Source: Sulfurovum sp.
Lineage (GTDB): Bacteria > Campylobacterota > Campylobacteria > Campylobacterales > Sulfurovaceae
Length of the DNA stretch: 64,000 bases
Assembly (NCBI GenBank): GCA_027081115.1
Contig: JALWLD010000112.1
Coordinates: forward strand, 1 to 64,000
Reading direction: 5' to 3'
In this document: positions 1 to 64,000 of the stretch, piece after piece
Position numbering within the stretch: position 1 is the stretch's first letter
How the letters are laid out: every line of letters begins with the position of its first letter
Made by a program: the position numbers and the translations under genes
The notes under the pieces: generated by a model
Seen by the model: only the letters and a program-made list of their open reading frames with translations
The model's database searches: none
Told to the model about the DNA's origin: nothing

Positions 1-721
1 CATCTACTGAGTAAACTCCACCAGTTGCAGTTGCAGTGAGGTTTTGTGTCGCACCATTTGCATCTGTGACTGCAAGAGTGATAATGGTTCCATCTACTGC
101 GTTTGTTGTACCTGTAATTGTTGGTGTCGTATCCTTGGTAAGATCCGGTGTATTTACAGTGATTGTTACTGCTTCAGTAACAGGACTAGAAACTGTTGAA
201 TCTCCCCCACTACTGCCTTCTGTCTCAGCAATTCCTCCAAGACCAGCTACACCGGCTAAAAAGCCTAGCGTGCTGAAACCTAAAGCATCTGTCCCTATCC
301 AAAGTGGACTGACGATTCCGTCTCCACCGAGTGCCTGACCTGCAGCATCACCACTGTTAAGAACACTGATAGCATCAGTATCTGCTGCACTTTCTGGAAC
401 AAAATTATAGTAGAGACCATTTTCTGCTTTTCCAACAAGCAGTTCTCCTGTTTGATCATAATAGCCATCAATGATCATATCAGGATCATTAATATCACTT
501 CCTTCAAATGCAATATGCAGGTCTTTACCAACACGTTTTGCCGTAATATTTTCAGGTGCATACCCTGTACTTTTTTCTATAAGGTCATATTTAACATTTG
601 AATGTGCCTGAATATGCACTGCTTTACCTGCTAAAGAAGGATTTGCCCCATGGGTCTTGACTGCATGGGATGAAATAGTACCTTCTGCTGAATTTATATG
701 AACAATAACTTCTCTAACCAT
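1..721 (-). CDS. BapA-type large surface adhesin, N-terminal part (runs off the left edge)
   Basis: Open frame of 240 codons without a stop; the C-terminus lies outside the window. The N-terminus (starting MVREVIVHI) followed by a segment on void/identity-like lines (DLHIAFEGSDINDPDMIIDG, a ligand-like 'YYDQTGELLVGKAENG') matches the BapA prefix-like domain at the start of type I-secreted biofilm adhesins. A Gly/Ala-rich hydrophobic stretch follows near residues 145-165, then the first bacterial Ig-like repeat (PTITGTTNAVDGTIITLAVT). Such proteins usually continue for thousands of residues of Ig repeats with a C-terminal RTX secretion signal, which cannot be seen here. Its ATG overlaps the stop of the upstream secreted-protein gene by one base, so the two are translationally coupled behind the c-di-GMP riboswitch. 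Confidence 0.75.
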   Translation of the reverse strand, partial: MVREVIVHINSAEGTISSHAVKTHGANPSLAGKAVHIQAHSNVKYDLIEKSTGYAPENITAKRVGKDLHIAFEGSDINDPDMIIDGYYDQTGELLVGKAENGLYYNFVPESAADTDAISVLNSGDAAGQALGGDGIVSPLWIGTDALGFSTLGFLAGVAGLGGIAETEGSSGGDSTVSSPVTEAVTITVNTPDLTKDTTPTITGTTNAVDGTIITLAVTDANGATQNLTATATGGVYSVD

Positions 722-1236
722 TATTTCGATCCTTTTGCTGTAGTATGAGGTTGTGTACATCGACGCTTATTGAGTCTTGAAATTGTATGTGCCTGTTTTT
801 TTCTAAACTGTTTTAAATATTTTTGACTTTCTTGGGCAGGAACTGCAGAAACCTTCAACGATTTTCCTGTTTTTACAATGCTATAAATATGTTTTTCAGA
901 AGTATGAAAAGTAACCCATTGTCCACCCTTTTTCTTCTCTTTATATTTAGAGGTCGTATTGGTATAGGCAAGGTTGATACGATGTCTTCCACTACAGACC
1001 AACTCTTCAGTATATGCTCCTGACAATAAAGATGAAACATACTCACCATCAATATAAATATTGATCGCCTGTCCTGTCACACTTTTTGGTCGGATAATAA
1101 TCATATGTGATAAGTTTGATGTACTTTGAAGCTCTTTCCCATCTGAAAATATTTCCCAGTTCTCTGATTTTGCAGATAGAGAAAGTGTAGAGAAGAGGAG
1201 CATAAGAATGACGAAACTATATTTTGCAAATTGCAT
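721..1236 (-). CDS. Small secreted protein of the adhesin operon, function unknown
   Basis: 171 residues. I chose the ATG at 1236 over the upstream in-frame TTG at 1257 because AAAAGGG lies six bases before it. Residues 1-22 are a Sec signal peptide ending LSLSAKS. The body has IIIRPKSVTGQAINIYIDGE and a basic tail (KKKGGQW, RLNKRRC). The block with a small ligand-like 'IYIDGEYVSSLLSGAYTEELVCSGRH' pattern, quoted here only in part, recalls DUF2846-like domains found in envelope lipoproteins, but the match is from memory and weak. First gene after the riboswitch, coupled by TAATG to the adhesin, so probably helps its export or anchoring. Two cysteines could form a periplasmic disulfide. Confidence 0.7.
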   Translation of the reverse strand: MQFAKYSFVILMLLFSTLSLSAKSENWEIFSDGKELQSTSNLSHMIIIRPKSVTGQAINIYIDGEYVSSLLSGAYTEELVCSGRHRINLAYTNTTSKYKEKKKGGQWVTFHTSEKHIYSIVKTGKSLKVSAVPAQESQKYLKQFRKKQAHTISRLNKRRCTQPHTTAKGSK

Positions 1237-1269
1237 TTGTACCCTTTTAATTAACAAATCTATTGAAAC

Positions 1270-1341
1270 AAATTGCAGCTTGGCGATCTACTTGAGACCC
1301 ATAGCTTTCCGTCCCATTCTCACGAATGGTTTGGCCTGATA
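1270..1341 (-). ncRNA. Cyclic-di-GMP-I (GEMM-I) riboswitch aptamer
   Basis: On the minus strand the leader contains CAGGCCAAACC, then the hairpin CCATTCGTGAGAATGG capped by a GNRA loop (GTGA), then GACGGAAAGC, a second imperfect stem opening GGGTCT and closing AGATCGCC, and AAGCTGC. These are the signature elements of the c-di-GMP-I aptamer in the same order as the Vibrio Vc2 RNA. Relative to Vc2, the pair G21-C46 is replaced by C21-G46, a compensatory change; the ligand-contacting G20 and stacking A47 are retained. AGCT on each side of the second stem can pair. The outer P1 helix looks weak. No U-tract hairpin follows; the ATG is about 35 bases downstream, so control of translation initiation is more likely than termination. 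Confidence 0.85.
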
Positions 1342-1371
1342 ATATACTCTTAATAGAGTACTACATCATTA

Positions 1372-1377
1372 ATTATA
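1372..1377 (-). promoter_or_regulatory. Probable -10 element of the adhesin operon
   Basis: TATAAT on the minus strand about 30 bases before the riboswitch aptamer. A six-base inverted repeat (TACTCT/AGAGTA, 1345-1360) lies between it and the aptamer. I could not settle a -35 at proper spacing. Confidence 0.45.
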
Positions 1378-1464
1378 CTATATAAATGTCATCAAAATGT
1401 CACTTTTTACAATCTTTATTAGGATTTATATATACACGGTAACACTGTTTTAGAAACTTTCCTA

Positions 1465-1665
1465 TTATAAAGTACTATATCTGCCCATTTAAGCGCTGTA
1501 TCATCTTTGTATGCCTAGAAACCCTGAAATCCATCTTCTACCAAAAAAACCACACTCAGGAAATTCTCCAAAACTTCATACATTTCCTGACGTATATACG
1601 GGTTACCTTCTACATAAAAGTAAGAAAGATCGTAGCTGGTTTTTATAAGCGTATTTACAAATATA
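1465..1665 (-). pseudogene. Decayed receiver domain of a response regulator
   Basis: A minus-strand frame without a usable start reads SYDLSYFYVEGNPYIRQEMY, then EVLENFLSVVFLVEDGFQGF, then a TAG, then AYKDDTALKWADIVL. This follows the first half of a CheY-like receiver: beta-1 with the acidic pocket, helix 1, beta-2 and the 'EDG..G...YK' segment, aligning with the intact regulator at 4359-5093. The expected second acidic residue is Gly (VEGN instead of VEDN), there is an in-frame stop, and the phosphoacceptor and output domain are missing. It lies directly upstream of the histidine kinase gene, suggesting a regulator once encoded there or a duplicate of the neighbouring one. Confidence 0.6.
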
Positions 1666-1690
1666 ATCTTTCTTCTTTACTGATTTATGT

Positions 1691-1696
1691 TATAGT
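1691..1696 (+). promoter_or_regulatory. Candidate -10 of the hybrid kinase gene
   Basis: TATAGT about 40 bases before the ATG at 1737, within AT-rich DNA; the ribosome site before the start is CAGGGAA. Assigned by position and sequence only. Confidence 0.3.
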
Positions 1697-1736
1697 ATAA
1701 CTAAACAATGTCGTTAAAATATCACAGGGAAATTAT

Positions 1737-4346
1737 ATGAAATTTTTGAAATCATTACTTCTAATGATACTTATTTTAACGTTTAACATATATGCCCAAG
1801 AGACAACTCCGGCAAAAACAACACTGTATCTCCAAGGGAAACATCGGTTTGAATTTGCCGGCTTCTATGCGGCTAAGGAGAAAGGGTTTTACAAAAAGGG
1901 CGGGCTGGATGTCTCGTTTGTTGAATTTGAAAAAAACAAAAACATTACAGAAAAAGTTTTAAGCGGAAAAGCTCAGTATGGACTTGGAGACGCATCTATT
2001 GTAGCAGACTATCTTAAGGGAAAAAGTCTTGTTCTACTAGCAAACTTTTTTAAACAGTCACCTCTGGTACTCATAGCTCAGGAAAACATCAAAACACCTG
2101 CTGAACTTAGCAATAAAAAGATCATGGGTCTTTCGAACAGTATTCATGATATTACACTCTTAACTATGCTCAACAAATTCAATATTGGACTTGACAATAT
2201 TACTACAGTACCAGCAAGTTTCAATACAGATGCCTTCATAGATAAAAAAGTAGATGCCATGAGTGTTTTTACCACTAATGAGCTCTACAGCTTAAATCAA
2301 AAAGATGTCAAATACAATATTTTTGACCCTGTCATTTATGGTGCCAAACATTATACTGCCAATCTCTTCACCTCCGCCAAAGAGCTTCATGAACACCCCG
2401 AACAAGTTGCACGTTTTACAAAAGCTTCCATAGAGGGCTGGGAATATGCCCTGGGACATAAAAAAGAGATCGTAGAACTGATACTAAAGAAGTACAATAC
2501 TCAACATAAAAGCAAAGCAGCACTTCTTTTTGAAGCAAAACAGATAGAACAGCTCATGCTTCCGTCTATGCATAAGATAGGCAGTATAGATATCTATAGA
2601 ATTGAAGAGATTGCCGAAAGCTTTATACAGGCAGGTTTTGTTGACACACCTGTAAACAGAGATATCAGTCATTTTATTTACCATTATGATTCCCAATCAA
2701 AAAAAAGGGTCTGGAAAAAGAAAACAGCTGAAAATAGCATGATCGATGAAGTAGTACTGTTAACAGCCGAGGAGAAAAAGTACCTTTCATCCAAAAAAGT
2801 GGTCACAATGTGTATTGACCCGGACTGGATGCCATACGAATCAATAAAACAGGAAAAACATATTGGTATCAGTGCCGATTATTTAAAAAAGATTTCGTTA
2901 TTGATCCACATACCTTTCACACTTATTCATACAAAAAGCTGGAGTGAATCTTTGGCCATGTTCAAAGACAAGCAATGTGATATTCTCTCTTTGGTAGCAC
3001 AAACACCAAAACGTCTGAAGGAAATGTCATTTACCAAACCCTATTTGTCTTCTCCTCTGGTCCTTGCTACGACCTATGATAAATCATTTATCTCTGATAT
3101 CTCAAAACTGAAAGAAAAGAAAGTAGGTTTAGTGCGAAGCTATGCCAGTTCAGAACTGCTTAAAAATAAATATCTTGATATTCATTTTATAGAAGTCGAT
3201 ACCCTTTCAGAAGGTCTGAAAAAACTTGAAAACAGTGAACTCTATGCAATGATAGATACACTGACGACACTCTCATACCAGATTCAGAACTATTTTCCCA
3301 AACAACTTAAAATTTCAGGACAGCTACAAGATCAACTGCATCTGGGGATTGCCGTACAGAAAACAGAACCTGAACTACTCTCTATCCTCAATAAAGCGAT
3401 TAACACAATTAAAACTGACAGCAATCAATATATTTTAAACCAATGGGTCAAAGTAAGATTTGAAAAAGGAGACCGTTCTGTTGAAGCTTTCTTAAAAATC
3501 ATTTTACCTGTTTTACTGCTTTTCGGGCTCTTGATTATCAGTCATTTTATACAGCGTCAATACAGTAAACGTCTCAAAAAACAAGTTAATCTAAACATTG
3601 AAGCCTTACGGGAAAAAGATGAAGTACTCATCCAAAAACAGAGAATGGCAGACATGGGAGAAATGCTCTCCATGATCGCACACCAGTGGAGACAGCCGTT
3701 AGGTGCCATCAATTCAACCATATCAGGAGTACATATTAAAATAGCCAGTGGACAATACAACCTGGACCATCCTGCAGATCAGGAAGATTTTCTTAACTAT
3801 TTAGAGAGAAAGCTTAGCAATATTACCCAATATGTACAACACTTATCAACTACAACTGATGATTTCAGAAACTTTTTCAATCCTAATAAAAATAAAGAAC
3901 TCACTTCTTTGGTTCTCCCTATTGAAAGTGCACTGAATATTGTAGAAAACTCTCTACAAAAAAGTGGGATAAAAATAATCAAAGATTTACAGGAAAATCC
4001 TACCTTCAATATGTATCCCAACGAAATTGTACAAGTTATACTTAATCTATTAAAAAACAGCGAATATAATTTTTTGGATAAAAAAATAAAAGATCCAAAA
4101 ATCATTATTGTAACCTATACACGAAAAAACAAAACCGTTATCAGTGTATGTGACAATGGGGGAGGGATTCCTGCAAATATTGCAAAGAAGATATTTACAC
4201 CATATTTTAGTACTAAAACTGAAAGAAATGGTACAGGGCTTGGTTTATATATGTCCAAAATCATCATTGAAGACCATCATAATGGCTCATTGGCCATGAA
4301 AAACCGTCATGATGGAGTCTGCTTTGAAATGATCTTTAAAATATAA
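1737..4346 (+). CDS. Sensor histidine kinase with NMT1-like and SBP_bac_3 periplasmic domains
   Basis: 869 residues. Signal peptide (1-20), an NMT1/THI5-like solute-binding domain (about 28-310, with FEFAGFYAAKEKGFYKKGGL typical of that family), a family 3 amino-acid-binding-type domain (about 352-575, CIDPDWMPYE then GISADYL), one membrane helix (about 586-606), a short coiled linker, HisKA with the phosphoacceptor His near 649 (SMIAHQWRQP) and HATPase_c with N box near 762, DNGGGIP near 805 and GTGLGLYMSK near 832. The kinase subtype resembles the DctB/NtrB-like 'AHQWRQPL' group common in Campylobacterota. It should sense one or two small molecules, such as a pyrimidine-like or amino-acid ligand, in the periplasm. 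It converges on the response regulator at 4359-5093 with 12 bases between the stops, its likely partner. Confidence 0.85.
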   Translation: MKFLKSLLLMILILTFNIYAQETTPAKTTLYLQGKHRFEFAGFYAAKEKGFYKKGGLDVSFVEFEKNKNITEKVLSGKAQYGLGDASIVADYLKGKSLVLLANFFKQSPLVLIAQENIKTPAELSNKKIMGLSNSIHDITLLTMLNKFNIGLDNITTVPASFNTDAFIDKKVDAMSVFTTNELYSLNQKDVKYNIFDPVIYGAKHYTANLFTSAKELHEHPEQVARFTKASIEGWEYALGHKKEIVELILKKYNTQHKSKAALLFEAKQIEQLMLPSMHKIGSIDIYRIEEIAESFIQAGFVDTPVNRDISHFIYHYDSQSKKRVWKKKTAENSMIDEVVLLTAEEKKYLSSKKVVTMCIDPDWMPYESIKQEKHIGISADYLKKISLLIHIPFTLIHTKSWSESLAMFKDKQCDILSLVAQTPKRLKEMSFTKPYLSSPLVLATTYDKSFISDISKLKEKKVGLVRSYASSELLKNKYLDIHFIEVDTLSEGLKKLENSELYAMIDTLTTLSYQIQNYFPKQLKISGQLQDQLHLGIAVQKTEPELLSILNKAINTIKTDSNQYILNQWVKVRFEKGDRSVEAFLKIILPVLLLFGLLIISHFIQRQYSKRLKKQVNLNIEALREKDEVLIQKQRMADMGEMLSMIAHQWRQPLGAINSTISGVHIKIASGQYNLDHPADQEDFLNYLERKLSNITQYVQHLSTTTDDFRNFFNPNKNKELTSLVLPIESALNIVENSLQKSGIKIIKDLQENPTFNMYPNEIVQVILNLLKNSEYNFLDKKIKDPKIIIVTYTRKNKTVISVCDNGGGIPANIAKKIFTPYFSTKTERNGTGLGLYMSKIIIEDHHNGSLAMKNRHDGVCFEMIFKI

Positions 4347-4358
4347 AACTTTTAAACT

Positions 4359-5093
4359 CTACTGTTTTTGTGTAAGTTTATATCCCATACCGTAAATACT
4401 ACTGACTGCTTTTTCAGGAAGTTTTTTACGTAATTTAAAGACAAGGTTTCGAATATTTTTTTCATCCAGTTCTACTCCCTGTATATAAAAGTGCTGAATG
4501 ATATCATCATTGGTACAGACCTGCTCCTCTTTCTCAACCAAAAGTTGCATCAAAAGAATTTCATGTTTGGTTAAAGTCACAGGTAAATTATCTCTTTGCA
4601 ATACATGTTTTTCCCTGTGCCATACCGTTTTCTCTCCCATGTCAAAAATTGTACTCTGAGGCAATACTTCTTCCTCTTTATTGATCTTACTACATACATA
4701 AATAAGAGTATCAAGCAGCCGTTCATGCTGTACAGGTTTATTGATAAATTGTGCTATCCCCAGATTAATAAGCCGAAGGAGATACTCAGTATCCGTATGG
4801 GCAGACAGAATGATAATCTGCTGATTTTCATTTTCTTTACGAAGAATTTCACAAAAATCCACACCATTCATTACAGGCATAACTATATCTGAGATAACAA
4901 TATCGAATGTTTTACCATACTCTGATTGATATTCCTTATAGAAACCTAATGCTTCTACACCATTTGAGGCCACAACAACCATTTTAAACAAGTCTTCAAG
5001 CATCTCTGCCATATCATTACGTAAAGGCTCATAATCCTCCACTAAAAGTAGTGTCAACTCTTTAGTTTGAGAAAATAGTGTTTTATAATCCAT
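4359..5093 (-). CDS. OmpR-type response regulator
   Basis: 244 residues. Receiver domain (about 13-130: LLLVEDYEPLRNDM, phosphoacceptor Asp in VISDIVMPVMNG, IILSAH, FINKPV) and a winged-helix Trans_reg_C output domain (about 150-240: LTKHEILLMQLL, GMGYKL at the end). The gene starts at an ATG sharing its A with the TAA of mfd (TAATG), so it is the last gene of the mfd transcript although its likely partner kinase is convergent. Its target genes cannot be read from the window. Confidence 0.85.
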   Translation of the reverse strand: MDYKTLFSQTKELTLLLVEDYEPLRNDMAEMLEDLFKMVVVASNGVEALGFYKEYQSEYGKTFDIVISDIVMPVMNGVDFCEILRKENENQQIIILSAHTDTEYLLRLINLGIAQFINKPVQHERLLDTLIYVCSKINKEEEVLPQSTIFDMGEKTVWHREKHVLQRDNLPVTLTKHEILLMQLLVEKEEQVCTNDDIIQHFYIQGVELDEKNIRNLVFKLRKKLPEKAVSSIYGMGYKLTQKQ

Positions 5094-8071
5094 TACCTTT
5101 CCTCTCTTAAAAAAACCATTGCTGTAGCAATGATATCATCATCATCTTTTGAACGAGATTTAAGTACCCTTCTCTCCTTACCCTCTTCTCTAAACTCAAT
5201 AAAGACATTTTCTCCATAAGAGGAGACTTTAGAGATACCTTTCTCTCTGGCAAGTACTTTCATTACGATCACATCAATGAACTGTCTTGTAATGGTATCA
5301 AGTTTACCAAACCTGTCTGCTATTTCAGATTCTATCTCATATACTTCTGCGGTACTCTCACAAAGAGATAGCCGACGATAGAGTTCAAGTCTCAGCCTGT
5401 CTTCTTCTATAAGCTCTTCATTCAAGTAAGCATCGATAGCCAGCTTCATGTCAATATTCTGTGCCACTTCTTTATCTTGTCCCGAAAGCTCTTTAATAGC
5501 ATCTTCAAGCATACGCAGATAGAGTGAGTACCCTATCTGTTTAATATGTCCTGACTGTGCTTCACCAATAATATTACCTCCGCCACGTATCTCAAGATCA
5601 TGGAAAGCGAGTACTGCACCTGAACCTAAGTCTGAGTTGGATTCCAAAGCCAAAAGTCTGCGTTTGGCATTGTCTGTTAAACGCTCTTTATCTGCTACCA
5701 TAAAGTAACAATAACCTTCTTTACCTCCACGCCCTACACGACCACGTAACTGATGCAAATCTGCTATACCGAAATTGTCTGCACCATCTACCATCATTGT
5801 ATTGGCATGTGGCATATGAATACCAGATTCTACAATAGAAGTAGAGAGAAGAACATCATACTCTCCATCTTCAAACAACATCATTTCATCTTCTGTCTCT
5901 TTGGCTGAAATTTTTGAGTGTAATACAGCAATTCTCAATTTTGGTAAAATTTTTAAAAGCTGTTTCTTCTTCTCTTCAATACCTGCAATGGAGTTGAACA
6001 CATAAAAGATCTGTCCACCACGACGCATCTCACGAAGCAATGCCTCTTTAATGATCTTTTCGTCATAAGATTTGACAAATGTTCTTACCCCTTGTCGTTC
6101 TGTTGGCGGAGTTAAGATTTCTGAAAAACTTTTTACTTCAGACATCGCTAAATTTAAAGAGCGAGGGATAGGTGTAGCTGACATGGAAAGTAAGTGTACA
6201 TCAATTGCTATCTCTTTCAATGCTTCTTTTTGCTTTACACCAAATTTATGCTCTTCATCGATGATAACCAAAGCAAGATTCTTAAACTTGGCTTTCAACA
6301 ATGCATGTGTACCTACAACTACATCTATAGTACCCTCTTCTAAACCTCTGAGTGTCAATGTTTTCTCTTTGGCAGTAGAAAACCTATCGAGTTTTGCTAC
6401 CTTAATGCCATGTGTATAAAAACGCTCTTTAAGTGATTTGAAATGTTGTGATGAAAGTAGTGTTGTAGGGGCGATCATCATTGCCTGATAACCATTTTTT
6501 ACTGCCACGAACATCCCATTCATTGCCACTTCTGTTTTTCCAAATCCTACATCTGCTGAAAGCAGTCTATCCATCATTTTACCCGAAGCCATATCATCAA
6601 GCATATCATTAATAGCTCGTTCCTGATCTTCAGTATGCATAAAACCTGCTTCAGACATAAAAATGGCATGCTCTTCCATGTCACGTTTAAGCACAATCCC
6701 TTTTTTCAAATGTCTTTGGGCAGAGAGGTTAATGATTTGCGAGGCAATGGCGAAAAGTTTCTCTTTTACTTTGGCTTTTAGCTTTTTAAAGCTGGCTTTG
6801 CCTAGCTTATCCAAAATAGGCAATGAGCCTCCCTCAGCTACATACCTGTCTATCACTTCCAAAGATGAAACAGGGATGAGCAGTGAATCTTCATTTTGAT
6901 ACATCATGACCACAAATTCAGAAGTAGCACCCAGTACATCACGTTTTTCAATACCTCGGAAAATACCCACTCCATAATTCTCATGCACAACATAATCACC
7001 AGGTTTCAACTCATCCAAAATAATACTGGCTTTTTTAACACGTTTACGTTTTATAGGTTTATTGAGAGAGAGTATAAGCCTGTCTGCACCCAAAATATTT
7101 ACAATCCCTTCTTGGTACACGAACTCGATATCTTCAAAAGAAGAGAGCTCGGAACCTCGGACTATACTCTCGTTTTTAGCAAGAATAGTAATCTTTTTGT
7201 CTGTATGTGATTCCAGTAATTTGTTTGGGCTTACCGCTTCCAAATCACGGTATTTACTGCCTTCTGGAATCGTAGGAAGTAAAAAATCTTTACGGGGCAG
7301 CAGAGGCTCAGTCAATTCATAAACCTCTTTAAGCTCTTCATCCATATTCGAGGCCATAATAGCATCAAACTGTACTAAAGCACTCTCTGCCAACGCTTCT
7401 AAATGCCAAAGACCAAGAGAATCAATATCTTTTACAAAAGTATCATAAACACTACGTTCACATCTACCTTTTAATGTCTCATACTGACTTTTATCTAGCG
7501 CCAAAAATGCAGGTATAATTTCTAATGCCTCCAACTCATCAGGTAAACGCTTTTGTGTATTCACATCATAACAATGGATCGCTTCTACCTCTTCATCAAA
7601 GAGGGAGATACGATATGGCTGTTCTACCTGAATTGGATAGATATCAATGATATCTCCACGGAAAGAGACTTCTCCTCTTTGTGAAGCAATATCTACAAAA
7701 TGATACCCCCATTGGTACAAAGTATCTTTGAGTTCTTTTAAATGAAGCGTATCGCCAAACTCTATCGTTCTTGTAGCAAAGAGCTCCGGTTTTGGAAAAG
7801 GAATAAACAAGGTACGCATAGGAGAAATAAGTACTTTTCTTTTTTGGCTGCTATGGTACGATGCCAACTGAGTAAAAAGATCCTGTAGGTCATCTCCATA
7901 AGCACGCAGATCTTCTCCCACACTGACACGAAGATCTGGTAAGACAAAAGTATCATACTTTAAGAGTACAGCAACATCACGTATCTGCATCGCTTCTTTA
8001 TCATCTTTACAGATGAGTAACTTTGTCTCTTTTAACGCTTCTAAATATTCATATATATTACTTTGATACAT
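5093..8071 (-). CDS. mfd: Transcription-repair coupling factor Mfd
   Basis: 992 residues, about the length of Campylobacter Mfd and shorter than the E. coli protein. N-terminal UvrB-homology region, then the RNA-polymerase-interacting CarD-like domain (GDYVVHENYGVGIF, near 360), then the superfamily 2 translocase: Walker A in DVGFGKTEVAM, DEEH in VIIDEEHKFG, SATPIPRSL, and HQLRGRVGRG in motif VI; a C-terminal TRCF domain follows. It removes RNA polymerase stalled at DNA lesions and recruits UvrA. It overlaps folC by 14 bases upstream and the regulator gene by one base downstream. Confidence 0.95.
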   Translation of the reverse strand: MYQSNIYEYLEALKETKLLICKDDKEAMQIRDVAVLLKYDTFVLPDLRVSVGEDLRAYGDDLQDLFTQLASYHSSQKRKVLISPMRTLFIPFPKPELFATRTIEFGDTLHLKELKDTLYQWGYHFVDIASQRGEVSFRGDIIDIYPIQVEQPYRISLFDEEVEAIHCYDVNTQKRLPDELEALEIIPAFLALDKSQYETLKGRCERSVYDTFVKDIDSLGLWHLEALAESALVQFDAIMASNMDEELKEVYELTEPLLPRKDFLLPTIPEGSKYRDLEAVSPNKLLESHTDKKITILAKNESIVRGSELSSFEDIEFVYQEGIVNILGADRLILSLNKPIKRKRVKKASIILDELKPGDYVVHENYGVGIFRGIEKRDVLGATSEFVVMMYQNEDSLLIPVSSLEVIDRYVAEGGSLPILDKLGKASFKKLKAKVKEKLFAIASQIINLSAQRHLKKGIVLKRDMEEHAIFMSEAGFMHTEDQERAINDMLDDMASGKMMDRLLSADVGFGKTEVAMNGMFVAVKNGYQAMMIAPTTLLSSQHFKSLKERFYTHGIKVAKLDRFSTAKEKTLTLRGLEEGTIDVVVGTHALLKAKFKNLALVIIDEEHKFGVKQKEALKEIAIDVHLLSMSATPIPRSLNLAMSEVKSFSEILTPPTERQGVRTFVKSYDEKIIKEALLREMRRGGQIFYVFNSIAGIEEKKKQLLKILPKLRIAVLHSKISAKETEDEMMLFEDGEYDVLLSTSIVESGIHMPHANTMMVDGADNFGIADLHQLRGRVGRGGKEGYCYFMVADKERLTDNAKRRLLALESNSDLGSGAVLAFHDLEIRGGGNIIGEAQSGHIKQIGYSLYLRMLEDAIKELSGQDKEVAQNIDMKLAIDAYLNEELIEEDRLRLELYRRLSLCESTAEVYEIESEIADRFGKLDTITRQFIDVIVMKVLAREKGISKVSSYGENVFIEFREEGKERRVLKSRSKDDDDIIATAMVFLREER

Positions 8072-9218
8072 CGTACCTCTTTAAAAATGCTTCCACAACA
8101 TAAAAAGACCCAAAAACAAGATAATCTTCATTGTTGTCTATCTGATTTTTAAACTCACTGTATGACAAATCAATGTTTTGCAAAGCATTTTCTATTTGAT
8201 CCAGAGTTGTTGCCCTTTGTGACTCTATCTTTATAATTTCAACCCGTTTCACCTTTGGCTTTAAAATAGACAGCACTTCTTCATAATCCTTATCATCCAA
8301 AGAATTATAGATCAGGACTACTTTTTTATCCAAAGCTTTAGCTATTGCTTTTGCTGCCAAAGGATTATGTCCAACATCAATCCGAATATTTTTAGTTAAC
8401 GGATAAAAACGTCCAAAAAGTTCTAAATTCTCAAGATTGTGGACTTGATATGATATACCCATTATATCTAAAGCCTTTAGTGCAACTTTCGCATTATCTA
8501 TAAGATAAGAGGGCCAGGCATTTTGTATAGCAATATGCTCTAGTACTTCAGGAATACTAAATTCAGCATACTGAACATTAAATATTTTAGCACCTTTTTG
8601 TGCTGAAATATTTTTTGCCACGTTAATAACCTCATCATAAACCTGAGGTGCCAACAGTACATTATTTTGTATACTTCGTATCTTTGTAGTGGCAATCTCT
8701 TCTATAGTCGTGCCTAAAAAAGCCTGATGATCTACACCTATAGGTGTAATAATACTTAGCTCTTTGTCACATACATTCGTTGCATCAAATTCTCCTCCAA
8801 GTCCTGCCTCCAAGACCATTAAATCACACTTCTCAAACACCATAAATGACAACAGTGTTGTATACTCAAAATAGGAGAGTTGCTCTGATATCTCTTGACC
8901 TAAAAGTATAAAAAGTTTTTGATGTGCCTCTTCCAGAATTTCATCTGAAACATCAACCCCATTAATCCAAATACGTTCATTAAATTTTAAAATATGTGGA
9001 GAAGAGTAATGCCCGACGGATAAACCACTTTTATATGCCAGATGAGCTATCATACGACCTGTAGAACCTTTACCGTTTGTCCCTACGATATGTATGGTTT
9101 TAGGACATCTAATATGGGGGGTTAAGCATGCATAAGCTCTATGTACACGCTCATGATCTATCTCTTTATAGTAGAGGGGTTTTGTATTTAGGAAACTATC
9201 TAAAGAGACTACTGACAC
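8058..9218 (-). CDS. folC: Dihydrofolate synthase / folylpolyglutamate synthase
   Basis: 386 residues. Mur-ligase-like ATP site GTNGKGSTGRMI near residue 47, LEAGLGGEFDATN and GVDHQAFLG in the central domain, and RIDVGHNPLAA opening the C-terminal domain. The enzyme adds glutamate to dihydropteroate and to folates. The 3' end overlaps mfd by 14 bases, and the lptE-like gene ends 12 bases upstream. Confidence 0.92.
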   Translation of the reverse strand: MSVVSLDSFLNTKPLYYKEIDHERVHRAYACLTPHIRCPKTIHIVGTNGKGSTGRMIAHLAYKSGLSVGHYSSPHILKFNERIWINGVDVSDEILEEAHQKLFILLGQEISEQLSYFEYTTLLSFMVFEKCDLMVLEAGLGGEFDATNVCDKELSIITPIGVDHQAFLGTTIEEIATTKIRSIQNNVLLAPQVYDEVINVAKNISAQKGAKIFNVQYAEFSIPEVLEHIAIQNAWPSYLIDNAKVALKALDIMGISYQVHNLENLELFGRFYPLTKNIRIDVGHNPLAAKAIAKALDKKVVLIYNSLDDKDYEEVLSILKPKVKRVEIIKIESQRATTLDQIENALQNIDLSYSEFKNQIDNNEDYLVFGSFYVVEAFLKRYDVSK

Positions 9219-9230
9219 AAAACTATCTCA

Positions 9231-9746
9231 CTATTTACTGTTGGCAGACTTAGCAGAAACATAAGCCAAAAACTCATCCAAGGCTTTCTCCAGCCCCAAT
9301 CGGATTGCTTCGATTCTCGCTTGAGAAGAACTTAATGCACTGGCATCGATATCGGATTCAACCACGGCATTGATCCTCTTCGTCTCTTTACCTTGTTTTG
9401 TCTTCATATCAAAACGTACTTTCACATTGGCACGATACCTGGTCACATATCCATTTTCATAAGCAAGTGGTGTAAAAGTACTGCCTGAATAGGAAATACG
9501 AATACTGCTGCCTGCCTGTTCTTTTGAAGTCACATGTCCTTTAAATCTGTTATAGACCAATCGATTCATCTCATCTTTCACAAAAGGAGCATTTTCAGGT
9601 TCAACCCTGTCCACAACCACTTCCACATAAACAGTATCTTCAAAAGTTTTTTTAATGTAATGCGATGAAGGTTTATAACCACAGGAAACCAATAGCAAAC
9701 CTATGAGAGTGAATAATAGAGAGTTAATCGTTAATAGTTTTTTCAT
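9231..9746 (-). CDS. lptE: LptE-like LPS-assembly lipoprotein
   Basis: 171 residues with a lipoprotein signal: basic start, hydrophobic core and lipobox LLVSC with Cys at about 22, followed by GYKPSSHY, the usual LptE-type start of the mature protein. Later segments (FVKDEMNRLVYNRFKGHV) agree with the LptE/RlpB fold, which plugs the LptD barrel and places LPS in the outer membrane. Sequence identity in this family is low, so the name rests on lipobox, size and its common position after leuS in Campylobacterota. The signal peptide is encoded by a stretch resembling AT-rich linker repeats (see findings). Confidence 0.75.
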   Translation of the reverse strand: MKKLLTINSLLFTLIGLLLVSCGYKPSSHYIKKTFEDTVYVEVVVDRVEPENAPFVKDEMNRLVYNRFKGHVTSKEQAGSSIRISYSGSTFTPLAYENGYVTRYRANVKVRFDMKTKQGKETKRINAVVESDIDASALSSSQARIEAIRLGLEKALDEFLAYVSAKSANSK

Positions 9747-9773
9747 TCTTTTTCCTGTGTATTCATTTTAAAA

Positions 9774-12215
9774 TTATGCTGGTTTGACGGCAAGATTTAC
9801 AAGCTTGTTTGGTACAACAATCTCTTTCATGATCTCCATACCTTCAAGCCATTTTGCACCTGCCTCTTTTGCTGTGAGTAATATCTCTTCTTGTAAAGCA
9901 GAAGGACTCACTTCGATTTGGGTACGTTTTTTGCCACCAATCATGACTACATACATCACTGAGTCTTGTACAAATACCTCTTCTTTTACTTCAAGTATAT
10001 CACCAAGATTTTTTCTATCAAACAAAATTTCAGATAACTCAGTTGTTACATGCGGAATGATTGGCTCAAGCAAATTAAGCATAATATACATTCCCTCTGT
10101 CCAGACCTCAGCACTCTCTTGTTTATCTAAGGCATTCATAGCTTCCATACAGGCAGCGATGAGTGTATTAAACGCAAATGTTTTTTCATAGACATCTGAA
10201 GATTTCTGCAATGCTTCATACACTTTTACACGTGCAAGCTTAGATGCTTTACTTAAACTGCTCTGATCAATCTCTGGCAATGCACTACCGGTCACTTTCT
10301 CTCTTCTGTCATAAAGTTTTTTAATGAACCTGAAGGCACCCTCAACTGCAGAGTCATTCCACTCTAACTCTTTTGCAGGTGGTGCAGCAAAAAGGGTAAA
10401 AAGCCTTGCCGTATCCGCACCATACTTTTCTACAAGTGCATCCGGATCTACCGTATTTCCTTTAGATTTTGACATTTTTGCACCATCCATAAGTACCATT
10501 CCCTGTGTAAGAAGATTCTCAAACGGTTCAGTAATATCATGGTAGCAAAGGTCACGTAACACTTTTGTAAAGAAACGTGCATACAAGAGGTGTAAAATAG
10601 CATGTTCTATCCCCCCTATATATTGGTCCACTCCTAACCAATAGTTAGCATCTTCTTTATCGATACCCGTCTCATTCCATTTCTTCGGATTGGTCGCATA
10701 GCGGAATTGATACCAACTTGACTGTACAAAAGTATCTAAGGTATCTGTTTCACGCAGTGCATCTTTTCCACATTTTGGACAGGCACAATTCTTCCATGTT
10801 GGATGATTTTCAAGTGGATTTCCTTCTCCTGTGATCTCAACATCTTCAGGCAGTGCAATAGGTAAATTTTCCACTTTTTCAGGCACAAGCCCACAAGATT
10901 CACAATGCACAAAAGGAATGGGTGCACCCCAGTAACGTTGGCGTGAAATACCCCAGTTTCGCAACTTATAATTCGTTGTACCTTTACCCACTCCCTCTTC
11001 TTCAAAGAAATTAATAATCGCCACTTTGGCTTCATTACTGTCAAGACAAGAGAAACGATCAGAGTCTATAAGATCTCCCGTTCCGGTATAAGGAAGTTCC
11101 TCTCCTCCTTCGATCACACGTTTGATCGGAAAATTGTATTGTGTAGCAAATTCAAAGTCCCTCTCATCATGTGCAGGTACAGCCATGACTGCACCACCAC
11201 CATAAGAAGCTAAAACAAAGTTGGCTGTCCATACCGGTATCTCTTCCCCTGTAAGCGGGTGGATCACAGTAATACCAAGATCATAGCCCTCTTTACCCTC
11301 TTTGGCTCTTTCTATCTCTGTCATATTGGTGATTTTTTCAATCTTCTCAATCACATTTGTATCTAAAAGACTGTTTTTTATCAAATACTTAGTAATCGGA
11401 TGTTCTGCAGCTAAAGCAGAATAAGTCACACCATAAATAGTATCTGGACGTGTAGTAAAGACCGTATATTTGTCAAAATTTCCACTCAGCTTCTCTTTAC
11501 TTGACGGACTCAATTCAAAATCAAATTCAAGTCCCTGTGATTTGCCTATCCAGTTACTCTGCATAGTAATGACCTGATTAGGCCATTTACCTTCCAACTC
11601 TGTTAAATCACCGAGTAATTCATCTGCGTACTTAATAATATCCAGATAATAGCCCGGCATCTCTTTGAGCTGTACTTCATTGTCACAACGCCAACAACAT
11701 CCCTCTTCTACCTGCTCATTGGCAAGAACGGTATGACAATCTTCACACCAGTTTACAGTTGTTGATTCACGATAAAGCAGTTTCTCTTCAAACATCTTAA
11801 TGATAAATTCCTGCTCCCACTTGGTATAGAGTTCATCACAGGTAGCAAATTCACGTGTTTTTGAAAAAGAGAGCCCTAAAGTATTAAGCTCTTTTCTCAT
11901 ATAGTCAATATTCGAGTAAGTCCACTCTTTAGGATGTCTCCCGTGCTTAATTGCTGCATTCTCCGCAGGCATACCAAAAGCATCCCAACCAATAGGGTGT
12001 AACACATTAAAATCCTGTTTTCTATAGTAACGCGCAAAAGCATCACCAATCGCATAATTTCTAACATGCCCCATATGCAAACGCCCACTAGGGAAAGGAA
12101 ACATACTTAAGATATATTTTTTTTTCTGTTCAAGAGAATCAGAAGGTTCAAATGCCTTTTCTTCTTCCCATTTTTTCTGCCATTTGGCTTCAATCTCATT
12201 TGGATTGTAACTCAT
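9774..12215 (-). CDS. leuS: Leucyl-tRNA synthetase
   Basis: 813 residues, class I synthetase. HIGH-type motif in [17 protein letters not shown] near 43-58, CP1 editing domain with [17 protein letters not shown] in [14 protein letters not shown], and two Cys-pair zinc ribbons (CEDCHTV with CCWRC, and CESCGLV with CACPKCG). Charges tRNA-Leu. Preceded by a GATATAATCC promoter (12253-12258) and followed 27 bases later by the lptE-like gene, so it leads the leuS-lptE-folC-mfd-regulator operon. Confidence 0.97.
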
Positions 12216-12252
12216 GTTAAACTCGCTTCTTTGTGATTATTTAATTGGAAGG

Positions 12253-12258
12253 ATTATA
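12253..12258 (-). promoter_or_regulatory. leuS: -10 element for leuS operon
   Basis: TATAAT in the context GATATAATCC, about 38 bases before the leuS ATG. The same ten-base context recurs before ndk and rplY. Confidence 0.5.
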
Positions 12259-12319
12259 TCGAATAAGGGGTTAGATACATCTGTTGCAGGAGAGGAGACT
12301 CCTCCCCTAGATATGGCGC

Positions 12320-13204
12320 TTACTTAAATGTATCACACTGTCTAAGATCACCTGACTCAAATCCACGTCTAAACCAGGCTACACGCTGTTTTGAACTTCC
12401 ATGAGTAAAGCCGTCCGGTCGTACTTTCTGACCAGCCTGTCGTTGTAAAGTGTCATCACCAATGGAAGATGCTGCACGCAAGGCCTCTTCTACATCTCCA
12501 GGCTCCAGCATCTTGAATTTTTTCTGTGCATGATATGCCCAGGCTCCTGCATAACAGTCTGCTTGAAGCTCTACACGTACTTGTAAAGCATTGGCTTTTT
12601 TAGAGTTACCTCCCCAACTTTGTTTTGCCTGCTGTACCTTGTTTAATGTCCCTTGTAAATCTTGTATATGGTGTCCAATCTCATGAGCAAGTACATACGC
12701 CTGTGCAAAATCGCCAGGAGAGTTGTGTCTTTTTGCCAAATCATCAAAGAAACCCAGATCTAGATACACTTTTTTATCTGCTGGGCAGTAAAATGGTCCC
12801 ATCTGAGACTGAGCTGCACCACATCCGCTTTTTGTATATCCTCTGTAGAGTACCATAGTTGGTTTGCTATAGCGCATACCATATTTGGCAAGTGTCTCTG
12901 TCCAGACATCTTCGGTACTCTTCAATACTTTTGAGATGAATACTTTTCGTTTTTCATCTTCTGCTTTATTCACCGGTTGAGATGAAGTACCACCCATACC
13001 AATGATTGCCAAAGGGTTATATCCCATCAAATATGCAGCAATACCCGCACCAATAATCACAAGGCCAAATTTTGATTTAAGGAGTGGTTTTACCAGTGGC
13101 CAAAGTATCATCATTGTCTGCATAGACGGCATTCCACCAACTCTGCCTGTACTGGCTCTCCTATCGTCTACGTTACTACTCTCCTCTTCATTATCCATAC
13201 GCAT
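12320..13204 (-). CDS. Neutral zinc metallopeptidase, YpfJ family
   Basis: 294 residues. Hydrophilic N-terminus, one membrane helix (about 38-66, SKFGLVIIGAGIAAYLMGYNP), then a zinc-peptidase domain with HEIGHHIQDLQG (zincin HExxH) and downstream Glu in LQADCYAGAW as third ligand. YpfJ/YmdB-unrelated 'putative neutral zinc metallopeptidase' proteins have the same length and order; substrates are unknown. Divergent from dnaX with 93 bases between them. An alternative Met (MRMDNEE vs MDNEE) changes the start by two codons only. Confidence 0.88.
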   Translation of the reverse strand: MRMDNEEESSNVDDRRASTGRVGGMPSMQTMMILWPLVKPLLKSKFGLVIIGAGIAAYLMGYNPLAIIGMGGTSSQPVNKAEDEKRKVFISKVLKSTEDVWTETLAKYGMRYSKPTMVLYRGYTKSGCGAAQSQMGPFYCPADKKVYLDLGFFDDLAKRHNSPGDFAQAYVLAHEIGHHIQDLQGTLNKVQQAKQSWGGNSKKANALQVRVELQADCYAGAWAYHAQKKFKMLEPGDVEEALRAASSIGDDTLQRQAGQKVRPDGFTHGSSKQRVAWFRRGFESGDLRQCDTFK

Positions 13205-13297
13205 AGTAAGCCTTTTATATTATTTTCTGTTATCCAATTATACCAACCAAAAGTAAAATTTAACTACAATGGTATCAAGAAAAAAAGAGGAGCCTGT

Positions 13298-15193
13298 TTG
13301 TCATTAGCCTTAGCAAGAAAATACCGCCCAGCCACTTTTGATGACCTCATAGGTCAAGAATTGGTTTCACAAACTTTATCTTTGGCACTTGATGGGAACA
13401 GACTCTCTCATGCCTATCTTTTCTCCGGACTAAGAGGTTCAGGGAAAACTTCCACAGCACGTATCTTTGCCAAAGCACTCCTTTGTGAAAAGGGAACTAC
13501 TTCACACCCTTGTGGTACTTGTCCTCATTGTATAATGTCAGCTGAGAACAGACATATGGATATCATTGAGATGGATGCAGCCTCCAACCGTGGTATTGAT
13601 GATATTAAAGACCTCATAGAACATACCAAATACAAACCTTCTTCTGCACGTTACAAAATTTTTATTATCGATGAAGTCCATATGCTGACCCCTCAAGCCT
13701 TCAATGCCTTACTAAAAACCCTGGAAGAACCGCCAGATTTTGTAAAGTTTATCTTGGCAACTACAGACCCTCTAAAACTTCCTGCAACGATTCTCTCCCG
13801 TACTCAACACTTCAGATTTAAAAAGATCCCCCAAAATCTTGTCCTAAAACACTTAGAACACATTTTAAATTTGGAAAATGTAAGTTATGAGAAGGAAGCA
13901 CTTGATATTATTGCCAGGACAGGAGCAGGTTCACTAAGAGATTCACTAACGCTCCTTGATCAAGCTATTGTCTACTCTAAAAATCATGTAGATATAGCTA
14001 CTGTTACCGGTATGTTGGGAATTATCGAACCTTCATTGCTTGAAGCACTACTTAATGATATCGTCCATAAAGACAAAAGTAAAATCCTAACCTTTATTAA
14101 ACTCGCTTCTGATTATGAAGCTGAAATGATCTTAGATGAGCTTACCCTCTATCTTAAAGAGTTGCTTTTAACACAAAGCAGTACTTTTTCTCCTATGACC
14201 ATTGAACGTTTTTTCCGTGTCATCGCAGATGCCAAATCACTTTTAGCTTTGGGAAGTGACGGAGAATTTGTATTGACTCTCTCTTTATTCAAAATGATGG
14301 AAGCACTCGAGATCAAAGATATCGATATGATGATCCGTTCTTTGGAAAAAGAATTGCAAGGTGTAGAAATCACAGAGATCATGGTTACAACACCAGACCA
14401 GGACAACAAAGCACCGAATGAAGTGATTACTATTACCGAAGAAGAGATAGTAGCAACCCTACCCAAAGTAAACATTCCTCGTTCAGAAGGTAGCCTTCAA
14501 GAAGAAGTAGATATTCAACAGGATCAGCCACAAAATCTTGAAACAATCGAGACCCAAGAAGAGCATTCTGAAAAGACTGAACCACAAAAAGATCAAAAAC
14601 CAGAAACCCCTCTGAACACTGAACACTCAACACTCAACACTAATAAATTCAATGAACTTATTTCAAAAATCTATGACAGAAGTTTTGACTTGGGAGAATG
14701 TTTCAAACACAACATTGAGTTTGAAAGTTTTGAAAACCATAAACTAACCTGGGGTTCAACAGCTGAAGGAGAAGAGAAGAAACAGCTTGTTACACATTGG
14801 GGTGTGATCAATATGTTTGTCAAGGAGATCTTTGGATTTGAAACCAAGATCGTAAATATCGCTAAAAAAAAAGTAATTAATAATGCTGTAGCCCCGGAAG
14901 ATGCTTCCATAAATACAAAAAACATTTTACACAGCAAAGAAAGTGATACCCCTCAACCAAATAATGAAAACTTAATATCTGAATCTACCACAGTCAACCC
15001 TCCACATAACGATGCAGACTCCACATCTATGATAGAAGATGTGGAGATGAAAAGTTCCTGTATTGCCCCAGATGCCGGAGAAACCGAAGCAGCAAAAGAA
15101 AAAGACCCTTCTACACTTTTAGAAGAACCAATGATCAAAGAGGCCATTGCACTTTTTAATCCAAAAAAAGTACGTATTAAGAAAAATGTGTAG
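13298..15193 (+). CDS. dnaX: DNA polymerase III subunits gamma/tau
   Basis: 631 residues. TTG start with AGAGGAG seven bases upstream; the sequence MSLALARKYRP is the normal family start. AAA+ clamp-loader ATPase: Walker A in GLRGSGKTSTAR, four-Cys zinc site (CEKG, then CGTCPHC), Walker B DEVHML, LEEPP, and sensor 1 in ATTDPLKLPATILSRTQ. Domain III ends near 365; a long acidic Glu/Gln-rich linker (about 370-450) leads to a tau-like C-terminal part. The linker contains a 7-base tandem repeat and the C-terminal part an A9 run, either of which could give truncated products (see findings). Confidence 0.95.
   Translation: MSLALARKYRPATFDDLIGQELVSQTLSLALDGNRLSHAYLFSGLRGSGKTSTARIFAKALLCEKGTTSHPCGTCPHCIMSAENRHMDIIEMDAASNRGIDDIKDLIEHTKYKPSSARYKIFIIDEVHMLTPQAFNALLKTLEEPPDFVKFILATTDPLKLPATILSRTQHFRFKKIPQNLVLKHLEHILNLENVSYEKEALDIIARTGAGSLRDSLTLLDQAIVYSKNHVDIATVTGMLGIIEPSLLEALLNDIVHKDKSKILTFIKLASDYEAEMILDELTLYLKELLLTQSSTFSPMTIERFFRVIADAKSLLALGSDGEFVLTLSLFKMMEALEIKDIDMMIRSLEKELQGVEITEIMVTTPDQDNKAPNEVITITEEEIVATLPKVNIPRSEGSLQEEVDIQQDQPQNLETIETQEEHSEKTEPQKDQKPETPLNTEHSTLNTNKFNELISKIYDRSFDLGECFKHNIEFESFENHKLTWGSTAEGEEKKQLVTHWGVINMFVKEIFGFETKIVNIAKKKVINNAVAPEDASINTKNILHSKESDTPQPNNENLISESTTVNPPHNDADSTSMIEDVEMKSSCIAPDAGETEAAKEKDPSTLLEEPMIKEAIALFNPKKVRIKKNV
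14613..14640 (+). repeat. dnaX: Four-copy heptamer tandem repeat inside dnaX
   Basis: Two copies of TGAACAC followed by two copies of TCAACAC, then ACT. They encode part of NTEHSTLNTNK in the tau linker. As seven is not a multiple of three, copy number change shifts the frame; a gain of one unit would put TAATAA in frame right after the repeat. Confidence 0.85.
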
Positions 15194-15216
15194 GGTGGTG
15201 TAATTGCCATTACCTC

Positions 15217-16029
15217 CTACAATTCCATCCATGCCTTTGTCACGATTTTAGGCTGATCATCATAAATCTTTATTTTCTCTGCTCCAATACAGTATCCTTC
15301 ATTATCCAATTCAAAGACTATCATCTGTAAGAGAGATTTACAGTCGTTTGGCACATCAAAATGGCCACCCAACCCTGTTAAGAAACGTTTTATAGGTACT
15401 TCTGCTTCCATACCTATAACACCGTCTCTACAACCTGTAAGACCAACATCTGTCACATAACAACATCCCTCCACAACTTGCAGATCATCCGTTGCTACAT
15501 GGGTATGGGTACCTAAAATGGCCGAGACCTCTGCTTTTAAAAGATGTAAAAGCACATGTTTCTCTGAGGTAGCTTCAGCATGCATATCAATAACAATATG
15601 TCTATAGCCCTCTTCTTTCAATGTCGATACTTGCTCTTTGATCATCGTAAAAGGATTATCTACCATAGGCATGGTATAGTGTCCCATAAGATTAATAACG
15701 GCAAGATCATGCCCCAATAAGGTTGTTTTAAACAGCCCATTTCCCGGTGTCTCTTTAGGATAATTGATAGGACGGATCAGGGGGTAGGTATCAAAGAGTT
15801 GAAGTATCTCTTTTTTGTCAAAGCTGTGGTTCCCTCCGGTCATCATATCAATGCCATATCCCAACAGTTCCACACAGTTTTTTTCAGTCAGACCAAAACC
15901 ATGTGAAGCATTTTCATAATTGGCAATAGTAAAATCAATAAAATGTTCCTGCTGAAGACGCTTAAGATGTCTCTTAAGCATGAGACGGCCAGGTTTACCT
16001 ACAATATCGCCTATAAACCCAATCTTCAC
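15217..16029 (-). CDS. YmdB-family metallophosphoesterase
   Basis: 270 residues from a GTG start at 16029, four bases after the fabH stop, giving MKIGFIGDIVGKPGR, the usual family start; a longer in-frame reading would run into fabH. Metal-binding motifs GDIVG, NYENASHGFGLT, GGNHSFDK and GTHTHV are present, as in the B. subtilis YmdB 2',3'-cyclic nucleotide phosphodiesterase family (TIGR00282). In B. subtilis the protein influences motility and biofilm genes; the role here is not known. Co-transcribed with fabH. Confidence 0.88.
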   Translation of the reverse strand: MKIGFIGDIVGKPGRLMLKRHLKRLQQEHFIDFTIANYENASHGFGLTEKNCVELLGYGIDMMTGGNHSFDKKEILQLFDTYPLIRPINYPKETPGNGLFKTTLLGHDLAVINLMGHYTMPMVDNPFTMIKEQVSTLKEEGYRHIVIDMHAEATSEKHVLLHLLKAEVSAILGTHTHVATDDLQVVEGCCYVTDVGLTGCRDGVIGMEAEVPIKRFLTGLGGHFDVPNDCKSLLQMIVFELDNEGYCIGAEKIKIYDDQPKIVTKAWMEL

Positions 16030-16033
16030 GAAT

Positions 16034-17050
16034 TTATTTACTCTTCCCCGCAAACGGAAGTAAGGCACTTGCCCAAGTCAAGCCACCGCCAAAGGTATCA
16101 AGTAACATTAACTCGCCACTCTGAAGTCTTCCTGACTCCCAAATATCATTGATCGCCATTGGTATGGAAGCCGCTGATGTATTTCCATATTTTCCAACAG
16201 TTAATACCACCTGTTCTTCTCTCATTTTAAGCGCATCTCCTACCGCTTTGATAATACGATAGTTTGCCTGATGAGGGATAAAGTGAGGGATATCATCTGA
16301 AGCAATTTCATTTTTTTCCAAGATCTCTTTGACATCTTTGGTTAAGGTTTTCACTGCAAGTTTAAAAGTTTCATTCCCTTTCATCTGCACAAAATTCAAC
16401 CCTTCATCTATGACTTTCTGACTCACAGGGTTAATGGCACCTGGTGCCGGTGTGACAAGAAAATCTGCATATGAACCATCTGCTGAAGCATGCACATCAA
16501 TGAAACCTTCTTCAGCGTTATCTGTCGCAGATATCACTGCAGCACCTGCACCATCACCAAACAAAATACAAGTACTTCTATCTGTATAGTCAACGATGGA
16601 AGAGAACTTCTCTGCACCGATAACCAGTACATTTTTTTTCATACCAGACTCAATAAATGCCTTTGCAATAGAGAGTAGATAGACAAAACCACTACAAGCT
16701 GCAGAAATATCAAATGCCTGTACATTTCTAATACCTAGTTTGTCTGAGATTATACATGCTGTAGAAGGCATATTGAAATAGTCCGGTGTAACTGTTGCAC
16801 AAAGGACAAGATCAATCTCATCATTGTTTAATGCTGCACGCTCTATGGCAAGTTGTGCCGCTTTAGCACCCATGTCACTTGTAACTTCATCTTGAGCTGC
16901 AATATGGCGCTCAGAGATACCTGTACGCTTTACAATCCACTCATCTGTGGTATCAACCATCTTTTCAAGGTCGGCATTTGATAAGATCTTTTCAGGAACA
17001 TATGCCCCTATAGAACGGAATGAAGCATAGTGTGATTTTGTCTGTGACAT
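16034..17050 (-). CDS. fabH: 3-oxoacyl-ACP synthase III (KAS III)
   Basis: 338 residues. Thiolase fold with catalytic Cys in [10 protein letters not shown], His in [10 protein letters not shown] and Asn in [12 protein letters not shown]. Condenses acetyl-CoA with malonyl-ACP to begin fatty acid synthesis. Follows plsX with a 114-base gap holding two palindromes, and is followed after four bases by the YmdB-family gene. Confidence 0.96.
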
Positions 17051-17064
17051 GATTATCCTTAGGC

Positions 17065-17080
17065 AATACCAAGTGGTATT
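17065..17080. repeat. Short inverted repeat upstream of fabH
   Basis: AATACC-AAGT-GGTATT, a perfect six-base-arm hairpin 15 bases before the fabH ATG on the minus strand. It could affect fabH translation or be an operator. Confidence 0.4.
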
Positions 17081-17142
17081 TGACCAAAATTATTAGGGTT
17101 ATTTTACCATAAAATTCTAATGAGAGAGGTGTAATTGGGGAT

Positions 17143-17164
17143 TTGACAGGTAAATACCTGTCAA
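17143..17164. repeat. Perfect palindrome directly after plsX
   Basis: TTGACAGGTA-AA-TACCTGTCAA abuts the plsX stop codon. In RNA it forms a stable hairpin but no U-tract follows, so it looks like an mRNA-stability or attenuation element, or a protein site, rather than a classical terminator. Confidence 0.5.
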
Positions 17165-18154
17165 TTATTTATCATTACTAAGGAGTTCTTCTATCACTGT
17201 ATTGACATCTGATTGTGTATATTGAATGGCTTGAAAGAGTGCATTTTTAATGGCTTTTGCATTGGAAGCACCATGAGAAATGATAGCACAACCGTCAATA
17301 CCGAGCAGTGGTGCACCACCATATTCATCTTTATCAATTTGTTTTTTCATATTTGCAAATACTTTTTTACGCATCAACAGAGCACCAATTTTAGCAGGAA
17401 GAGACTTTCTGATATGCTGTTTCATCAAATCAAACACAGTTGTTACAACACCTTCAGAAGTCTTCAATAAGATATTGCCTGTAAATCCATCACATACAAT
17501 CACATTGACTTTTCCGTTAAATATATCTTTCCCTTCAACATTCCCAATAAAACCTTTAAGGTCTTTTAAGAGAGTAAATGCTTCTTTTGTCAGAGCATTT
17601 CCTTTACTGTCTTCAGAACCATTTGAAAGCAGTCCTACACTTGGAGCTTGTATTCCCATAATCTTTTGGACATAGGCTTCACCCATCGCTCCAAATTCAT
17701 ACAAGTTTTGAGGTGTACAATCCGTCACAGCCCCCACATCTAATACCAGAGTTTTGATGTCAGTTGTACTTGGCATCAACGTGGCCAATGCCGGTTTTGA
17801 AATGTGAGGGAGTCTACCCATTCTCAAAGTTGCCAATGTCATAGTTGCACCTGAATGTCCAGCTGAAACTACGGCATCTGCCTCTTTGTTACGTACCAAT
17901 TCTACTGCTTTGTAAATGGAAGATTCTTTACGTTTCAAAGCATTGGTTGCCTGATCACTCATAGCAATCACATCACCGGCATCTACAATTTCTACTTTGT
18001 TAATATAATATTGTGGGAGGAGTGAGAGTATCTCTGTTTTATCACCTACAAGTATAGGGACAAATTTTTTTTCTTCCAGTGCTTGAACCACACCTTCAAT
18101 TATAGGTTCAGGACCGAAGTCCCCACCCATAGCGTCAATCGCAATTTTAATCAT
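17165..18154 (-). CDS. plsX: Phosphate acyltransferase PlsX
   Basis: 329 residues. Starts [15 protein letters not shown], the PlsX N-terminal signature, with [23 protein letters not shown] and [13 protein letters not shown] later. Makes acyl-phosphate from acyl-ACP for glycerol-3-phosphate acylation by PlsY. Starts five bases after rpmF, in the common rpmF-plsX-fabH arrangement. Confidence 0.96.
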
Positions 18155-18159
18155 CTAGA

Positions 18160-18321
18160 TTACGCTTTAGTTGTTTTGTACTCACCAGTTGTCATATTCA
18201 TGTGGTGAGGCATTCTCCATGTTCCATCTGCATCTTTTACAGGCATTGGTAATGTTAATTTGTAATGTGTTCTTCTTTTTGCTGCTCTCGTGTGACTCAC
18301 ACGTCTTTTAGGTACTGCCAT
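18160..18321 (-). CDS. rpmF: 50S ribosomal protein L32
   Basis: 53 residues beginning [20 protein letters not shown] and ending [10 protein letters not shown], matching short bacterial L32. No zinc Cys pairs are present, so this is the zinc-free form. Lies between yceD (26 bases upstream) and plsX (five bases downstream). Confidence 0.95.
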
Positions 18322-18347
18322 GTTTTATCCTTTGTTTATATGTATTT

Positions 18348-18722
18348 CTAAAACTCTACTTCAAAATCCTCATCTCCATTGTCACATGTGTCACAATAGT
18401 GATAAGCACCCTGAATTGCATTAATTTCGCTCTCAAGGATGTACGTAACATCGATTACGCCATCTAAAAACTCAATTATATCCAAATCATCTTTATCTTC
18501 AGAGACCTCGTCACTGAGCTTCAGTCGTAGCGGACTTGTTACGACATAATCAAAACTTTGACCACATCTGTCACAATCCAACTTCAAACTGCCGTCCATT
18601 ATGGCATCCAAAGTAACGCGATGATAACCGCTCTTTTTCAAAGTTCCCTCTAACTTCACACCCTGAACTTCAAGTTCAATCGGCTTAGCAGTGGAACCCA
18701 CCTTATCAAAAACTATTTTCAA
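18348..18722 (-). CDS. DUF177/YceD-family protein
   Basis: 124 residues. Two Cys pairs (CDRCGQ and CDTCDN) around an acidic region match the YceD/DUF177 family normally encoded just before rpmF; family members are linked to 23S rRNA accumulation. Located 15 bases after ndk. Confidence 0.85.
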   Translation of the reverse strand: MKIVFDKVGSTAKPIELEVQGVKLEGTLKKSGYHRVTLDAIMDGSLKLDCDRCGQSFDYVVTSPLRLKLSDEVSEDKDDLDIIEFLDGVIDVTYILESEINAIQGAYHYCDTCDNGDEDFEVEF

Positions 18723-18737
18723 AAGAAAATCGTTTAA

Positions 18738-19151
18738 TTAATAGATTTCTCTCTCAGCAAAGAAGAAAGAGATTTCAACTTTAGCATTTTCAACAGAGTC
18801 TGAACCATGTACAGCATTGGCATCAATACTGTCTGCAAAATCAGCTCTGATCGTACCAGCTTCAGCTTCAGCAGGGTTTGTTGCACCCATAAGGTCTCTA
18901 TTCTTTGCCATTGCATCTTCACCTTCAAGTACAGTTACTACAACCGGTCCTGAGATCATAAAATCTACAAGGTCTTTAAAGAAAGGTCTTTCAGCATGAA
19001 TAGCATAAAATGCTTCTGCATCTACTCTTGAAAGTCTAGTCTTTTTTGTAGCTGCAATTCTAAGTCCTGCTGCTTCAAATCTAGCTAGGATCTCTCCTAC
19101 TACATTTTTTGCTACTGCATCTGGTTTGATGATTGATAATGTTTGTTCCAT
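18738..19151 (-). CDS. ndk: Nucleoside diphosphate kinase
   Basis: 137 residues from ATG at 19151, giving [20 protein letters not shown] lies eight bases upstream and the longer in-frame extension lacks family similarity. Active-site His in [12 protein letters not shown]. Exchanges gamma-phosphate among nucleotides. First gene of ndk-yceD-rpmF-plsX-fabH-ymdB, behind a GATATAATCC promoter. Confidence 0.96.
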
Positions 19152-19220
19152 CTTAATATTCCTAAGCGATAATTTACTTCTTGCCATCCAAAGATAGTGT
19201 GACGAAAGTATTCGGGCGGG

Positions 19221-19226
19221 ATTATA
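19221..19226 (-). promoter_or_regulatory. ndk: -10 element for the ndk operon
   Basis: TATAAT in GATATAATCC, about 70 bases before the ndk ATG. Confidence 0.5.
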
Positions 19227-19273
19227 TCGAAATTAAGATTAAAGATTTATTAAAAAATAAGGGGGAATTATAG

Positions 19274-19301
19274 ATGTTATTGCCGGGCAGGTGCCCGACA
19301 T
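19274..19301 (-). terminator. Hairpin after the ferredoxin gene
   Basis: GATGT...ACATC enclose a strong GGGCA-GG-TGCCC stem just past the ferredoxin stop. It lacks a good U-tract (ATAATTCCCCC follows on the minus strand), so termination is possible but not certain. Confidence 0.4.
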
Positions 19302-19311
19302 CAGTAAAGAC

Positions 19312-19587
19312 CTACTCGTCTATTACTGGCTCGCCTTTTGCACCTCTGTTAGGAGAAGCAGGCATACCGTCTGTTGGGTCACCCCAAACAATACATCCTT
19401 CAGTTGGACATGCTTCAGCACATGCTGGTACATCATGATAGTCTACACACTCAACACATTTGTCTTCGTATACGTAGTAAATCTCTTCACCCGTTGGGTT
19501 ATCATCCTCATCTACAATTGCTTCTACTGGACATTCGTCAATACAAGCTGCACAGTTGATACAAGTATCGTTAATAATTACTGCCAT
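19312..19587 (-). CDS. 2[4Fe-4S] ferredoxin
   Basis: 91 residues. First cluster motif CINCAACIDECP; second is expanded, CVECVDYHDVPACAEACP, the Allochromatium/YfhL-type pattern with an insert between second and third Cys. A low-potential electron carrier, expected in anaerobic or microaerobic metabolism. Placed upstream of ndk as in C. jejuni (recalled as fdxA there). Confidence 0.92.
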   Translation of the reverse strand: MAVIINDTCINCAACIDECPVEAIVDEDDNPTGEEIYYVYEDKCVECVDYHDVPACAEACPTEGCIVWGDPTDGMPASPNRGAKGEPVIDE

Positions 19588-19678
19588 TTTTCATCCTTTA
19601 TGTTAAATATAATCAAACTATAGCAAAAAAGTTTGAATAAATCTTTAATCTCAAAATTATTTTGGAATTATTTCTGAT

Positions 19679-19706
19679 ATACGCTCCATTTCCCAACAGA
19701 GCGTAT
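19679..19706. terminator. Stem-loop between metK and the ferredoxin gene
   Basis: ATACGCTC and GAGCGTAT flank a 12-base loop, 27 bases beyond the metK stop. No clear U-tract on either strand; may end the metK message or stabilise it. Confidence 0.35.
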
Positions 19707-19732
19707 TCAATCGGTTTTGATAATGAATATAC

Positions 19733-20893
19733 TTATTGGATATTTAAGTATTTTTTAATATCTTCTACTCTGCTTGTCTGTTCCCAGGTAAAGTCAGCAT
19801 CTTCTCTACCAAAATGTCCATAAGCTGCTGTTTTTCGATAGATAGGTCTTAAAAGATCCAACTCTGTCATAATTCCCTTTGGTGTAAGATCAAAGAGCTC
19901 TTCAACACAAGAAATGATTTTATCTTCATCTACAGTCGCTGTACCATGTGTATCTACATAAATAGATACCGGCTTTGCCACACCAATGGCATATGCTACC
20001 TGTAGTGTTGCTTTTTCACAAGCACCTGCAGCCACAAGGTTTTTTGCCACATAACGTGCAGCATAAGCAGCAGAACGGTCCACTTTGGTAGGGTCTTTAC
20101 CGGAAAAAGCACCTCCACCATGAGGACAGGAACCACCATAAGTATCAACAATGATTTTTCTTCCGGTAAGTCCAGCATCACCCTGTGGTCCACCGATCAC
20201 AAAACGTCCAGTTGGATTAATATGATAAACAATATCATCATGCATTAATTCAGCAGGAATCACCGCTTTAATCACTTCATCTAGTACCGCTTTTTGTACC
20301 TGAGCCAAAGTTACATCATCATGATGCTGAGTAGATACAACAATAGTATCAATAGAGACCGGTTTACCATCCACATATTTTACAGAAACTTGTGCTTTAC
20401 CATCCGGGCGCAAGAATGGGACAGTGCCATTCTTACGTACTTCTGCCAGCTTAGCCGTGATCTTATGTGCCAGTGAAATTGGCAAAGGCATGAGTTCCGG
20501 TGTCTCTTTACAGGCATACCCAAACATCAATCCCTGATCTCCCGCACCGATCTCTCCATCTTTCTGATCAACTCCCTGATTGATATCGGGACTCTGTTCT
20601 CCAATACCATTAAGTACCCCTGCAGATCTATAGTCAAAACCATAACTTGCATCGGTATACCCTATTTCACGTACAACCTTTCTTGCAATCTCCTGCATTG
20701 GTGCATACGCTGTTGTTTTTAGTTCTCCTGCGATAACACAAAAACCATTGCTCAGTAACGTCTCACAAGCCACACGCGCTTGAGGATCTTTTTCGATAAT
20801 GTAATCCAATATCGCATCAGAGATCTGGTCAGCCATTTTATCTGGATGACCCTCGGTTACCGATTCACTTGTAAAAATGTATTCGTTAGCCAT
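19733..20893 (-). CDS. metK: S-adenosylmethionine synthetase
   Basis: 386 residues from ATG at 20893 ([19 protein letters not shown]), with AAAAGGACAAAAA before it; the open frame runs 33 codons further upstream but that part is the palindromic leader. [25 protein letters not shown] and [16 protein letters not shown] mark the ATP/methionine site and P-loop. Makes SAM. Its leader contains a long hairpin and a CRP-like site. Confidence 0.97.
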
Positions 20894-20926
20894 TTTTTGT
20901 CCTTTTGTTTTTTGTTCACTGTCACT

Positions 20927-20966
20927 GAACTTTATAAAATATCTAACCAGATATTTTATAAAGTTC
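20927..20966. promoter_or_regulatory. metK: Perfect 18-bp inverted repeat in the metK leader
   Basis: Arms GAACTTTATAAAATATCT and AGATATTTTATAAAGTTC flank the four-base loop AACC (plus strand). It lies 33 bases before the metK ATG. Its arms are AT-rich, it has no U-tract, and it does not resemble a known SAM riboswitch; operator or RNA hairpin are both possible. Confidence 0.7.
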
Positions 20967-20975
20967 ATTACATTT

Positions 20976-20995
20976 GATGTGATAGTAATCACATC
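20976..20995. promoter_or_regulatory. CRP/FNR-like palindrome between dxs and metK
   Basis: GATGTGAT-AGTA-ATCACATC, a perfect eight-base inverted repeat containing TGTGA-N6-TCACA. It begins directly next to the dxs stop codon and is 83 bases from the metK ATG. It fits a CRP/FNR-family dimer site or a short dxs 3' hairpin. Confidence 0.5.
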
Positions 20996-22798
20996 CTAGA
21001 AGATCTTTTTTGCCAACTGTTCCGGTAACAGACCTAAACTCTCTTCTACTAATTTTGTATTGCCATGGGTAATAAAATTATCATCATACTCAAAAGAGGT
21101 TAATGCAATATCTTGTAAGCCTTGTTCACTTAAGAACTCTAAAATAGCAGAACCCACACCACCCTGCTTGGCAGAGTCAGAGAAAACATACCATTTTTTA
21201 TAGCTCTTACTCAAAAGCATCAACATCTCTTTATCCAGAGGCTTCACAAAACGTAGATCTAAAATAGCTATATCATCATCCATCAATACCGCAGTCTGCT
21301 CAGCACGTCCCACACCATTACCATACCCAATAAAAAGTATCTCTTTACCCTCTTTTAAAAGTTCAGATTTACCCAATTCAAACGCTTTACAAGTACGATC
21401 TTCTGCCAAAAAAGCACCTCTTGGATATCTAAAAGCACAAGGGTGTTCATAGTCCTTGGCAAATACCATAGCCTCTTTCATACTGGTTTCATTATAAGGG
21501 GCAAAAAGTGTCATGTTAGGAATAGCTCTAAGATAAGAGATATCAAATGCCCCCTGATGTGTTTCACCATCTTCTCCTACAATACCTGCTCTGTCAAGAG
21601 CAAATACCACACCTAAATCCATCAGACAAATGTCATGTATCACTTGATCATACCCACGTTGTAAAAAAGTAGAATAGATCGTACAGAAAGGCTTAAACCC
21701 CTCTTTTGCCAATGGACCCATCGAAGTGACGGCATGCTGCTCTGCAATAGCGACATCCCAGAAACGTTCAGGGTATTTCTCCATCACAGAAGACATCCCT
21801 GTACCACTTGGCATCGCTGCAGTAACACCCACAACCTTTTCATCTTCATCTGCCAGCTGAACAAGCATGTCTGAGAAAATAGCTGTAGCTGCTTTGGCAC
21901 CAGATTTTTTAGGTACCTCACCTGTTTTGAGATCAAAAGCAGAAACCCCATGCCAATGTTCTTTGCTCCCCTCTGCGATCTCGTAACCTTTACCTTTGGT
22001 AGTTTGTGCATGAATAATAACCGGTTTACCAAAGTTCTTGGCTATTTCCATAGTCTCTATCAGTGCTTCGATATCATGACCATCTACAGGACCAATATAC
22101 TCAATACCCATCTCTTCAAACAAAATACCCGGAGTGATCAGCTTAAAAGACTCTTCAAAACGCTTCGCCATGTAGGTGGCACTTTCAGGAAAATACTCAA
22201 GTGTTTTTTCTACTTTACCTTTGAACTTTTGGTAAAAAGAGCCTGCCATGGTTTGTGACAATAGTTTTGAGATTGCGCCAATGGGTTTGGCAATACTCAT
22301 TTCATTATCATTCAATACAATAACCACTGGGTATTTTCTATCACCCAGTTCATTCATCGCTTCATACACCATACCCGCAGACATAGAGCCATCTCCAATG
22401 AAAGCAACAGGAATACGATCTTCACCCTTAAGTGCTATAGCTTTTGCTGCACCCACAGCCAGAGAAATAGAGGTTGAAGAGTGTCCGGCTACATAATAAT
22501 CATACTCTGATTCACTCGGCTTTGTATAACCGCACATACCATTGAATTGGCGTAAAGTATCGAACTCATCCCATCTACCCGTAAGCAATTTATGTGCATA
22601 GGCTTGATGACTGACATCAAAAATAAACGGATCCTTCTCAACATCAAATACTTTATGCATTGCAATAATAAGATCTGTTGCACCCATTGTTGAACTTAAA
22701 TGCCCTCCATTCTTACTGACAGTATTCAAAATCTTCTCTCGAATATCTTTGGCTACCTCTTGTAGCTCTTCAATAGTACATGCTTTTAATTTCTTCAT
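20996..22798 (-). CDS. dxs: 1-deoxy-D-xylulose-5-phosphate synthase
   Basis: 600 residues. Thiamine diphosphate site GDGSMSAGMVYEAMN near 135-160, FDVSHQAYAHKLLTGR, SAFDLKTG and the C-terminal AEQHAVTSMGPLAKEGFKPF. First enzyme of the MEP isoprenoid pathway. Starts one base after the small upstream gene; GAGG precedes the ATG. Confidence 0.96.
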   Translation of the reverse strand: MKKLKACTIEELQEVAKDIREKILNTVSKNGGHLSSTMGATDLIIAMHKVFDVEKDPFIFDVSHQAYAHKLLTGRWDEFDTLRQFNGMCGYTKPSESEYDYYVAGHSSTSISLAVGAAKAIALKGEDRIPVAFIGDGSMSAGMVYEAMNELGDRKYPVVIVLNDNEMSIAKPIGAISKLLSQTMAGSFYQKFKGKVEKTLEYFPESATYMAKRFEESFKLITPGILFEEMGIEYIGPVDGHDIEALIETMEIAKNFGKPVIIHAQTTKGKGYEIAEGSKEHWHGVSAFDLKTGEVPKKSGAKAATAIFSDMLVQLADEDEKVVGVTAAMPSGTGMSSVMEKYPERFWDVAIAEQHAVTSMGPLAKEGFKPFCTIYSTFLQRGYDQVIHDICLMDLGVVFALDRAGIVGEDGETHQGAFDISYLRAIPNMTLFAPYNETSMKEAMVFAKDYEHPCAFRYPRGAFLAEDRTCKAFELGKSELLKEGKEILFIGYGNGVGRAEQTAVLMDDDIAILDLRFVKPLDKEMLMLLSKSYKKWYVFSDSAKQGGVGSAILEFLSEQGLQDIALTSFEYDDNFITHGNTKLVEESLGLLPEQLAKKIF

Positions 22799-22799
22799 T

Positions 22800-23012
22800 C
22801 TACCTCTTTGCCATATAGGCTTCTATCAACTTCTTGATTGAAGCTATCTCTTCATCACTATACCTTAAACCTATCTTTTTTGACAGGCTTTTTAGCTCTT
22901 TCTTTGTCACTTTTTTTGTCACACCAATGTGTCTCTCTTCTTGGATAAAACGTTCTAAGAGAAAGGGCTTGACATCTACTTCATCTGATTTAACCACCAA
23001 GACTTTTTTCAA
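22800..23012 (-). CDS. Small conserved-looking hypothetical protein
   Basis: 70 residues from a TTG at 23012, two bases beyond the hisC stop, giving MKKVLVVKSDEVDVKPFLLE; GAGG lies within the end of hisC. The longer frame upstream overlaps hisC and reads as shadow. Very basic and charged, predicted mostly helical (KKVTKKELKSLSKKIGLRYS). I do not recognise a family. It sits between hisC and dxs with almost no spacing, so it is probably translated within that operon. Confidence 0.6.
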   Translation of the reverse strand: MKKVLVVKSDEVDVKPFLLERFIQEERHIGVTKKVTKKELKSLSKKIGLRYSDEEIASIKKLIEAYMAKR

Positions 23013-23013
23013 C

Positions 23014-24105
23014 CTACATAACCTCAGAAAAGTGTCTGAAAAAAGTATCGTTTTGCTTGGCTGTACCAATGGTTACACGTATTGCATTTAACCCATAAGA
23101 CGTCAGATTACGAATGATCACACCTCTTTTTAAAAGCGCATCAGCAATCTGTGCTGAATCATATTTCTCATCAAATAAATAGGTAATGAAATTTGTATAA
23201 CTCTCAATATAGCTAAATCCATTCTCTTTTGCAAAAATTTCATACCGCTTGATCTGTTCTTGATGTAAAACAATAGATTTTTTGACAAAAGCATTATCTC
23301 TGCTTGCTTCAATAGCCGCTGCTAAAGAGAGAGTTGAGATGTTAAATGGTGGTCTCATTTTATAAAGCTCATGAATGAGTGCTTCTTGTGCAATACCATA
23401 CCCCACACGCATCCCACCCAGTCCATAGGCCTTCGAAAAGGTACCCAGATAGATCACATTTTCATACCCTAAAAGGTCTTGCGGTGTAATGGCATACGCT
23501 ACATCTTTAGCTGCCGCATACTCCATATAGGCACCATCTACTACTACCAGTGTTTCCTTACCAATTGATTCAATAATACGAAGCACTTCAGCTTTGGATG
23601 TGGCATCTCCTGTTGGGTTGTTCGGTGTACAGATGTAAACAATCTTTGGTTTATGGATTCTGTAGGCTTCCATAAACTCATCATATTTATGTGTATAGGA
23701 GGCTGTCCTTACTATTTTGGCACCCATCTGTTTTGCGTAAATTTCATACATCGCAAAAGTAACTGCTGACATAAGTACGGAAGAGTCTTCATCCAACAAG
23801 GCTCGTGAAATAAACTCTAACACCTGGTCAGAACCCGCACCGATAATGATATTTTTGTCATTCACATCAAATTTATCTGACAAAGCAGCCTTCAATTCAA
23901 ACATAGAATCATCAGGGTAAAGATGTGCTTTGCTGGCATTTTTCCTGATCACTTCAGCCACTACAGGGCTTGTTCCTATGGGATTTTCATTTGAAGCTAA
24001 CTTCACTACATCTTCTGCATTGATACCATATTCACGTACCACCAATTCAATGGGCTTCCCCGCTTCATAGATCTGAATATTTTCTAAAACGTTATTAAAT
24101 TTCAT
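23014..24105 (-). CDS. hisC: Histidinol-phosphate aminotransferase
   Basis: 363 residues, fold-type I aminotransferase. [10 protein letters not shown] at the N-terminus, [12 protein letters not shown], and the PLP lysine in [17 protein letters not shown]. Transaminates imidazole acetol phosphate; in this group it may also act on aromatic 2-oxo acids, fitting its place after pheA. AAGGA precedes the ATG. Confidence 0.93.
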
Positions 24106-24143
24106 GTTTATCCTTGTGATACATTAAAAAACATACCCTACAG

Positions 24144-25202
24144 TTATATATCGTCACGCTCTTTCACGTAAGAGCCAAGTACTTTAATTTCATCTTTATG
24201 TTTTTGAAGAATATTGGCAATCTTCGCATCATCTTTATGCCCATTAAATTCCAGAAAGAAAACAGATTTTCCTCCTACAATATGTGACTTTATTTTTGTC
24301 AGGTTCACTTCTGCTTTTTCAAAATCATTCAAAAAATCCACCAGTGCTCCAGGTTTATTTGCAAGTTTGACCAAAATCGATGTTTTATCTTCACCAGAAG
24401 GCAAGTTGTCAAAATTGGAGATAACAAAGAAGCGTGTCCTGTTGTTAGTGTCATCTTCTACATTTTCAAACAATATAGGCAAATTATACATCTTTGCCGC
24501 AATTGAAGGACAGAGTGCCGCGGCATGCTTGTCTTTTGCTGCCAATTTTGCTGCTTTTGCCGTAGACTCAACCGGAATATGTTCTATCATATCTAGTCCA
24601 AGATCCTGAAGGAATTTTCTACACTGACCAAAAGCGATATCTTTTGAATAAATTTTAGTGATATTTTTAATATCTTCACACATTGTTGCAAAACAGAGGT
24701 GCACATCAATGACTACTTCAGCAATAATCTTCAGATCATACTCGTCCAGACAGTTAATCGTATCAGTCACAATACCGTTTGAAGAGTTTTCAATAGGTAT
24801 CACACCAAACTTCGCAGTCCCTTTTGCTACCTCTCTAAAAACACCGGGTATGGAAGATATAGGCAAATAGGTACTCAATGCACCAAATTTACTCTCTGCT
24901 GCCTGATGTGTAAAAGAGGCTTCCGGTCCCAAAAAGGAAACAGCTTCAGGTAATTCCAGATTTCTAGCAACTGCAAACATTTCTAAAAAGAGTGCATCGA
25001 TTGCTGCATCTGTCAACTTCCCGCCATTTTGACTTTTAAGTCGGTTAAGAATAGCCTGTTCTCTCTCAGGTCTATAGATAGGTGCACCTGTAGTATTCTT
25101 CAACTCACCTACTTTATGTACCAAATCCATACGTTTGTTATAAAGTTCCAGTAAGCTGTCATCAATACTATCTATCTCTTTTCTTAAATCGTCTAAAGTC
25201 AT
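24144..25202 (-). CDS. pheA: Chorismate mutase / prephenate dehydratase
   Basis: 352 residues. AroQ chorismate mutase domain (1-90, LRKEIDSIDDSLLELYNKRM), prephenate dehydratase domain (about 90-275, FLGPEASFTHQAA and PIENSSNGIV, NRTRFFV) and C-terminal ACT domain (KPGALVDFLNDF) for phenylalanine feedback. Converts chorismate to phenylpyruvate. Follows lysA by nine bases. Confidence 0.95.
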   Translation of the reverse strand: MTLDDLRKEIDSIDDSLLELYNKRMDLVHKVGELKNTTGAPIYRPEREQAILNRLKSQNGGKLTDAAIDALFLEMFAVARNLELPEAVSFLGPEASFTHQAAESKFGALSTYLPISSIPGVFREVAKGTAKFGVIPIENSSNGIVTDTINCLDEYDLKIIAEVVIDVHLCFATMCEDIKNITKIYSKDIAFGQCRKFLQDLGLDMIEHIPVESTAKAAKLAAKDKHAAALCPSIAAKMYNLPILFENVEDDTNNRTRFFVISNFDNLPSGEDKTSILVKLANKPGALVDFLNDFEKAEVNLTKIKSHIVGGKSVFFLEFNGHKDDAKIANILQKHKDEIKVLGSYVKERDDI

Positions 25203-25211
25203 CTCAAACCT

Positions 25212-26420
25212 TTATTTTAAATACGCCAATTCCAAACGTACTTGGTCTTCATACGTTTCACGGGCTCTAATAAGTCTATCTTCACCTGCTTCCAAAGCAA
25301 CCTCTGCAGCTTTAGCACGCGTATTGTAGTTACTTGCCATGGTAAAGCCGTATGCCCCTGCTGAATGGATAATCAAAAGGTCATTATGCTTTAGCGAAGG
25401 AAGTTGTACACCTTTTCCAAAAAAGTCTCCACTTTCACAGACTGGGCCTACTACATCAGCAGATGTTTTTTCACCCTCTACGTTTACCGCTTCAATTTTA
25501 TGATAAGCATTGTAGAGACTTGGTCGAAGAAGATCGTTCATCGCACCATCTACAATAACAAAACGTTTTCCATCATTTACTTTTTCATACAGGACAGAAG
25601 TAAAAAATGCACCCGCATTAGCGACCATGTATCTACCCGGTTCACACAGAAGTGTCACATCCAATCCTTTAGTCGCTTCAAAAATAGCCTGTGCATAATC
25701 AGTAGCAGAAATTGTTACTTCATCGCTGTATACTACACCTATTCCACCACCTACATCAAAGAATTTAATATCAATTTTAATAGCTCTTAAAGAACGTACC
25801 AGATCCGCAACAATCACACAGGCCTCTTTAATTGGATCCAGTTTTGTCAACTGAGAACCTATGTGAAAATGGATCCCAACCGGGTTCAAAAATTCTGACT
25901 TGTTTGCATAGATATACATACGTTTTGCCATAGCTATCTCAACACCAAACTTGTTCTCATTCAGGCCTGTTGAGATATATGGATGCGTCTGCGGATCAAT
26001 ATTTGGATTCACACGAATAGAGATACGTGCCTCTTTATTTAACTCTTTGGCAACCATCTCTACACGCTTCATCTCTGCTTCTGATTCAAGATTGATAAGT
26101 AAAATATCTTTCTCTAGAGCTTCACGGATCTCATCATCCCTTTTTCCTACACCCGAAAAAATGATCTTGTACTTATCAACACCTGCATCCATTGCACGTC
26201 TTACTTCTCCAATACTCACACAGTCTGCACCTGCACCCATATTTGCTAAATGTTGAATAACAGAAAGGTTGGAGTTTGCTTTGACTGCATAATTGATCAT
26301 CGATTTTTTACCTGCAAAAGCATCTTTCAATGTTGTATATCTATTCTCAATATAATCAAAATCATATACATACAGTGGCGTACCATACTTTACTGCCAAT
26401 GCGTTCATATCATTATTCAT
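25212..26420 (-). CDS. lysA: Diaminopimelate decarboxylase
   Basis: 402 residues, alanine-racemase-like fold. PLP lysine in INYAVKANSN, GIHFHIGSQ, FDVGGGIGV, EPGRYMVANAG and CESGDFFGKG. Makes lysine from meso-diaminopimelate. Chosen ATG (MNNDMN) has AGGA eight bases upstream. Confidence 0.96.
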   Translation of the reverse strand: MNNDMNALAVKYGTPLYVYDFDYIENRYTTLKDAFAGKKSMINYAVKANSNLSVIQHLANMGAGADCVSIGEVRRAMDAGVDKYKIIFSGVGKRDDEIREALEKDILLINLESEAEMKRVEMVAKELNKEARISIRVNPNIDPQTHPYISTGLNENKFGVEIAMAKRMYIYANKSEFLNPVGIHFHIGSQLTKLDPIKEACVIVADLVRSLRAIKIDIKFFDVGGGIGVVYSDEVTISATDYAQAIFEATKGLDVTLLCEPGRYMVANAGAFFTSVLYEKVNDGKRFVIVDGAMNDLLRPSLYNAYHKIEAVNVEGEKTSADVVGPVCESGDFFGKGVQLPSLKHNDLLIIHSAGAYGFTMASNYNTRAKAAEVALEAGEDRLIRARETYEDQVRLELAYLK

Positions 26421-26522
26421 TGCTAAAGTCCTAACTATAATTTATAGCGATTTTATCCAAATCTGTCTAAGAAGTAGCTATAGCAGCCTAATAAGTCGTA
26501 TTCAAGGGCTTTAAATGCTTTT

Positions 26523-27605
26523 TCAGCCTATCTTTTTTTCATCTGTAAAAAAGATAAAAAGAGCATAGGCCCATAAAATAAGTATGGGTAAAATAGCTGT
26601 CAATTCAGGAATTAAAACACCGTTAGCACCCATTTGATTCAGCCCGAATAAAATACCCCAAATAATAAATGTTGCTCCCAAAGAGAGAGCAATCACAGAA
26701 CCAAAACTCATCATCCGTGCATGAAAAGGTAACCTAAAGAAGAGTATCAATCCTAAAGCCAGAGCAAAGAGAGGTACAATAATCTTATTGTAAAGAAGAC
26801 TACGTATCTTGTCTGAATTCAAACCTTGTTTCTGGAAAAGTTTCCAAGTATAGTAAGCATCTATAATATTGAGGGCATTCCCCTCATATAAAGAGGTAAT
26901 GATCTTTGGCTTATACCCTTTTAACGTTAAAATACGCTCTTTGTATTCAACTTTGTAATGGTTAAGTTTTCCATTTTTATAGATATGTGTTTTGAGTGTA
27001 GCATCTTGTGCTTCCCACTCATCCTTGCCATAGACAGCTTTAGGTGCATAGATTGTATATTTTACCTGATCCCCTTCTACATTAAAGATGGTAATGTCAG
27101 ACATTACCTTGTTAATAGGATCCAATTTATTGATATAAACAAAGGTATCGTTGTATTTAAAAAAAACATCATTGACATCAAAGGCATTCATCTGGTTTTC
27201 CAGTAAAATTTTAGCCTTATCCTGAGCATAAGAAAACTCTGTAGTATTCAAATAGAGGAAAATAGAATATCCAAATAGCATGACTGTGAATATAGGTTTA
27301 AAAAGTCTTTTTTTATTGTAGCCAAAGGCATGAAGTGCACCCATTGTATTGGCTTTAACCAAAAAAAGTTTTGTCATGATCAACGCAAAAACCATTGCCA
27401 AAGGGTAGAGAAGCCCCAGTGCTTCCTCCCACTTATAGAAAATATAGAGTATCTGATAGTTACTTGACACATTCAGGTTTTGTACATTTTGAAAATAGTC
27501 AATAACCGCAAAAGCAAAAGAGAGTCCCAGTAAAATAGCAAGTAGATTCCGTACATACAATTTTGCAATATATCTAAAATGTAGACTAGGTACGAATAAA
27601 TTCAT
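26523..27605 (-). CDS. LptF/LptG-family permease
   Basis: 360 residues. Three N-terminal membrane helices (about 12-35, 55-75, 95-115), a periplasmic beta-rich domain (about 120-260), and three C-terminal helices (about 268-355), the YjgP/YjgQ layout. Part of the inner-membrane LptB2FG complex that extracts LPS. LptF and LptG cannot be separated confidently by eye. Starts two bases after pth. Confidence 0.85.
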   Translation of the reverse strand: MNLFVPSLHFRYIAKLYVRNLLAILLGLSFAFAVIDYFQNVQNLNVSSNYQILYIFYKWEEALGLLYPLAMVFALIMTKLFLVKANTMGALHAFGYNKKRLFKPIFTVMLFGYSIFLYLNTTEFSYAQDKAKILLENQMNAFDVNDVFFKYNDTFVYINKLDPINKVMSDITIFNVEGDQVKYTIYAPKAVYGKDEWEAQDATLKTHIYKNGKLNHYKVEYKERILTLKGYKPKIITSLYEGNALNIIDAYYTWKLFQKQGLNSDKIRSLLYNKIIVPLFALALGLILFFRLPFHARMMSFGSVIALSLGATFIIWGILFGLNQMGANGVLIPELTAILPILILWAYALFIFFTDEKKIG

Positions 27606-27607
27606 TC

Positions 27608-28180
27608 CTACACTTCCAGATTTTCAATAGATTTTAAAGAGTATAGTGACTTTACTACATTCAATTCTTCATTAACCAAAGCTTGACATGCCTTCGCCAC
27701 ATGGGCAATAAGTTTATCTAACTGCATCTCTTCAGTTTTAGAAAAATCATGTAAAACATAATCTGCTACTTGTGATTTATGCTCTGGTTTGTCTACTCCA
27801 ACCCGAACACGCAAATATTCTTTTCCCAGCATTGCATCGATCGATCGTAAACCATTATGACCACCATGTCCACCACCCTTTTTAAAACGCAACGCACCAA
27901 AAGGAAGATCAATGTCATCATGGATCACAATGATATCTTCAAGTTCTATCTTAAAGAACTGTTTAACAGCCAGTAGGCTTTTACCTGACAGGTTCATAAA
28001 TGTAGTGGGTTTTAAAAAAAATGTATCGGCAGAACGATAAAGTTTGCCTTGAAATGAAGTTTTGGAGATATCTCGGGCAGAAGTACCATCGACAAGTTTG
28101 TCGATGACCTTAAACCCAATATTATGTCTTGTATTTTCGTACTGTGATCCCGGATTACCTAGACCTACGAAAAGCGTCAT
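27608..28180 (-). CDS. pth: Peptidyl-tRNA hydrolase
   Basis: 190 residues. GLGNPGSQYENTRHNIGF contains the catalytic His, with KPTTFMNLSGKS and VIHDDIDLPFG following. Recycles peptidyl-tRNA released from ribosomes. Follows rplY by six bases. Confidence 0.96.
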   Translation of the reverse strand: MTLFVGLGNPGSQYENTRHNIGFKVIDKLVDGTSARDISKTSFQGKLYRSADTFFLKPTTFMNLSGKSLLAVKQFFKIELEDIIVIHDDIDLPFGALRFKKGGGHGGHNGLRSIDAMLGKEYLRVRVGVDKPEHKSQVADYVLHDFSKTEEMQLDKLIAHVAKACQALVNEELNVVKSLYSLKSIENLEV

Positions 28181-28186
28181 AATATA

Positions 28187-28723
28187 TTATTTAGCTTTGA
28201 TCACACCACAGATAGCAACATCTGGTCTGTCCATCAATCTACAATTTGCAGGTACTTCTAGATCTCTTACAAGAATTGATTCATCTCTATCCAATGATTC
28301 AACAGCAAGATCAAATTTAGCAGGCATATCTTCAATCGCCCCTCTTACTTTTAATCTCTTTTTAGACATTACAAGTACACCTTTGTTTTTAAGACCAATT
28401 GGTGTTCCGTGTGTAATAACCGGTACAAGGAAGTTTGTTACTTGACCTGGTACAGCAATTCTTAAATCAACATGTACTACTTCTCCGTGAATTGGGTGTA
28501 GTTGATACTCTTGGATCACTACATTGTACTCTGTATCACCTACTTTAACAGGAAATGCAAGGTTCTCCTTATTTCTAACTGCTCTTACAAATTCTCCACG
28601 TTTAAATGAAGCTTGCACATTTTCAGTGCCATTTGCATATAAATTCGCAGTTAGATAACCATCTCTTCTAAGCTTCTTTGCAGTAGTCTTTCCGATACTC
28701 TCTCTAACGATACCTTCTAACAT
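28187..28723 (-). CDS. rplY: 50S ribosomal protein L25 (Ctc type)
   Basis: 178 residues: an L25 5S-rRNA-binding domain (to about 95; GKTTAKKLRRDGYL, VIQEYQLHPI) plus the Ctc/TL5 C-terminal domain. Leads rplY-pth-lptG behind a GATATAATCC promoter. Confidence 0.95.
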   Translation of the reverse strand: MLEGIVRESIGKTTAKKLRRDGYLTANLYANGTENVQASFKRGEFVRAVRNKENLAFPVKVGDTEYNVVIQEYQLHPIHGEVVHVDLRIAVPGQVTNFLVPVITHGTPIGLKNKGVLVMSKKRLKVRGAIEDMPAKFDLAVESLDRDESILVRDLEVPANCRLMDRPDVAICGVIKAK

Positions 28724-28773
28724 ATTTTGTCCTTAAGTTTAAATATTACACCATACAGCATAATTGAACGCGG

Positions 28774-28779
28774 ATTATA
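28774..28779 (-). promoter_or_regulatory. rplY: -10 element for rplY operon
   Basis: TATAAT in GGATATAATCC, about 50 bases before the rplY ATG, downstream of the pilT-like gene's terminator. Confidence 0.5.
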
Positions 28780-28804
28780 TCCAAATGGATTTAAAAAGAG
28801 TTGA

Positions 28805-28837
28805 AATGAAAGGAGAGAGCTAAGCTGCCTAACTCTC
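28805..28837 (-). terminator. Rho-independent terminator of the PilT/PilU-like gene
   Basis: On the minus strand GAGAGTTAGG-CAG-CTTAGCTCTC (ten pairs, two G-U) overlaps the TAG stop and is followed by the pyrimidine-rich TCCTTTCATTT. Confidence 0.5.
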
Positions 28838-29971
28838 TTCTTCTTCCTTAAATTCAAAGATGTCAGCTTTTGCATTATCATGATGATCCTTCACGATAGC
28901 CCCTTTACCAACCCCTTCCATCTTCAATTTCATATCAGACGGGTTGGTTGCATACTCAAGTGTTGTCTCTTCTGTAATTCTACCTTCACGAAGCAGATCA
29001 AGCAGTGCCTGGTCAAAAGTCTGTGTTCCGTAGATCTCTTTACCTTCAAAAAGTGCATCAGGAATTTCATAATCTCTGTTTTCCATAATTAGCTGTTCAA
29101 TTCTAGCTGTCTTTTTCAAAACTTCAATGGCGGCTGTTCGACCACCTTGTGTATTGGGCACCAATCTTTGGGAAATGACCCCCTCAAGCACAGAAGCCAA
29201 AGAAGCTCGGATACGATTCTGTTCCTCTTTAGAGAACATACCAATAATTCTGTCTACTGTTTCTTTTGCATCCAATGTGTGAAGGGTTGAAAAAACCAAG
29301 TGACCGGTATTGGCTGCATGTAGTGCAATATCAATAGTTTCAAGGTCTCTCATTTCCCCCACCAAAATAATATCCGGATCTTCTCTCAAGGCAGCCCTAA
29401 GTGCATCTGAAAATGAGTGTGTGTCTTGTCCTATTGCACGCTGGTTGATCAGGCAACCGCGGTCTTTGTGAATGAATTCTATGGGATCTTCAACGGTAAT
29501 AATATGCTTTTTCTCTTCTCTGTTTATCTTATCCAGGATCGCGGCAAGTGTAGTTGATTTACCAGAACCTGTAACACCGGTTACCAAGACCAAACCTCTA
29601 TGTATATCGGTAAAAGATTTAATTACTGCAGGTAGTTTAAGGTCATCAAGGGAAGCAATTTCAACAGGTATAAGACGAAAAACAGCAGAGAGGCCATCCA
29701 TCTGATAAAAATAATTCACACGAAATCTGTGTTCATCACCTAGGACATACGTAAAATCCAGATTTTTATCGGTTTTGAGACGCGCATACTGTTCTGGGGT
29801 TGTGATCTCTTTGGCAATGGCTTCTACCTCATTAGCACTCAGTGGATCCTTACCCAAGAGCCGAAGTACACCATGTATACGCACCCGCGTAATAGCACCA
29901 GATTTAAGATGAAGGTCGGATCCCTCATTACTGATCATACTTCTCAAAAAGAGTTTAAGTTTTTCTTCCAT
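28829..29971 (-). CDS. Type IV pilus retraction ATPase, PilT/PilU family
   Basis: 380 residues. N-terminal PAS-like domain with GSDLHLKSG, Walker A GVTGSGKSTTL, Asp box and Walker B in GEMRDLETI, His box in NTGHLVFSTLHT. The C-terminal GTQTFDQALLDL is closer to PilU than PilT as I remember them. It should power pilus retraction; no pilus structural gene lies in the window. Monocistronic by its promoter-poor context and the terminator overlapping its stop. Confidence 0.87.
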   Translation of the reverse strand: MEEKLKLFLRSMISNEGSDLHLKSGAITRVRIHGVLRLLGKDPLSANEVEAIAKEITTPEQYARLKTDKNLDFTYVLGDEHRFRVNYFYQMDGLSAVFRLIPVEIASLDDLKLPAVIKSFTDIHRGLVLVTGVTGSGKSTTLAAILDKINREEKKHIITVEDPIEFIHKDRGCLINQRAIGQDTHSFSDALRAALREDPDIILVGEMRDLETIDIALHAANTGHLVFSTLHTLDAKETVDRIIGMFSKEEQNRIRASLASVLEGVISQRLVPNTQGGRTAAIEVLKKTARIEQLIMENRDYEIPDALFEGKEIYGTQTFDQALLDLLREGRITEETTLEYATNPSDMKLKMEGVGKGAIVKDHHDNAKADIFEFKEEEES

Positions 29972-30021
29972 GAAACTTCCTTGTGTTTTTTACTGTTCAG
30001 CCCTCATTTACTATCGCGGTA

Positions 30022-31017
30022 CTACTTCAACTTGTCCAACATCTCCTCAAAGGCTTCTTCAAATGCTTTGAGTCCATCATTCAACAGTGTATCATAAACT
30101 TCATCCATATCAAACCCGCTGTCTGCCAGTCTGGTAAAATACCCATTGATCTCACTCTCTTCCAACGGTAGTTTGGCAGCAGTCTCTTTTTTTGCTATAT
30201 ATGCTTCTATTGTAGCCAAAGGTGCTGTATTGACCGAATGTGGTGCAAACAACTCTCTTATATAATAATCTGCTGGCAGATCATCCCCTTTTACACCTGT
30301 ACTTGCAAATAGTGTTTTGATACTTGGCGTATGGCTCTTTTCGATCATATTGTAAATTTTTGCCGCATTGTAGATACCTGTTTTGGAAACTTCGATCCCC
30401 TCACGGGCGATCTCAGCATCCAAGAGTCTGTCAAAGCGGCTTACAAACACGGAGATCACGGCTTGAATTCTACGTCCACCATCGGTTTCAAAAAGGTCAA
30501 TACCATGTTTCATTGCTTTGAGACAACGCTTGGCCTGTTCGGGAGAAAAGATCAAAGTGGCATTGACTGAGATACCTGTAGCAAGCAGTGTTTCCATTGC
30601 CTCATAGCCCGCATTTGTCGCTGGTACTTTTATCATGACATTTGGCTCGCCAATAGCAGCAAAAAGGCGTTTACCCTCTTCAATAGTACCTTGCGTATCA
30701 TTAGACAAAAATGGGTCTACTTCTATAGAGATGTATCCGTCATTACCTTCATCATAAGCAGGTCTCAAGGCCTGAGCAGCTGTACGTATATCTTCAATGG
30801 CAAGTGCTTCATACTTCTCTTTAGGTGTTTTCCCCACCAATTGTGTCAACTGCTCTTTATACGCAGGTGAAGTAGTAATGGCCGAAGCAAAGATAGATGG
30901 ATTGCTGGTTGCACCATTAATGATCTCTTTTTCGATCAATACCGAAAACTCATTTTTCAAATAGTCTCTCTCTACAAAATCCAACCATAAAGAGAAGTTT
31001 ATATCTCTATTTACCAT
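30022..31017 (-). CDS. tal: Transaldolase
   Basis: 331 residues from ATG at 31017 (MVNRDINFSLWLDF), with AAAGGAAAAAAAG upstream; this start lies inside the last codons of aat (11-base overlap). GATSNPSIFASAI near 32, IKVPATNAGYEAM holds the Schiff-base Lys, NATLIFSPEQA. The long tal form of Campylobacterota and actinobacteria. Non-oxidative pentose phosphate pathway. Confidence 0.93.
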   Translation of the reverse strand: MVNRDINFSLWLDFVERDYLKNEFSVLIEKEIINGATSNPSIFASAITTSPAYKEQLTQLVGKTPKEKYEALAIEDIRTAAQALRPAYDEGNDGYISIEVDPFLSNDTQGTIEEGKRLFAAIGEPNVMIKVPATNAGYEAMETLLATGISVNATLIFSPEQAKRCLKAMKHGIDLFETDGGRRIQAVISVFVSRFDRLLDAEIAREGIEVSKTGIYNAAKIYNMIEKSHTPSIKTLFASTGVKGDDLPADYYIRELFAPHSVNTAPLATIEAYIAKKETAAKLPLEESEINGYFTRLADSGFDMDEVYDTLLNDGLKAFEEAFEEMLDKLK

Positions 31018-31771
31018 CTTTTTTTCCTTTATTCTTTTCAGGCTCTTCATAGTGCCAACTGAAATCTTGCCAATCTCCCATATCTCCGGGCTTGATGATC
31101 GCTTCACTGAGTTCATCCAGGTACCTGTCTCTCTCAGCGATCTCTGCACCCAGACCTATCATATGATCTGTTTTCATCTGGCAATCTATAAAATCATAAC
31201 CTCTCCTACCTAAGACATCACTTAGTGCCTTAAATGCCACTTTAGATGCGTCAGGTACCAAAGAGAACATCGACTCTCCAAAAAAAACTTTTCCTATAGC
31301 CAAACCATACAAACCACCTACAAGTTTACCCTCCAAATATACCTCAACACTGTGTGCTATACACTCTTCATGCAAATGGATATAAGCTCTTTGCATATCA
31401 GGTACGATCCAAGAATTTTTCTGCCCTTCACGAGGTATATGGGCACAATAAGAGATAACCTCTTCAAAATGTTTGTCAAAGGTCACAGAAAATTTTCCAG
31501 AACGCAATACACGTCTAAATGATTTTCTTACTTTGAATTTATCAGGGTAGAGCAGAAGTCGTGGATTTGGAGACCACCACAAAATGGGATCACCTTCATT
31601 GTACCAAGGGAAAATTCCATTTCGATATGCACTTAAGAGTCGTGGGACGGAGAGATCCCCGCCATAAGCTAAAAGTCCTTCATCTGAAGTTTCACGGGGA
31701 TTGGGAAATTGGTAGGAATACCCTCTAAGTTGAGGAATAATATATTCCTCTTCATCATACATTGAAGCCAT
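31007..31771 (-). CDS. aat: Leucyl/phenylalanyl-tRNA-protein transferase
   Basis: 254 residues. FPNPRETSDEGLLAYGGDL, GIFPWYNEGDPILWWSPNPR and GGLYGLAIGKVFFGESMFS are family signatures. Adds Leu or Phe to proteins with N-terminal Lys or Arg, making N-degrons for ClpS-ClpA. Its start overlaps the clpA stop by one base. Confidence 0.95.
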   Translation of the reverse strand: MASMYDEEEYIIPQLRGYSYQFPNPRETSDEGLLAYGGDLSVPRLLSAYRNGIFPWYNEGDPILWWSPNPRLLLYPDKFKVRKSFRRVLRSGKFSVTFDKHFEEVISYCAHIPREGQKNSWIVPDMQRAYIHLHEECIAHSVEVYLEGKLVGGLYGLAIGKVFFGESMFSLVPDASKVAFKALSDVLGRRGYDFIDCQMKTDHMIGLGAEIAERDRYLDELSEAIIKPGDMGDWQDFSWHYEEPEKNKGKKDGK

Positions 31772-33960
31772 TATTTCTCTAAAAAGTCAAATAGCAATTG
31801 CTCTTTTTTATAATCTACTTTCACAGATCCACCTTTTTTCAATGCACCAAAGAGAATTTCATCTGTAAGTGCCTCTTTAATCTGTTCATCAATCACACGG
31901 GCAATATGTCTGGCACCATAACGCTCATCATAACCTTCATTGGCAAGGTAGATTTTGGTTTTTTTACTTAGTTTTACTTTCACTTTTTTAGATTTCAATA
32001 GTAGATTCAACTTATCCAACTCTATATCTACAATTTTTATCAAGGCATCAATATTGAGTGTATTGAACTCAATAGTTGCGGAAAGACGGTTTCTAAACTC
32101 AGGTGTAAAGAACGATTTTAGTGCCTTATCTGTCTTCATCGAGTTATCTTTGTTAAAGCCCATCACATTAGCTTCTTTGGTTCCTACATTGGAAGTCATA
32201 ATGAGTATGACATTTTTAAAGTCAGAAACTACACCATTATTATCTGTCAATTTGGCACCATCCATTACTTGCAGTAAAATATTCATAATGTCAGGGTGTG
32301 CCTTTTCTATTTCATCAAGCAGGAGTACAGTATGCGGATGTTTTTTAATCATTTCAGTCAACAATCCTCCCTGTTCATACCCCACATAACCAGGAGGTGC
32401 ACCAACCAAACGTGATACGGTATGTGCTTCCATATATTCAGACATATCCAAACGTTCGAAATGTACATGCATAGTCTTTGCCAACTCCGTAGCCAAAGCC
32501 GTTTTACCTACACCCGTAGGTCCCACAAAAAGAAAAGAGCCAATAGGTCTGTTCTCTCCATTTAAACCTGCATACGAACGTTTAATGGCAATGGAAAGTG
32601 CTTTAATTGCTTCATCTTGACCAATAATATGTTTCTGAAGGTCTTTCTCTAACATCTTCAGTTTTTTAGTATCATCTGTACCAATCACCGTAGAAGGAAG
32701 CTTCATGATTTTTGCCATACTCGCTTCAATATCTTTAGGTTTTACCGTCACGTCTTTTTGCCCTCTAAGCATAAAGTGTGCACCCACTTCATCAATGATA
32801 TCCATCGCTTTATCCGGTAAAAATCTGTCATGCAGATATTTTACAGAGAGATCTATAGCAGACTGTAAAGCAGCATCGGTAAATTGAATATGATGATATG
32901 CCTCATACTTATGCTGAATACCTTTAAGAATGGTAAAAGTATCTTCCACACTCGGCTCCTCTACATCAATTTTGGCAAAACGTCTGCTCAAGGCTTTATC
33001 TTTGTCAAAAAAGTTTCTGTATTCTGCATAGGTTGTTGCACCAATACATTTCAAGTCGCCACGTGCCAATGCCGGCTTTAGAAGGTTGGAAGCATCCATA
33101 GACCCTCCACTTGTCGCACCAGCACCTACCATAGTATGAATTTCATCGATGAACAAGATGGCGTCATCCAGGGCAGACAACTCCTTAATGATCCCTTTCA
33201 AACGTTTCTCAAAATCTCCCCGATACTTTGTACCCGCGACCAAAGCACCCATGTCTAAAGCAAAAACTTTTGAGTCCTTGATAATATCAGGAACTTCCCC
33301 TTCAGAGATCTTCAAAGCCAAACCTTCAGCAATAGCTGTTTTACCTACACCAGGCTCCCCTACAAGCAGTGGGTTATTTTTCTTACGACGACAGAGAGTT
33401 TGCATGACACGCTCTATCTCATCTACACGTCCTACCACAGGGTCTATTTTCCCTGTCTCTGCCAAGGCAACCAGTTCAATCGTAAACTGATCAAGCAGGC
33501 TTTCCTCTTTTTTTTCTTTTTTCTGTTCTCCCTCATTGGCAACGGTTGAGTGAGAGATCACTTCAAGTATATCTACTCTGGAAATATCTTCTTTTTTCAT
33601 CAAGTAGACAGCATACGAGTGTTCCTGCATAAAAATAGCTGCCAACATATCACCAATACTCGCTTCAGTACGTCCCGAAGAGTGTATATGTGTCATCATA
33701 TCATTAATGGCACGCGAGAGTGCCACTGTTTCGAAAGGTTCCACTGCCTCTTTTAAAGAAGGAATAGTTTTATTCATATGCTCCACGATTCCCTCTTCGA
33801 GCATTTCAAGATTGGCATCAAGCAAGGAGAGTACTTCTATACCCTCTTCACTTTTCACGATAGAGAGAAAAACATGTTCTACAGTCAGGTATTCATGTCT
33901 GTTCTCTTTGGCGTAACGCACGGCATTTTTAAATACATCATTTAACGCTATACTAATCAT
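31771..33960 (-). CDS. clpA: ATP-dependent Clp protease ATP-binding subunit ClpA
   Basis: 729 residues. Clp-N domain (1-150), first AAA+ ([15 protein letters not shown]), second AAA+ ([15 protein letters not shown]) and a C-terminal IGF/LGF-type ClpP-docking region seen as FGALKKGG near the end. Unfolds substrates for ClpP; ClpP is not in the window. The gene starts nine bases after clpS. Confidence 0.95.
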
Positions 33961-33969
33961 ATGAGTCCT

Positions 33970-34269
33970 TTAGGCGTCTTCTTCTATGGTTGCAAGTAAG
34001 GGAAATTCATTCTCTTTTGCAAGCTGTTTGACCTGCTCTGCTTTTGTCTGCGCAATCTCAAAAGTATACACACCGCACACTGCTTTGTTTTTTTTATGTA
34101 TCTGCAGCATGATCTGCTCTGCCTGGGCCTTTGTTTTATGGAAAATACGCATCAATATATCGACCACAAAATCCATACTTGTGTAGTCATCATTGTGCAA
34201 GAGTACTTTAAACATTCTTGGTTCTTCAAGCTCCAGAGCAAAATCCAACTCTTCTTCAAACTTTGGCAT
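33970..34269 (-). CDS. clpS: ClpS adaptor
   Basis: 99 residues. MFKVLLHNDDYTSMDFVV and the later AVCGVYTFEIAQTK are the substrate-pocket motifs of ClpS. Delivers N-degron proteins to ClpA. First gene of clpS-clpA-aat-tal. Confidence 0.95.
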   Translation of the reverse strand: MPKFEEELDFALELEEPRMFKVLLHNDDYTSMDFVVDILMRIFHKTKAQAEQIMLQIHKKNKAVCGVYTFEIAQTKAEQVKQLAKENEFPLLATIEEDA

Positions 34270-34294
34270 TAGTATCCTTAAATCGTCTTTCTAC

Positions 34295-34304
34295 TATAAT
34301 TGTA
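34295..34304. promoter_or_regulatory. Overlapping divergent -10 elements of bioD and clpS
   Basis: TATAAT on plus (34295-34300, toward bioD) shares bases with TACAAT on minus (34299-34304, toward clpS). If both are real the two promoters compete for polymerase. Confidence 0.4.
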
Positions 34305-34338
34305 TCAAAAAATATCATGAATTATAAAGGAATTGTGT

Positions 34339-34971
34339 ATGTCTACGCTTTTTATTACAGCAACCGGTACCAACGTGGGTAAAACCCATACCACCCTGCA
34401 ACTCCTAAAGAGGCTCTCAGAGCAAGGACATAAAGTCGGGGTCTATAAACCCATCGAAACCGGAGTGACAGAGACAGCTCCTGATGCAAGTGTACTACTT
34501 GAAGCTTGTAAAAAGGTAAACAAGAACTTTGAAAGCTTCAATGTTGAAGATATTACCGCTTATACCTTCCCTCTTCCTGCAGCACCTTTTTGTGCAGACC
34601 AAGAGCATGAGATAGACCTCAAAAGCATTATAGACAAACATGAAACACTTTCAAAACTATGTGATATTCTTTTGGTTGAAGGAGCAGGAGGACTTATGGT
34701 TCCCATAACTAAAGAGTACATGGTCATCAATCTTATTAAAGATCTGAGTGCCAAAACCCTTTTAGTCACACCAAGCAGACTGGGGTGCATCAATGACACC
34801 ATCCTCTCCATTATGGCGCTTAAAACCTTTGACATCGACTTTGACTGGTGTGTAAACCTCTATGAAGACAAAGAAGAGTTTAGCGAAGTCACACAGCCCT
34901 ATTATGATGCAGTGTTTCCAAAATGGTGGAGTATTGAAAATGGGTTAAACAAATTTATAAAGCATCTTTAA
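34339..34971 (+). CDS. bioD: Dethiobiotin synthase
   Basis: 210 residues from ATG at 34339 (MSTLFITATGTNVGKTHTT), with AAAGGA seven bases upstream; a TTG two codons earlier is less likely. P-loop TATGTNVGKT, PIETGV and LVEGAGGLMVP mark the ATP and carboxylation site. Makes dethiobiotin from DAPA. No other bio gene in the window. Confidence 0.95.
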   Translation: MSTLFITATGTNVGKTHTTLQLLKRLSEQGHKVGVYKPIETGVTETAPDASVLLEACKKVNKNFESFNVEDITAYTFPLPAAPFCADQEHEIDLKSIIDKHETLSKLCDILLVEGAGGLMVPITKEYMVINLIKDLSAKTLLVTPSRLGCINDTILSIMALKTFDIDFDWCVNLYEDKEEFSEVTQPYYDAVFPKWWSIENGLNKFIKHL

Positions 34972-35096
34972 TTTTTTTAAAAATAGTTTAATAATTTTCA
35001 TTGATCCATCCTTTTCTAAATATATTTTACCATTGATTGGTTATAATCATATCATTATTATCCGTTACATTATAAAGACGGATATCAAGGATACCC

Positions 35097-35972
35097 ATGC
35101 AACACCTCATTGACACCAATGATTTTTCCGATGCACAGATAGCACAGCTCTTACAAGATGCCAAAATATTTAAATCCAAACGTCCTATCCAATTACTTCG
35201 TGACAGACTCTTTATTACCCTTTTCTTTGAGGCTTCTACCCGTACACGAAGCTCTTTTGAAGTTGCTGCCAAAAAACTGGGGGCTGCAGTGGTACATCTA
35301 GACCCTTCTCGATCTTCTACAAAAAAAGGGGAAAGTCTGGAAGACACCTTTGCCAATCTCTGTGCTATGGAACCTGATGCCGTCATCATCCGTCACTCTG
35401 ACAATGAAGCTCCAGGTATGCTTGCTGACATGGAAATGACACCGGTCATCAATGCCGGTGCAGGTAACTACGCGCACCCTACACAGGCACTGCTTGATCT
35501 CTTTACCATGGTAGAACACTTTGGCGATGTCAAGGGAAAAACGATTGCTATTGTGGGAGATATTATATCCTCGCGTGTGGCAAGTTCGGGTATCCGTCTT
35601 TTCACACGTATGGGTATGCATGTGATTCTTGTTGCACCTCAGCCTTTCATGCCAAAAAGTGACCTGCCTCAGTATGAACATTTGGCAGATGTTATAGAAA
35701 AAGTAGATGTCATCATGTCACTCAGAGCACAACTTGAACGTCACTCTGCACCAATTTTTGACAATTACAATGAATACTCAAGACACTACTGCATCGACCG
35801 TGAACGTTTAGATGAAAAAGAGATATTACTCTTACATCCAGGTCCGGTCATGAGAAACATAGACATTTCTGATGAAATGCTGGAAGACCCGCGTTGTAAA
35901 GTCTTGGAGCAGGTTAAAAATGGAGTCTATATGCGTATGGCCATTTTAAAACTGTTGCTTTTAGATTCGTAG
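35097..35972 (+). CDS. pyrB: Aspartate carbamoyltransferase catalytic chain
   Basis: 291 residues. Carbamoyl-phosphate site FFEASTRTRSSFE, SSTKKGESLEDT, HPTQALLDLFTM and LLHPGPVMRN. Second step of pyrimidine synthesis. No pyrI nearby. Followed after 23 bases by pabB. Confidence 0.95.
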   Translation: MQHLIDTNDFSDAQIAQLLQDAKIFKSKRPIQLLRDRLFITLFFEASTRTRSSFEVAAKKLGAAVVHLDPSRSSTKKGESLEDTFANLCAMEPDAVIIRHSDNEAPGMLADMEMTPVINAGAGNYAHPTQALLDLFTMVEHFGDVKGKTIAIVGDIISSRVASSGIRLFTRMGMHVILVAPQPFMPKSDLPQYEHLADVIEKVDVIMSLRAQLERHSAPIFDNYNEYSRHYCIDRERLDEKEILLLHPGPVMRNIDISDEMLEDPRCKVLEQVKNGVYMRMAILKLLLLDS

Positions 35973-35995
35973 ATGAGACTACACGGTTTTATTGA

Positions 35996-36967
35996 ATGAG
36001 TTGGCTCAATCAAGAAAAAGGATTTGATACCATCAACACATTGGGTCAAAATCGTACTCCCTTTCTTTTTATCCTCTCTTATGACAAAAAAAAGATCTTT
36101 GCCAAACCGCTGGATGCACTTGGTGATGACGTTTACTATAAACTTGAAAAGAAGCGTAACTACCCTGTACAAAAAAGAGGAAAATCCTTTACCTTCTCTA
36201 AATCTCCTGTCTCGTTTCTACAGTACAAAAAAGCCTTTGAACACATTCTTGTAGAGATACGTTCAGGCAATACCTACCTGTTAAACCTGACTTTTGAGAC
36301 CCCTATAGAGAGCAGTTTTGATCTCAAAGAGATCTTTACCTATGCCAAAGCCAAATTCAAACTCTATTTTAAAGGAGAATTCATCTGTTTCTCTCCTGAG
36401 CGTTTTATTGAGATAGAAAACAATACCATTGCGACCTACCCCATGAAAGGAACTATAGATGCAAATATTCCTCATGCCAAAGAGACTATAGAGAACGATG
36501 AGAAAGAGACAGCCGAACATGTCATGATCGTAGACCTGATGCGAAATGATCTGGGTATCGTAGGTTCGGAAGTCAAAGTAGAAAAATTCCGCTATATAGA
36601 GAAAATCAAAGCGGGGAACAAAGAATTGCTTCAAGTCTCTTCAAAGATCACTGCCACCCTGCCAAAACATTGGCACAATGAAATTGGTACACTACTGGAC
36701 AACATTACACCAGCAGGCTCCATTACAGGTACGCCTAAAAAAAGTACCATTGACATTATCTCCTGTACTGAAAACTATGAAAGAGGATTTTACACAGGGA
36801 TCTTTGGTATCTTTGACGGAGAGTCACTTCACTCCGCAGTGATGATACGTTTCATAGAACAAAAAGAAGGAAAATACTTCTATAAAAGTGGTGGTGGCAT
36901 TACCATCGATTCTGATACCTACAGCGAATATGAAGAACTCTTAGATAAGATCTACTTACCTTTTTAG
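35996..36967 (+). CDS. pabB: Aminodeoxychorismate synthase component I
   Basis: 323 residues, the short PabB of Campylobacterota lacking the full N-terminal domain. Chorismate-binding motifs: YPMKGTIDANIP, VDLMRNDLGIVGSEV, GSITGTPKKSTI and the GGGITIDSD close. Makes 4-amino-4-deoxychorismate for folate. Its stop overlaps the convergent lipoprotein gene by four bases. Confidence 0.9.
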   Translation: MSWLNQEKGFDTINTLGQNRTPFLFILSYDKKKIFAKPLDALGDDVYYKLEKKRNYPVQKRGKSFTFSKSPVSFLQYKKAFEHILVEIRSGNTYLLNLTFETPIESSFDLKEIFTYAKAKFKLYFKGEFICFSPERFIEIENNTIATYPMKGTIDANIPHAKETIENDEKETAEHVMIVDLMRNDLGIVGSEVKVEKFRYIEKIKAGNKELLQVSSKITATLPKHWHNEIGTLLDNITPAGSITGTPKKSTIDIISCTENYERGFYTGIFGIFDGESLHSAVMIRFIEQKEGKYFYKSGGGITIDSDTYSEYEELLDKIYLPF

Positions 36968-37479
36968 ATCTCATGCTCTTTTCTGTGTTTCCACTTGTAT
37001 CTTTTGTCTTCTTTCACTTTTGAAAAATACAATGCCCCAGGCTTTCTCCAGGGGTCAATGATGATACCATGCATCACCGGTTCTCCTTTGGCAGAGACCA
37101 CAAGAACATTGTGCTCAAAAAAGTATTTTCCCTGATCTGCTACTAAAAGATGAAATGTAAAATGTGCATACTCTTGTTTTTTAAAATAGAGATAAAGCGC
37201 ATTACTCCACTCATAACACAACCCCTGCTCTTTTAATCCAACATTGATGAGGAAATTGTTCATATGGGGTTCAAAAACCGGATCAAATTTTTTTCTGAGC
37301 AGTTTAGTTTGGCCATAGATCTCAATAGCCAGTGACTGAGCCTCTTCATGAGAGATATTAGAAGACAGGCTTTGAAGAGTACATGTGAGTGATTGCCTGT
37401 TTGTCGAGGCATCCAATGTATCTCTACTACATGCCAATAGAAAAAATATAATACCTATGCTAAGTAAAAACTTGTACAT
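36964..37479 (-). CDS. Lipoprotein with a possible Cys-His-Asp triad
   Basis: 171 residues. Lipobox FLLAC, Cys17. Later, GLCYEWSNALY (Cys88), FFEHNVLVVSA (His123) and IIIDPWRKPG (Asp142) occur in the order and spacing of papain-like/transglutaminase-type cysteine hydrolases, with the bulky residues after each one typical of that fold. No family recognised; activity is inference. Overlaps the rhomboid gene by 20 bases, so co-translated with it. Confidence 0.7.
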   Translation of the reverse strand: MYKFLLSIGIIFFLLACSRDTLDASTNRQSLTCTLQSLSSNISHEEAQSLAIEIYGQTKLLRKKFDPVFEPHMNNFLINVGLKEQGLCYEWSNALYLYFKKQEYAHFTFHLLVADQGKYFFEHNVLVVSAKGEPVMHGIIIDPWRKPGALYFSKVKEDKRYKWKHRKEHEI

Positions 37480-38140
37480 AGTAAGAAGGAAGATACTGTA
37501 TTACAGCAAGAACTAAAAAAGACATAGCAAGAGAAAATCCCAAAAACCATTTTGGATTTTTTGAAATAACAAAACCACCAATGAGCCCTATGACAAGTCC
37601 GCCAATATGTGCAGAGACATCTATGGAAGGGATAGAAAGCCCCAATACAAGGTTGAGCCCTAACACTATTCCAAAATCTTTCATAAAAGCTTTGGAGTGC
37701 TCTTCTATTTTGTTACGATGTGCCAGAAAAAATCCTGCTAAAGCACCAAAAATACCAAAGATAGCTCCTGATGCACCAACTCCTACAGAGTTTGGATGCA
37801 TATAGAGTGATGCCAAACCACCCAGCAAACCAGAGAAAAGATAGATCGATATATACGCTTTTCTCTCAAAGTAAAGCTCTACACCACGTCCTATGAGGTA
37901 AAGAGAAAACATATTCATAAGTATATGTGTCATACCTCCATGCAAGAACATGGCAGTTAAGAGTCTCCACCACTCACCCTTAAGTACAACTAGAGGTCCC
38001 CATAGTGCACCCATGTTAACAAGGGTTTCCATATCCATATCGATGATATTGCCAGAGAAAAGTGCCGAAAAAATATAAGCTATGACATTAACGACTATAA
38101 TGCCATAGGTTAAAGGATAGGCTTTAAATGTTTGTAGCAT
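37460..38140 (-). CDS. Rhomboid-family intramembrane serine protease
   Basis: 226 residues with about seven hydrophobic segments. Catalytic Ser in GVGASGAIFGIFGA, catalytic His in DVSAHIGGLVIGL, and MFLHGGMTHILMNMFSLY with the conserved His/Asn of the L1/TM2 region. Cleaves membrane proteins; the substrate is unknown. Starts one base before the end of the upstream hypothetical gene's stop region. Confidence 0.92.
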   Translation of the reverse strand: MLQTFKAYPLTYGIIVVNVIAYIFSALFSGNIIDMDMETLVNMGALWGPLVVLKGEWWRLLTAMFLHGGMTHILMNMFSLYLIGRGVELYFERKAYISIYLFSGLLGGLASLYMHPNSVGVGASGAIFGIFGALAGFFLAHRNKIEEHSKAFMKDFGIVLGLNLVLGLSIPSIDVSAHIGGLVIGLIGGFVISKNPKWFLGFSLAMSFLVLAVIQYLPSYYVQVFT

Positions 38141-38524
38141 CTACCCGTAAATAGCTTCCGCAAATATCACACCATCAATACCACCTCTGGCTATCTTGGC
38201 AATCTCTTTTGCATTGTGTATCAGTACCAAAACACGTGCATCAAACAGATACTCTTGTGCAATAGGCTGAATCATCAATGCCATATCTTCTTCACACACC
38301 ATATATTTTGCGCCAAGGGCATTGGCAAAAAGTGCATCATCTAAAGAGGTAGTAACCACTGCATAGGCAATACTGTTTCCTTGACAATATTGCGCAAAAG
38401 TATGTGAATCTACTAAAGGCTCCAGCAAAACAACCTCATCTGCCTGTGCATTTTTAATATCTTCAATCGAAAATACCTTACGAAGTTTTTGACTTTTTAT
38501 CCATGGATGACCAATAATTAACAT
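38141..38524 (-). CDS. Hypothetical protein, Campylobacterota-type
   Basis: 127 residues, no membrane segment or signal. Alternating alpha/beta pattern (EVVLLEPL, AYAVVTTSLDDALFANAL, ARVLVLIHNAKEIAKIA, GGIDGVIFAEAIYG) suggests a small Rossmann-like or TIM-barrel-fragment fold. I do not recognise the family. Directly upstream of rhomboid, without a gap. Confidence 0.75.
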   Translation of the reverse strand: MLIIGHPWIKSQKLRKVFSIEDIKNAQADEVVLLEPLVDSHTFAQYCQGNSIAYAVVTTSLDDALFANALGAKYMVCEEDMALMIQPIAQEYLFDARVLVLIHNAKEIAKIARGGIDGVIFAEAIYG

Positions 38525-38541
38525 ATGCTACTCCTTTTTAT

Positions 38542-38757
38542 TTATTTATCTGCACACTCATCACAATAGTACTTGCCATGAATAAGGATGCTCTCTTTCA
38601 CTGTTACATAGGTACTGCATTTTTCACACTCTACCAAAGTATCTTCATCAAGCTTTTTTTCTGACTGACTCTTGCCACCAATTGTAGGGAGTTTACCTCC
38701 AAAAAATTTATAAATGAAGTAACCCGCTACTGCAAATATTATAAGTTTTAAGATCAT
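38542..38757 (-). CDS. Small membrane protein with zinc ribbon, PP0621-like
   Basis: 71 residues. One N-terminal helix ([17 protein letters not shown]), a charged linker and a two-pair Cys motif CEKCSTYV...YYCDECADK, resembling PP0621-family proteins. Start overlaps the rsmG stop by four bases (ATGA). Function unknown. Confidence 0.8.
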
Positions 38758-39344
38758 TTTTGTGCCTTGATATACAGATAGTTTCTCTGGTTTTTTTGTA
38801 CTATATCATAATCTAACTGATGTTGCACATCTTCAATTTCATCAAAAACCCTACTACCTTTATAGAAAAGGTATTGTGTCTGAGGACTACTGATATCTTT
38901 TGTCAATTCTAAAAGTAGTTTCGTGTTGGTCACCGCCCGCGATGAGATAAGTTTAAAGGCTTCATGCTCTACAAACTCTACCCTCTTGGCTTCCACTTTA
39001 ACATTAGATAATTCAAGATCAATGCTGGCATATTTTAAAAAAGAAACACGTTTTTTTAAAGGCTCGGCTAACACCACTTCGGTTTGTGGCAATGCAATGG
39101 CCAGTACCAAACCAGGAAAGCCGGCACCTGTACCAACATCAAGCAGTGTTTCAGGGTTTGTGATAAAATTCAAAGGATACAATGAATCTACAACATTATC
39201 ATAAATCGTTGCAATATTTTTTGCCCCTGTGAGGTTATGTATCTGATTCCATTCATGTAATAAACATGTAAATTGCTCTAACTTTTTCACAATTTTATCT
39301 GAGAGTAGTATCTCTTCTTCTTTCAATAACGCTTTTAAATCCAT
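38754..39344 (-). CDS. rsmG: 16S rRNA (guanine-527-N7)-methyltransferase
   Basis: 196 residues. SAM site [34 protein letters not shown]-like N-terminal segment ([15 protein letters not shown]) and SSRAVTN. Modifies G527 of 16S rRNA. Starts on the base after the PqqD-like gene stop. Confidence 0.95.
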
Positions 39345-39620
39345 TTATACTTCAACCTTAAGCAAACCATTTTCTTTCAACTTTTCAACAAAAGTAATAA
39401 GGTCTTTTTTCAAAACTTCATCTTCAACATCATACTGCATCAATAAAACTTTAAAAACTTCATCTAAGGTCTCATTCTCCTGCATTGCATTCCAAATATC
39501 TGTACCAACAACATCAAGTCCAAAATAATTTTCAGAATTCATATCTAGTAAGACCATCTCACCATCTACTTCCTGTGCAAATACCGTCTCTGCAAAGGTT
39601 ACTTTACTATTCATATCCAT
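39345..39620 (-). CDS. PqqD-like peptide chaperone / RiPP recognition protein
   Basis: 91 residues. EMVLLDMNSENYFGLDVVGT, WNAMQE and a helical LITFVEKLKENGLL end follow PqqD-family proteins, whose winged-helix RRE domain binds leader peptides. Starts at an ATG sharing a base with the stop of the DsbC-like gene. Paired in this cluster with an HprK-related kinase and a small Tat-leader peptide, an association known from HPr-rel-A type systems and lasso-peptide loci. No lasso cyclase or leader peptidase is in the window. Confidence 0.85.
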   Translation of the reverse strand: MDMNSKVTFAETVFAQEVDGEMVLLDMNSENYFGLDVVGTDIWNAMQENETLDEVFKVLLMQYDVEDEVLKKDLITFVEKLKENGLLKVEV

Positions 39621-40366
39621 TATTTTTGTAGACCTTTTAAAACTTGATCCTGGGAGATAGGGTTAAAATTAGCATCATACAACGCCGGTGTCCCTCGCAT
39701 ATTCACCTCTCTTGCTGCTGCTTCAGATCTTTTTTTATAAACTTGTACTTCAGGAGAGTGTACAAATGGTTTTTTCACATCTTTAATGAGCTCTGTATAC
39801 TTTGTTGAATCTTTAAGCATCACATCTTCAAAACGTATTTTCTTTTCCGTATCATCTTTACCCATCATGATCCACTCTATCATAGCTGGAGATTTTTTAT
39901 GAAAAGAGAGAGGGAAAAGTATGACATGTACTGTATAGTCATTTAATCTTCCTTTTGCTTCCTCTTCAAATTTACTACAGTACGGACATTCCGGATCTGT
40001 AATCAAATATATCTCCTCCTTTCCATTCCCATACGTAAATGCCACACCATCTTTAATAATTTTTGGATCTTTTGGAAACTCAATGGCATGCCCCTCTTTA
40101 TCATATGCCGAACCAATGTAAAGCTCCGATGTCTTTTTATCTAAAAAAGCTGTAATATTTTGTGAACCCTGTGGCGATCTTGCTTCAAGTTTCAATATAT
40201 AACTCTCAGGCTTTTCAATAGCACCTTTTATAGTAAGTACCGGATCCTGTAGAACTTTATTCATTTTTTTAAGATCCAGAAATTTAGCCGAGTCTACCAT
40301 GTTTTCTTTAGCAAAAAGTGGGTTAAACAGTATAACTACGGTAAGCATAAATAGTTGGGTTTTCAT
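39620..40366 (-). CDS. DsbC/DsbG-like periplasmic thiol-disulfide oxidoreductase
   Basis: 248 residues. Signal peptide (1-19), N-terminal dimerisation-like region, then a thioredoxin fold with active site CPYC in ITDPECPYCSKFEEE and cis-Pro in MRGTPALYD. Probably reshuffles or reduces disulfides in envelope proteins such as the Cys-rich LamG protein of the same cluster. Has its own probable promoter and is coupled to the PqqD-like gene. Confidence 0.88.
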   Translation of the reverse strand: MKTQLFMLTVVILFNPLFAKENMVDSAKFLDLKKMNKVLQDPVLTIKGAIEKPESYILKLEARSPQGSQNITAFLDKKTSELYIGSAYDKEGHAIEFPKDPKIIKDGVAFTYGNGKEEIYLITDPECPYCSKFEEEAKGRLNDYTVHVILFPLSFHKKSPAMIEWIMMGKDDTEKKIRFEDVMLKDSTKYTELIKDVKKPFVHSPEVQVYKKRSEAAAREVNMRGTPALYDANFNPISQDQVLKGLQK

Positions 40367-40398
40367 GAGGATTTCCTTAAAGTATTATATATTTTCAG

Positions 40399-40404
40399 AG
40401 TATA
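40399..40404 (-). promoter_or_regulatory. Candidate -10 of the DsbC-PqqD transcript
   Basis: TATACT about 35 bases before the DsbC-like ATG in the 140-base gap after the kinase gene; AAGGAAA is the ribosome site. Confidence 0.4.
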
Positions 40405-40488
40405 ACATAAAATTATTTTTTCACTGTTTTGCATATCGAGATTTTTGCTGCATTTAAACGCACCCTACAAAACTCAAATTTATATTGA

Positions 40489-40507
40489 ACAAAAAGTCTT
40501 AAGACTT
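40489..40507 (-). terminator. Weak terminator after the HprK-related gene
   Basis: AAGTCTTAAGACTT followed by TTTTTG on the minus strand, starting at the stop codon. The stem is short (five pairs with a TTAA loop), so readthrough is likely. Confidence 0.35.
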
Positions 40508-41391
40508 CATATTTTACAGTTATGTGCTACGATTGCATCATACACTTCAGGCAATCTTTCCAAATCCCAGGGAATAGTTATGTTGTATACTCTAACCGAT
40601 TGTGCCATCTCTGTAAAAAATACAAATCTCTCTTTTTTCATAAAATCAAAATCAATAAAACTGCTGTAGTGAAAGGCTTTGAACTTCTCTATGCCTTTGA
40701 GTTCTACTATGCTGACCTCTGCATCTGTTTCCACTTTTTCAAGTCTATAGACAGCATGTATAGGTTTGATTTCAGTCGAAAAGTTTTCAACGTAGTAACC
40801 CAAAGTTTCAAGTTCACGATAAGGTCTGTGAAAAGGGTAGGAAGGGACTGCATAATAGCCATTATCTCTTTTTTCTACACCCAAGGAGTCATCTGAAAGA
40901 AGTGTATGCCCATGCTGTAGAAAGTAGTCCGTCAATGTAGATTTCCCACCAAAAGAAAAAGCTGAAAAAAAAACAGCTTTACCTTCTATCTCAACAGATC
41001 CCACATGCAAAATACGATAATTTCTTTCCAGCTCAAGTACCAGTGGGAAAAAGGTATGCAGACACCAGAATCGTAAGCGTTCCGGGGCATACTGTTTACT
41101 TTTATAGTAAAGAATTTCCCTTTTTTGAACATTCCAGGCAAGAGTTAGGACATTTACAATCTCAATTCCCCATGAAAAATCTTTACCTGCATTATTAAAA
41201 TCTCTTACACTTAAATAGTAAACTTCTTGTCCCGACATAGGTATTAAATTACTTTTTCTTGTAAGCCTAAGATCCTCAATGCATGTTGAATCTTCAATAA
41301 CTTTAATTGTTTCCAATGAATCATTAGTCGGTCTTTGCATATTGAGTTGAGCTTCATTGATGAAAAGAATATTTTTATTAAAAACGATCAT
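40507..41391 (-). CDS. HprK-related kinase
   Basis: 294 residues. P-loop FFSAFSFGGKSTL (about 142-153) and a Walker-B-like LLSDDSLGVE (165-173), the two HPr-kinase C-terminal-domain signatures; no HPr substrate or N-terminal HprK domain is present. Such kinases occur next to PqqD-like proteins and small peptides, and in some lasso-peptide clusters related kinases phosphorylate a serine of the precursor. Here the only small peptide candidate is the next gene upstream. AAGGTC precedes the ATG. Confidence 0.8.
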   Translation of the reverse strand: MIVFNKNILFINEAQLNMQRPTNDSLETIKVIEDSTCIEDLRLTRKSNLIPMSGQEVYYLSVRDFNNAGKDFSWGIEIVNVLTLAWNVQKREILYYKSKQYAPERLRFWCLHTFFPLVLELERNYRILHVGSVEIEGKAVFFSAFSFGGKSTLTDYFLQHGHTLLSDDSLGVEKRDNGYYAVPSYPFHRPYRELETLGYYVENFSTEIKPIHAVYRLEKVETDAEVSIVELKGIEKFKAFHYSSFIDFDFMKKERFVFFTEMAQSVRVYNITIPWDLERLPEVYDAIVAHNCKI

Positions 41392-41423
41392 AAATGACCT
41401 TGAGAAAAGAAATTATACTGTAA

Positions 41424-41633
41424 TTACCATACAGGAGGTCCAGGAACAGAGTTCCGTGCTTGCACATCCGTAGGCTTGACAAGTTGTCCCAATACCATCA
41501 AAACCGGTGCAGCATATACAGATTTCTTTAAAAAATGACGTCTTGAATATTCTTCCTGATCTTTTTCGGCAATAGACAAAGCACTTTCTTCTTCTAACTT
41601 TTTAGGCGCATTCATATTTTGTGCTTTCTTCAT
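41424..41633 (-). CDS. Small Tat-leader peptide, candidate precursor
   Basis: 69 residues, no Cys. Basic/acidic N-terminus, twin-arginine SRRHFLKK (Arg31-32), hydrophobic SVYAAPVLMVLGQL, then VQA|RN as a likely signal-peptidase site after Ala59. That would leave RNSVPGPPVW, a ten-residue product with one serine and a C-terminal Trp. GGGAG lies eight bases before the ATG, which shares a base with the upstream lipoprotein stop (TAATG). The following kinase starts 32 bases downstream. I know of similar small 'RR.FLKK...YVAPV' proteins beside PqqD/HprK-like genes but cannot verify this. Confidence 0.75.
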   Translation of the reverse strand: MKKAQNMNAPKKLEEESALSIAEKDQEEYSRRHFLKKSVYAAPVLMVLGQLVKPTDVQARNSVPGPPVW

Positions 41634-42340
41634 TATTTACTCCCAGATGAAGTAAGCATACTATCGGGTAAAACTACCCATTCAAATGTCTTTTCAGTTT
41701 TACCGTTCATGTTAAAATAATATACTTTAGCCTGATTTCCAGATAAAACATTTATAGTATTACCGGTATCAACATCGATCAGTTGCATATTTTTTATAAT
41801 CGGATTAGACATCGATCTTGTCTCATCATATCGTTGTCTGTCCTCTGTATCGATATAAGGTTCAAGTACGTATATCCCTCTCCAGGTCAATGCCATCTGT
41901 GCATTGACATTATCGGTTCTTACCGTAAATCGCCATCTGTACTCACTATTTTCAGAGAACTGCTGAAAATTTGTTTTATAATCTCCGGCATCCACACCTA
42001 CAGGGTCTTGAAAAACAATATCAATATAATCACTACCCATAGGAGGAAGAGTAATTAATGTATGTTTTACAGTAGCTTGTTCTTCATCAAGCACTCCTAG
42101 TTGAGCATTTGAAGATATAATCTGCGTTGAAGTATCTTCTGCTTGCAGACGAATATACCAGTTAATTGCTTTTTCTTCCATAATACTTCTTTTTGATGGT
42201 ACTATATCCTCGTTATCTGTATTATCAGCAGTGTTAACACTATTGAAGATACTGGAATTTACTACATCATTTGAAATATCACAACCCACTAAGATAATCA
42301 TTAGTATCAAAAGGTAAAAAAACTTCTTTATTTTTAACAT
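41633..42340 (-). CDS. Lipoprotein of unknown function
   Basis: 235 residues. Lipobox ILVGC (Cys20), then a Ser/Asn/Asp-rich linker (about 21-50), then a beta-rich domain that includes WRFTVRTDNVNAQMALTWRG and a sequence with 'WVVLPDSM' near the end. No family recognised. Starts three bases after the LamG gene stop and overlaps the Tat-peptide gene by one base. Confidence 0.75.
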   Translation of the reverse strand: MLKIKKFFYLLILMIILVGCDISNDVVNSSIFNSVNTADNTDNEDIVPSKRSIMEEKAINWYIRLQAEDTSTQIISSNAQLGVLDEEQATVKHTLITLPPMGSDYIDIVFQDPVGVDAGDYKTNFQQFSENSEYRWRFTVRTDNVNAQMALTWRGIYVLEPYIDTEDRQRYDETRSMSNPIIKNMQLIDVDTGNTINVLSGNQAKVYYFNMNGKTEKTFEWVVLPDSMLTSSGSK

Positions 42341-42343
42341 TTT

Positions 42344-44488
42344 TTACTCCTCTGGTATAAGCAGCTTCACTACTTTCCCTTTTGTAGGACCATGTAGTTC
42401 CATCCAAAAACCTTTATATGGTATGAGTTGACATCCTCCTGGGGTAACGTCATTACATGTTGTGTACCCCTTACCATCTGCACTGCTACTGGAAGGGTTG
42501 TACTGCCATATCTGATTCTTTATATAGCCTGCCGTTTCAGCTGAACTCGGTGTATAGGACACATCATCTATCAAAATACGACAATCTGCCCAATTAACCG
42601 GCTTCTTACCTACAGCACCTGTCAAATTATATCTGTACGGACCAGTACCAAGAAGATCATCTACACCATCCTCTAATGCAACAGGCCGTATATCTATCTC
42701 AACACAGCTAACTGCAGGACAATCTGGACTTGGTGAGTTATAATTAACTGACTCTATATCATTGACATCCCATGTCGCACTTTGTAAACTTCGTAACCAG
42801 TACCCTTTTCCAAACTCCAGTGACGTATTTAAGTCAAGATATTCGTACCAACTGCTATTATTGGTATCACTGTAACCTCTCCCGTATACACGCCAGTCGG
42901 TACCATAATTCGTAGTAATATCGTCCCCAATTAGATCTGCCACTGTAAATGTTCCCGTTCTCAGATCTGCAGGGATACCAATAAGTTCCCATACACCGGC
43001 ATTTACAATTGCATTACAAGTATTACAAGTTCGTGTTGTACCATCATAATTATTACCTGCCGATTCATTTGTATAAATGTCTTGTACTTCTGTAGCAGTT
43101 AAAGCATAATTCCAAAACTTTACTTCATCAATACTCCCTAGCCACTTATCATCATATTGATCACTTAAGTCATTTCCAATAAAGAGTGCTTCAGCAACTG
43201 CTGTTATTGCCGATGAGTAAGCTACATTCTGAATTTCTACACCATTTTTATAAATTCTAAGATTCGTACCATCATACACACCGACAATATGATTCCAGGT
43301 ATTCATATCTAAAGCTGCACTCACACTATTATCTCTACCATTAACAAAAAACTTGATACTTGTATTATCAGCAGCATTATTTGCTAGTCCAAAACCATCA
43401 TCCCAATTTTCTGTACTTGTTTTCATAACTGCTGCTACCCAATCAACAACAGATGTTCCGGTAACAGGAAAAAGCCATGCAGATATTGTAAGTTCTGTAG
43501 ATAATTCATCTAAAACTGTCGTATCCTCTACCCGTACTCTATCTCCAACAGTTCCAAAAGTACCGTAGTTACATATAGGTGGATTCAAAGTATTGGTAGT
43601 CACAGTAGCTGCACCTTCAGATGTTGCATCTTTCCCAAACGGTGAACTATCCTGCACATCTCCAACAATGGCACTATTGTTGAACCAAAAACACTCATCC
43701 ATACGGTACTCAACCCTTGCATTATCTGGGTATATTTTGATAGAAAACTGCTGCCCTACTGATTCTCCATCCTTATCTGAAGCATATAGCGTGACTATTT
43801 GAGACTCTTGTACTGTAGGTGTCCCAGATATTATACCTGTCGCTGTATCGAATGAAAGACCGGAGGGAAGAGTCCCATCTAATCGATAGCCAGTTATCGG
43901 ATCGCCATCAGTCTCCATAACATATATTGATGTATCAAACAAAAAAGCGTCCCCTATTGTTCCAATCTGATTTGGAACAGTATTGACATCAGGGGGTAAA
44001 TCAGGATCTGCATTGTAAATAGTCAGTGTTGCATAGTTATAGGTACCGGTGTCTCCAGCAGCATCATCACAAACGGTCAAAGTCCATATACCGGCTGAAT
44101 CTTCCCCGCCAAATGTATTCAAGGGCTGTTCAGGCTGTCTTGAAACAACTGAATTCTGATTAGCATTGTCATCTACAATGGATGTAGCTGCCGAATCATC
44201 AAATATTGTATATAGATTATTTTTATTTCCTCCATTATCACTGGTCAGATCAACCGCTGTTCCTAATGGTGATGTCAAACTAATATCAAGATCAGCACGC
44301 CAACTATGGTCTATATTCACTTCTATGATCACATCCGTAACTATTGAAGAGGTTGGGATATCAAATGTCCTGTCAAAGCAGGTATTGTCATTTACTGGAG
44401 TTGATACAGAATCTGTAACAGAAATACTTCCAGCATTTAAAAATATGGGAAGCAATACTAATATCAAAAATAATTTTATGTTTTTCAT
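42344..44488 (-). CDS. Surface/secreted protein with P-domain, Ig-like and LamG domains
   Basis: 714 residues. Signal peptide 1-19. P/Homo-B domain (about 20-155; IDHSWRADLDISLTSPLGT, GIWTLTVCDDAAGDTG), a cadherin-like He_PIG module (about 160-255; DGTLPSGLSFDTATGIISGTP), a LamG/concanavalin-like module (about 260-475; WNHIVGVYDGTNLRIYKNGV, GSIDEVKFWNYAL), then a C-terminal domain with WRVYGRGYSD, GKGYWLRSL and several Cys pairs. It should be a sugar- or protein-binding envelope protein. Lead gene of the peptide cassette; AT-rich start region with a candidate -10 further upstream. Confidence 0.8.
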   Translation of the reverse strand: MKNIKLFLILVLLPIFLNAGSISVTDSVSTPVNDNTCFDRTFDIPTSSIVTDVIIEVNIDHSWRADLDISLTSPLGTAVDLTSDNGGNKNNLYTIFDDSAATSIVDDNANQNSVVSRQPEQPLNTFGGEDSAGIWTLTVCDDAAGDTGTYNYATLTIYNADPDLPPDVNTVPNQIGTIGDAFLFDTSIYVMETDGDPITGYRLDGTLPSGLSFDTATGIISGTPTVQESQIVTLYASDKDGESVGQQFSIKIYPDNARVEYRMDECFWFNNSAIVGDVQDSSPFGKDATSEGAATVTTNTLNPPICNYGTFGTVGDRVRVEDTTVLDELSTELTISAWLFPVTGTSVVDWVAAVMKTSTENWDDGFGLANNAADNTSIKFFVNGRDNSVSAALDMNTWNHIVGVYDGTNLRIYKNGVEIQNVAYSSAITAVAEALFIGNDLSDQYDDKWLGSIDEVKFWNYALTATEVQDIYTNESAGNNYDGTTRTCNTCNAIVNAGVWELIGIPADLRTGTFTVADLIGDDITTNYGTDWRVYGRGYSDTNNSSWYEYLDLNTSLEFGKGYWLRSLQSATWDVNDIESVNYNSPSPDCPAVSCVEIDIRPVALEDGVDDLLGTGPYRYNLTGAVGKKPVNWADCRILIDDVSYTPSSAETAGYIKNQIWQYNPSSSSADGKGYTTCNDVTPGGCQLIPYKGFWMELHGPTKGKVVKLLIPEE

Positions 44489-45041
44489 TTCTTAACATAT
44501 TCTCCGTACAATATATTTATACCAACACTTTCATGCACATCATTTAAAAATTTTATCCAATAAGATCATACTATAATTTTTGTTAACAAAGTATTAATAG
44601 CTATGTATATACTAAGTATATACTTAAAAATTATTACAAAAAATGTCATATTTATGTTATTGTTAAATTAGGTTTTAAGCTCTGATTATGATGATCAGTA
44701 TTTGACACACTTAGAGAACTAACGCAGTAAATAATATATAACTATGAAACTATGAAAACATCTCTTTTCACAGTAATATATAAAAGTATCGACAAACGCC
44801 TATCCAATATTTGATTAGCAAAAAGTTCTGGACTTGACCACTACGATTCACATCATAACAACAGCAACCCACTTCAAAACATACAGGCCAAAAACCTGAA
44901 GACCTTCTCCAAACTGAAACTGGGTAGAAAGGGCAAAGACGTGGCATTTTATTACACCACATCAATGGATATAGTGTTCATTTATTTTTTAGAAAAATAT
45001 TTTTTCTGTACTTTTAAAATATAACATATTGGGCATGATTT
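44489..45041. other. Gene-free AT-rich spacer between the LamG gene and ribA
   Basis: 553 bases with no convincing gene. It holds the promoter region of the LamG gene, a 19-base palindrome (44605-44623) and, at about 44812-44980 on plus, a 60-odd-codon frame without a start (LAKSSGLDHYDSHHNNSNPL then QNIQAKNLKTFSKLKLGRKG) that looks like coding relic; its codon use is less AT-rich than the flanks. The minus-strand frame there, rich in Cys, looks like its shadow. Confidence 0.6.
44605..44623. repeat. Perfect odd palindrome, possible operator
   Basis: GTATATACT-A-AGTATATAC, 117 to 135 bases upstream of the LamG gene start, in otherwise AT-rich DNA. Confidence 0.5.
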
Positions 45042-45617
45042 TTAAAGTAAGTGCCCCAGTTGATCTTTCTTTACTTGAAGATAGTCTTCATTATATGGAT
45101 TGGGGGTAATCTGAATAGGGATACGCTTTACAATGTCTATATCGGGGAGACTTTCCATTTTGGCAGGGTTGTTTGTAAGAAGTTTGAGTTTTTTAATACC
45201 AAAGTGTTTTAAGATAAACTCAACGATCTCATAGGTACGTTCATCGGCCCTAAAACCCAACTGGTGGTTTGCTGCTACTGTATCAAAACCTGTATCCTGC
45301 AAAGCGTAAGCATTGACTTTGTTAAGTAACCCTATGTTTCTTCCTTCTTGTCTATGATAAATTATCATACCACCCTCTTTGGCTATTAGAGACTGTGCAT
45401 AAGTGAGCTGTTCTCCACAGTCACACTTTGCAGAACCAAGTGCATCTCCGGTCAAACACTCAGAGTGTACACGTACAATCGGAGCTTCTATCTCTTTAAG
45501 ATTTTCAGTAAAGAGAGCCAGGTGTTCTTTACCTTCAGCATCTTTAAATGCCTGGATTTTGAAGGTGCCGTACTGGGTTGGTAATGTAGCAATTTGTGAG
45601 ATTTCTATGTTGTTCAT
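45042..45617 (-). CDS. ribA: GTP cyclohydrolase II
   Basis: 191 residues, standalone form. Zinc Cys triad in CLTGDALGSAKCDCGEQL, HRQEGRNIGL and LGFRADERTYE. First step of riboflavin synthesis from GTP. Single gene divergent from hemB. Confidence 0.95.
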   Translation of the reverse strand: MNNIEISQIATLPTQYGTFKIQAFKDAEGKEHLALFTENLKEIEAPIVRVHSECLTGDALGSAKCDCGEQLTYAQSLIAKEGGMIIYHRQEGRNIGLLNKVNAYALQDTGFDTVAANHQLGFRADERTYEIVEFILKHFGIKKLKLLTNNPAKMESLPDIDIVKRIPIQITPNPYNEDYLQVKKDQLGHLL

Positions 45618-45639
45618 GTCGAAGTATACTATAAGAATC

Positions 45640-45666
45640 AGTAATTAGGAATGAGTAATTAGGAAT
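45640..45666 (+). repeat. Short direct repeat before hemB
   Basis: Two copies of AGTAATTAGGAAT separated by one base (45640-45652, 45654-45666). Similar short linker repeats are common between genes in this phylum. Confidence 0.7.
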
Positions 45667-45712
45667 TTTTGGTTAAAATGTTGAAAATACTTAATGTAAG
45701 GCTATTAAAATT

Positions 45713-46684
45713 ATGTTTGCACGTTTTAGAAGAAAAAGAATCAACCCTGTGTTAAGAGACCTTTTACAAGAGACCCATCTCTCAGTCAATGATTTCATCT
45801 ACCCTCTGTTTGCAAAAAGTGGAGAAGGCATAAAAGAAGAGGTGAACTCTATGCCTGGTGTTTTCCAGATGAGCATTGACGAGATCGTCAAAGAATGTTA
45901 TGACCTAAAAGTTCTTGGGATCCGTTCTATCATCCTTTTTGGTATACCAGATACCAAAGATTCTGTAGGTTCAGATGCTATGTGTGAGCATGGCATCATT
46001 GCGGAGACAGTCAGAGCAGTTAAAGCTGCACACCCTGACATGTTTGTTGTCACAGACCTCTGCTTTTGCGAATACACAGACCATGGACACTGCGGTGTAC
46101 TCGACCCTGTACTTGAGACCGTTGACAATGACATTACACTTGACAACCTGGCAAAACAGGCCGTTATTCATGCCAAGGCAGGTGTCGATATGATCGCTCC
46201 AAGCGGAATGATGGATGGAATGATCCAAGCCATTCGTGGTGGCCTTGACGGTGCCGGATTTGAAAACCTTCCTGTGATGTCCTACTCTACCAAATTTGCC
46301 TCTGCTTACTATGGTCCATTTAGAGACGTGGCAGAATCAAGCCCAAGCTTTGGAGACAGAAGAAGCTACCAGATGAACCCGGCTAATAGAAAAGAGGCCA
46401 TACTTGAATCAGTAGAAGATGAGAAAGAGGGTGCGGACATACTCATGGTCAAACCAGCACTTGCATACCTTGATATTGTACGTGATGTAAAAAATAACAC
46501 TTCACTTCCTCTTGCAGTCTATAACGTAAGTGGCGAATATTCTATGCTTAAAATGGCAGCCAAGGCCGGTGTTATAGACTATGATAAAGTGATGATGGAA
46601 ACCCTTATGGCATTTAAACGTGCCGGTGCTGACATCATTATTACCTACCATGCAAAAGAGGCTGCGGAGTTATTGAATACATAG
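45713..46684 (+). CDS. hemB: Delta-aminolevulinic acid dehydratase
   Basis: 323 residues. Zinc-ligand CFCEYTDHGHC, DMIAPSGMMDGMIQAIR, Schiff-base Lys in STKFASAYYGPFRDVA and VKPALAYLDIV. Makes porphobilinogen. Its TAG is followed directly by the amidase-like gene. Confidence 0.96.
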   Translation: MFARFRRKRINPVLRDLLQETHLSVNDFIYPLFAKSGEGIKEEVNSMPGVFQMSIDEIVKECYDLKVLGIRSIILFGIPDTKDSVGSDAMCEHGIIAETVRAVKAAHPDMFVVTDLCFCEYTDHGHCGVLDPVLETVDNDITLDNLAKQAVIHAKAGVDMIAPSGMMDGMIQAIRGGLDGAGFENLPVMSYSTKFASAYYGPFRDVAESSPSFGDRRSYQMNPANRKEAILESVEDEKEGADILMVKPALAYLDIVRDVKNNTSLPLAVYNVSGEYSMLKMAAKAGVIDYDKVMMETLMAFKRAGADIIITYHAKEAAELLNT

Positions 46685-47305
46685 ATGCACACAAAAAATC
46701 TAGCTGGTGTTATTTTTGCCGTTCTTATCATTTCTCTTGTGGGGTTCATTCTCTACTGGGGAAGTATAAAACCTGTCTCTGTTATAGTACAGGCAGGACA
46801 TGAAGAGAGAGTCAAAGGAAATACAGGAGCAACCGGGTTTCACTATAAAGAGACAGAGTGGAATACCATTGTAGCCGATGAAGTAGCTAAACAACTCACA
46901 GAGTGGAATATAGATGTGAAACGTATCCCTGCAAAAGTACCAAAATTCTCCAGAACAAAAATTGCTGTTTCTATACACTTTGATTCGGCAAAAAAACCTT
47001 GTCGTTCAGGTGCTTCCATCGGCTACCCAAACAAAAATTCTTATGATTTTGCAAGACGCTGGGAGAAACTTTACAGAAGTCACTTTCCTTTTGGATGGCA
47101 TGAAGACAACTTTACAAAAAATTTGAAAAACTATTATGCCTACAAAAAAATAGATGCTGAGAAGTTCCTTATACTTGAATTAGGTGAGATTACTTGCGAA
47201 AAACAGACCGTGTGGTTACAACCACGTTTAAAGAAGATTGCCCATCTTTTAGCCTATGCAATTGCCTCTGAACTGGGTAAAGAAGTAGCAAAACCTAAAC
47301 TATAA
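46685..47305 (+). CDS. Amidase_3-like membrane-anchored hydrolase
   Basis: 206 residues. One N-terminal membrane helix (8-27). Periplasmic part reads VIVQAGHEERVKGNTGAT (His39), KETEWN (Glu56/58), VSIHFDSA (His98) and LILELGEI (Glu165/168), the zinc and catalytic order of N-acetylmuramoyl-L-alanine amidases (AmiC/CwlV family). Shorter than secreted amidases. Starts on the base after the hemB stop. Confidence 0.75.
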   Translation: MHTKNLAGVIFAVLIISLVGFILYWGSIKPVSVIVQAGHEERVKGNTGATGFHYKETEWNTIVADEVAKQLTEWNIDVKRIPAKVPKFSRTKIAVSIHFDSAKKPCRSGASIGYPNKNSYDFARRWEKLYRSHFPFGWHEDNFTKNLKNYYAYKKIDAEKFLILELGEITCEKQTVWLQPRLKKIAHLLAYAIASELGKEVAKPKL

Positions 47306-47380
47306 TCCATTTCCAACTATCTTTATGGTAAAATATTCTCTTTAATTTTTACATGAGTAATCATGTATGAGGATAGTCCT

Positions 47381-48307
47381 ATGAGACATTTTTTAACACT
47401 CAAAGATTTCAGTAAAGAAGAAATTTTAGAGATGATTGCTTTGGCACTAAAGATCAAAGCACAAACCAAACAACGTAAATTTGTTCCCTACCTGGAGCAC
47501 CAGACACTCGGAATGATATTTGAGAAGAGTTCTACACGTACACGTGTGAGCTTTGAAACAGGTATCTACCAACTCGGTGGTATTGGGTTGTTCTTATCAT
47601 CCAATGACATTCAGCTAGGTCGTGGCGAGCCTATGAAAGACACGGCAAGAGTGATCAGCCGCATGGTCGACATGGTCATGATACGTACTTTTGAACACAG
47701 TAAACTTGAAGAGTTTGCCCAGTTCTCCAAAGTACCGGTTATCAATGGTTTAACAGACTCTTACCACCCTGTCCAACTTATGACTGACTACCTGACCATG
47801 ATAGAGTTTGGAAAAGAGAAAGATCCTGTAGTTGCCTATGTGGGTGATGGAAACAACATGACACACTCCTGGCTTATGCTTGCAGCCAAACTTGGATTTG
47901 AACTAAGAGTCGCTACACCAAAAGGGTATGAATGTGATGCACAAATAGTTGCTGACGCACTCGAGATTGCTAAAGAGAGTGGAGCAAAGATCACGTTTGG
48001 CAATGACCCTGTAGCAGCTGTCAAAGGATGTGATGTCGTTACTACTGACACCTGGGTATCTATGGGGCAAGAAAATGAGAAAGAAGAGCGACTCAAAGCC
48101 TTTGCAGGATACATGGTAGATGAATCTATGATGGCAAAAGCAAAAAATGATGCGATCTTCCTACACTGCCTTCCTGCGTACAGAGACTATGAAGTGAGTG
48201 AAGAGACTTTTGAAAAACATGCCAATGTCATCTTCAACGAAGCAGAAAACAGACTCCATGCCCAAAAAGGAATCATGGTATGGCTGGACAGCCAAAGAGC
48301 TAACTAA
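47381..48307 (+). CDS. argF: Ornithine carbamoyltransferase
   Basis: 308 residues from ATG at 47381 ([10 protein letters not shown]), with GAGGA seven bases upstream; an ATG six codons earlier would give an atypical extension. [13 protein letters not shown] binds carbamoyl phosphate, [15 protein letters not shown] and [10 protein letters not shown] bind ornithine. Arginine synthesis. Confidence 0.95.
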
Positions 48308-48354
48308 TCATGCGTACTCCATGTTACATAACATTGGGCACTGAGAAATATACA

Positions 48355-48372
48355 GAAGAAATGAATTTCTTC
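48355..48372 (+). repeat. Perfect inverted repeat just before hemN
   Basis: GAAGAAAT-GA-ATTTCTTC. A second palindrome ATGTTA-CA-TAACAT (48321-48334) is slightly upstream. Either could control hemN. Confidence 0.4.
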
Positions 48373-48386
48373 ACAAGGAAACAAAA

Positions 48387-49754
48387 TTGAGTCAAATAGA
48401 TTTCGAAAAATTCAGTAAATACTCCAAACCAGGACCAAGATATACCTCGTACCCTACCGCACTAGAGTTCAATGAAGACTTCTCTTATGAAGCCTACCTC
48501 AAATATCTCGAAAATGGTACCGAACAACTTTCACTCTACATTCACCTGCCATTCTGCCGTTCAGCATGTTACTTCTGTGGGTGTAATGTTGTTTTTACCT
48601 CCAAAGAAGAGAAACTCTCTCAGTATATCGAATACCTAAAAAAAGAGATTGACATACTTGCAAAACATCTTGACTGCAACCGTGAAGTGATTCAATTTCA
48701 TTTTGGAGGAGGAACTCCGACTTTTTATAAAGCATTTGAACTTGATGAGATTGTAAGCTATGTAAAATCAAAGTTTCCAAACTGGAGTAAAGATGCAGAG
48801 ATCTCTTGTGAGATAGACCCACGTTTTTTCAACGAAGAACAGATGAAAGTCTTCAAAAAGCATGGATTTAACCGTATCAGTTTTGGAGTACAGGACTTTG
48901 ACCCAAAAGTACAGCAAGAGATACATCGAATTCAGCCTTATGACTTGACTAAAGCAGCGGTTGATCTGGCAAGAAAATATGGTATCAACTCCATCAATGT
49001 TGATCTTATTTACGGTTTGCCATACCAAACCTTTGAATCATTCAAAAAGACACTCTCGGAAGCCTTTACCCTTGAGCCTGACCGATTGGCCGTATTCAAC
49101 TATGCACATGTACCTTGGCTAAAAAAGACTATGCGTAAATTTGATGAAACTACTCTGCCTTCTCCTGATGTAAAATTACAGATCTTCCAGTATACCATTG
49201 ACTTTTTTGAGAGCAATGGGTATAAAATGGTAGGTATGGATCACTTTGCCAAACCTGAAGATGAACTTTTTGCTGCTATCGCCAAAGGTGAACTGCATAG
49301 AAACTTCCAAGGGTATACAACCAAAGGTGGTGCCAACCTCATAGGTATTGGACTAACCAGTATTGGTGAGGGAAGCCATTACTATGCACAAAATACAAAA
49401 GATATGAAAGTCTATGAGGCTGACATTGATGCAGGTAAACTCCCTTTTGAAAGAGGTGTGACACTCAGCGAAGATGACTACTTGCGTAAAGCAGTCATTA
49501 TGGAATTGATGGCAAACTTCAGTATAGATATTAAGCGTGTTGAAAAAGAGCATGGTATTAACTTTAACGAGTATTTTGCAGATGCCCTGAATGAGTTACA
49601 AGATTTTGTAGATGCAGACCTCATGACCATTAGCAATGAGAAAATATCTGTAGGTACTACAGGGACACTGCTTATCCGAAATATAGCCATACCTTTTGAT
49701 GCCTATATGCATCAGTATAGTGGAAACAAAAAGAGTTTTTCCAAAACAGTATAA
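48387..49754 (+). CDS. hemN: Oxygen-independent coproporphyrinogen III oxidase
   Basis: 455 residues from TTG at 48387 (MSQIDFEKFS), with AAGGA eight bases upstream. Radical SAM motif CRSACYFCGCNVVF near 59-66, then GGGTPTFY and GVQDFDPKVQ. Decarboxylates coproporphyrinogen III without oxygen in haem synthesis. The TTG overlaps the TGA of a nine-codon frame ATG AAT TTC... starting at 48361 (MNFFTRKQN). Confidence 0.95.
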   Translation: MSQIDFEKFSKYSKPGPRYTSYPTALEFNEDFSYEAYLKYLENGTEQLSLYIHLPFCRSACYFCGCNVVFTSKEEKLSQYIEYLKKEIDILAKHLDCNREVIQFHFGGGTPTFYKAFELDEIVSYVKSKFPNWSKDAEISCEIDPRFFNEEQMKVFKKHGFNRISFGVQDFDPKVQQEIHRIQPYDLTKAAVDLARKYGINSINVDLIYGLPYQTFESFKKTLSEAFTLEPDRLAVFNYAHVPWLKKTMRKFDETTLPSPDVKLQIFQYTIDFFESNGYKMVGMDHFAKPEDELFAAIAKGELHRNFQGYTTKGGANLIGIGLTSIGEGSHYYAQNTKDMKVYEADIDAGKLPFERGVTLSEDDYLRKAVIMELMANFSIDIKRVEKEHGINFNEYFADALNELQDFVDADLMTISNEKISVGTTGTLLIRNIAIPFDAYMHQYSGNKKSFSKTV

Positions 49755-49793
49755 TAAAAGTGACAGAAGAAATTCAAGTTACAAGGAAACCCA

Positions 49794-51095
49794 TTGAGTA
49801 AAAAAGTAGAAGAGATTTTCAATTTCACAGAAACATCTGATGCCTGTATCAAGTGTGGTAAATGTATACCCGTCTGTACAATCCACCAGGTAAACCCTGA
49901 TGAGACGACTTCTCCTAGGGGGTTCATCGATCTTCTTGGTGCATACCAGCAAGGACATTTGGAACTTGATATGAATGCAAAGAATATCTTTGAGAGTTGT
50001 TTTCTCTGTACAAACTGCGTTGATGTCTGCCCAAATTCTCTGGCTACAGATATGGTCATTGAAGAGGTACGTGCAGATATCGCAGATAAGTTTGGTATCG
50101 CCTGGTTTAAAAGAGGTTTCTTTTTCCTACTAAGAAACAGAAAGATCATGGACTTTGTAATGAAATTTGGATTTATGTTCAAAACCTGTGCCCTTGCAGA
50201 GGACGAAAAAGGTAGAGGTCTCAGAGCCAGATTTTCACTGCCTATGATGAAAAAAGGAAGACTCATCCCCTCTATGATGAAAACCTCTTTTTTAAACAAG
50301 TACCCCGAAGAGATCCTTGCTCCAGACCAAAGTGTCAAAAGGCAGCGTGTTGCCATATTTATCGGGTGTTTGGCAAATTACAACTATGAAGGCATTGGGG
50401 ACGGGTTGGTAGACATTTTAACTGAACTTAATATTGATATGTTCATCCCAAAAAAACAACTCTGTTGTGGCGCACCTGCTTATTTTACAGGTGATGTAGA
50501 CTCTGTGGAGTATATGACTAAAAAAAATATTGAGTATTTTGAAAGTTTTATGGATGAGTGTGATGCCATGCTCATTCCAGAGGCTACCTGCTCTGCAATG
50601 GTTAAACATGACTGGCAGGTTTTCTTTAAAAATCATGATATGCCTGAATGGGAAGCACGTGCCAAAAAAGTAGCCCGGAAAATTCACATGGCAACTGCGT
50701 GGCTGGATGACAATACTGAGCTACAGAAAATACTCAAAAACAAAGGCAAAAAGTTTGAGGAAGCAGTAACCTACCATGATCCTTGTCATGCCAGAAAGGT
50801 ACAAGGGATTTACGAGCAGCCTCGTAATCTTTTGGCACCCAACTACCCTATGGTAGAGATGTCAGACCCTAACAGATGTTGTGGTTTTGGCGGGGTAACC
50901 ATGCAGACAGAAAAGTTTCATTTTGCCCAGGCAGCGGGTAAACCAAAAGCAGCCATGATCAAAGAGACCAAAGCACATTATGTCTCTGCAGAGTGTTCTG
51001 CCTGTAGAGTACAACTCTCTGAAGCAATGAACAATGCAAAGGTAGAGACAATCTTTAAAAACCCACTGGAACTTATAGCAGAAGCTTTAAAATAA
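49794..51095 (+). CDS. CCG-domain Fe-S oxidoreductase, GlcF/GlpC-like
   Basis: 433 residues from TTG at 49794 (MSKKVEEIFNF), AAGGAAA upstream. Two 4Fe-4S motifs (CIKCGKCIPVC and CFLCTNCVDVCP) and two cysteine-rich CCG domains (CCGAPAYFTGD near 223, CCGFGG near 362). Such subunits pass electrons in glycolate, lactate and glycerol-3-phosphate oxidation. Substrate not determined. Directly after hemN and sharing its leader. Confidence 0.85.
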   Translation: MSKKVEEIFNFTETSDACIKCGKCIPVCTIHQVNPDETTSPRGFIDLLGAYQQGHLELDMNAKNIFESCFLCTNCVDVCPNSLATDMVIEEVRADIADKFGIAWFKRGFFFLLRNRKIMDFVMKFGFMFKTCALAEDEKGRGLRARFSLPMMKKGRLIPSMMKTSFLNKYPEEILAPDQSVKRQRVAIFIGCLANYNYEGIGDGLVDILTELNIDMFIPKKQLCCGAPAYFTGDVDSVEYMTKKNIEYFESFMDECDAMLIPEATCSAMVKHDWQVFFKNHDMPEWEARAKKVARKIHMATAWLDDNTELQKILKNKGKKFEEAVTYHDPCHARKVQGIYEQPRNLLAPNYPMVEMSDPNRCCGFGGVTMQTEKFHFAQAAGKPKAAMIKETKAHYVSAECSACRVQLSEAMNNAKVETIFKNPLELIAEALK

Positions 51096-51121
51096 CTGTA
51101 GTGTTCAGGTATAGCTGAATA

Positions 51122-52354
51122 CTACTCTTTGGTTGGGATAATCATAAAGACATTTCTTCTTTCACCATGTCTGTACCCCAATCTGTACCCCAACTTCTCT
51201 AAAATATTATGTACAATATAAAGCCCCAGTCCAAAACCTGAACTTCTTTTTTCAGCTTGGGAAAAAGGTTCAGTATAATACTCTAACGCATGTTCCAAAG
51301 CCGGTCCTTCAGAAATAATCTCAATGATACTGTAATTGGTACGTATCATCACACACTCACCCGTACCATACTTCATTGCATTATCTATAAGGTTTTTAAT
51401 AACCAGAGCCATTAGATTTTTATCGGTAGTTAGAGCGATCTCATCCACCTCAACTTTCAGACAAGAGGTTTGAGACATAAGCAGATCTTTACTTTCATTA
51501 ATAATCTCACTCAGCATAAGATACTCAAAATCAGGTTCAAAACTTTGTGACGTTACTTTTTCAAGGTCTGCAAGCTCAGTAATGAGTTCATTCATTCGTT
51601 CAAAAGCACGTACCAAAATTTTCTTGGTTGCTTCATCTTCTAACATTTCTACTACAATACGTCCTTTGGTAATAGGCGTTTTGAGTTCATGCATCATATT
51701 TCGCATAAAGAGGTTTTTAGAGGTACTGAGCTGATTAATATGCACAATGGCATCATCAAAACTCTTAGCGATCTTTCCAATCTCATCATCGTGTTTATAG
51801 GAGATACGCGTATTCATATCACCCTGTGCAAAACGTTGAATCTGCTTATGTAACTTTTTGAGAGGATAAAGTTTTCTTAGTACAGCCAAATAGATGAGTA
51901 AAAGTACCAAAATAATACTCACACCTGATGCAATAGCAATTTCAAAATAATAATTTTCGGGAAGATCATCTTCAAGCATAAGATTATAAGACATACGCTG
52001 TACATTAATATAATGCTTTTTATCTATATCAAATACCCGTACTCTTCCTGCACTTGAACCACCAGAAAAAAGTGTTTTACCTTTGGTTTGTATCTCTTTT
52101 TTTAAACTTTTTAATCTTTGAGGCTCCACAGGCTTGACATACATCTCTTTATAGAGTTTCTGGAGCTCTTCATCACTCGGGTAAGACTGTAGTTTAGAGA
52201 GAAATGTAACAGAGATAAGCTGATAACGCTTGAACTCTTCGATCTTGCTTCTATCACGATCCCAGGAGATAAAAAGGATGAATGTTGCAATCAGTATAAC
52301 GATTGCAACAGAAAAAAGAATATGAATAAAGGTAGTAACAGATAGATTTCTCAT
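51122..52354 (-). CDS. ArsS-like sensor histidine kinase
   Basis: 410 residues. TM helices about 10-30 and 138-158 enclose a periplasmic sensor, HAMP linker, HisKA with MRNMMHELKTPITKG (His about 222), ATPase with NLIDNAMKYG and GFGLGLYIVHN. The G1 box is degenerate (IISEGPALEH). Stop and start overlap by four bases with its upstream regulator. Confidence 0.85.
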   Translation of the reverse strand: MRNLSVTTFIHILFSVAIVILIATFILFISWDRDRSKIEEFKRYQLISVTFLSKLQSYPSDEELQKLYKEMYVKPVEPQRLKSLKKEIQTKGKTLFSGGSSAGRVRVFDIDKKHYINVQRMSYNLMLEDDLPENYYFEIAIASGVSIILVLLLIYLAVLRKLYPLKKLHKQIQRFAQGDMNTRISYKHDDEIGKIAKSFDDAIVHINQLSTSKNLFMRNMMHELKTPITKGRIVVEMLEDEATKKILVRAFERMNELITELADLEKVTSQSFEPDFEYLMLSEIINESKDLLMSQTSCLKVEVDEIALTTDKNLMALVIKNLIDNAMKYGTGECVMIRTNYSIIEIISEGPALEHALEYYTEPFSQAEKRSSGFGLGLYIVHNILEKLGYRLGYRHGERRNVFMIIPTKE

Positions 52355-53031
52355 ACGCGGTCTGTTAAGAGGTATCCTACACCACGGATAGGTTTAATAT
52401 AGAGATGATCCGGGTCTACTTTTAAAAGTTTTTGTCGAATACGTGATATCATCACGTCAATATTTTTAATAGATGAATCATCATCTATATGCTCAGACTC
52501 GTACAATAGTTGTTCTCTGGAAACTGAACCATTTTTATGCTGAATAAGCATTGAGAGTATATCATACTCTGCAGCTGTTAGATCAAGGTACTGCCCTTTG
52601 AATGAGATAGTGTGTGCTTTAGGGTCTGCTTCAAAAACCTCTTTCTCTTTTTTGGCTTTATCATCGACTGCATGTGTACGTCTTAGAATTGTTTTAATTC
52701 TTGTGACCAACTCTCTTGGGTCATACGGTTTTGGCATATAATCATCTGCTCCACGCTCCATACCTATCACTTTGTCAGTAATGTCATCACGGGCAGAAGA
52801 GATGATAATAGGAATGTTGGTCAATTCTCTGATCTTAGGAATCACTTCAAGCCCATCCATACCAGGCAGAGTCAAATCTAAAATAATCAAATCAAAATCA
52901 TGTTGTGTTAGAAGAGAAAGACCTATATAAGGGTCCTCAGCACCAATCACCTCCATATCATATTTGGTAAGGTAATTTGTCAGGATGAGGGCCAGTTCCG
53001 GATCATCTTCTATAATGAGTATTTTAATAAT
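52351..53031 (-). CDS. OmpR-family response regulator, apparent ATT start
   Basis: 225-226 residues. No ATG, GTG or TTG gives a full receiver: the first Met is at 52956, inside helix 1. In frame upstream, starting ATT ATT AAA ATA CTC, the 25 residues IIKILIIEDDPELALILTNY (plus LTKYD) supply the acidic pair and helix 1 of a CheY fold. AAAGGAG lies five bases before the first ATT (53031). ILDLTLPGMDG carries the phosphoacceptor Asp, and the output ends with IKPIRGVGYLL. Partner kinase overlaps by four bases downstream. Resembles H. pylori ArsR-like acid-responsive regulators in type; I cannot confirm orthology. Confidence 0.75.
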   Translation of the reverse strand: MIKILIIEDDPELALILTNYLTKYDMEVIGAEDPYIGLSLLTQHDFDLIILDLTLPGMDGLEVIPKIRELTNIPIIISSARDDITDKVIGMERGADDYMPKPYDPRELVTRIKTILRRTHAVDDKAKKEKEVFEADPKAHTISFKGQYLDLTAAEYDILSMLIQHKNGSVSREQLLYESEHIDDDSSIKNIDVMISRIRQKLLKVDPDHLYIKPIRGVGYLLTDRV

Positions 53032-53101
53032 GTGAACTCCTTTATTTGTCCAAATCTATATGTTATTTTAAAGTAATAGTCGTTAATGGTGGGTTAATAT
53101 T

Positions 53102-54121
53102 TTACTTTTCACTATAGTCAAGATAGACTTTGGTAATGGCAATAAGGAATGAGGTCAATGCAGGACCCAAGATCATACCCCAAAAACCATAGGTACTCAT
53201 ACCCGCTAAAATAGAAAAAAAGATAACAATGGAGTTAATTTTAATGGTACTTTTCAAAAAGTCTTTTTTGATAATATCAATAATCATTGGTTTTACAAAA
53301 GTATCTGCAATGATAGAGATCACAATAATAGAATATGATGCAATAATAATAGCTGTCTGTGAGTCAATTTTTGTCCATACATAAAGTGATACAGGTGCCC
53401 AGACAATGATACCTCCAATAACCGGGATTAAGGATGCAAAACCGTAGATGACTCCAAAGAAGAGACCATTAAAACCAAAATAGCTCATCAGAATACCAAA
53501 GAGAAAACCTTCAAAGATCGCTGTAACAATCACCGAGTAGAAAACTACTTCCATAGTAGCAGAGACCTCTTCTATCATTCTGCTCCCTTTTTCTGCTGAG
53601 ACAGGCAAAAGTTCAAGAATCGTATCAAAAAATCGGTTTCCATAGTAGTTAATAAAGAAATAAAAGACTACAACAAAAAACATATTTTTCATAAAGCCAA
53701 GACCTGCACCACCTACTGCTGTTGCGTACGAAGTAGATTCTTGTATATAGGTATTGATCTGAGCATCATTCAAATATGCTTCTGTAAATCTATGCATAAA
53801 AGGGATACCATCCATAAAACCTTTAATCGTATGGATAGTCTCTTTAATACCTGCACTGTCAAGCTGAGAAATATAACCCACACCCAGTGTAGCCAAATAG
53901 ATAATAGGGGCAAAAAGGAGCATCATTAACAATGTCGTAGAGATGGCTGCTGAGACATGTGCAGAGCCTGTCCAATTGACCAAACCTTTGGTAAGGTTAA
54001 ATGTTGCCATACTTAAAAGTACCGCCACTGTAATAGAGAGAATAAAAGGCTGATAGACAGAGTAAGCGCCAATAATTCCCAGCACAAAAAGTGCCGTAAC
54101 CATAAGTGAGGTTTTAGTCAT
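53102..54121 (-). CDS. AI-2E family (PerM/TqsA) transporter
   Basis: 339 residues. I prefer ATG at 54121 ([12 protein letters not shown]) with AAGGA ten bases upstream; an ATG four codons earlier abuts the AAGG. Eight hydrophobic segments with a long hydrophilic stretch between TM3 and TM4 match AI-2E family proteins, with a C-terminal TM pair after [16 protein letters not shown]. Substrates in this family vary. Overlaps the ruvB stop by eight bases. Confidence 0.85.
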
Positions 54122-55124
54122 CAAAGAGGCCATCCTTTATACCACCCAGTTTAAAGTGTTCATAACTTTTCTGAGTAGCAATACGTCCACGTGCCGTTCT
54201 CTCAATATAACCATTGGCTATAAGATAAGGTTCCAATACATCTTCAATAGTCCCTTCATCTTCAGAGAGTGCTGCACCTATGGTACTAAGCCCCATAGGT
54301 TTGTTTTTTGCAGAGACAAGCAATTCAAGCAACTGAATATCCTGTTCATCAAAACCTAAATTATTTACACCCAATTCATCTAGTGCATACTTGGCACGCT
54401 CCAGGGAGACTACTTTTTCATTGGCCACTTCAGAAAAGTCTCTAACCCTTTTAAGCAGTCGCAAGGCAATACGCGGCGTTCCCCGGCTTCGTCTTGCTAT
54501 CTCAGAAGAAGCTTCTACCTGTGCCGGTTTTTCAAGTTTATCTGCTGCCTGTGCAACAATTTGAGATAACTCTTCAGGTGTATAGAACTGCATTCGAAAA
54601 TGCATACCAAAACGTTCACGTAAAGGATTTGAAAGCATTCCGGCCCGTGTGGTTGCACCAATCAATGTAAATCTGGGCAAGTCAATTTTCACGGTCTGTG
54701 CAGCAGGACCAGAACCAATAATAATATCCAACCGAAAATCTTCCATCGCCGGATAAAGTATCTCTTCAATAGCCGGTGACATACGATGGATCTCATCAAT
54801 AAAAAGGATATCTCCTTCTTCAATGTTAGTAAGCAATGCGGCAAGATCACCTGCTTTTTCTATCATCGGGGCAGCAGTGGTTTTAATATTGGCATTCATC
54901 TCTGTAGCAATGATATTGGCGATAGTCGTTTTACCTAACCCGGGAGGTCCAAAGAAAAGAATATGGTCAAGCGCTTCATCTCTTTTTTGACTTGCTTCAA
55001 TAAAGACTTTAAGATTCTTTTTTATCTTCTCTTGACCAATATATTCATCCCATGAACTTGGACGAAGAGTCACTTCATAAGAAACTTCATCGTCAAAACG
55101 TTCTATCTCTACCATACGCTCCAT
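54114..55124 (-). CDS. ruvB: Holliday junction branch-migration ATPase RuvB
   Basis: 336 residues. Walker A in [14 protein letters not shown], Walker B FIDEIHRM, sensor 1 in [11 protein letters not shown], arginine-finger region NPLRERFG, C-terminal winged helix RTARGRIAT. Recombination repair with RuvA. ATG shares a base with the panB stop. Confidence 0.96.
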
Positions 55125-55954
55125 TAATAAGTGTACTCCGAGCCTGGAAATTCCCGTGACTTTACTTCGTTTCTATACTGTTCCAAACCTTCACGTACCT
55201 CTTTTGCACCATTACAATACTGTTTGACAAATTTTGGTTTGAACGATTCAAAGAAACCAAACATATCTGACCAAACCAGTACCTGACCGTCTGTACTATT
55301 ACCCGCACCAATACCTATGGTTGGTACAGAAACTGCTTTAGTCACAGCATCTGCCGCTTCTGCTTTGACACCTTCAACCAATACCATAACAGCACCGGCA
55401 GCTTCAAGTGCCAGTGCATCTTCTACGAGTGCTTTTATATCTGCTTCGTCTTTTCCTCGTACTTTATACCCACCTTCACTGCGTACATGCTGAGGCATCA
55501 AACCTATATGGGCAACGACTGCAATACCATTTTCTGACAAGGCCTTAACAATCTCTGATTTCTCTTTTCCACCTTCTATTTTAACCGCTTGCGCACAAGT
55601 TTCCTGATAGACACGTACTGCATTTTGAAGAGCAATATTTGCGGTAGTATAGCTGCCAAAAGGCATATCAAAAACAATACAGGCAAGTTTTGCTCCATTA
55701 CAGACAGCCTGCGTATGATAGATCATTTGGTCCATCGTTGCAGAGAGGGTATCATTTTTACCAAGAAAAGACATATTGAGACTGTCTCCCACAAGGATCA
55801 TCTCTACTTCGCCATCAAAAAGTTGTGCAAAAAGTGCATCATAAGCTGTTACCATGGTAATAGGTTCTACACCTTTCATCTTGGCAATAGTGCTTAAGGT
55901 TACTTTTTTCTCTATTTTAGGGGTATGAATACTCATTTGTTTTACGATTCCCAT
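55124..55954 (-). CDS. panB: 3-methyl-2-oxobutanoate hydroxymethyltransferase
   Basis: 276 residues. [29 protein letters not shown] and [15 protein letters not shown]. Methylates ketoisovalerate to ketopantoate for pantothenate synthesis. A start at Met7 (MSIHTPK) is equally plausible; no strong ribosome site precedes either. Confidence 0.94.
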
Positions 55955-56068
55955 CTATAATTTTAGTCATTTTATCAAAAAAATGTATAATATCACAAAT
56001 AATCGTCATATTGACATATAAAGAGTATATTTTGATAACAATTAAAATTGAATGCAATGAGGCACTAA

Positions 56069-56818
56069 ATGCCTAATTATAAGAAACTAGTTGCATATAT
56101 TACCACAGGGTTTCCCTCTTTGGATTTTACCGTTGATGCAGCATTGGCACTGGCTGATGCAGGTGTAGACACACTTGAACTGGGTATGCCTTTTTCAGAC
56201 CCTGTAGCAGATGGTCCAGTTATTGAAGCAGCAAACCTCAAAGCCTTGCAAAATGGATTCAAACTGGATCACCTTTTTGAAGCTTCTGTAAAAATTGCGC
56301 CACACATCGACACTTTATGGATGGGGTACTTTAATCCTTTTTATCACAAAGGCATGACAAACTTTATTGCTGAAGCAAATAAAGCTGGAGTGAACGGATT
56401 TATTATCCCTGATCTTCCCCTTGAAGAGGCAAAACCTTACAAACCTATGGTAGAAGAAGCAGGTCTCAGTCTTATAGACTTTATTGCCCCTACCGACTCG
56501 AAAGCCCGTATAGAAGAGATCGTGACGGATGCTAAGAAGTTTATCTATCTTGTGGCATATGCAGGGATAACCGGTGCAGGAAAAAGTGAAGACCTTCAAC
56601 CCATCATCACAGAGATTAAATCATTCACTAAAACTCCCGTATATGTTGGTTTTGGTGTAGACCAACATACTGCAAAAGCAAAAGCAGAAGGCGTTGATGG
56701 AGTAATTGTCGGTTCTGCATTTGTAAAAGTACTTCTGGATGAAAGCATCTCTGATACACAAAAGATCACAAAGATCGCTGCCATAGCAAAAGAGATCAAA
56801 GAGAAGATCAATTCTTAA
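56069..56818 (+). CDS. trpA: Tryptophan synthase alpha chain
   Basis: 249 residues. LELGMPFSDPVADGPVIE holds the catalytic Glu, with GFIIPDLPLEEA and YAGITGAGKSE. Cleaves indole-3-glycerol phosphate. No other trp gene adjacent; lgt starts one base after its stop. Confidence 0.95.
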   Translation: MPNYKKLVAYITTGFPSLDFTVDAALALADAGVDTLELGMPFSDPVADGPVIEAANLKALQNGFKLDHLFEASVKIAPHIDTLWMGYFNPFYHKGMTNFIAEANKAGVNGFIIPDLPLEEAKPYKPMVEEAGLSLIDFIAPTDSKARIEEIVTDAKKFIYLVAYAGITGAGKSEDLQPIITEIKSFTKTPVYVGFGVDQHTAKAKAEGVDGVIVGSAFVKVLLDESISDTQKITKIAAIAKEIKEKINS

Positions 56819-56819
56819 T

Positions 56820-57614
56820 ATGGAACACTTTGTATGGAACGTTAATCCCAACATTTTTGAACTTGGACCTATCCAACTCCGTTGGTACGGTTTGCTTTTT
56901 GTTGGTTCTTTCTTTTTAGGATTGATGCTTCTACAATGGGTCTACAAGCGTGAGGGTAAAGACCCTGCCGTACTTGACAACTTACTCATTTACATCATGG
57001 TTGGTGCAGTCATAGGTGCAAGGCTCATGCACTGTTTTGCTTACGAACCAGAGTTCTACCTCTCTCATCCACTAGAGATACTCAAAGTCTGGAAGGGAGG
57101 ATTGGCGAGTCATGGTGGACTTTTAGGTGTGCTTATTGCACTCTATGTGTTTTCTAAAAAATATAAAGAGTCTTACCTTTGGCTCATCTCAAGGGTGGCA
57201 ATGCCAGGTGCACTCACTGCTGCCTTTGTACGTTTTGGAAATCTCTTTAATTCAGAGATACTCGGACTACCCACAGACAAACCATGGGCAATTATTTTTC
57301 CAAGAGTGGACATGATCCCCCGTCATCCGGTACAACTTTATGAAGCATTTGCTTACCTCTTTTTACTCCTGATCCTTGTAACACTTTATAAAAAAATAAC
57401 TCCTTCATTTGCAAGTAAAATATTGCCCGGTATCTTTTTAACCTATATGTTCATTATCCGATTTTTGCTTGAATACACCAAAACAAGACAGGCAGACTAT
57501 ACGACCTCCCTTCCTTTTACTACAGGACAAATATTATCGGTACCTTTTATTGTTATTGGGATGTTATGGATAATCTGGGCTATCAAAACAAAGAGTAAAA
57601 ATAAGTTAAACTAA
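56820..57614 (+). CDS. lgt: Prolipoprotein diacylglyceryl transferase
   Basis: 264 residues, about seven membrane helices. IQLRWYGLLFVGSF, ARLMHCFAYEPEFY, AFVRFGNLFNSEILG and RHPVQLYEAFAYL are Lgt signatures. First step of lipoprotein maturation. Coupled to trpA by one-base spacing. Confidence 0.95.
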   Translation: MEHFVWNVNPNIFELGPIQLRWYGLLFVGSFFLGLMLLQWVYKREGKDPAVLDNLLIYIMVGAVIGARLMHCFAYEPEFYLSHPLEILKVWKGGLASHGGLLGVLIALYVFSKKYKESYLWLISRVAMPGALTAAFVRFGNLFNSEILGLPTDKPWAIIFPRVDMIPRHPVQLYEAFAYLFLLLILVTLYKKITPSFASKILPGIFLTYMFIIRFLLEYTKTRQADYTTSLPFTTGQILSVPFIVIGMLWIIWAIKTKSKNKLN

Positions 57615-57631
57615 CAAAAATAAAGGTTCAC

Positions 57632-60600
57632 ATGACAAAAGCAATGCATAAACAGAAATACGCATTAGGTATAGACATTGGTTCAACAACTGTCAAATAC
57701 GTCCTATGTGACCAAAAGTTTCACATTGTTGCCAAAGCTTACACCCCACATGATACAAAACAGGCTCCTACACTTCTTAAACTCTTAGAGAAGCTTTCAC
57801 AAACACATGCAAGAGAATATGAAAATATAGACAAAGTCTACATTACCGGTTCTGGGGCTACACGCATAGCCCCAACACTCAATGCACGTTTTGTACAAGA
57901 GGTAAATGCCGTAGTACTGGCAGTAGAGAATCTCCACCCTGATGTCAATGCAGTAGTGGAGTTGGGTGGTCAAGATGCCAAAATCATCCACTTCAAAGAG
58001 GGGAAAGATGGTAAAAAAACCGTTTTAACCTCCATGAATGACAAGTGTGCCTCAGGTACAGGTGCCACTATAGAAAAATGTACCATGAAAGTGGGTATGG
58101 AGAACGAAGAGGTTCAAAAACTGAGCTTCCAGACAGACAAACTGCACCATGTTGCTGCTAAGTGTGGTGTCTTTGCAGAAACAGACATTGTCAACCTTGT
58201 AAAAACTTCTGTACCCTCTAATGAAATCATGAACTCTCTGGCTGATGCCATTGTCATGCAGAACTTGACCGTTCTTACCCGTGGTAATACCCTCATGCCA
58301 AAAGTCTTACTGCTGGGAGGTCCCAATACCTATCTACCTTTCTTACAAGAGTGCTGGCGTATGCGTATCTCAGAACTTTGGGATGAACGAGGTATTATCT
58401 ACGATAAAAAGAAGCTCAATGAGCTCATCATCGTACCTGACAATGCCCAGTACTATGCAGCTTTAGGTGCAGTGATCTTTGGAGAAGGTGAAGACAACCA
58501 CGATAAAAACTTTGCAGGGCTCATCCCTTTAAAAACACTGGTCGATACAGGAGGTGTCAACCAAAATGACAATGTTGACAAACCTCTTGTCTCAAGTTTA
58601 GAAGAGTTAGAAGCTTTTAAACGTGCGTATACTATTCAACCTTTTAGTGCGCCGATACTCAAGAAAAAAACAACCTGTTACCTTGGTATAGATGGAGGCT
58701 CAACTTCATCCAAGGCTGTACTTGTAGACGAAAAAGGAGAGTTACTTTTAAAAGTCTATCAGCTCTCTAAAGGAAACCCCATAGAAGATACTTTGGATCT
58801 GTTACAAAAGATAAAATCTGAGGATCCAAATAACTTTTATGATGTCAAAGGCTTAGGTGTTACCGGCTATGCAGCAGATGTACTGGGTGGCGCACTCAAA
58901 GCAGATGCCAACATTATTGAGACCATTGCTCACATGAAATCTGCACAAAAAGCATTTGGAGAGAGTATCAATGTCATATGTGATATTGGAGGGCAGGACA
59001 TTAAAGTGCTTTTCATGGAAAACGGAATGATGAAAAACTTTCGTCTCTCAAACCAATGCTCTGCAGGAAACGGTACCCTGCTTCAAAGTATGGCAAAACA
59101 GTTTGGTGTTGCTGTGGAAGATTTTGCAGAGGTTGCTTTCTCTGCCAAACAGGCACCGATGTTCAACTATGGATGTGCTGTTTTTTTAGACACAGACAGG
59201 GTCAACTTTCAAAAAGAAGGTTACAGTAAAGAGGAACTCTTTGCAGGTATCTCTAAAGTACTACCCAAGAATGTCTGGCAGTATGTAGTACAGGCACCCA
59301 ATCTTGCTGCATTTGGAGAACACTTTGTACTTCAAGGCGGCACGCAATATAATCAAGCAGCACTCAAAGCACAGGTAGATTATATTAAAGAGAAAGTTCC
59401 TCATGCCAGAGTCGATGTACACCCTCATCCGGGAGAAGCAGGTGCCTATGGTGCAGCATTAGAAGCACTTGACGTTGTCACACAAAAAGGTTTTGCCACT
59501 TTTGTCGGAATAGATGAGGCCCTGCAGATGACCTATAGTTCAAAAACCGATGAGAGTACACGCTGCCACTTCTGCTCTATCAACTGTTCAAGAACCTTCA
59601 TTGATACGCAGACACCTACTTCTGATACAGTACGATATATTGCTGGTTTTGCCTGTGAAGATGGTACAGTTGAGTCTGTAGAAGCCTTTAAATCCTTAAA
59701 AAGTGAACGAAAAGGTTTACAAAAAACCATTCCAAACCTTGTCAAAAAAGAATCCACTTCCCTCTTTGCACCAACCTATGACTTAGAACCAAAACCCAAC
59801 ATATCTACAAAAATTACAGAACAACAGGTTAAAGTCACTCTAGGTGGTTGGGGACCGACATTGAGAAACAAGATACAACGAAATTTCAAAGTCAGTACTC
59901 AAGCAGATATAGAATATCGGAAAAACCTCAATATTGCCATTCCTAAAGTTCTCAACACCTACTCATTGGCACCCTTCTTGCGTACTTATCTTGAAGCACT
60001 GGATATCCCTGCACTAAACATTCAATTCTCAGGTTTTTCCAATGAAGATATGTTCCTGGAAGGTGCAAAATATGGTTCAGTAGACTCCTGCTACCCAGCA
60101 AAGGTGGCACAGTCTCATGTCTACTCACTTATGTATGAGAAAAAGTTTCTCAAGAAACACTTTAATTTTATGTGGTTTCCTGCTGTCACAGAACTTCCAG
60201 GATATGTTAAACATACCATGGGACAAACTTCCTGTCCTATTGTCTCGGGTACACCTAAAGTTGTCTGGTCCGCTTTTACCAAAGAGAAAGACCTTTTTAA
60301 AGAGAAAGGTATTGTCTACGTAGATGAAGCACTCAATTTTGACAATAAACAACTGCTTCAAAAACAGCTTTTTTCCACATGGGGAAAATATCTGCGTATC
60401 ACCAAAGATGAAAACCATTGGGCTTGTGAGCAGGCATGGAAGGCTTTGGACAAAAATGATGAGGAAATAATGAAAGAGGGACGTGCTATCTTAAATGATG
60501 TAGTAAAAAATGATGAAATTGTCATACTCCTTCTAGGTCGTCCTTACCATTCAGACCCTGGTTTGAACCACGAAGTATTGGACGAATTCCAATCGCTTGG

Positions 60601-61033
60601 TTTTAAAACCCTCTCGATGCGTGCTATTCCAAAAGATGAAGCTTACCTGATGCAGTATTTTGGAGAAGATGTAAAAGCAGGCATTATAGAGTCTCCCTAC
60701 GACATACGTGATGTCTGGCTGGAGAATTTCTCCACCAACTCCGCACAAAAAGTCTGGGCAGCAAAATTTGCCGCAAGACATCCAAATGTAGTCGTACTCG
60801 ACCTCAGCTCTTTTAAATGTGGACATGATGCACCCACCTATGCCATCATAGATAAGATACTGGGAGCATCACGCACGCCACACCTAACCCTACACGATAT
60901 TGACGCCAATAAGCCAGGTGGATCCATTAAAATACGTGTGAAAACGTTTGCATACACACTAGAGCAATATAAACAGACGCTTCAACAAAATAAAGTCTCT
61001 ACCTTTATGGAACAAGAAGAGGTCTTTATATGA
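57632..61033 (+). CDS. BadF/HgdC-type double activase with DUF2229, dehydratase activator
   Basis: 1133 residues. Two ASKHA ATPase domains in tandem: first (about 8-290) with GIDIGSTTVKY and CASGTGATIEK, second (about 348-630) with GIDGGSTSSKA and CSAGNGTLLQSM; then Cys pairs CHFCSINC near 643, and a DUF2229/HgdB-like domain (about 765-1000; DSCYPAKVAQSHVYSL). BadF/HgdC proteins use ATP and an Fe-S cluster to inject an electron into a dehydratase or reductase. AAAGG precedes the ATG. The next gene is the likely partner. Substrate unknown. Confidence 0.88.
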   Translation: MTKAMHKQKYALGIDIGSTTVKYVLCDQKFHIVAKAYTPHDTKQAPTLLKLLEKLSQTHAREYENIDKVYITGSGATRIAPTLNARFVQEVNAVVLAVENLHPDVNAVVELGGQDAKIIHFKEGKDGKKTVLTSMNDKCASGTGATIEKCTMKVGMENEEVQKLSFQTDKLHHVAAKCGVFAETDIVNLVKTSVPSNEIMNSLADAIVMQNLTVLTRGNTLMPKVLLLGGPNTYLPFLQECWRMRISELWDERGIIYDKKKLNELIIVPDNAQYYAALGAVIFGEGEDNHDKNFAGLIPLKTLVDTGGVNQNDNVDKPLVSSLEELEAFKRAYTIQPFSAPILKKKTTCYLGIDGGSTSSKAVLVDEKGELLLKVYQLSKGNPIEDTLDLLQKIKSEDPNNFYDVKGLGVTGYAADVLGGALKADANIIETIAHMKSAQKAFGESINVICDIGGQDIKVLFMENGMMKNFRLSNQCSAGNGTLLQSMAKQFGVAVEDFAEVAFSAKQAPMFNYGCAVFLDTDRVNFQKEGYSKEELFAGISKVLPKNVWQYVVQAPNLAAFGEHFVLQGGTQYNQAALKAQVDYIKEKVPHARVDVHPHPGEAGAYGAALEALDVVTQKGFATFVGIDEALQMTYSSKTDESTRCHFCSINCSRTFIDTQTPTSDTVRYIAGFACEDGTVESVEAFKSLKSERKGLQKTIPNLVKKESTSLFAPTYDLEPKPNISTKITEQQVKVTLGGWGPTLRNKIQRNFKVSTQADIEYRKNLNIAIPKVLNTYSLAPFLRTYLEALDIPALNIQFSGFSNEDMFLEGAKYGSVDSCYPAKVAQSHVYSLMYEKKFLKKHFNFMWFPAVTELPGYVKHTMGQTSCPIVSGTPKVVWSAFTKEKDLFKEKGIVYVDEALNFDNKQLLQKQLFSTWGKYLRITKDENHWACEQAWKALDKNDEEIMKEGRAILNDVVKNDEIVILLLGRPYHSDPGLNHEVLDEFQSLGFKTLSMRAIPKDEAYLMQYFGEDVKAGIIESPYDIRDVWLENFSTNSAQKVWAAKFAARHPNVVVLDLSSFKCGHDAPTYAIIDKILGASRTPHLTLHDIDANKPGGSIKIRVKTFAYTLEQYKQTLQQNKVSTFMEQEEVFI

Positions 61034-61043
61034 TCTATTTTCC

Positions 61044-61072
61044 TTTCTTTTTCGTCACAGTACAAAAAGAAA
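61044..61072. repeat. Inverted repeat between the activase and dehydratase-like genes
   Basis: TTTCTTTTT and AAAAAGAAA flank an 11-base loop. Polarity on plus is wrong for a terminator, so it may space or stabilise the message. Confidence 0.4.
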
Positions 61073-61121
61073 AAATGAACAAAAGAAATTCAAACCATAA
61101 ACAAAATATTGGAATTACACT

Positions 61122-62627
61122 ATGAGCTCAAAATGTACAAGCATTAAAATGACCGACAGAAACGGGGATCTCTCCTTCATTAATCAAAAAGCTACCCAAT
61201 GGAGAGATATCCCTCAAAAAGAGATACACTATGCACCCAAAGAAGAGACTATCTTTCTCTCGGGAGGATTAACCCTACTTCAGGATAAACTTGTTGAAGC
61301 AGCTCTCAACTCTATGAGTATCAACTTCACTGCCTTACCAAACCCGGACTTTGAATCCTTTCAGAAAGGTAAAGCCTTTGGAAACAGAGGACAGTGCAAC
61401 CCCACCTACTTCACCGTAGGAAACCTTGTCAAATATTTACAAAACCTGAGAGATGAAACAGGACTAAGTGCAGAAGAGATCGTAGAAAAATATGTTTATA
61501 TCACTGCTGGGGGTTGTGGACCCTGTCGTTTTGGTATGTACATTACCGAATATAAAAAAGCTTTACGTGATGCAGGGTTTGAAGGATTTAGACTTACATC
61601 CTTTGAACATGACAAAGGTATCTTCCAGGGAGATGACATAGATGAAGAGATACTAAACTTTACACCCAAATTCTTTATCACCCTGATAAAAGCTGTGATT
61701 ATAGGAGATATCATTAACCTTCTTACCTATAAAATGCGTCCTTATGAAATAGAAAAAGGATCTGTTGATAAAGCTGTCACACAGTGTAAAGAGATTGTCT
61801 CCAAGGCTTTTTTAGAACATAGAAGTCTGATTAAAGCAATGTGGAAATGCAGATCTATGCTGAGTCAAGTAAAACTCAATCGCTTACAACCAAAAGCCAA
61901 AGTGATGGTCATGGGAGAATTTTGGGCAGCTATGACAGAAGGAGACGGGAACTATAACCTGCACCGATTTCTAGAAGCTGAGGGGGCAGAGTGTATACCT
62001 CAACCTATAACCAATCGTTTGATGTTAAGTATTTGGGAAGCAGAACAAGCACTTTATAAAACAGAGAACTTATATATAGAGAGTAGTAAAAAAGTAGACT
62101 TTTCAAATGTAAAGACACGTCTGCTCATCAAAATAGGAAAGGCAGCAGTAAAAACCCATTTTGCTCTCTATGCCAAAGCCATTGGTTTACATGATTATGA
62201 TATCCCCAATATGGAAAAACTCGCAGCCCTTGCAAAAGAGTATTATACCCTTGACTGTAGCGGTGGAGAGGGACATCTGGAAGTGGCACACCTCATTGAG
62301 TCAGTCAAACACAATCTTTCACATTTGGTCATCTCCATTAAACCTTTTGGATGTATGCCCTCTTCTGCAGTTTCAGATGGTGTTCAGTCTTTGGTTACCA
62401 ATCGTTACCCTGAAGCAAACTTTTTAAGTATTGAAACTTCTGGAGAAGGCGCAGCAAATTTCTATTCACGGGTACAGATGGCGCTGTTCAAAGCTAAACA
62501 ATTGGCAAAAGAGGAATTTGAAAGGATAGAAGTACCGGAATATATACCTGAAAAAGTACATAACTATCTCTACCAGCCGCTAAGTACCAAAGCAGGTACG
62601 GCGGCACAACTCATTGAGACTCTATAA
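61122..62627 (+). CDS. 2-hydroxyacyl-CoA dehydratase-like subunit
   Basis: 501 residues. Cysteines in RGQCNPTYFTVGNLVKYL, AGGCGPCRFGMYITEY, IKPFGCMPSSAVSDG and CSGGEGHLEVAHL suit the Fe-S-binding HgdB/BcrB-type fold, and the N-terminus has FLSGGLTLLQDKL. Adjacent to the double activase. Known relatives in clostridia dehydrate 2-hydroxyacyl-CoA or reduce benzoyl-CoA; nothing nearby shows a CoA transferase or the expected degradative genes. Confidence 0.78.
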   Translation: MSSKCTSIKMTDRNGDLSFINQKATQWRDIPQKEIHYAPKEETIFLSGGLTLLQDKLVEAALNSMSINFTALPNPDFESFQKGKAFGNRGQCNPTYFTVGNLVKYLQNLRDETGLSAEEIVEKYVYITAGGCGPCRFGMYITEYKKALRDAGFEGFRLTSFEHDKGIFQGDDIDEEILNFTPKFFITLIKAVIIGDIINLLTYKMRPYEIEKGSVDKAVTQCKEIVSKAFLEHRSLIKAMWKCRSMLSQVKLNRLQPKAKVMVMGEFWAAMTEGDGNYNLHRFLEAEGAECIPQPITNRLMLSIWEAEQALYKTENLYIESSKKVDFSNVKTRLLIKIGKAAVKTHFALYAKAIGLHDYDIPNMEKLAALAKEYYTLDCSGGEGHLEVAHLIESVKHNLSHLVISIKPFGCMPSSAVSDGVQSLVTNRYPEANFLSIETSGEGAANFYSRVQMALFKAKQLAKEEFERIEVPEYIPEKVHNYLYQPLSTKAGTAAQLIETL

Positions 62628-62632
62628 AATAT

Positions 62633-63481
62633 TTACACGATCATAGGAGCAAAAGCTTTGGTACTTACTGTAACTTTTTGCCCTATCTTAAGCTTTTCTG
62701 CCTCATGTGAAGAGATGACCACTTCTACAAGCTGCTGTCCTATGGAGACAATCGCCACATAGATGACATCTACCTTGCTTATATCAAGAAGTTCACCCTC
62801 AAAAGAGAATTTTTGAGACCCCTGTGTTTTAAGAAGAACCTCTTTGGGACTACCATCATTAATGATCTTTCCCTCTTCCAAAACAAGCACACGTGAAGCC
62901 AAACGATACATTTCTGAAGGGTCATGACTTACCATAATCGTTGTCGTACCAAACTCTTTATGCAGTTTGAGTATTTCATCCTGTAATTTTGTTCTCATTT
63001 TGGGGTCAAGTGCAGAGAGTGGTTCATCCATCAGTAGTAGTTTTGGTCGATGCATCATCGCACGGCACAGTGAAACACGTTGCTGCTGTCCACCACTTAA
63101 AGCATGAGGTAGTCGATCTCTCATATCCTTTAACTCAGTAAGCTCCAATAGATGCTCTGCCAATTTTGGATCATTTTTTACAAAAAGAAGGTTCTCTATC
63201 ACTGTCATGTTTAAAAAGAGTGCATAGTCTTGAAATACATACCCAATTTTACGTTTTTGTGGAACCAATGATTTTTTACCATCCAACCAGACTTCATTAG
63301 CAACACTAAGCGTACCCTGTGCTGACTCAAGTCCTGCGAGTATACGCAAAAGTGTAGTTTTCCCACTACCACTTACACCGGAAAGTGCTAAAAATTCACC
63401 CTCTCCTATCTCTACGTTAACAGAAAGATCCATCTCTCCTTTTGCACCATGAAGTTTTTTATGTATATCAAGCTTTATCAT
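62633..63481 (-). CDS. modC: Molybdate-type ABC transporter ATPase
   Basis: 282 residues. Walker [12 protein letters not shown], signature [11 protein letters not shown], Walker [15 protein letters not shown], and a C-terminal TOBE-like domain (about 215-282, [15 protein letters not shown]). Matches ModC; sulfate-type transport cannot be excluded. Overlaps modB by four bases. Confidence 0.85.
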
Positions 63482-64000
63482 CTTATACCTATCTTCATTC
63501 TATATTTATGATTGAATATATAGACCGTAAGCAGTACAGTAAAACTAAGTAGTAACATAAATATACTGTAGATATGTGCAGAAGTATAATCCATGATCTC
63601 TACCATTTCATAAATTGCCACAGATGCCACTTTAGTCTCTCCAGGTATACTTCCTCCTACCATCAACACCACACCAAACTCACCGACAGTATGGGCAAAA
63701 GTTACAATAAGGGCTGTCAAAAGTGCAGGTTTCATATTGGGTAGTGCCACTTTCCAAATGGTAACCAATCTGCTTTTCCCAGAGATATAGCTCGCTTCAA
63801 GCATATGCTTATTTAAAGATTCAAACCCACTTTGCAAAGGTTGTACCATAAAAGGAAGAGAGTAGAGACAACTTGCTACAACTAAACCACTAAAAGAGAA
63901 TGCCAATTCAACACCAAAACTCTCTTGTAAAAAAACACCTATAGGTGAATTTTGTGAAAAAGCCCATAGGATGTAAAAACCTAAAACTGAGGGAGGAAGT
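63478..64000 (-). CDS. modB: Molybdate-type ABC permease, 3'-terminal part
   Basis: 173 codons remain; the start lies beyond the right edge. The window edge reads [16 protein letters not shown], followed by [11 protein letters not shown]-type EAA region ([20 protein letters not shown]) and [16 protein letters not shown], permease signatures of ModB. Membrane permease feeding ModC. Confidence 0.85.

Follow-up and report, generated by a model that had tools for sequence, protein, structure and literature searches.

The window, by which we mean the whole stretch of 64,000 nucleotides analysed here, begins with two minus-strand genes that read towards the contig end. The first (721-1236) encodes a protein of 171 amino acids with a signal-peptide-like N-terminus, as judged by eye, and belongs to no curated family. 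The second (2-721), whose ATG overlaps the stop codon of the first (TAATG), encodes the N-terminal 240 amino acids of an adhesin truncated by the contig end. Upstream of both, on the same strand, lies a c-di-GMP-I aptamer with helices P1, P2 and P3 (1271-1345), recognised from its scores against the Rfam families RF03167 and RF01051 and from the covariation seen among 50 aptamers in the genus. The start codon of the first gene (ATG, 1236-1234), preceded by the ribosome-binding stretch AAAAGGG (about 1248-1242), follows 34 bases past the aptamer. An earlier note on this DNA had the aptamer leading a secreted protein and a BapA-type adhesin; the operon is as it described, whereas the label 'BapA-type' rests on relatives, the adhesin here being truncated and its N-terminus matching no Pfam or NCBIfam model.

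A likely -10 element (TATAAT, 1372-1377, minus strand) is indicated by the sequence and by matching stretches in four related leaders, and transcription is expected to start near 1365. The -35 region is covered by a direct repeat with an 11-base period, TGACATTT-n3-TGACATTT (1384-1402, minus strand), which is the only zero-mismatch copy in the window and is retained with changes in four related leaders. It is a possible site for an OmpR/PhoB-type regulator, which, if true, would add transcriptional control. Nearby, a divergent sensor kinase gene with NMT1 and SBP_bac_3 domains (1737-4346, plus strand) faces an OmpR-type response regulator gene (4359-5093, minus strand); this pair is a candidate partner of the repeat. 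Directly 5' of P1, folding predicts a leader hairpin, GUACUCU-AUUA-AGAGUAU (1344-1361, minus strand), whose 5' arm can alternatively pair with the ribosome-binding stretch. The hairpin is not conserved in related leaders.

Fold and conservation of the aptamer

A cmscan search with Rfam 15 returned one match at the gathering threshold in the 64 kb, to RF03167 (c-di-GMP-I-GGC) at 1344-1270 on the minus strand, with 63.5 bits (cut-off 59) and an E-value of 1.1e-12; an overlapping hit with a lower score, from the same clan, was omitted from the result. When the window's own genome was searched with RF01051, the same element (1345-1271, minus strand) scored 59.3 bits (cut-off 35). The earlier note had recognised the elements of a GEMM-I aptamer on the minus strand and had proposed a covariance search as the check; both scores, together with the fold, bear it out. 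P2 (1329-1324/1319-1314, with a GUGA loop) and P3 (1305-1295/1289-1278) are intact, and P1 is weak in the window, consisting of three A-U pairs (1343-1341/1274-1272). In the numbering of the Vc2 RNA, the core residues are G20 (1335), C21 (1334), C22 (1333), G45 (1310), G46 (1309), A47 (1308) and C92 (1275), so that the retained G20 and A47 and the C21-G46 pair are just as the note had read them. G20, A47 and C92 are the residues that contact the ligand in the c-di-GMP-I class.

Conservation was assessed in six genomes of the genus. From 63 listed aptamer places, one had no locus sequence and one aptamer of 139 bases was excluded; removal of near-identical ones reduced the remaining 61 to 50, which were aligned with MAFFT without structure, the degenerate copy G003:C2:493685 being retained in the covariation counts. 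RNAalifold recovered P2, P3 and the pairs 21-46 and 22-45 unaided from this alignment, with two-sided changes in 11 of 18 pairs. Pairing was possible in 97.3% of cells versus 85.1% after shuffling, a level reached by none of 500 shuffles; cells with two-sided changes numbered 141 versus 41.7; and the covariation score was 0.528 versus 0.278, with slid versions of the structure at 0.182 or below. Pair 22-45 alternates between C-G (26 aptamers) and U-A (23), and, by eye, most of the 50 aptamers have a GNRA-like P2 loop. P2 and P3 thus covary strongly, and a chance fold is ruled out by the Rfam scores and by covariation above that of the shuffled alignments. The contact residues are nearly constant among the 61 aptamers (G20 in 60, A47 in all, C92 in 60, once an offset of one base in two of the rows is taken into account). 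C21-G46 is found in all 61.

Occurrence and target genes

The window's genome carries 8 aptamers above the RF01051 cut-off. Across Sulfurovum, at least one is present in 56 of 61 genomes (382 in total, median 5, maximum 21). The locus that the earlier note had singled out, a riboswitch before an adhesin, is real, but it is not a single case, since the class is widespread in the genus. In a sample of the phylum, 43 of 397 genomes and 13 of 68 genera gave a match, all within the window's order. Outside the genus, 18 of 20 aptamers share C21-G46, the remaining two, both of genus g15, carry G21-C46, and on this account the two core types suggest more than one arrival of the class in the phylum. 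The G21-C46 aptamers, at L053 and L066 in another family of the order, stand before similar-looking proteins of 310-324 amino acids. A pattern requiring the C21-G46 core matched at least 117 stretches in a genome collection; among the 80 matches listed, about 20 are Campylobacterota by title and most others are Desulfobacterota and Gammaproteobacteria. C21-G46 is hence a common natural form of the pair, and the swap to which the note had drawn attention, while present, is not remarkable.

Several variant arrangements were seen among the relatives. By our own count, eight same-strand aptamer pairs with starts at most 250 bases apart occur in four genomes (G003, G012, G027 and G029), and one member of a tandem pair, G003:C2:493685, is without G20 and C92. 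Two aptamers, L234:438-512 (G027:C11) and L252 (G003:C1), have an altered core, AAGT and GGTAC instead of AAAC and GGGAC, and lie about 250 bases ahead of a gene that we take to encode a threonine synthase, an odd target. Four others (L227:7141-7239, L235:5015-5114, L251:5010-5108 and L253:5016-5113) combine ACACC for AAACC with a U or C in place of the A in GGGAC, which looks like a correlated change at a contact outside the canonical ones.

The window's genome also holds 16 GGDEF and 11 EAL matches. The number of aptamers rises with that of GGDEF matches (Spearman 0.57 over 61 genomes and 0.47 over the 34 that are at least 90% complete, shared ancestry being uncorrected), and both genomes without GGDEF among the 61 are also without an aptamer; three aptamer-free genomes carry 1, 6 and 11 GGDEF matches. 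In the window's genome, the targets include a LysM-NlpC/P60 hydrolase, a PilJ-domain operon, a PAS protein, an outer-membrane barrel with a PKD-domain protein, and a 1705-amino-acid Ig-repeat protein followed by what by eye are pilin-like proteins; one target, of 191 amino acids, matches no Pfam family, and one of the aptamers is located at the end of a contig. Targets in relatives include GGDEF-EAL, HD, glycosyltransferase, L,D-transpeptidase, histidine kinase and ABC exporter proteins. Among 20 target proteins scanned, five (one from the window's genome and four from relatives) had no Pfam match at E 0.001. Over the genus, targets are mostly envelope, PAS, pilus-type, glycosyltransferase, GGDEF/EAL or HD proteins.

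Of 78 genomes in the genus, 7 have a relative of the first gene, the window's own genome being counted among them. An aptamer lies directly upstream in four of these operons (the window, G026, G009 and G455); in G037, G048 and G052 none was found in the fetched stretch at E 0.01. All four aptamer-bearing leaders preserve P2 and P3, and four pairs show changes on both sides. The paired bases that the earlier note had looked for in homologous leaders are therefore present in the three other aptamer-bearing operons; the remaining three operons are without an aptamer.

The second gene begins with a common N-terminal stretch, 51-66% identical, in G026, G009, G037, G048 and G052; the G455 locus is truncated by its contig end. 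In G009 this gene goes on to encode Ig repeats of the Ca2+-stabilised type (117.9 bits with Ca_tandemer, whose cut-off is 50); beyond it, Big_9/cadherin hits fall in a long open frame that reads in a different phase. The G009 adhesin relative (L237:3315-8001) accordingly seems to run on in another frame after one of 833 amino acids, perhaps through an assembly slip or a natural frameshift. In G026, cadherin/Big_9 repeats extend as far as the contig end. In G037 and G052, which have no aptamer, the second gene encodes a protein of 389-390 amino acids with RTX repeats; that of the equally aptamer-free G048 encodes 394 amino acids, the domain scan of the aptamer-free loci having taken in G037 and G052. 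The aptamer accompanies the repeat-adhesin form, a small-number pattern seen in a handful of loci.

Output of the riboswitch and its direction

We consider it very probable that the window element is a genuine c-di-GMP class I riboswitch that modulates translation. In the mechanism that we propose, the transcript would start just 5' of the aptamer, c-di-GMP would be bound through G20, A47 and C92, and binding would lock P1 and alter ribosome access to the start codon of the first gene downstream. Through the overlapping TAATG, this would set the production of both proteins, the small secreted one and the large adhesin stabilised by calcium. A transcription terminator as the output was rejected: no terminator-like site was found at 1150-1740, and 58 leaders of the genus held only three, all weak. 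Control at the start of translation is most likely, being the natural reading of a short leader without a terminator.

The direction of control was approached by folding. In the window leader, the 3' strand of P1, C92 included, pairs with downstream sequence in the region of the start codon, and access to the ribosome site changes from 0.54 with P2 and P3 alone forced to 0.63 with the whole aptamer forced. The same comparison gives a fall in the related leaders G009 and G026, and over 31 leaders (those of the 50 aligned aptamers that were usable, with a gap of 28-130 bases) 11 show a rise in access, 12 a fall and 8 a flat response. No usable start codon was present in 3 of 62 leaders. Among the 55 of 62 that were usable for permutation, the P1 3' strand pairs with the ribosome site only marginally better than in the permutations (p 0.05). 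Extended P1 gave p 0.09 (58 leaders), and testing the P1 3' strand for pairing anywhere in the leader downstream gave p 0.04 (34 leaders). None of the five switching tests (access, permutations and extended P1) survives correction. This absence of a switching trend counts against the riboswitch model, as do the weak P1, the three of seven related operons without an aptamer, and the three GGDEF-bearing genomes without one.

Because the forced aptamer frees the window ribosome site slightly, our judgement leans somewhat towards c-di-GMP raising expression. The opposite polarity, which we regard as doubtful, would have P1 formation bring the leader segment GUACUCUAUUAA beside the ribosome site UUAAAAGGGUAC, with which it would pair, so that c-di-GMP would repress the operon. 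By inspection, 11 of 12 bases of these segments are able to pair, and the pairing of the window's 5' flank with the ribosome site (-10.3 kcal/mol) has a rank of 0.09. Nevertheless, the fold that this requires is about 4 kcal/mol worse than that with the local hairpin (-30.6 vs -34.8), the pairing is found in the window only and is not kept in related leaders, and over the leader set (55 of 62 usable) the 5' flank pairs with the ribosome site no better than permuted (p 0.97).

Ligand, family and relation to known systems

Although RF03167 is the top-scoring model and its cut-off is passed, the window element is better filed as an ordinary c-di-GMP-I aptamer than as c-di-GMP-I-GGC, a variant family whose ligand may differ from c-di-GMP. 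At residue 47 the RF03167 consensus is G, and we read 'GGC' in its name as presumably denoting residues 20, 47 and 92. The window has A, as do all 61 aptamers of the genus and all 20 from other genera, so strict membership is rejected; moreover, all 8 aptamers of the window's genome pass the RF01051 cut-off and only 3 that of RF03167. We therefore hold a variant ligand on this ground to be very improbable. Sensing of 3',3'-cGAMP (c-AMP-GMP) was considered as well. The known cGAMP variant has A at position 20, and some GGDEF enzymes can make other dinucleotides. The residue is G20 in the window, in all but one of the genus set and in all 20 aptamers from other genera, and the aptamer count tracks the GGDEF count. 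Even though, as far as the accessible part of PMC9481103 goes, cGAMP-type variants share an identical fold and differ in one binding-pocket base, G20 in place of A20 leads us to reject this reading as exceedingly improbable. The aptamer thus probably binds c-di-GMP.

The class itself is known, and the interest lies in a genus-wide regulon in a poorly recorded phylum. To our knowledge, the best-studied members of the phylum have almost no riboswitches. As the earlier note had supposed, we found no paper describing c-di-GMP-I in Epsilonproteobacteria/Campylobacterota, Sulfurovum or Sulfurimonas in the portions of open-licence full text that were searchable, although it may well figure in Rfam species lists. 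In the available text of PMC3847290, only a TPP riboswitch was found in the 5' leaders of C. jejuni. c-di-GMP-I-GGC appears in the literature, from the excerpts at hand, only as a list entry or a single mention. According to the accessible text of PMC7580541, c-di-GMP turnover genes are expanded in Sulfurovum endosymbionts and contracted in Sulfurimonas, and a riboswitch regulon would offer a testable output for that expansion. Through it, c-di-GMP signalling in vent- and sediment-dwelling Campylobacterota would likewise gain an RNA as its direct effector, together with a list of the genes targeted. Whether c-di-GMP in Sulfurovum acts largely through such a translation-level regulon is, to us, evenly poised; it would comprise up to about 20 RNAs per genome, rewire quickly among adhesins, lipoproteins, PAS proteins, pilus-type operons and c-di-GMP enzymes, and reflect at least two separate arrivals in the phylum (C21-G46 and G21-C46).

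Compared with c-di-GMP-I (RF01051, GEMM-I), the window element has the same fold, GNRA-looped P2, P3, G20/A47/C92 and a 21-46 pair, and the same location ahead of surface and signalling genes. It differs in its weak A-U P1, in the very short leader past the aptamer and in its occurrence in a phylum with few recorded riboswitches; in addition, Vc2, a c-di-GMP-I RNA, has G21-C46 where the window has C21-G46. With c-di-GMP-I-GGC (RF03167) it has in common the overall fold and an above-cut-off score, and differs in having A47 where the consensus has G47. Tandem c-di-GMP-I riboswitches, as described in the accessible part of PMC9481103, are paralleled by the close same-strand pairs in relatives of this genome, whereas the window copy is single.

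Follow-up and report, generated by a model that had tools for sequence, protein, structure and literature searches.

What product is made by a small gene cassette that joins a PqqD-family protein and an HprK-like kinase to a twin-arginine (Tat) peptide in the absence of a cyclase, and by what route would it leave the cell? The question is raised by a locus of Sulfurovum sp., lying in a window (the whole stretch of DNA analysed) of 64,000 nucleotides. A sequence-only reading had placed here genes for a PqqD-like protein, an HprK-like kinase, a DsbC-like protein, a Tat peptide, a lipoprotein and a LamG protein; all six open reading frames were confirmed at those positions, tightly packed on the minus strand (39345–44488), as follows.

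42344–44488, minus strand: LamG protein, 714 aa, with a Sec-type signal, P-domain, He_PIG Ig domain, LamG domain and a conserved 235-aa C-terminal domain (Pfam; homologue alignment)
41633–42340, minus strand: lipoprotein, 235 aa, with lipobox LVGC and a predicted beta-sandwich (sequence; family alignment; AlphaFold2)
41424–41633, minus strand: precursor peptide, 69 aa, with a Tat signal (open reading frame; homologues)
41526–41546, minus strand: twin-arginine motif SRRHFLK, residues 30–36 (sequence; homologues)
41469–41516, minus strand: RRE-binding motif YAAPVLMVLGQLVKPT, residues 40–55, in the same frame as in lasso leaders (sequence; profile alignment; homologues)
41427–41456, minus strand: predicted mature tail RNSVPGPPVW, after the VQA cleavage site (sequence; inferred from AxA-like sites in most homologues)
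40507–41391, minus strand: HprK-like peptide kinase, 294 aa (Pfam; alignment; dN/dS; tree)
40939–40962, minus strand: kinase P-loop AFSFGGKS (sequence)
40888–40893, minus strand: kinase DD pair (sequence)
39620–40366, minus strand: DsbC/DsbG-like protein, an optional member (Pfam; present in part of the relatives only)
39345–39620, minus strand: PqqD-family RRE (B1-like), 91 aa (Pfam; NCBIfam; PDB profile matches)

The LamG gene is separated from the lipoprotein gene by 3 nt, the lipoprotein and Tat peptide genes overlap at TAATG, gaps of 32 nt and 140 nt separate the peptide gene from the kinase gene and the kinase gene from the DsbC-like gene, and the DsbC-like and PqqD genes again overlap at TAATG, with rsmG directly after the latter. 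A promoter and terminator scan gave nothing clearly over chance.

The leader of the 69-aa peptide carries two signals, with the lasso leader motif YAAPVLMVLGQLVKPT immediately following SRRHFLKK. Motifs of the [Y/W]xxP type in lasso leaders are what PqqD-type recognition elements (RREs) bind, and YAAPVL in the window leader meets the lasso criterion [Y/W]xxPx[L/V/I/F/A]. Across 37 distinct homologues, gathered with a profile that itself contains the motif, the [Y/W], P, G and Leu/Ile positions are invariant and the leader consensus is YxxPxLxxxGxLxKP[T/S]; peptide homologues occur in 35 of 175 family genomes, and RRxFLKKxx[YW]xxPx[LI]xxxG can serve as a search motif for such peptides. The motif also aligns with genuine lasso precursors from the same genomes (profile alignment, E 1.7e-4), and it was met by 0.4% of shuffles and by none of 12 E. 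coli Tat signals. Recognition of this leader by an RRE is, on sequence grounds and without binding data, well supported.

The same peptide meets the criteria for a Tat substrate, namely the SRRHFLK motif, a hydrophobic h-region, the AxA-like site VQA and a translocase in the genome, where TatC was identified (E 1e-69), and it is unlike any Tat substrate of another known kind. The twin arginines could nonetheless be a by-product, the peptide using another route or staying inside the cell: charges lie inside the h-region in two related peptides (G055 and G005), and in the second of these the RR pair has decayed, with YVAPKLIILGTLTKPT retained. Such an absence of Tat export is unlikely for the family, as [S/T]RRxFLKK is near-perfect in 36 of the 37 homologues, AxA-like sites follow it in most, and the cassette has no exporter gene in a genome that encodes TatC; the two aberrant peptides do mean that some members can do without Tat export. 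An RNA element within the Tat peptide gene, considered on account of its low dS (0.2–0.4 to the three closest relatives), was rejected because the DNA identity of the LamG and lipoprotein genes is raised too, and recent exchange of the segment therefore explains the low value equally well.

The PqqD protein (Pfam PqqD, E 9e-17; dN/dS near 0.1) matches by profile the RREs of lasso and linear polyphosphorylated peptide (LPP) systems in the PDB, including TbiB1 (5e-23), PbaB1, TfuB1 and LppB; the first three, all lasso RREs, are its closest relatives there, and the criterion for a lasso-type B1 protein is met. Residues D73 and F77, invariant in the family, correspond to LppB D70 and F74, which contact YxxP.

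The kinase is matched by Pfam Hpr_kinase_C at only E 0.011; a search of the PDB with its alignment recovers HPr kinases (E 0.002), the catalytic His, the P-loop GKS and the DD pair are kept in all 26 members, and a dN/dS of 0.07–0.14 indicates purifying selection. In the kinase tree, Tat-client kinases lie apart from lasso-client kinases, with two exceptions. Of the families against which the sequence-only reading had proposed a search, HPr-rel-A was rejected, with the kinase far below the cut-off for TIGR04352 (26.1 bits versus 200) and no TIGR04353 match to the window PqqD, and the lasso family lasso_PqqD_Bac (NCBIfam) was matched at E 2e-17, though beneath its own cut-off (63 of 80 bits). 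The kinases BsfK and LppK add phosphate to Ser3 of precursors bound to an RRE (PMC10368454, PMC13381572). The phosphate acceptor in the window peptide is unsure, because 22 residues separate the motif Tyr from S62, versus 18 in LppA and 19 in BsfA, and because the predicted mature part of one related peptide (L099) contains neither Ser nor Thr.

In the LamG protein the P-domain and He_PIG were also matched by Pfam, and the 235-aa C-terminal domain, ending GKVVKLLIPEE, is conserved in 13 homologues, including Thermodesulfobacteriota; this domain has no Pfam match, and its model (pLDDT 66) gave no significant fold match. The AlphaFold2 model of the lipoprotein has a confident beta-sandwich core (mean pLDDT 75, core >90), and no function was read from the fold, as no PDB match was clear, with all Z below 5 and glycosidase domains mixed with pilins. 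The DsbC/G-like protein (Thioredoxin_2, E 9e-8) has a CPYC motif. Its gene, which had been counted in the cassette, is present, but as an optional passenger and not a core member: it occurs in three relatives (L022, L023, L029) and is missing from four (L021, L028, L030, L034), and the window peptide has no cysteine.

REMPs, such as NapD, are dedicated chaperones that bind the signals of Tat substrates, acting for Tat redox enzymes. The leader motif lies within the Tat h-region, the place where REMP chaperones bind, and the LamG protein and lipoprotein are constant neighbours; the PqqD protein might thus be a Tat-signal chaperone only, with the kinase a regulator or a modifier of another protein, for example one of these two. 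This is improbable given that the same RRE–kinase pair modifies a YxxP precursor in characterised lasso and LPP systems (PMC10368454, PMC13381572), and that the LamG protein and lipoprotein carry Sec or lipoprotein signals and no YxxP leader.

Co-occurrence in related genomes had been set beforehand as the refuting test, and the gene set does recur: the LamG, lipoprotein, Tat peptide, kinase and PqqD genes are found together in relatives, mostly in the same order and, in part, as far as Thermodesulfobacteriota. The association of kinase, PqqD and Tat peptide is more than chance, the kinase being present in only 14 of 249 genomes of the order, in 9/9 genomes with the Tat peptide (Fisher 2e-13; family alone 5e-4) and in 13/13 with this PqqD (Fisher 8e-21; family alone 2e-5). 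Together with the dissimilarity of the peptide from Tat substrates of other known kinds, this recurrence supports the proposal of a distinct Tat-exported peptide system, in which export and modification are inferred.

The genes for peptide, kinase and PqqD do not all share a single contig in three genomes (G005, G055 and G163).

The lasso cyclase and protease, noted as missing from the locus, are missing more widely. The B2 protease (Transglut_core3) is absent from the available window-genome sequence, and no lasso-type cyclase was found at the locus or elsewhere in that sequence, where there is just an ordinary asparagine-synthase match (26% identity); an ordinary lasso cluster was rejected for this genome. 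The locus nevertheless has ties to lasso biosynthesis: the leader motif, the RRE and the kinase are all lasso-related, and relatives carry complete lasso clusters at or near the same place. In one of these (L032), a lasso-like, ring-competent precursor that shares the PSDPxGW tail takes the place of the Tat peptide, and in some relatives B2 and cyclase are encoded on other contigs. An enzyme encoded elsewhere might likewise cyclise or modify the window peptide, the product still being a lasso or other macrocycle. Beyond the lack of a candidate enzyme, the precursor itself makes this unlikely: a core with G/A/S/C at position 1 and Asp/Glu at 7–9 is not met, VQARNSVPGPPVW having no Asp/Glu, and the tail after T55 has neither residue at ring positions 7–9 of any plausible core. 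That the cassette is merely a decaying, functionless lasso cluster, as a broken cyclase and frameshifted kinase in L029 could suggest, is very unlikely, since it is intact in many species with kinase and PqqD dN/dS near 0.1, has a separate kinase subfamily, and is kept in genomes without B2 across genera as well as in two Thermodesulfobacteriota-class genomes.

The preferred answer, at a rough probability of 0.58, is a RiPP system that descends from lasso peptides and sends a linear, probably phosphorylated product through the Tat route; phosphorylation, export and function are inferred. The 69-aa precursor, with its leader of Tat signal and RRE-binding motif (established from sequence and statistics), would be bound by PqqD, as is strongly inferred from homology and from the conservation of the contact residues. 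By analogy with BsfK and LppK, PqqD would present it to the kinase for Ser/Thr phosphorylation, most likely at S62 in the tail. Judging from signals and gene order, the precursor may then pass to TatABC for export, signal peptidase I would cut after VQA to release a short Pro/Trp-rich phosphopeptide, and this product would act on the cell surface alongside the lipoprotein and LamG protein encoded in the same transcript. PqqD could also be a proofreading chaperone, as REMP proteins are for Tat redox enzymes, because it would keep the Tat h-region masked until modification is complete. A fuller version is put forward only tentatively: a RiPP class in which one leader stretch is both RRE docking site and Tat h-region, modification gates export (PqqD holding the signal until phosphorylation by the HprK-like kinase) to a dedicated LamG/lipoprotein surface partner, and which arose from, and still swaps precursors with, lasso clusters.

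LPP peptides have been described as confined to Bacillota (PMC13381572), and none of the open-access papers searched was found to combine lasso peptides or RREs and Tat signals within a single system. If true, the proposed system would add a second branch, in Gram-negatives, to the linear phospho-RiPPs, would link RRE-guided modification and Tat export, two pathways not known to meet, through one peptide stretch, and would indicate that a lasso pathway can shed its ring chemistry while keeping its handle and product tail. It would also let the idea that a RiPP recognition element serves as a Tat quality-control chaperone be put to the test.

Among known systems, HPr-rel-A (TIGR04352/TIGR04353) likewise combines an HprK-related kinase with a PqqD-family protein, from which the window differs in its kinase score (26 bits versus a cut-off of 200) and in a PqqD without a TIGR04353 match. 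Tat substrates with dedicated signal-binding chaperones (REMPs; PMC3316669) also involve a small cytoplasmic protein, as predicted for the window PqqD, that binds the signal peptide during a maturation step; here, the binder has a PqqD fold and the cargo is a tail of ~10 residues, not a redox enzyme. Phosphorylated lasso peptides of the Bsf (PMC10368454) and paeninodin types share the B1-like RRE, the HprK-like kinase and a YxxPxL leader motif with Thr 15 residues after Tyr, unlike the window in B2, cyclase and an Asp/Glu ring acceptor, which it lacks, and in the Tat signal of its leader. The closest known system is the LPP of Bacillota, described by Popov et al. 2026 (PMC13381572), in which Ser3 is polyphosphorylated. 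The window is from Campylobacterota; it has a Tat leader in place of the LPP consensus YxxPxVLxHQxIxFETxxS, which is not met, has LamG and lipoprotein partners, and has among its cassette genes none of the SpI-like (SipW-type) peptidase, NTP transferase and MsbA-like exporter of LPP clusters. The two are alike in a discrete RRE, an HprK-like kinase, a YxxP precursor, the absence of a cyclase, leader removal of signal-peptidase type (demonstrated in LPP, inferred in the window) and a frequent position beside lasso clusters.

Between ribA and rsmG on the minus strand, the window genome (G000; Sulfurovum-like, 2.4 Mb in 133 contigs) encodes a LamG protein, a lipoprotein, a 69-aa Tat peptide, an HprK-like kinase, a DsbC/G-like protein and PqqD, the very six genes that the sequence-only reading had put forward as a candidate Tat-exported peptide cassette. 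The synteny hemB-ribA-cassette-rsmG is common to the window and its relatives, with the closest loci found in Sulfurovum MAGs. When the six genes were mapped on homologous loci retrieved from relatives, the commonest order was LamG-lipoprotein-Tat peptide-kinase, with PqqD close behind or elsewhere. A Thermodesulfobacteriota contig (L026) holds the same genes in rearranged order; in another genome of this class (L099) the kinase and the Tat peptide form a pair. The disulfide isomerase, also counted as part of the cassette by that reading, is present in the window but absent from the cassette in four relatives (L021, L028, L030 and L034), and is an optional passenger. The proposed co-occurrence in related genomes was borne out: among 249 genomes of the order, 14 had the kinase (counted by strong matches), which accompanied cassette-type PqqD in 13/13, the Tat peptide in 9/9 and the lipoprotein in eight of nine genomes. 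A fuller, family-level search placed the Tat peptide in 35/175 genomes.

Several neighbouring observations can be set beside this distribution. The gene for what is by sequence a rhomboid-type intramembrane protease (37460-38140, minus strand) follows rsmG and two small genes; because the same order is kept in the relatives' loci L029, L031 and L032, it is probably chromosomal background rather than a cassette member. The sole Rfam match above gathering score in the window is a c-di-GMP-I-GGC riboswitch aptamer (1270-1344, minus strand). Genomes G344, G361, G374 and G375 each have two Tat peptides of the family, which share a contig in all but one of these genomes, and L104 (G242:C17) marks the only genome with a lipoprotein domain and LamG match but without kinase, PqqD or a true Tat peptide.

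Two stretches of the cassette are taken up below:

41424-41633, minus strand: the Tat peptide, a precursor with SRRHFLKK followed by a YxxP leader motif
42344-43051, minus strand: C-terminal domain of the LamG protein, 235 aa, conserved, with no Pfam family and fold unknown

The most likely route for the system runs from PqqD binding through phosphorylation, Tat and signal peptidase to action at the surface. Its first step, in which PqqD would bind the Tat peptide's leader via YxxP, is well supported. Tat peptides and lasso precursors fall side by side into one common frame: the window peptide reads YAAPVL MVLG QLVKP T, the L031 lasso precursor YAQPKL IVMG SMVKI T. An unsupervised profile comparison aligned precisely these residues with the lasso motif (E 1.7e-4). 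The 37 distinct Tat peptides compared carry Tyr (35) or Trp (two) at position 0, positions 3, 5 and 9 are invariably Pro, Leu/Ile and Gly, and position 14 is Pro in 36, with the caveat that these peptides were gathered using a profile that itself contains the motif. At that stretch a Tat signal requires hydrophobicity, not fixed Tyr, Pro and Gly. The motif was absent from all 12 E. coli Tat signals checked, shuffled tails yield it in 0.4% of cases, and genome G005 retains YVAPKLIILGTLTKPT although its twin arginine has degenerated to KKRDILKK. The Tat peptide gene has a dS of 0.2-0.4 against close relatives, below that of the lipoprotein and LamG genes (about 0.7-1.2) and far below that of the kinase, PqqD and rsmG (>1.4 or saturated), reflecting either recent exchange of the segment or overlapping constraint.

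On the protein side, the PqqD profile matches the RiPP recognition elements (RREs) of lasso and linear polyphosphorylated peptide (LPP) systems, TbiB1, PbaB1, TfuB1 and LppB, ahead of PQQ proteins. In LppB, D70 bonds the motif Tyr and F74 divides the pocket (PMC13381572); the corresponding D73 and F77 of the window PqqD are invariant in 16/16 sequences, and the position of LppB N33 is Asp, as in TbiB1.

Phosphorylation of a precursor Ser/Thr by the HprK-like kinase is argued by analogy with BsfK, the kinase of a phosphorylated lasso peptide, and LppK, both of which target Ser3 in YxxP precursors; BsfK is accelerated by its RRE (PMC10368454, PMC13381572). By the motif list of PMC10368454, the catalytic His, the P-loop [A]x4GKS and the DD pair are kept in 26/26 aligned members, although two BsfK P-loop glycines are replaced throughout the subfamily; the kinase is under strong purifying selection. 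Cleavage behind VQA would make the Ser of RNSVPGPPVW residue 3 as well. The phosphate acceptor is left open, since the distance from motif Tyr to Ser is 22 in the window peptide versus 18 in LPP and 19 in Bsf, and the mature part of the L099 peptide has no Ser/Thr. Tat would then export the peptide, a step inferred from the peptide's signal and the TatC gene of the genome, and signal peptidase would cut at an AxA-like site.

The short peptide released may act at the surface with the lipoprotein and LamG protein, a role inferred solely from gene order. For the lipoprotein a beta-sandwich is predicted, with no clear PDB match; in L025, L027, L029, L030, L031 and L035 it carries a C-terminal extension ending FDL[NS][KR]PP, absent from the window copy. 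In 13/13 homologs the LamG C-terminal domain closes with K.[VIL]KLL[IV]P[EQK]E, which runs up to the final residue of the protein. Locus L032 holds two apparently near-identical lipoprotein copies (10641-11318 and 14741-15418, minus strand), each behind a large surface protein, a recent tandem duplication. Adjoining lipoprotein and peptide in L032 (14270-14653, minus strand) and L033 (6798-7217, plus strand) is a small membrane-anchored protein of 127-139 aa, ending DPDNKFGEPPL in L032, for which no family match was found.

Lasso clusters occur in relatives. An ABC exporter, a Transglut_core3 protein, an asparagine-synthase-like cyclase and HprK lie inside the same locus in L031, L027 and L032, and on another contig of the genome in L102 and L103. 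The Transglut_core3 protein of L031 is above the NCBIfam lasso B2 (leader protease) cut-off, and the locus carries a lasso precursor of canonical form, MKKEYAQPKLIVMGSMVKITQGGVSPTSTLDNSNSSFDASSTK; NCBIfam lasso_cyano matches its leader (E 7e-6). B2 exceeds its cut-off in only one of nine Tat-peptide genomes of the order sample; it is present in four of the eight genomes reached via GTDB loci and absent from the other four. In L029 (8001-9781, a Sulfurovum MAG) the kinase is split by a frameshift and the cyclase reduced to fragments, owing either to ongoing decay of a lasso cyclase or to an assembly error. A tree of 31 kinases sets Tat-client apart from lasso-client kinases with two exceptions, one being that of L032 (genome G206), which groups with the former; there the place expected for the Tat peptide, behind the lipoprotein, is taken by ...PYSSPKIEIIANVRMATKGSTIGGTDSGGQSANVPSDPGGW, a lasso-like precursor that has Gly1 and Asp8. 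As this precursor ends in the PSDPxGW tail common to several Tat peptides, the product tail seems, from these sequences, to matter with or without a ring.

A lasso identity for the cassette itself was rejected. A search of the window genome found neither a B2 domain nor a lasso-type cyclase, in line with the earlier statement that cyclase and protease are lacking, and with the ring acceptor also missing the locus is indeed not an ordinary lasso locus. Among the open-access papers searched, none was found that brings Tat signals together with lasso peptides or RREs in a single system, subscription literature being outside the search.

Among known systems the LPP family, reported from Bacillota in 2026, comes closest; it combines an RRE, HprK, a YxxP precursor and a signal-peptidase-like leader peptidase without a cyclase, frequently with lasso clusters nearby (PMC13381572). 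LPP membership was rejected because several defining features are not met: a Tat leader stands in place of the LPP leader consensus, and the SpI-like peptidase, NTP transferase and exporter are all missing at the locus. Filed apart from the family on these grounds, the cassette system would nevertheless work like an LPP.

Follow-up and report, generated by a model that had tools for sequence, protein, structure and literature searches.

The open reading frame (ORF) described here probably encodes the precursor of a linear peptide of the RiPP type, guided by a RiPP-recognition element (RRE) and itself probably phosphorylated, in which a single leader would act both as RRE ligand and as Tat signal. 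As far as sequences can indicate, this reading draws on a conserved peptide family, a double motif within its leader, the types of RRE and kinase encoded alongside, their linkage to the peptide gene and co-occurrence with it across genomes, and lasso-type relatives that occupy the same slot. The ORF product is MKKAQNMNAPKKLEEESALSIAEKDQEEYSRRHFLKKSVYAAPVLMVLGQLVKPTDVQARNSVPGPPVW, and its position within the window (the whole stretch of DNA analysed, 64,000 nucleotides) is given in Table 1 with those of the neighbouring features. The preliminary description of this DNA had singled out a twin-arginine ORF with a short exported tail; the ORF does carry SRRHFLKK and a C-terminal part reading ...DVQA-RNSVPGPPVW, and the tail has the one serine, the Arg-Asn start and the C-terminal Trp attributed to it, but the two Pro pairs reported there are one Pro pair and one single Pro.

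Table 1. Positions in the window of the peptide ORF, its parts and the genes around it.
Feature	Coordinates	Strand	Basis or remark
rsmG-like gene (presumed identity), one border of the slot	38754..39344	-	
PqqD-family discrete RRE (lasso B1 type), 91 aa	39345..39620	-	profile matches
DsbG-like exported thioredoxin-fold protein (PECPYC)	39620..40366	-	in some cassettes only
HprK-like kinase, 294 aa	40507..41391	-	profile, model, motifs
Precursor peptide, 69 aa, with overlapping Tat/RRE leader and Pro-rich tail	41424..41633	-	sequence, family profile
Tail RNSVPGPPVW, candidate core	41427..41456	-	sequence, family comparison
Ala59, predicted signal-peptidase site (VQA)	41457..41459	-	conservation at Tyr+19
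Thr55 at Tyr+15, spaced as the leader Thr of lasso/LPP precursors	41469..41471	-	alignment
YAAPVL, predicted lasso/LPP-type RRE-binding motif, residues 40-45	41499..41516	-	motif as defined in excerpts of PMC13381572
RRHFLKK, Tat motif, residues 31-37, preceded by Ser30	41523..41543	-	sequence; profile alignment
Cassette lipoprotein (VGC lipobox), 235 aa, beta-rich	41633..42340	-	stop overlaps peptide start
Large exported protein with P-domain, putative Ig and LamG domains	42344..44488	-	
ribA-like gene (presumed identity), other border of the slot	45042..45617	-	

The cassette genes share one strand, with those for the kinase, the DsbG-like protein and PqqD downstream of the peptide and those for the lipoprotein and the P-domain/LamG protein upstream; the DsbG-like gene of the window sits between kinase and RRE. 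The start of the peptide ORF overlaps the stop of the lipoprotein gene by 1 base, and a tight junction of this kind (start within about 15 bases of the stop) was found in 18 of the 22 members with a lipoprotein gene no more than 200 bases away. A model of the lipoprotein (pLDDT 82.3) had no match among solved structures at E 0.001 or better, and the NCBIfam model of the TafC family fimbrial protein, a name that we could not trace in the open-licence literature, matches the P-domain/LamG protein below threshold. Many of the cassette lipoproteins (L092-L123) end in short tags, FGLPP or FD(L/M/I)..PP, and another small protein, encoded in the L124/L144 cassette (L144:1273-1677, minus strand), bears FGEPPL. 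At three loci (L107, L108 and L109) a Wzc-like chain-length/tyrosine-kinase gene directly follows the Tat peptide, the tail of which is there longer and basic.

The peptide belongs to an unnamed conserved family of 37 distinct members, nearly all of them from Campylobacterota, which were collected from 32 fetched neighbourhoods, the window and two earlier loci. A search with the window peptide as a single sequence retrieves relatives within the genus, with orthologues at 72-75% identity; Pfam gave no match to it and NCBIfam gave sub-threshold matches only. A family profile built on 19 members was searched against 78 genomes of the genus and a draw of 298 from the phylum. Strong matches (E below 1e-11) came from 25 genomes of the genus set and from 8 of the phylum draw, these 8 being four from the genus, three from elsewhere in the family and one from another family of the order. 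Outside Campylobacterota the cassette was seen at L032, in a metagenome-assembled genome labelled Thermodesulfobacteriota (G379), which was itself the only one of 247 genomes drawn from that phylum to contain it, hence transfer or misbinning of G379 is indicated; a second match in that genome (L150) was set aside as an apparent formate-region TAT protein. Over 51 pairs the pooled pN/pS of the leader was 0.24, which looks like purifying selection, the value being biased low because the pairs had been preselected at more than 72% leader identity.

In the leader a Tat motif, SRRxFLKK, runs straight into YxAPxLxxLGxLxKPT, followed by an AxA site. R31, R32, F34 and L35 are invariant in all 19 rows of the family alignment, and the twin-basic pair is RR in 35 of the 37 members and KR in the other two (L120 and L123). 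The pattern [Y/W]xxPx[L/V/I/A/F/Y] and a Gly at Tyr+9 both occur in 37/37, the motif count being partly circular because the Y and P positions were built into the 19-row search profile. The Tyr or Trp stands nine residues past the first basic residue in 36/37, and Lys or Arg is found at Tyr+13, ahead of the predicted cut, in 31/37. At Tyr+15 the residue is Thr in 20 members and Ser in five of the 37, and the leader Thr is thus not fixed. The predicted cleavage residue falls at Tyr+19 in 35/37 (34 Ala, one Gly), and the recurrence of Ala at this position argues for the cleavage after VQA that had been proposed earlier. Among 18 control Tat signals from the fetched loci, 11 of which look like one protein family, the RRE motif was found in none.

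Discrete lasso RREs take a motif of the YxxPxL type as their ligand, and LPP precursors share it, according to the excerpted text of PMC13381572, and in BsfA the motif spans positions -17 to -12 (PMC10368454, likewise in excerpt), which places the penultimate leader residue at Tyr+15. Aligned with nine local lasso-type precursors the family falls in register (hhalign E 7.9e-4, probability 24.7, the motif being short), and aligned with other Tat signals it matches through RRxFLKK (hhalign E 2.3e-10), whereas those Tat signals and the local lasso leaders gave no alignment with each other; the leader is therefore a composite. The preliminary description recognised the twin-arginine helix and overlooked both the RRE-binding motif laid over it and the link to lasso peptides. 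It is this overlay that makes the neighbouring PqqD protein the likely receptor of the leader.

The profile of that protein matches solved lasso-type RREs best, TbiB1 first (1.3e-21), then PbaB1 (9x90, 1.7e-17), TfuB1 (1.4e-9) and LppB (9x8z, 9.8e-8), with PQQ-type PqqD reaching just 0.02. In LppB, residue D70 hydrogen-bonds and holds the leader Tyr (excerpts of PMC13381572); by our own residue matching it is aligned with D73 of the window protein, an invariant Asp in 15/15 RRE rows, and LppB F74 with F77, while LppB N33 is aligned with Asp36, TbiB1 likewise having an Asp there. Among the 78 genomes of the genus the RRE is present in 23 of the 25 that have the peptide and was not found in the other two (G005 and G343, 78% and 88% complete); conversely, 38 of the 43 genomes with the RRE have either the peptide or the lasso-type B2 peptidase. 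B2 was not found in 16 of the 25 peptide genomes, and 15 genomes of the genus, that of the window included, combine peptide, RRE and kinase with no B2 found. Nine peptide genomes also have B2, and six of these nine show a single RRE match.

The kinase occurs in 25/25 peptide genomes against 16/53 peptide-free ones of the same 78. GGKST and DD are invariant in 23/23 of these kinases, and the kinase profile aligns to solved HprK over a stretch running from a conserved His by way of the P-loop to the Asp pair. The model (pLDDT 92.7) has PEPCK and HprK as its top PDB matches, with query TM-scores of 0.33-0.41, and accordingly just the core fits; the modelled fold with P-loop and Asp pair would be that of the HPr kinase family, while the sequence scores far under the NCBIfam and Pfam cut-offs. 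In a tree of 51 rows (matches of at least 200 residues, locus L143 left out) a clade with 100/100 support holds 31 rows: 24 peptide-adjacent, two lasso-adjacent and five others. The missing peptide at these five tells little, as three lie near contig ends (L125, L127 and L141), one lies beside unknown bases (L031) and one is a second, broken copy in L115. The peptide-adjacent kinases of L115 and L121 (two of 26) fall outside this main clade. At L092 (G377), about 8140-9012, the kinase adjoining the Tat peptide is divided between two frames, with AsnB-like fragments nearby.

HprK-like kinases accompanied by a PqqD-type RRE phosphorylate Ser3 of lasso and LPP cores (PMC10368454 and PMC13381572, both as excerpted); in the LPP case an S3T change abolished phosphorylation (excerpts of PMC13381572), and in BsfA phosphorylation persisted when Y, P and L of the motif were changed together (excerpts of PMC10368454). 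The earlier suggestion that the tail is itself a product fits these precedents as well as the co-occurrence with the kinase, and the idea that its serine serves the kinase is plausible. The single Ser as an invariable phosphorylation site was not upheld, since Ser is absent from two of the 37 tails and varies in position among the rest.

Across the 37 members the tail measures 10-38 residues, the ten of the window lying at the short end. Ser is present in 35 tails, PP in 31 and Trp in 26; Ser or Thr is present in all 37, which says little, as 31.7 would be expected at 12% Ser+Thr. Counting from the predicted cut, Ser is the third residue (+3) in the window, as it is in 14/37 members, Ser or Thr stands at +2 or +3 in 25/37 (shuffled mean 10.7), and Trp lies among the last five residues in 24 (shuffled mean 9.7), PP itself exceeding a shuffled mean of 17.2. 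None of 5000 within-tail shuffles reached any of these three enrichments, the related sequences being non-independent. The tail is thus conserved in kind but not letter by letter, and extension past the Trp, which had been named as evidence against a ten-residue product, amounts to at least four residues in 4/37, all of them distant homologues, whereas the closest relatives end at W or WG.

The interval between ribA and rsmG (window 38754-45617; L092-L143) is, in this genus, a variable slot that holds lasso-type clusters, Tat-peptide cassettes or both. In most of 20 stretches, drawn mainly around kinases of peptide-free genomes, the slot encodes a kinase and PqqD along with an ABC exporter, a transglutaminase-like peptidase (B2) and a cyclase resembling asparagine synthase; YSEPQLKEIGRIKESTKGG and YKTPSIIIMGSMVKITQGG are examples of the short precursors found there. 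Thr is found at Tyr+15 in 9/9 aligned local lasso-type precursors, which also carry Lys-rich stretches ahead of the Tyr. At L124, in genome G024, a lasso-type precursor of 59 aa (...KKPYSSPKIEIIANVRMATKGSTIGGTDSGGQSANVPSDPGGW) is encoded in the slot, next to the lipoprotein gene, and its tail, PSDPGGW, closely resembles the end of the L116 Tat peptide, ...FGGPPSDPSGW, and the kinases of L124, L126 and L116 form a group with 100/100 support inside the 31-row clade. We would tentatively go one step further and suggest a Tat-routed class of RiPPs, with a leader read first by the RRE and then by Tat and the RRE acting as an export-proofreading chaperone, in which leaders have possibly been exchanged during evolution, so that one kinase lineage would accompany PSDPxGW tails borne in some cases by a lasso scaffold (with B2, cyclase and ABC exporter) and in others by a Tat leader.

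For the peptide of the window we infer the following course of binding, phosphorylation, hold-back, export and cleavage. The PqqD-like RRE would bind YxAPxLxxLGxLxKPT as a beta strand, hold the precursor in the cytoplasm and offer its short tail for phosphorylation, on a Ser or Thr, by the HprK-like kinase. As the RRE would cover the hydrophobic part of the Tat signal, export would be delayed until modification is complete, as NapD is thought to do on NapA. After release the precursor would pass through Tat and be cut by signal peptidase after AxA, and a Pro/Gly/Trp-rich tail of 10 to 38 residues would reach the periplasm, there to lie next to the lipoprotein and LamG protein that the operon also encodes.

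It is unlikely, in our estimate, that the peptide is simply a small protein exported or anchored through Tat, with a tail that docks onto the lipoprotein or LamG protein and an RRE and kinase that serve something else. The Tat motif is strong, the L097 member passes the TIGR01409 cut-off, and the type of tail does track the C-terminal tag of the lipoprotein: tails of the [FL]G.PP type pair with [FL]GLPP lipoproteins in 6/7 cases, against 0/24 for other tails (Fisher 1e-5; lineages repeat), in a table of members with a lipoprotein within 6 kb that omits one of the two L108 members, the lipoprotein of which would lie beyond the contig end. The window's own lipoprotein has no such tag. This account leaves unexplained why YxxPxL, Gly+9 and Thr+15 stand in the register of the local lasso leaders and why a very similar tail is found on the lasso leader of L124, and in the 15 genomes mentioned above the RRE and kinase would have no B2-type lasso system to serve.

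Rather improbable, too, is a precursor of LPP or lasso type in which the twin arginines are not used by Tat and merely form part of a basic stretch before the RRE motif, with cleavage and export by other means. The Lys-rich stretches of the local lasso precursors, the KR pairs of L120 and L123 and a mature part far too short to need Tat would suit such a precursor, but the full SRRxFLK consensus, the Ala at Tyr+19 and the Lys or Arg before the cut would not, nor would the 16 peptide genomes in which B2 was not found or the six cassette proteins scanned in the window, none of which matched a peptidase family or an ABC exporter. That the ORF is spurious, or the decayed remnant of a larger Tat protein, is hardly credible and was rejected, for despite a short and variable tail it is kept in dozens of genomes, is short throughout and has a constrained leader and the close orthologues described above.

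If the reading of a modified, Tat-exported peptide is correct, the leader of a RiPP-type precursor would double as a Tat signal, offering a simple way of coupling peptide modification to export with neither a dedicated peptidase nor an ABC exporter. Kinase-dependent RRE peptides would thereby reach a second kind of bacteria, and their conserved surface-protein partners there would hint at a function.

Compared with known Tat substrates, the peptide has S/T-R-R-x-F-L-K and an AxA site, and the genome of the window encodes TatC (E 1.1e-69). Tat cargo is normally folded, but here 10 residues follow the site, leaving no folded mature domain. The formate dehydrogenase region TAT target (TIGR02811) is likewise a tiny protein with a Tat motif, but the short proteins among our matches that look like it, and that are putatively of this type, have no YxxPxL and have other tails. 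In the NapD-NapA system, as described in excerpts of PMC3712460, the epitope bound by the chaperone can overlap the Tat motif, and the likeness lies in a cytoplasmic protein that would bind inside the Tat signal and so order modification before export; NapD binds a helical signal and has another fold, unlike an RRE, the ligand of which is a beta strand. Among the open-licence literature matches listed we recognised no paper on RiPP precursors with a Tat signal or on lasso or RRE systems of Campylobacterota.

A lasso peptide is suggested by the RRE motif YAAPVL of the leader. A lasso core, however, starts with Gly and has an acidic residue at positions 7-9, and RNSVPGPPVW has neither Gly1 nor any acidic residue, while the B2 leader peptidase (PF13471) was not found in the genome of the window (G000). 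The closest lasso systems are those with a tailoring kinase (BsfA/BsfK, with paeninodin cited alongside, in excerpts of PMC10368454), which share YxxPxL, a B1-type RRE, an HprK-like kinase and Thr or Ile at Tyr+15, and sister genomes carry lasso clusters in this slot. Unlike the BsfA/BsfK type as excerpted there, the window cassette has no cyclase, its genome no B2 that was found and its tail no Gly1 or ring acid.

With the LPPs (linear polyphosphorylated peptides) of Bacillota, as far as the excerpted text of PMC13381572 describes them, the features in common are a discrete lasso-type RRE, an HprK-like kinase (here below the curated family cut-offs), a YxxP leader, no cyclase, a linear product and cleavage of signal-peptidase type (both predicted here), and polysaccharide genes nearby (here the Wzc-like gene of L107-L109). 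The archaeal-type SpI peptidase, NTP-transferase and MsbA-like exporter of LPP systems were absent among the six scanned cassette proteins of the window, and differences from the LPPs of those excerpts include the Tat motif, the AxA site, the lipoprotein and LamG partners, another phylum and a phosphorylation that is here only predicted. Filing the peptide as a lasso peptide or as an LPP was therefore rejected on the defining parts and the mechanism retained: by those parts it is neither, and as far as its sequence can tell it would work like an LPP with a Tat leader.
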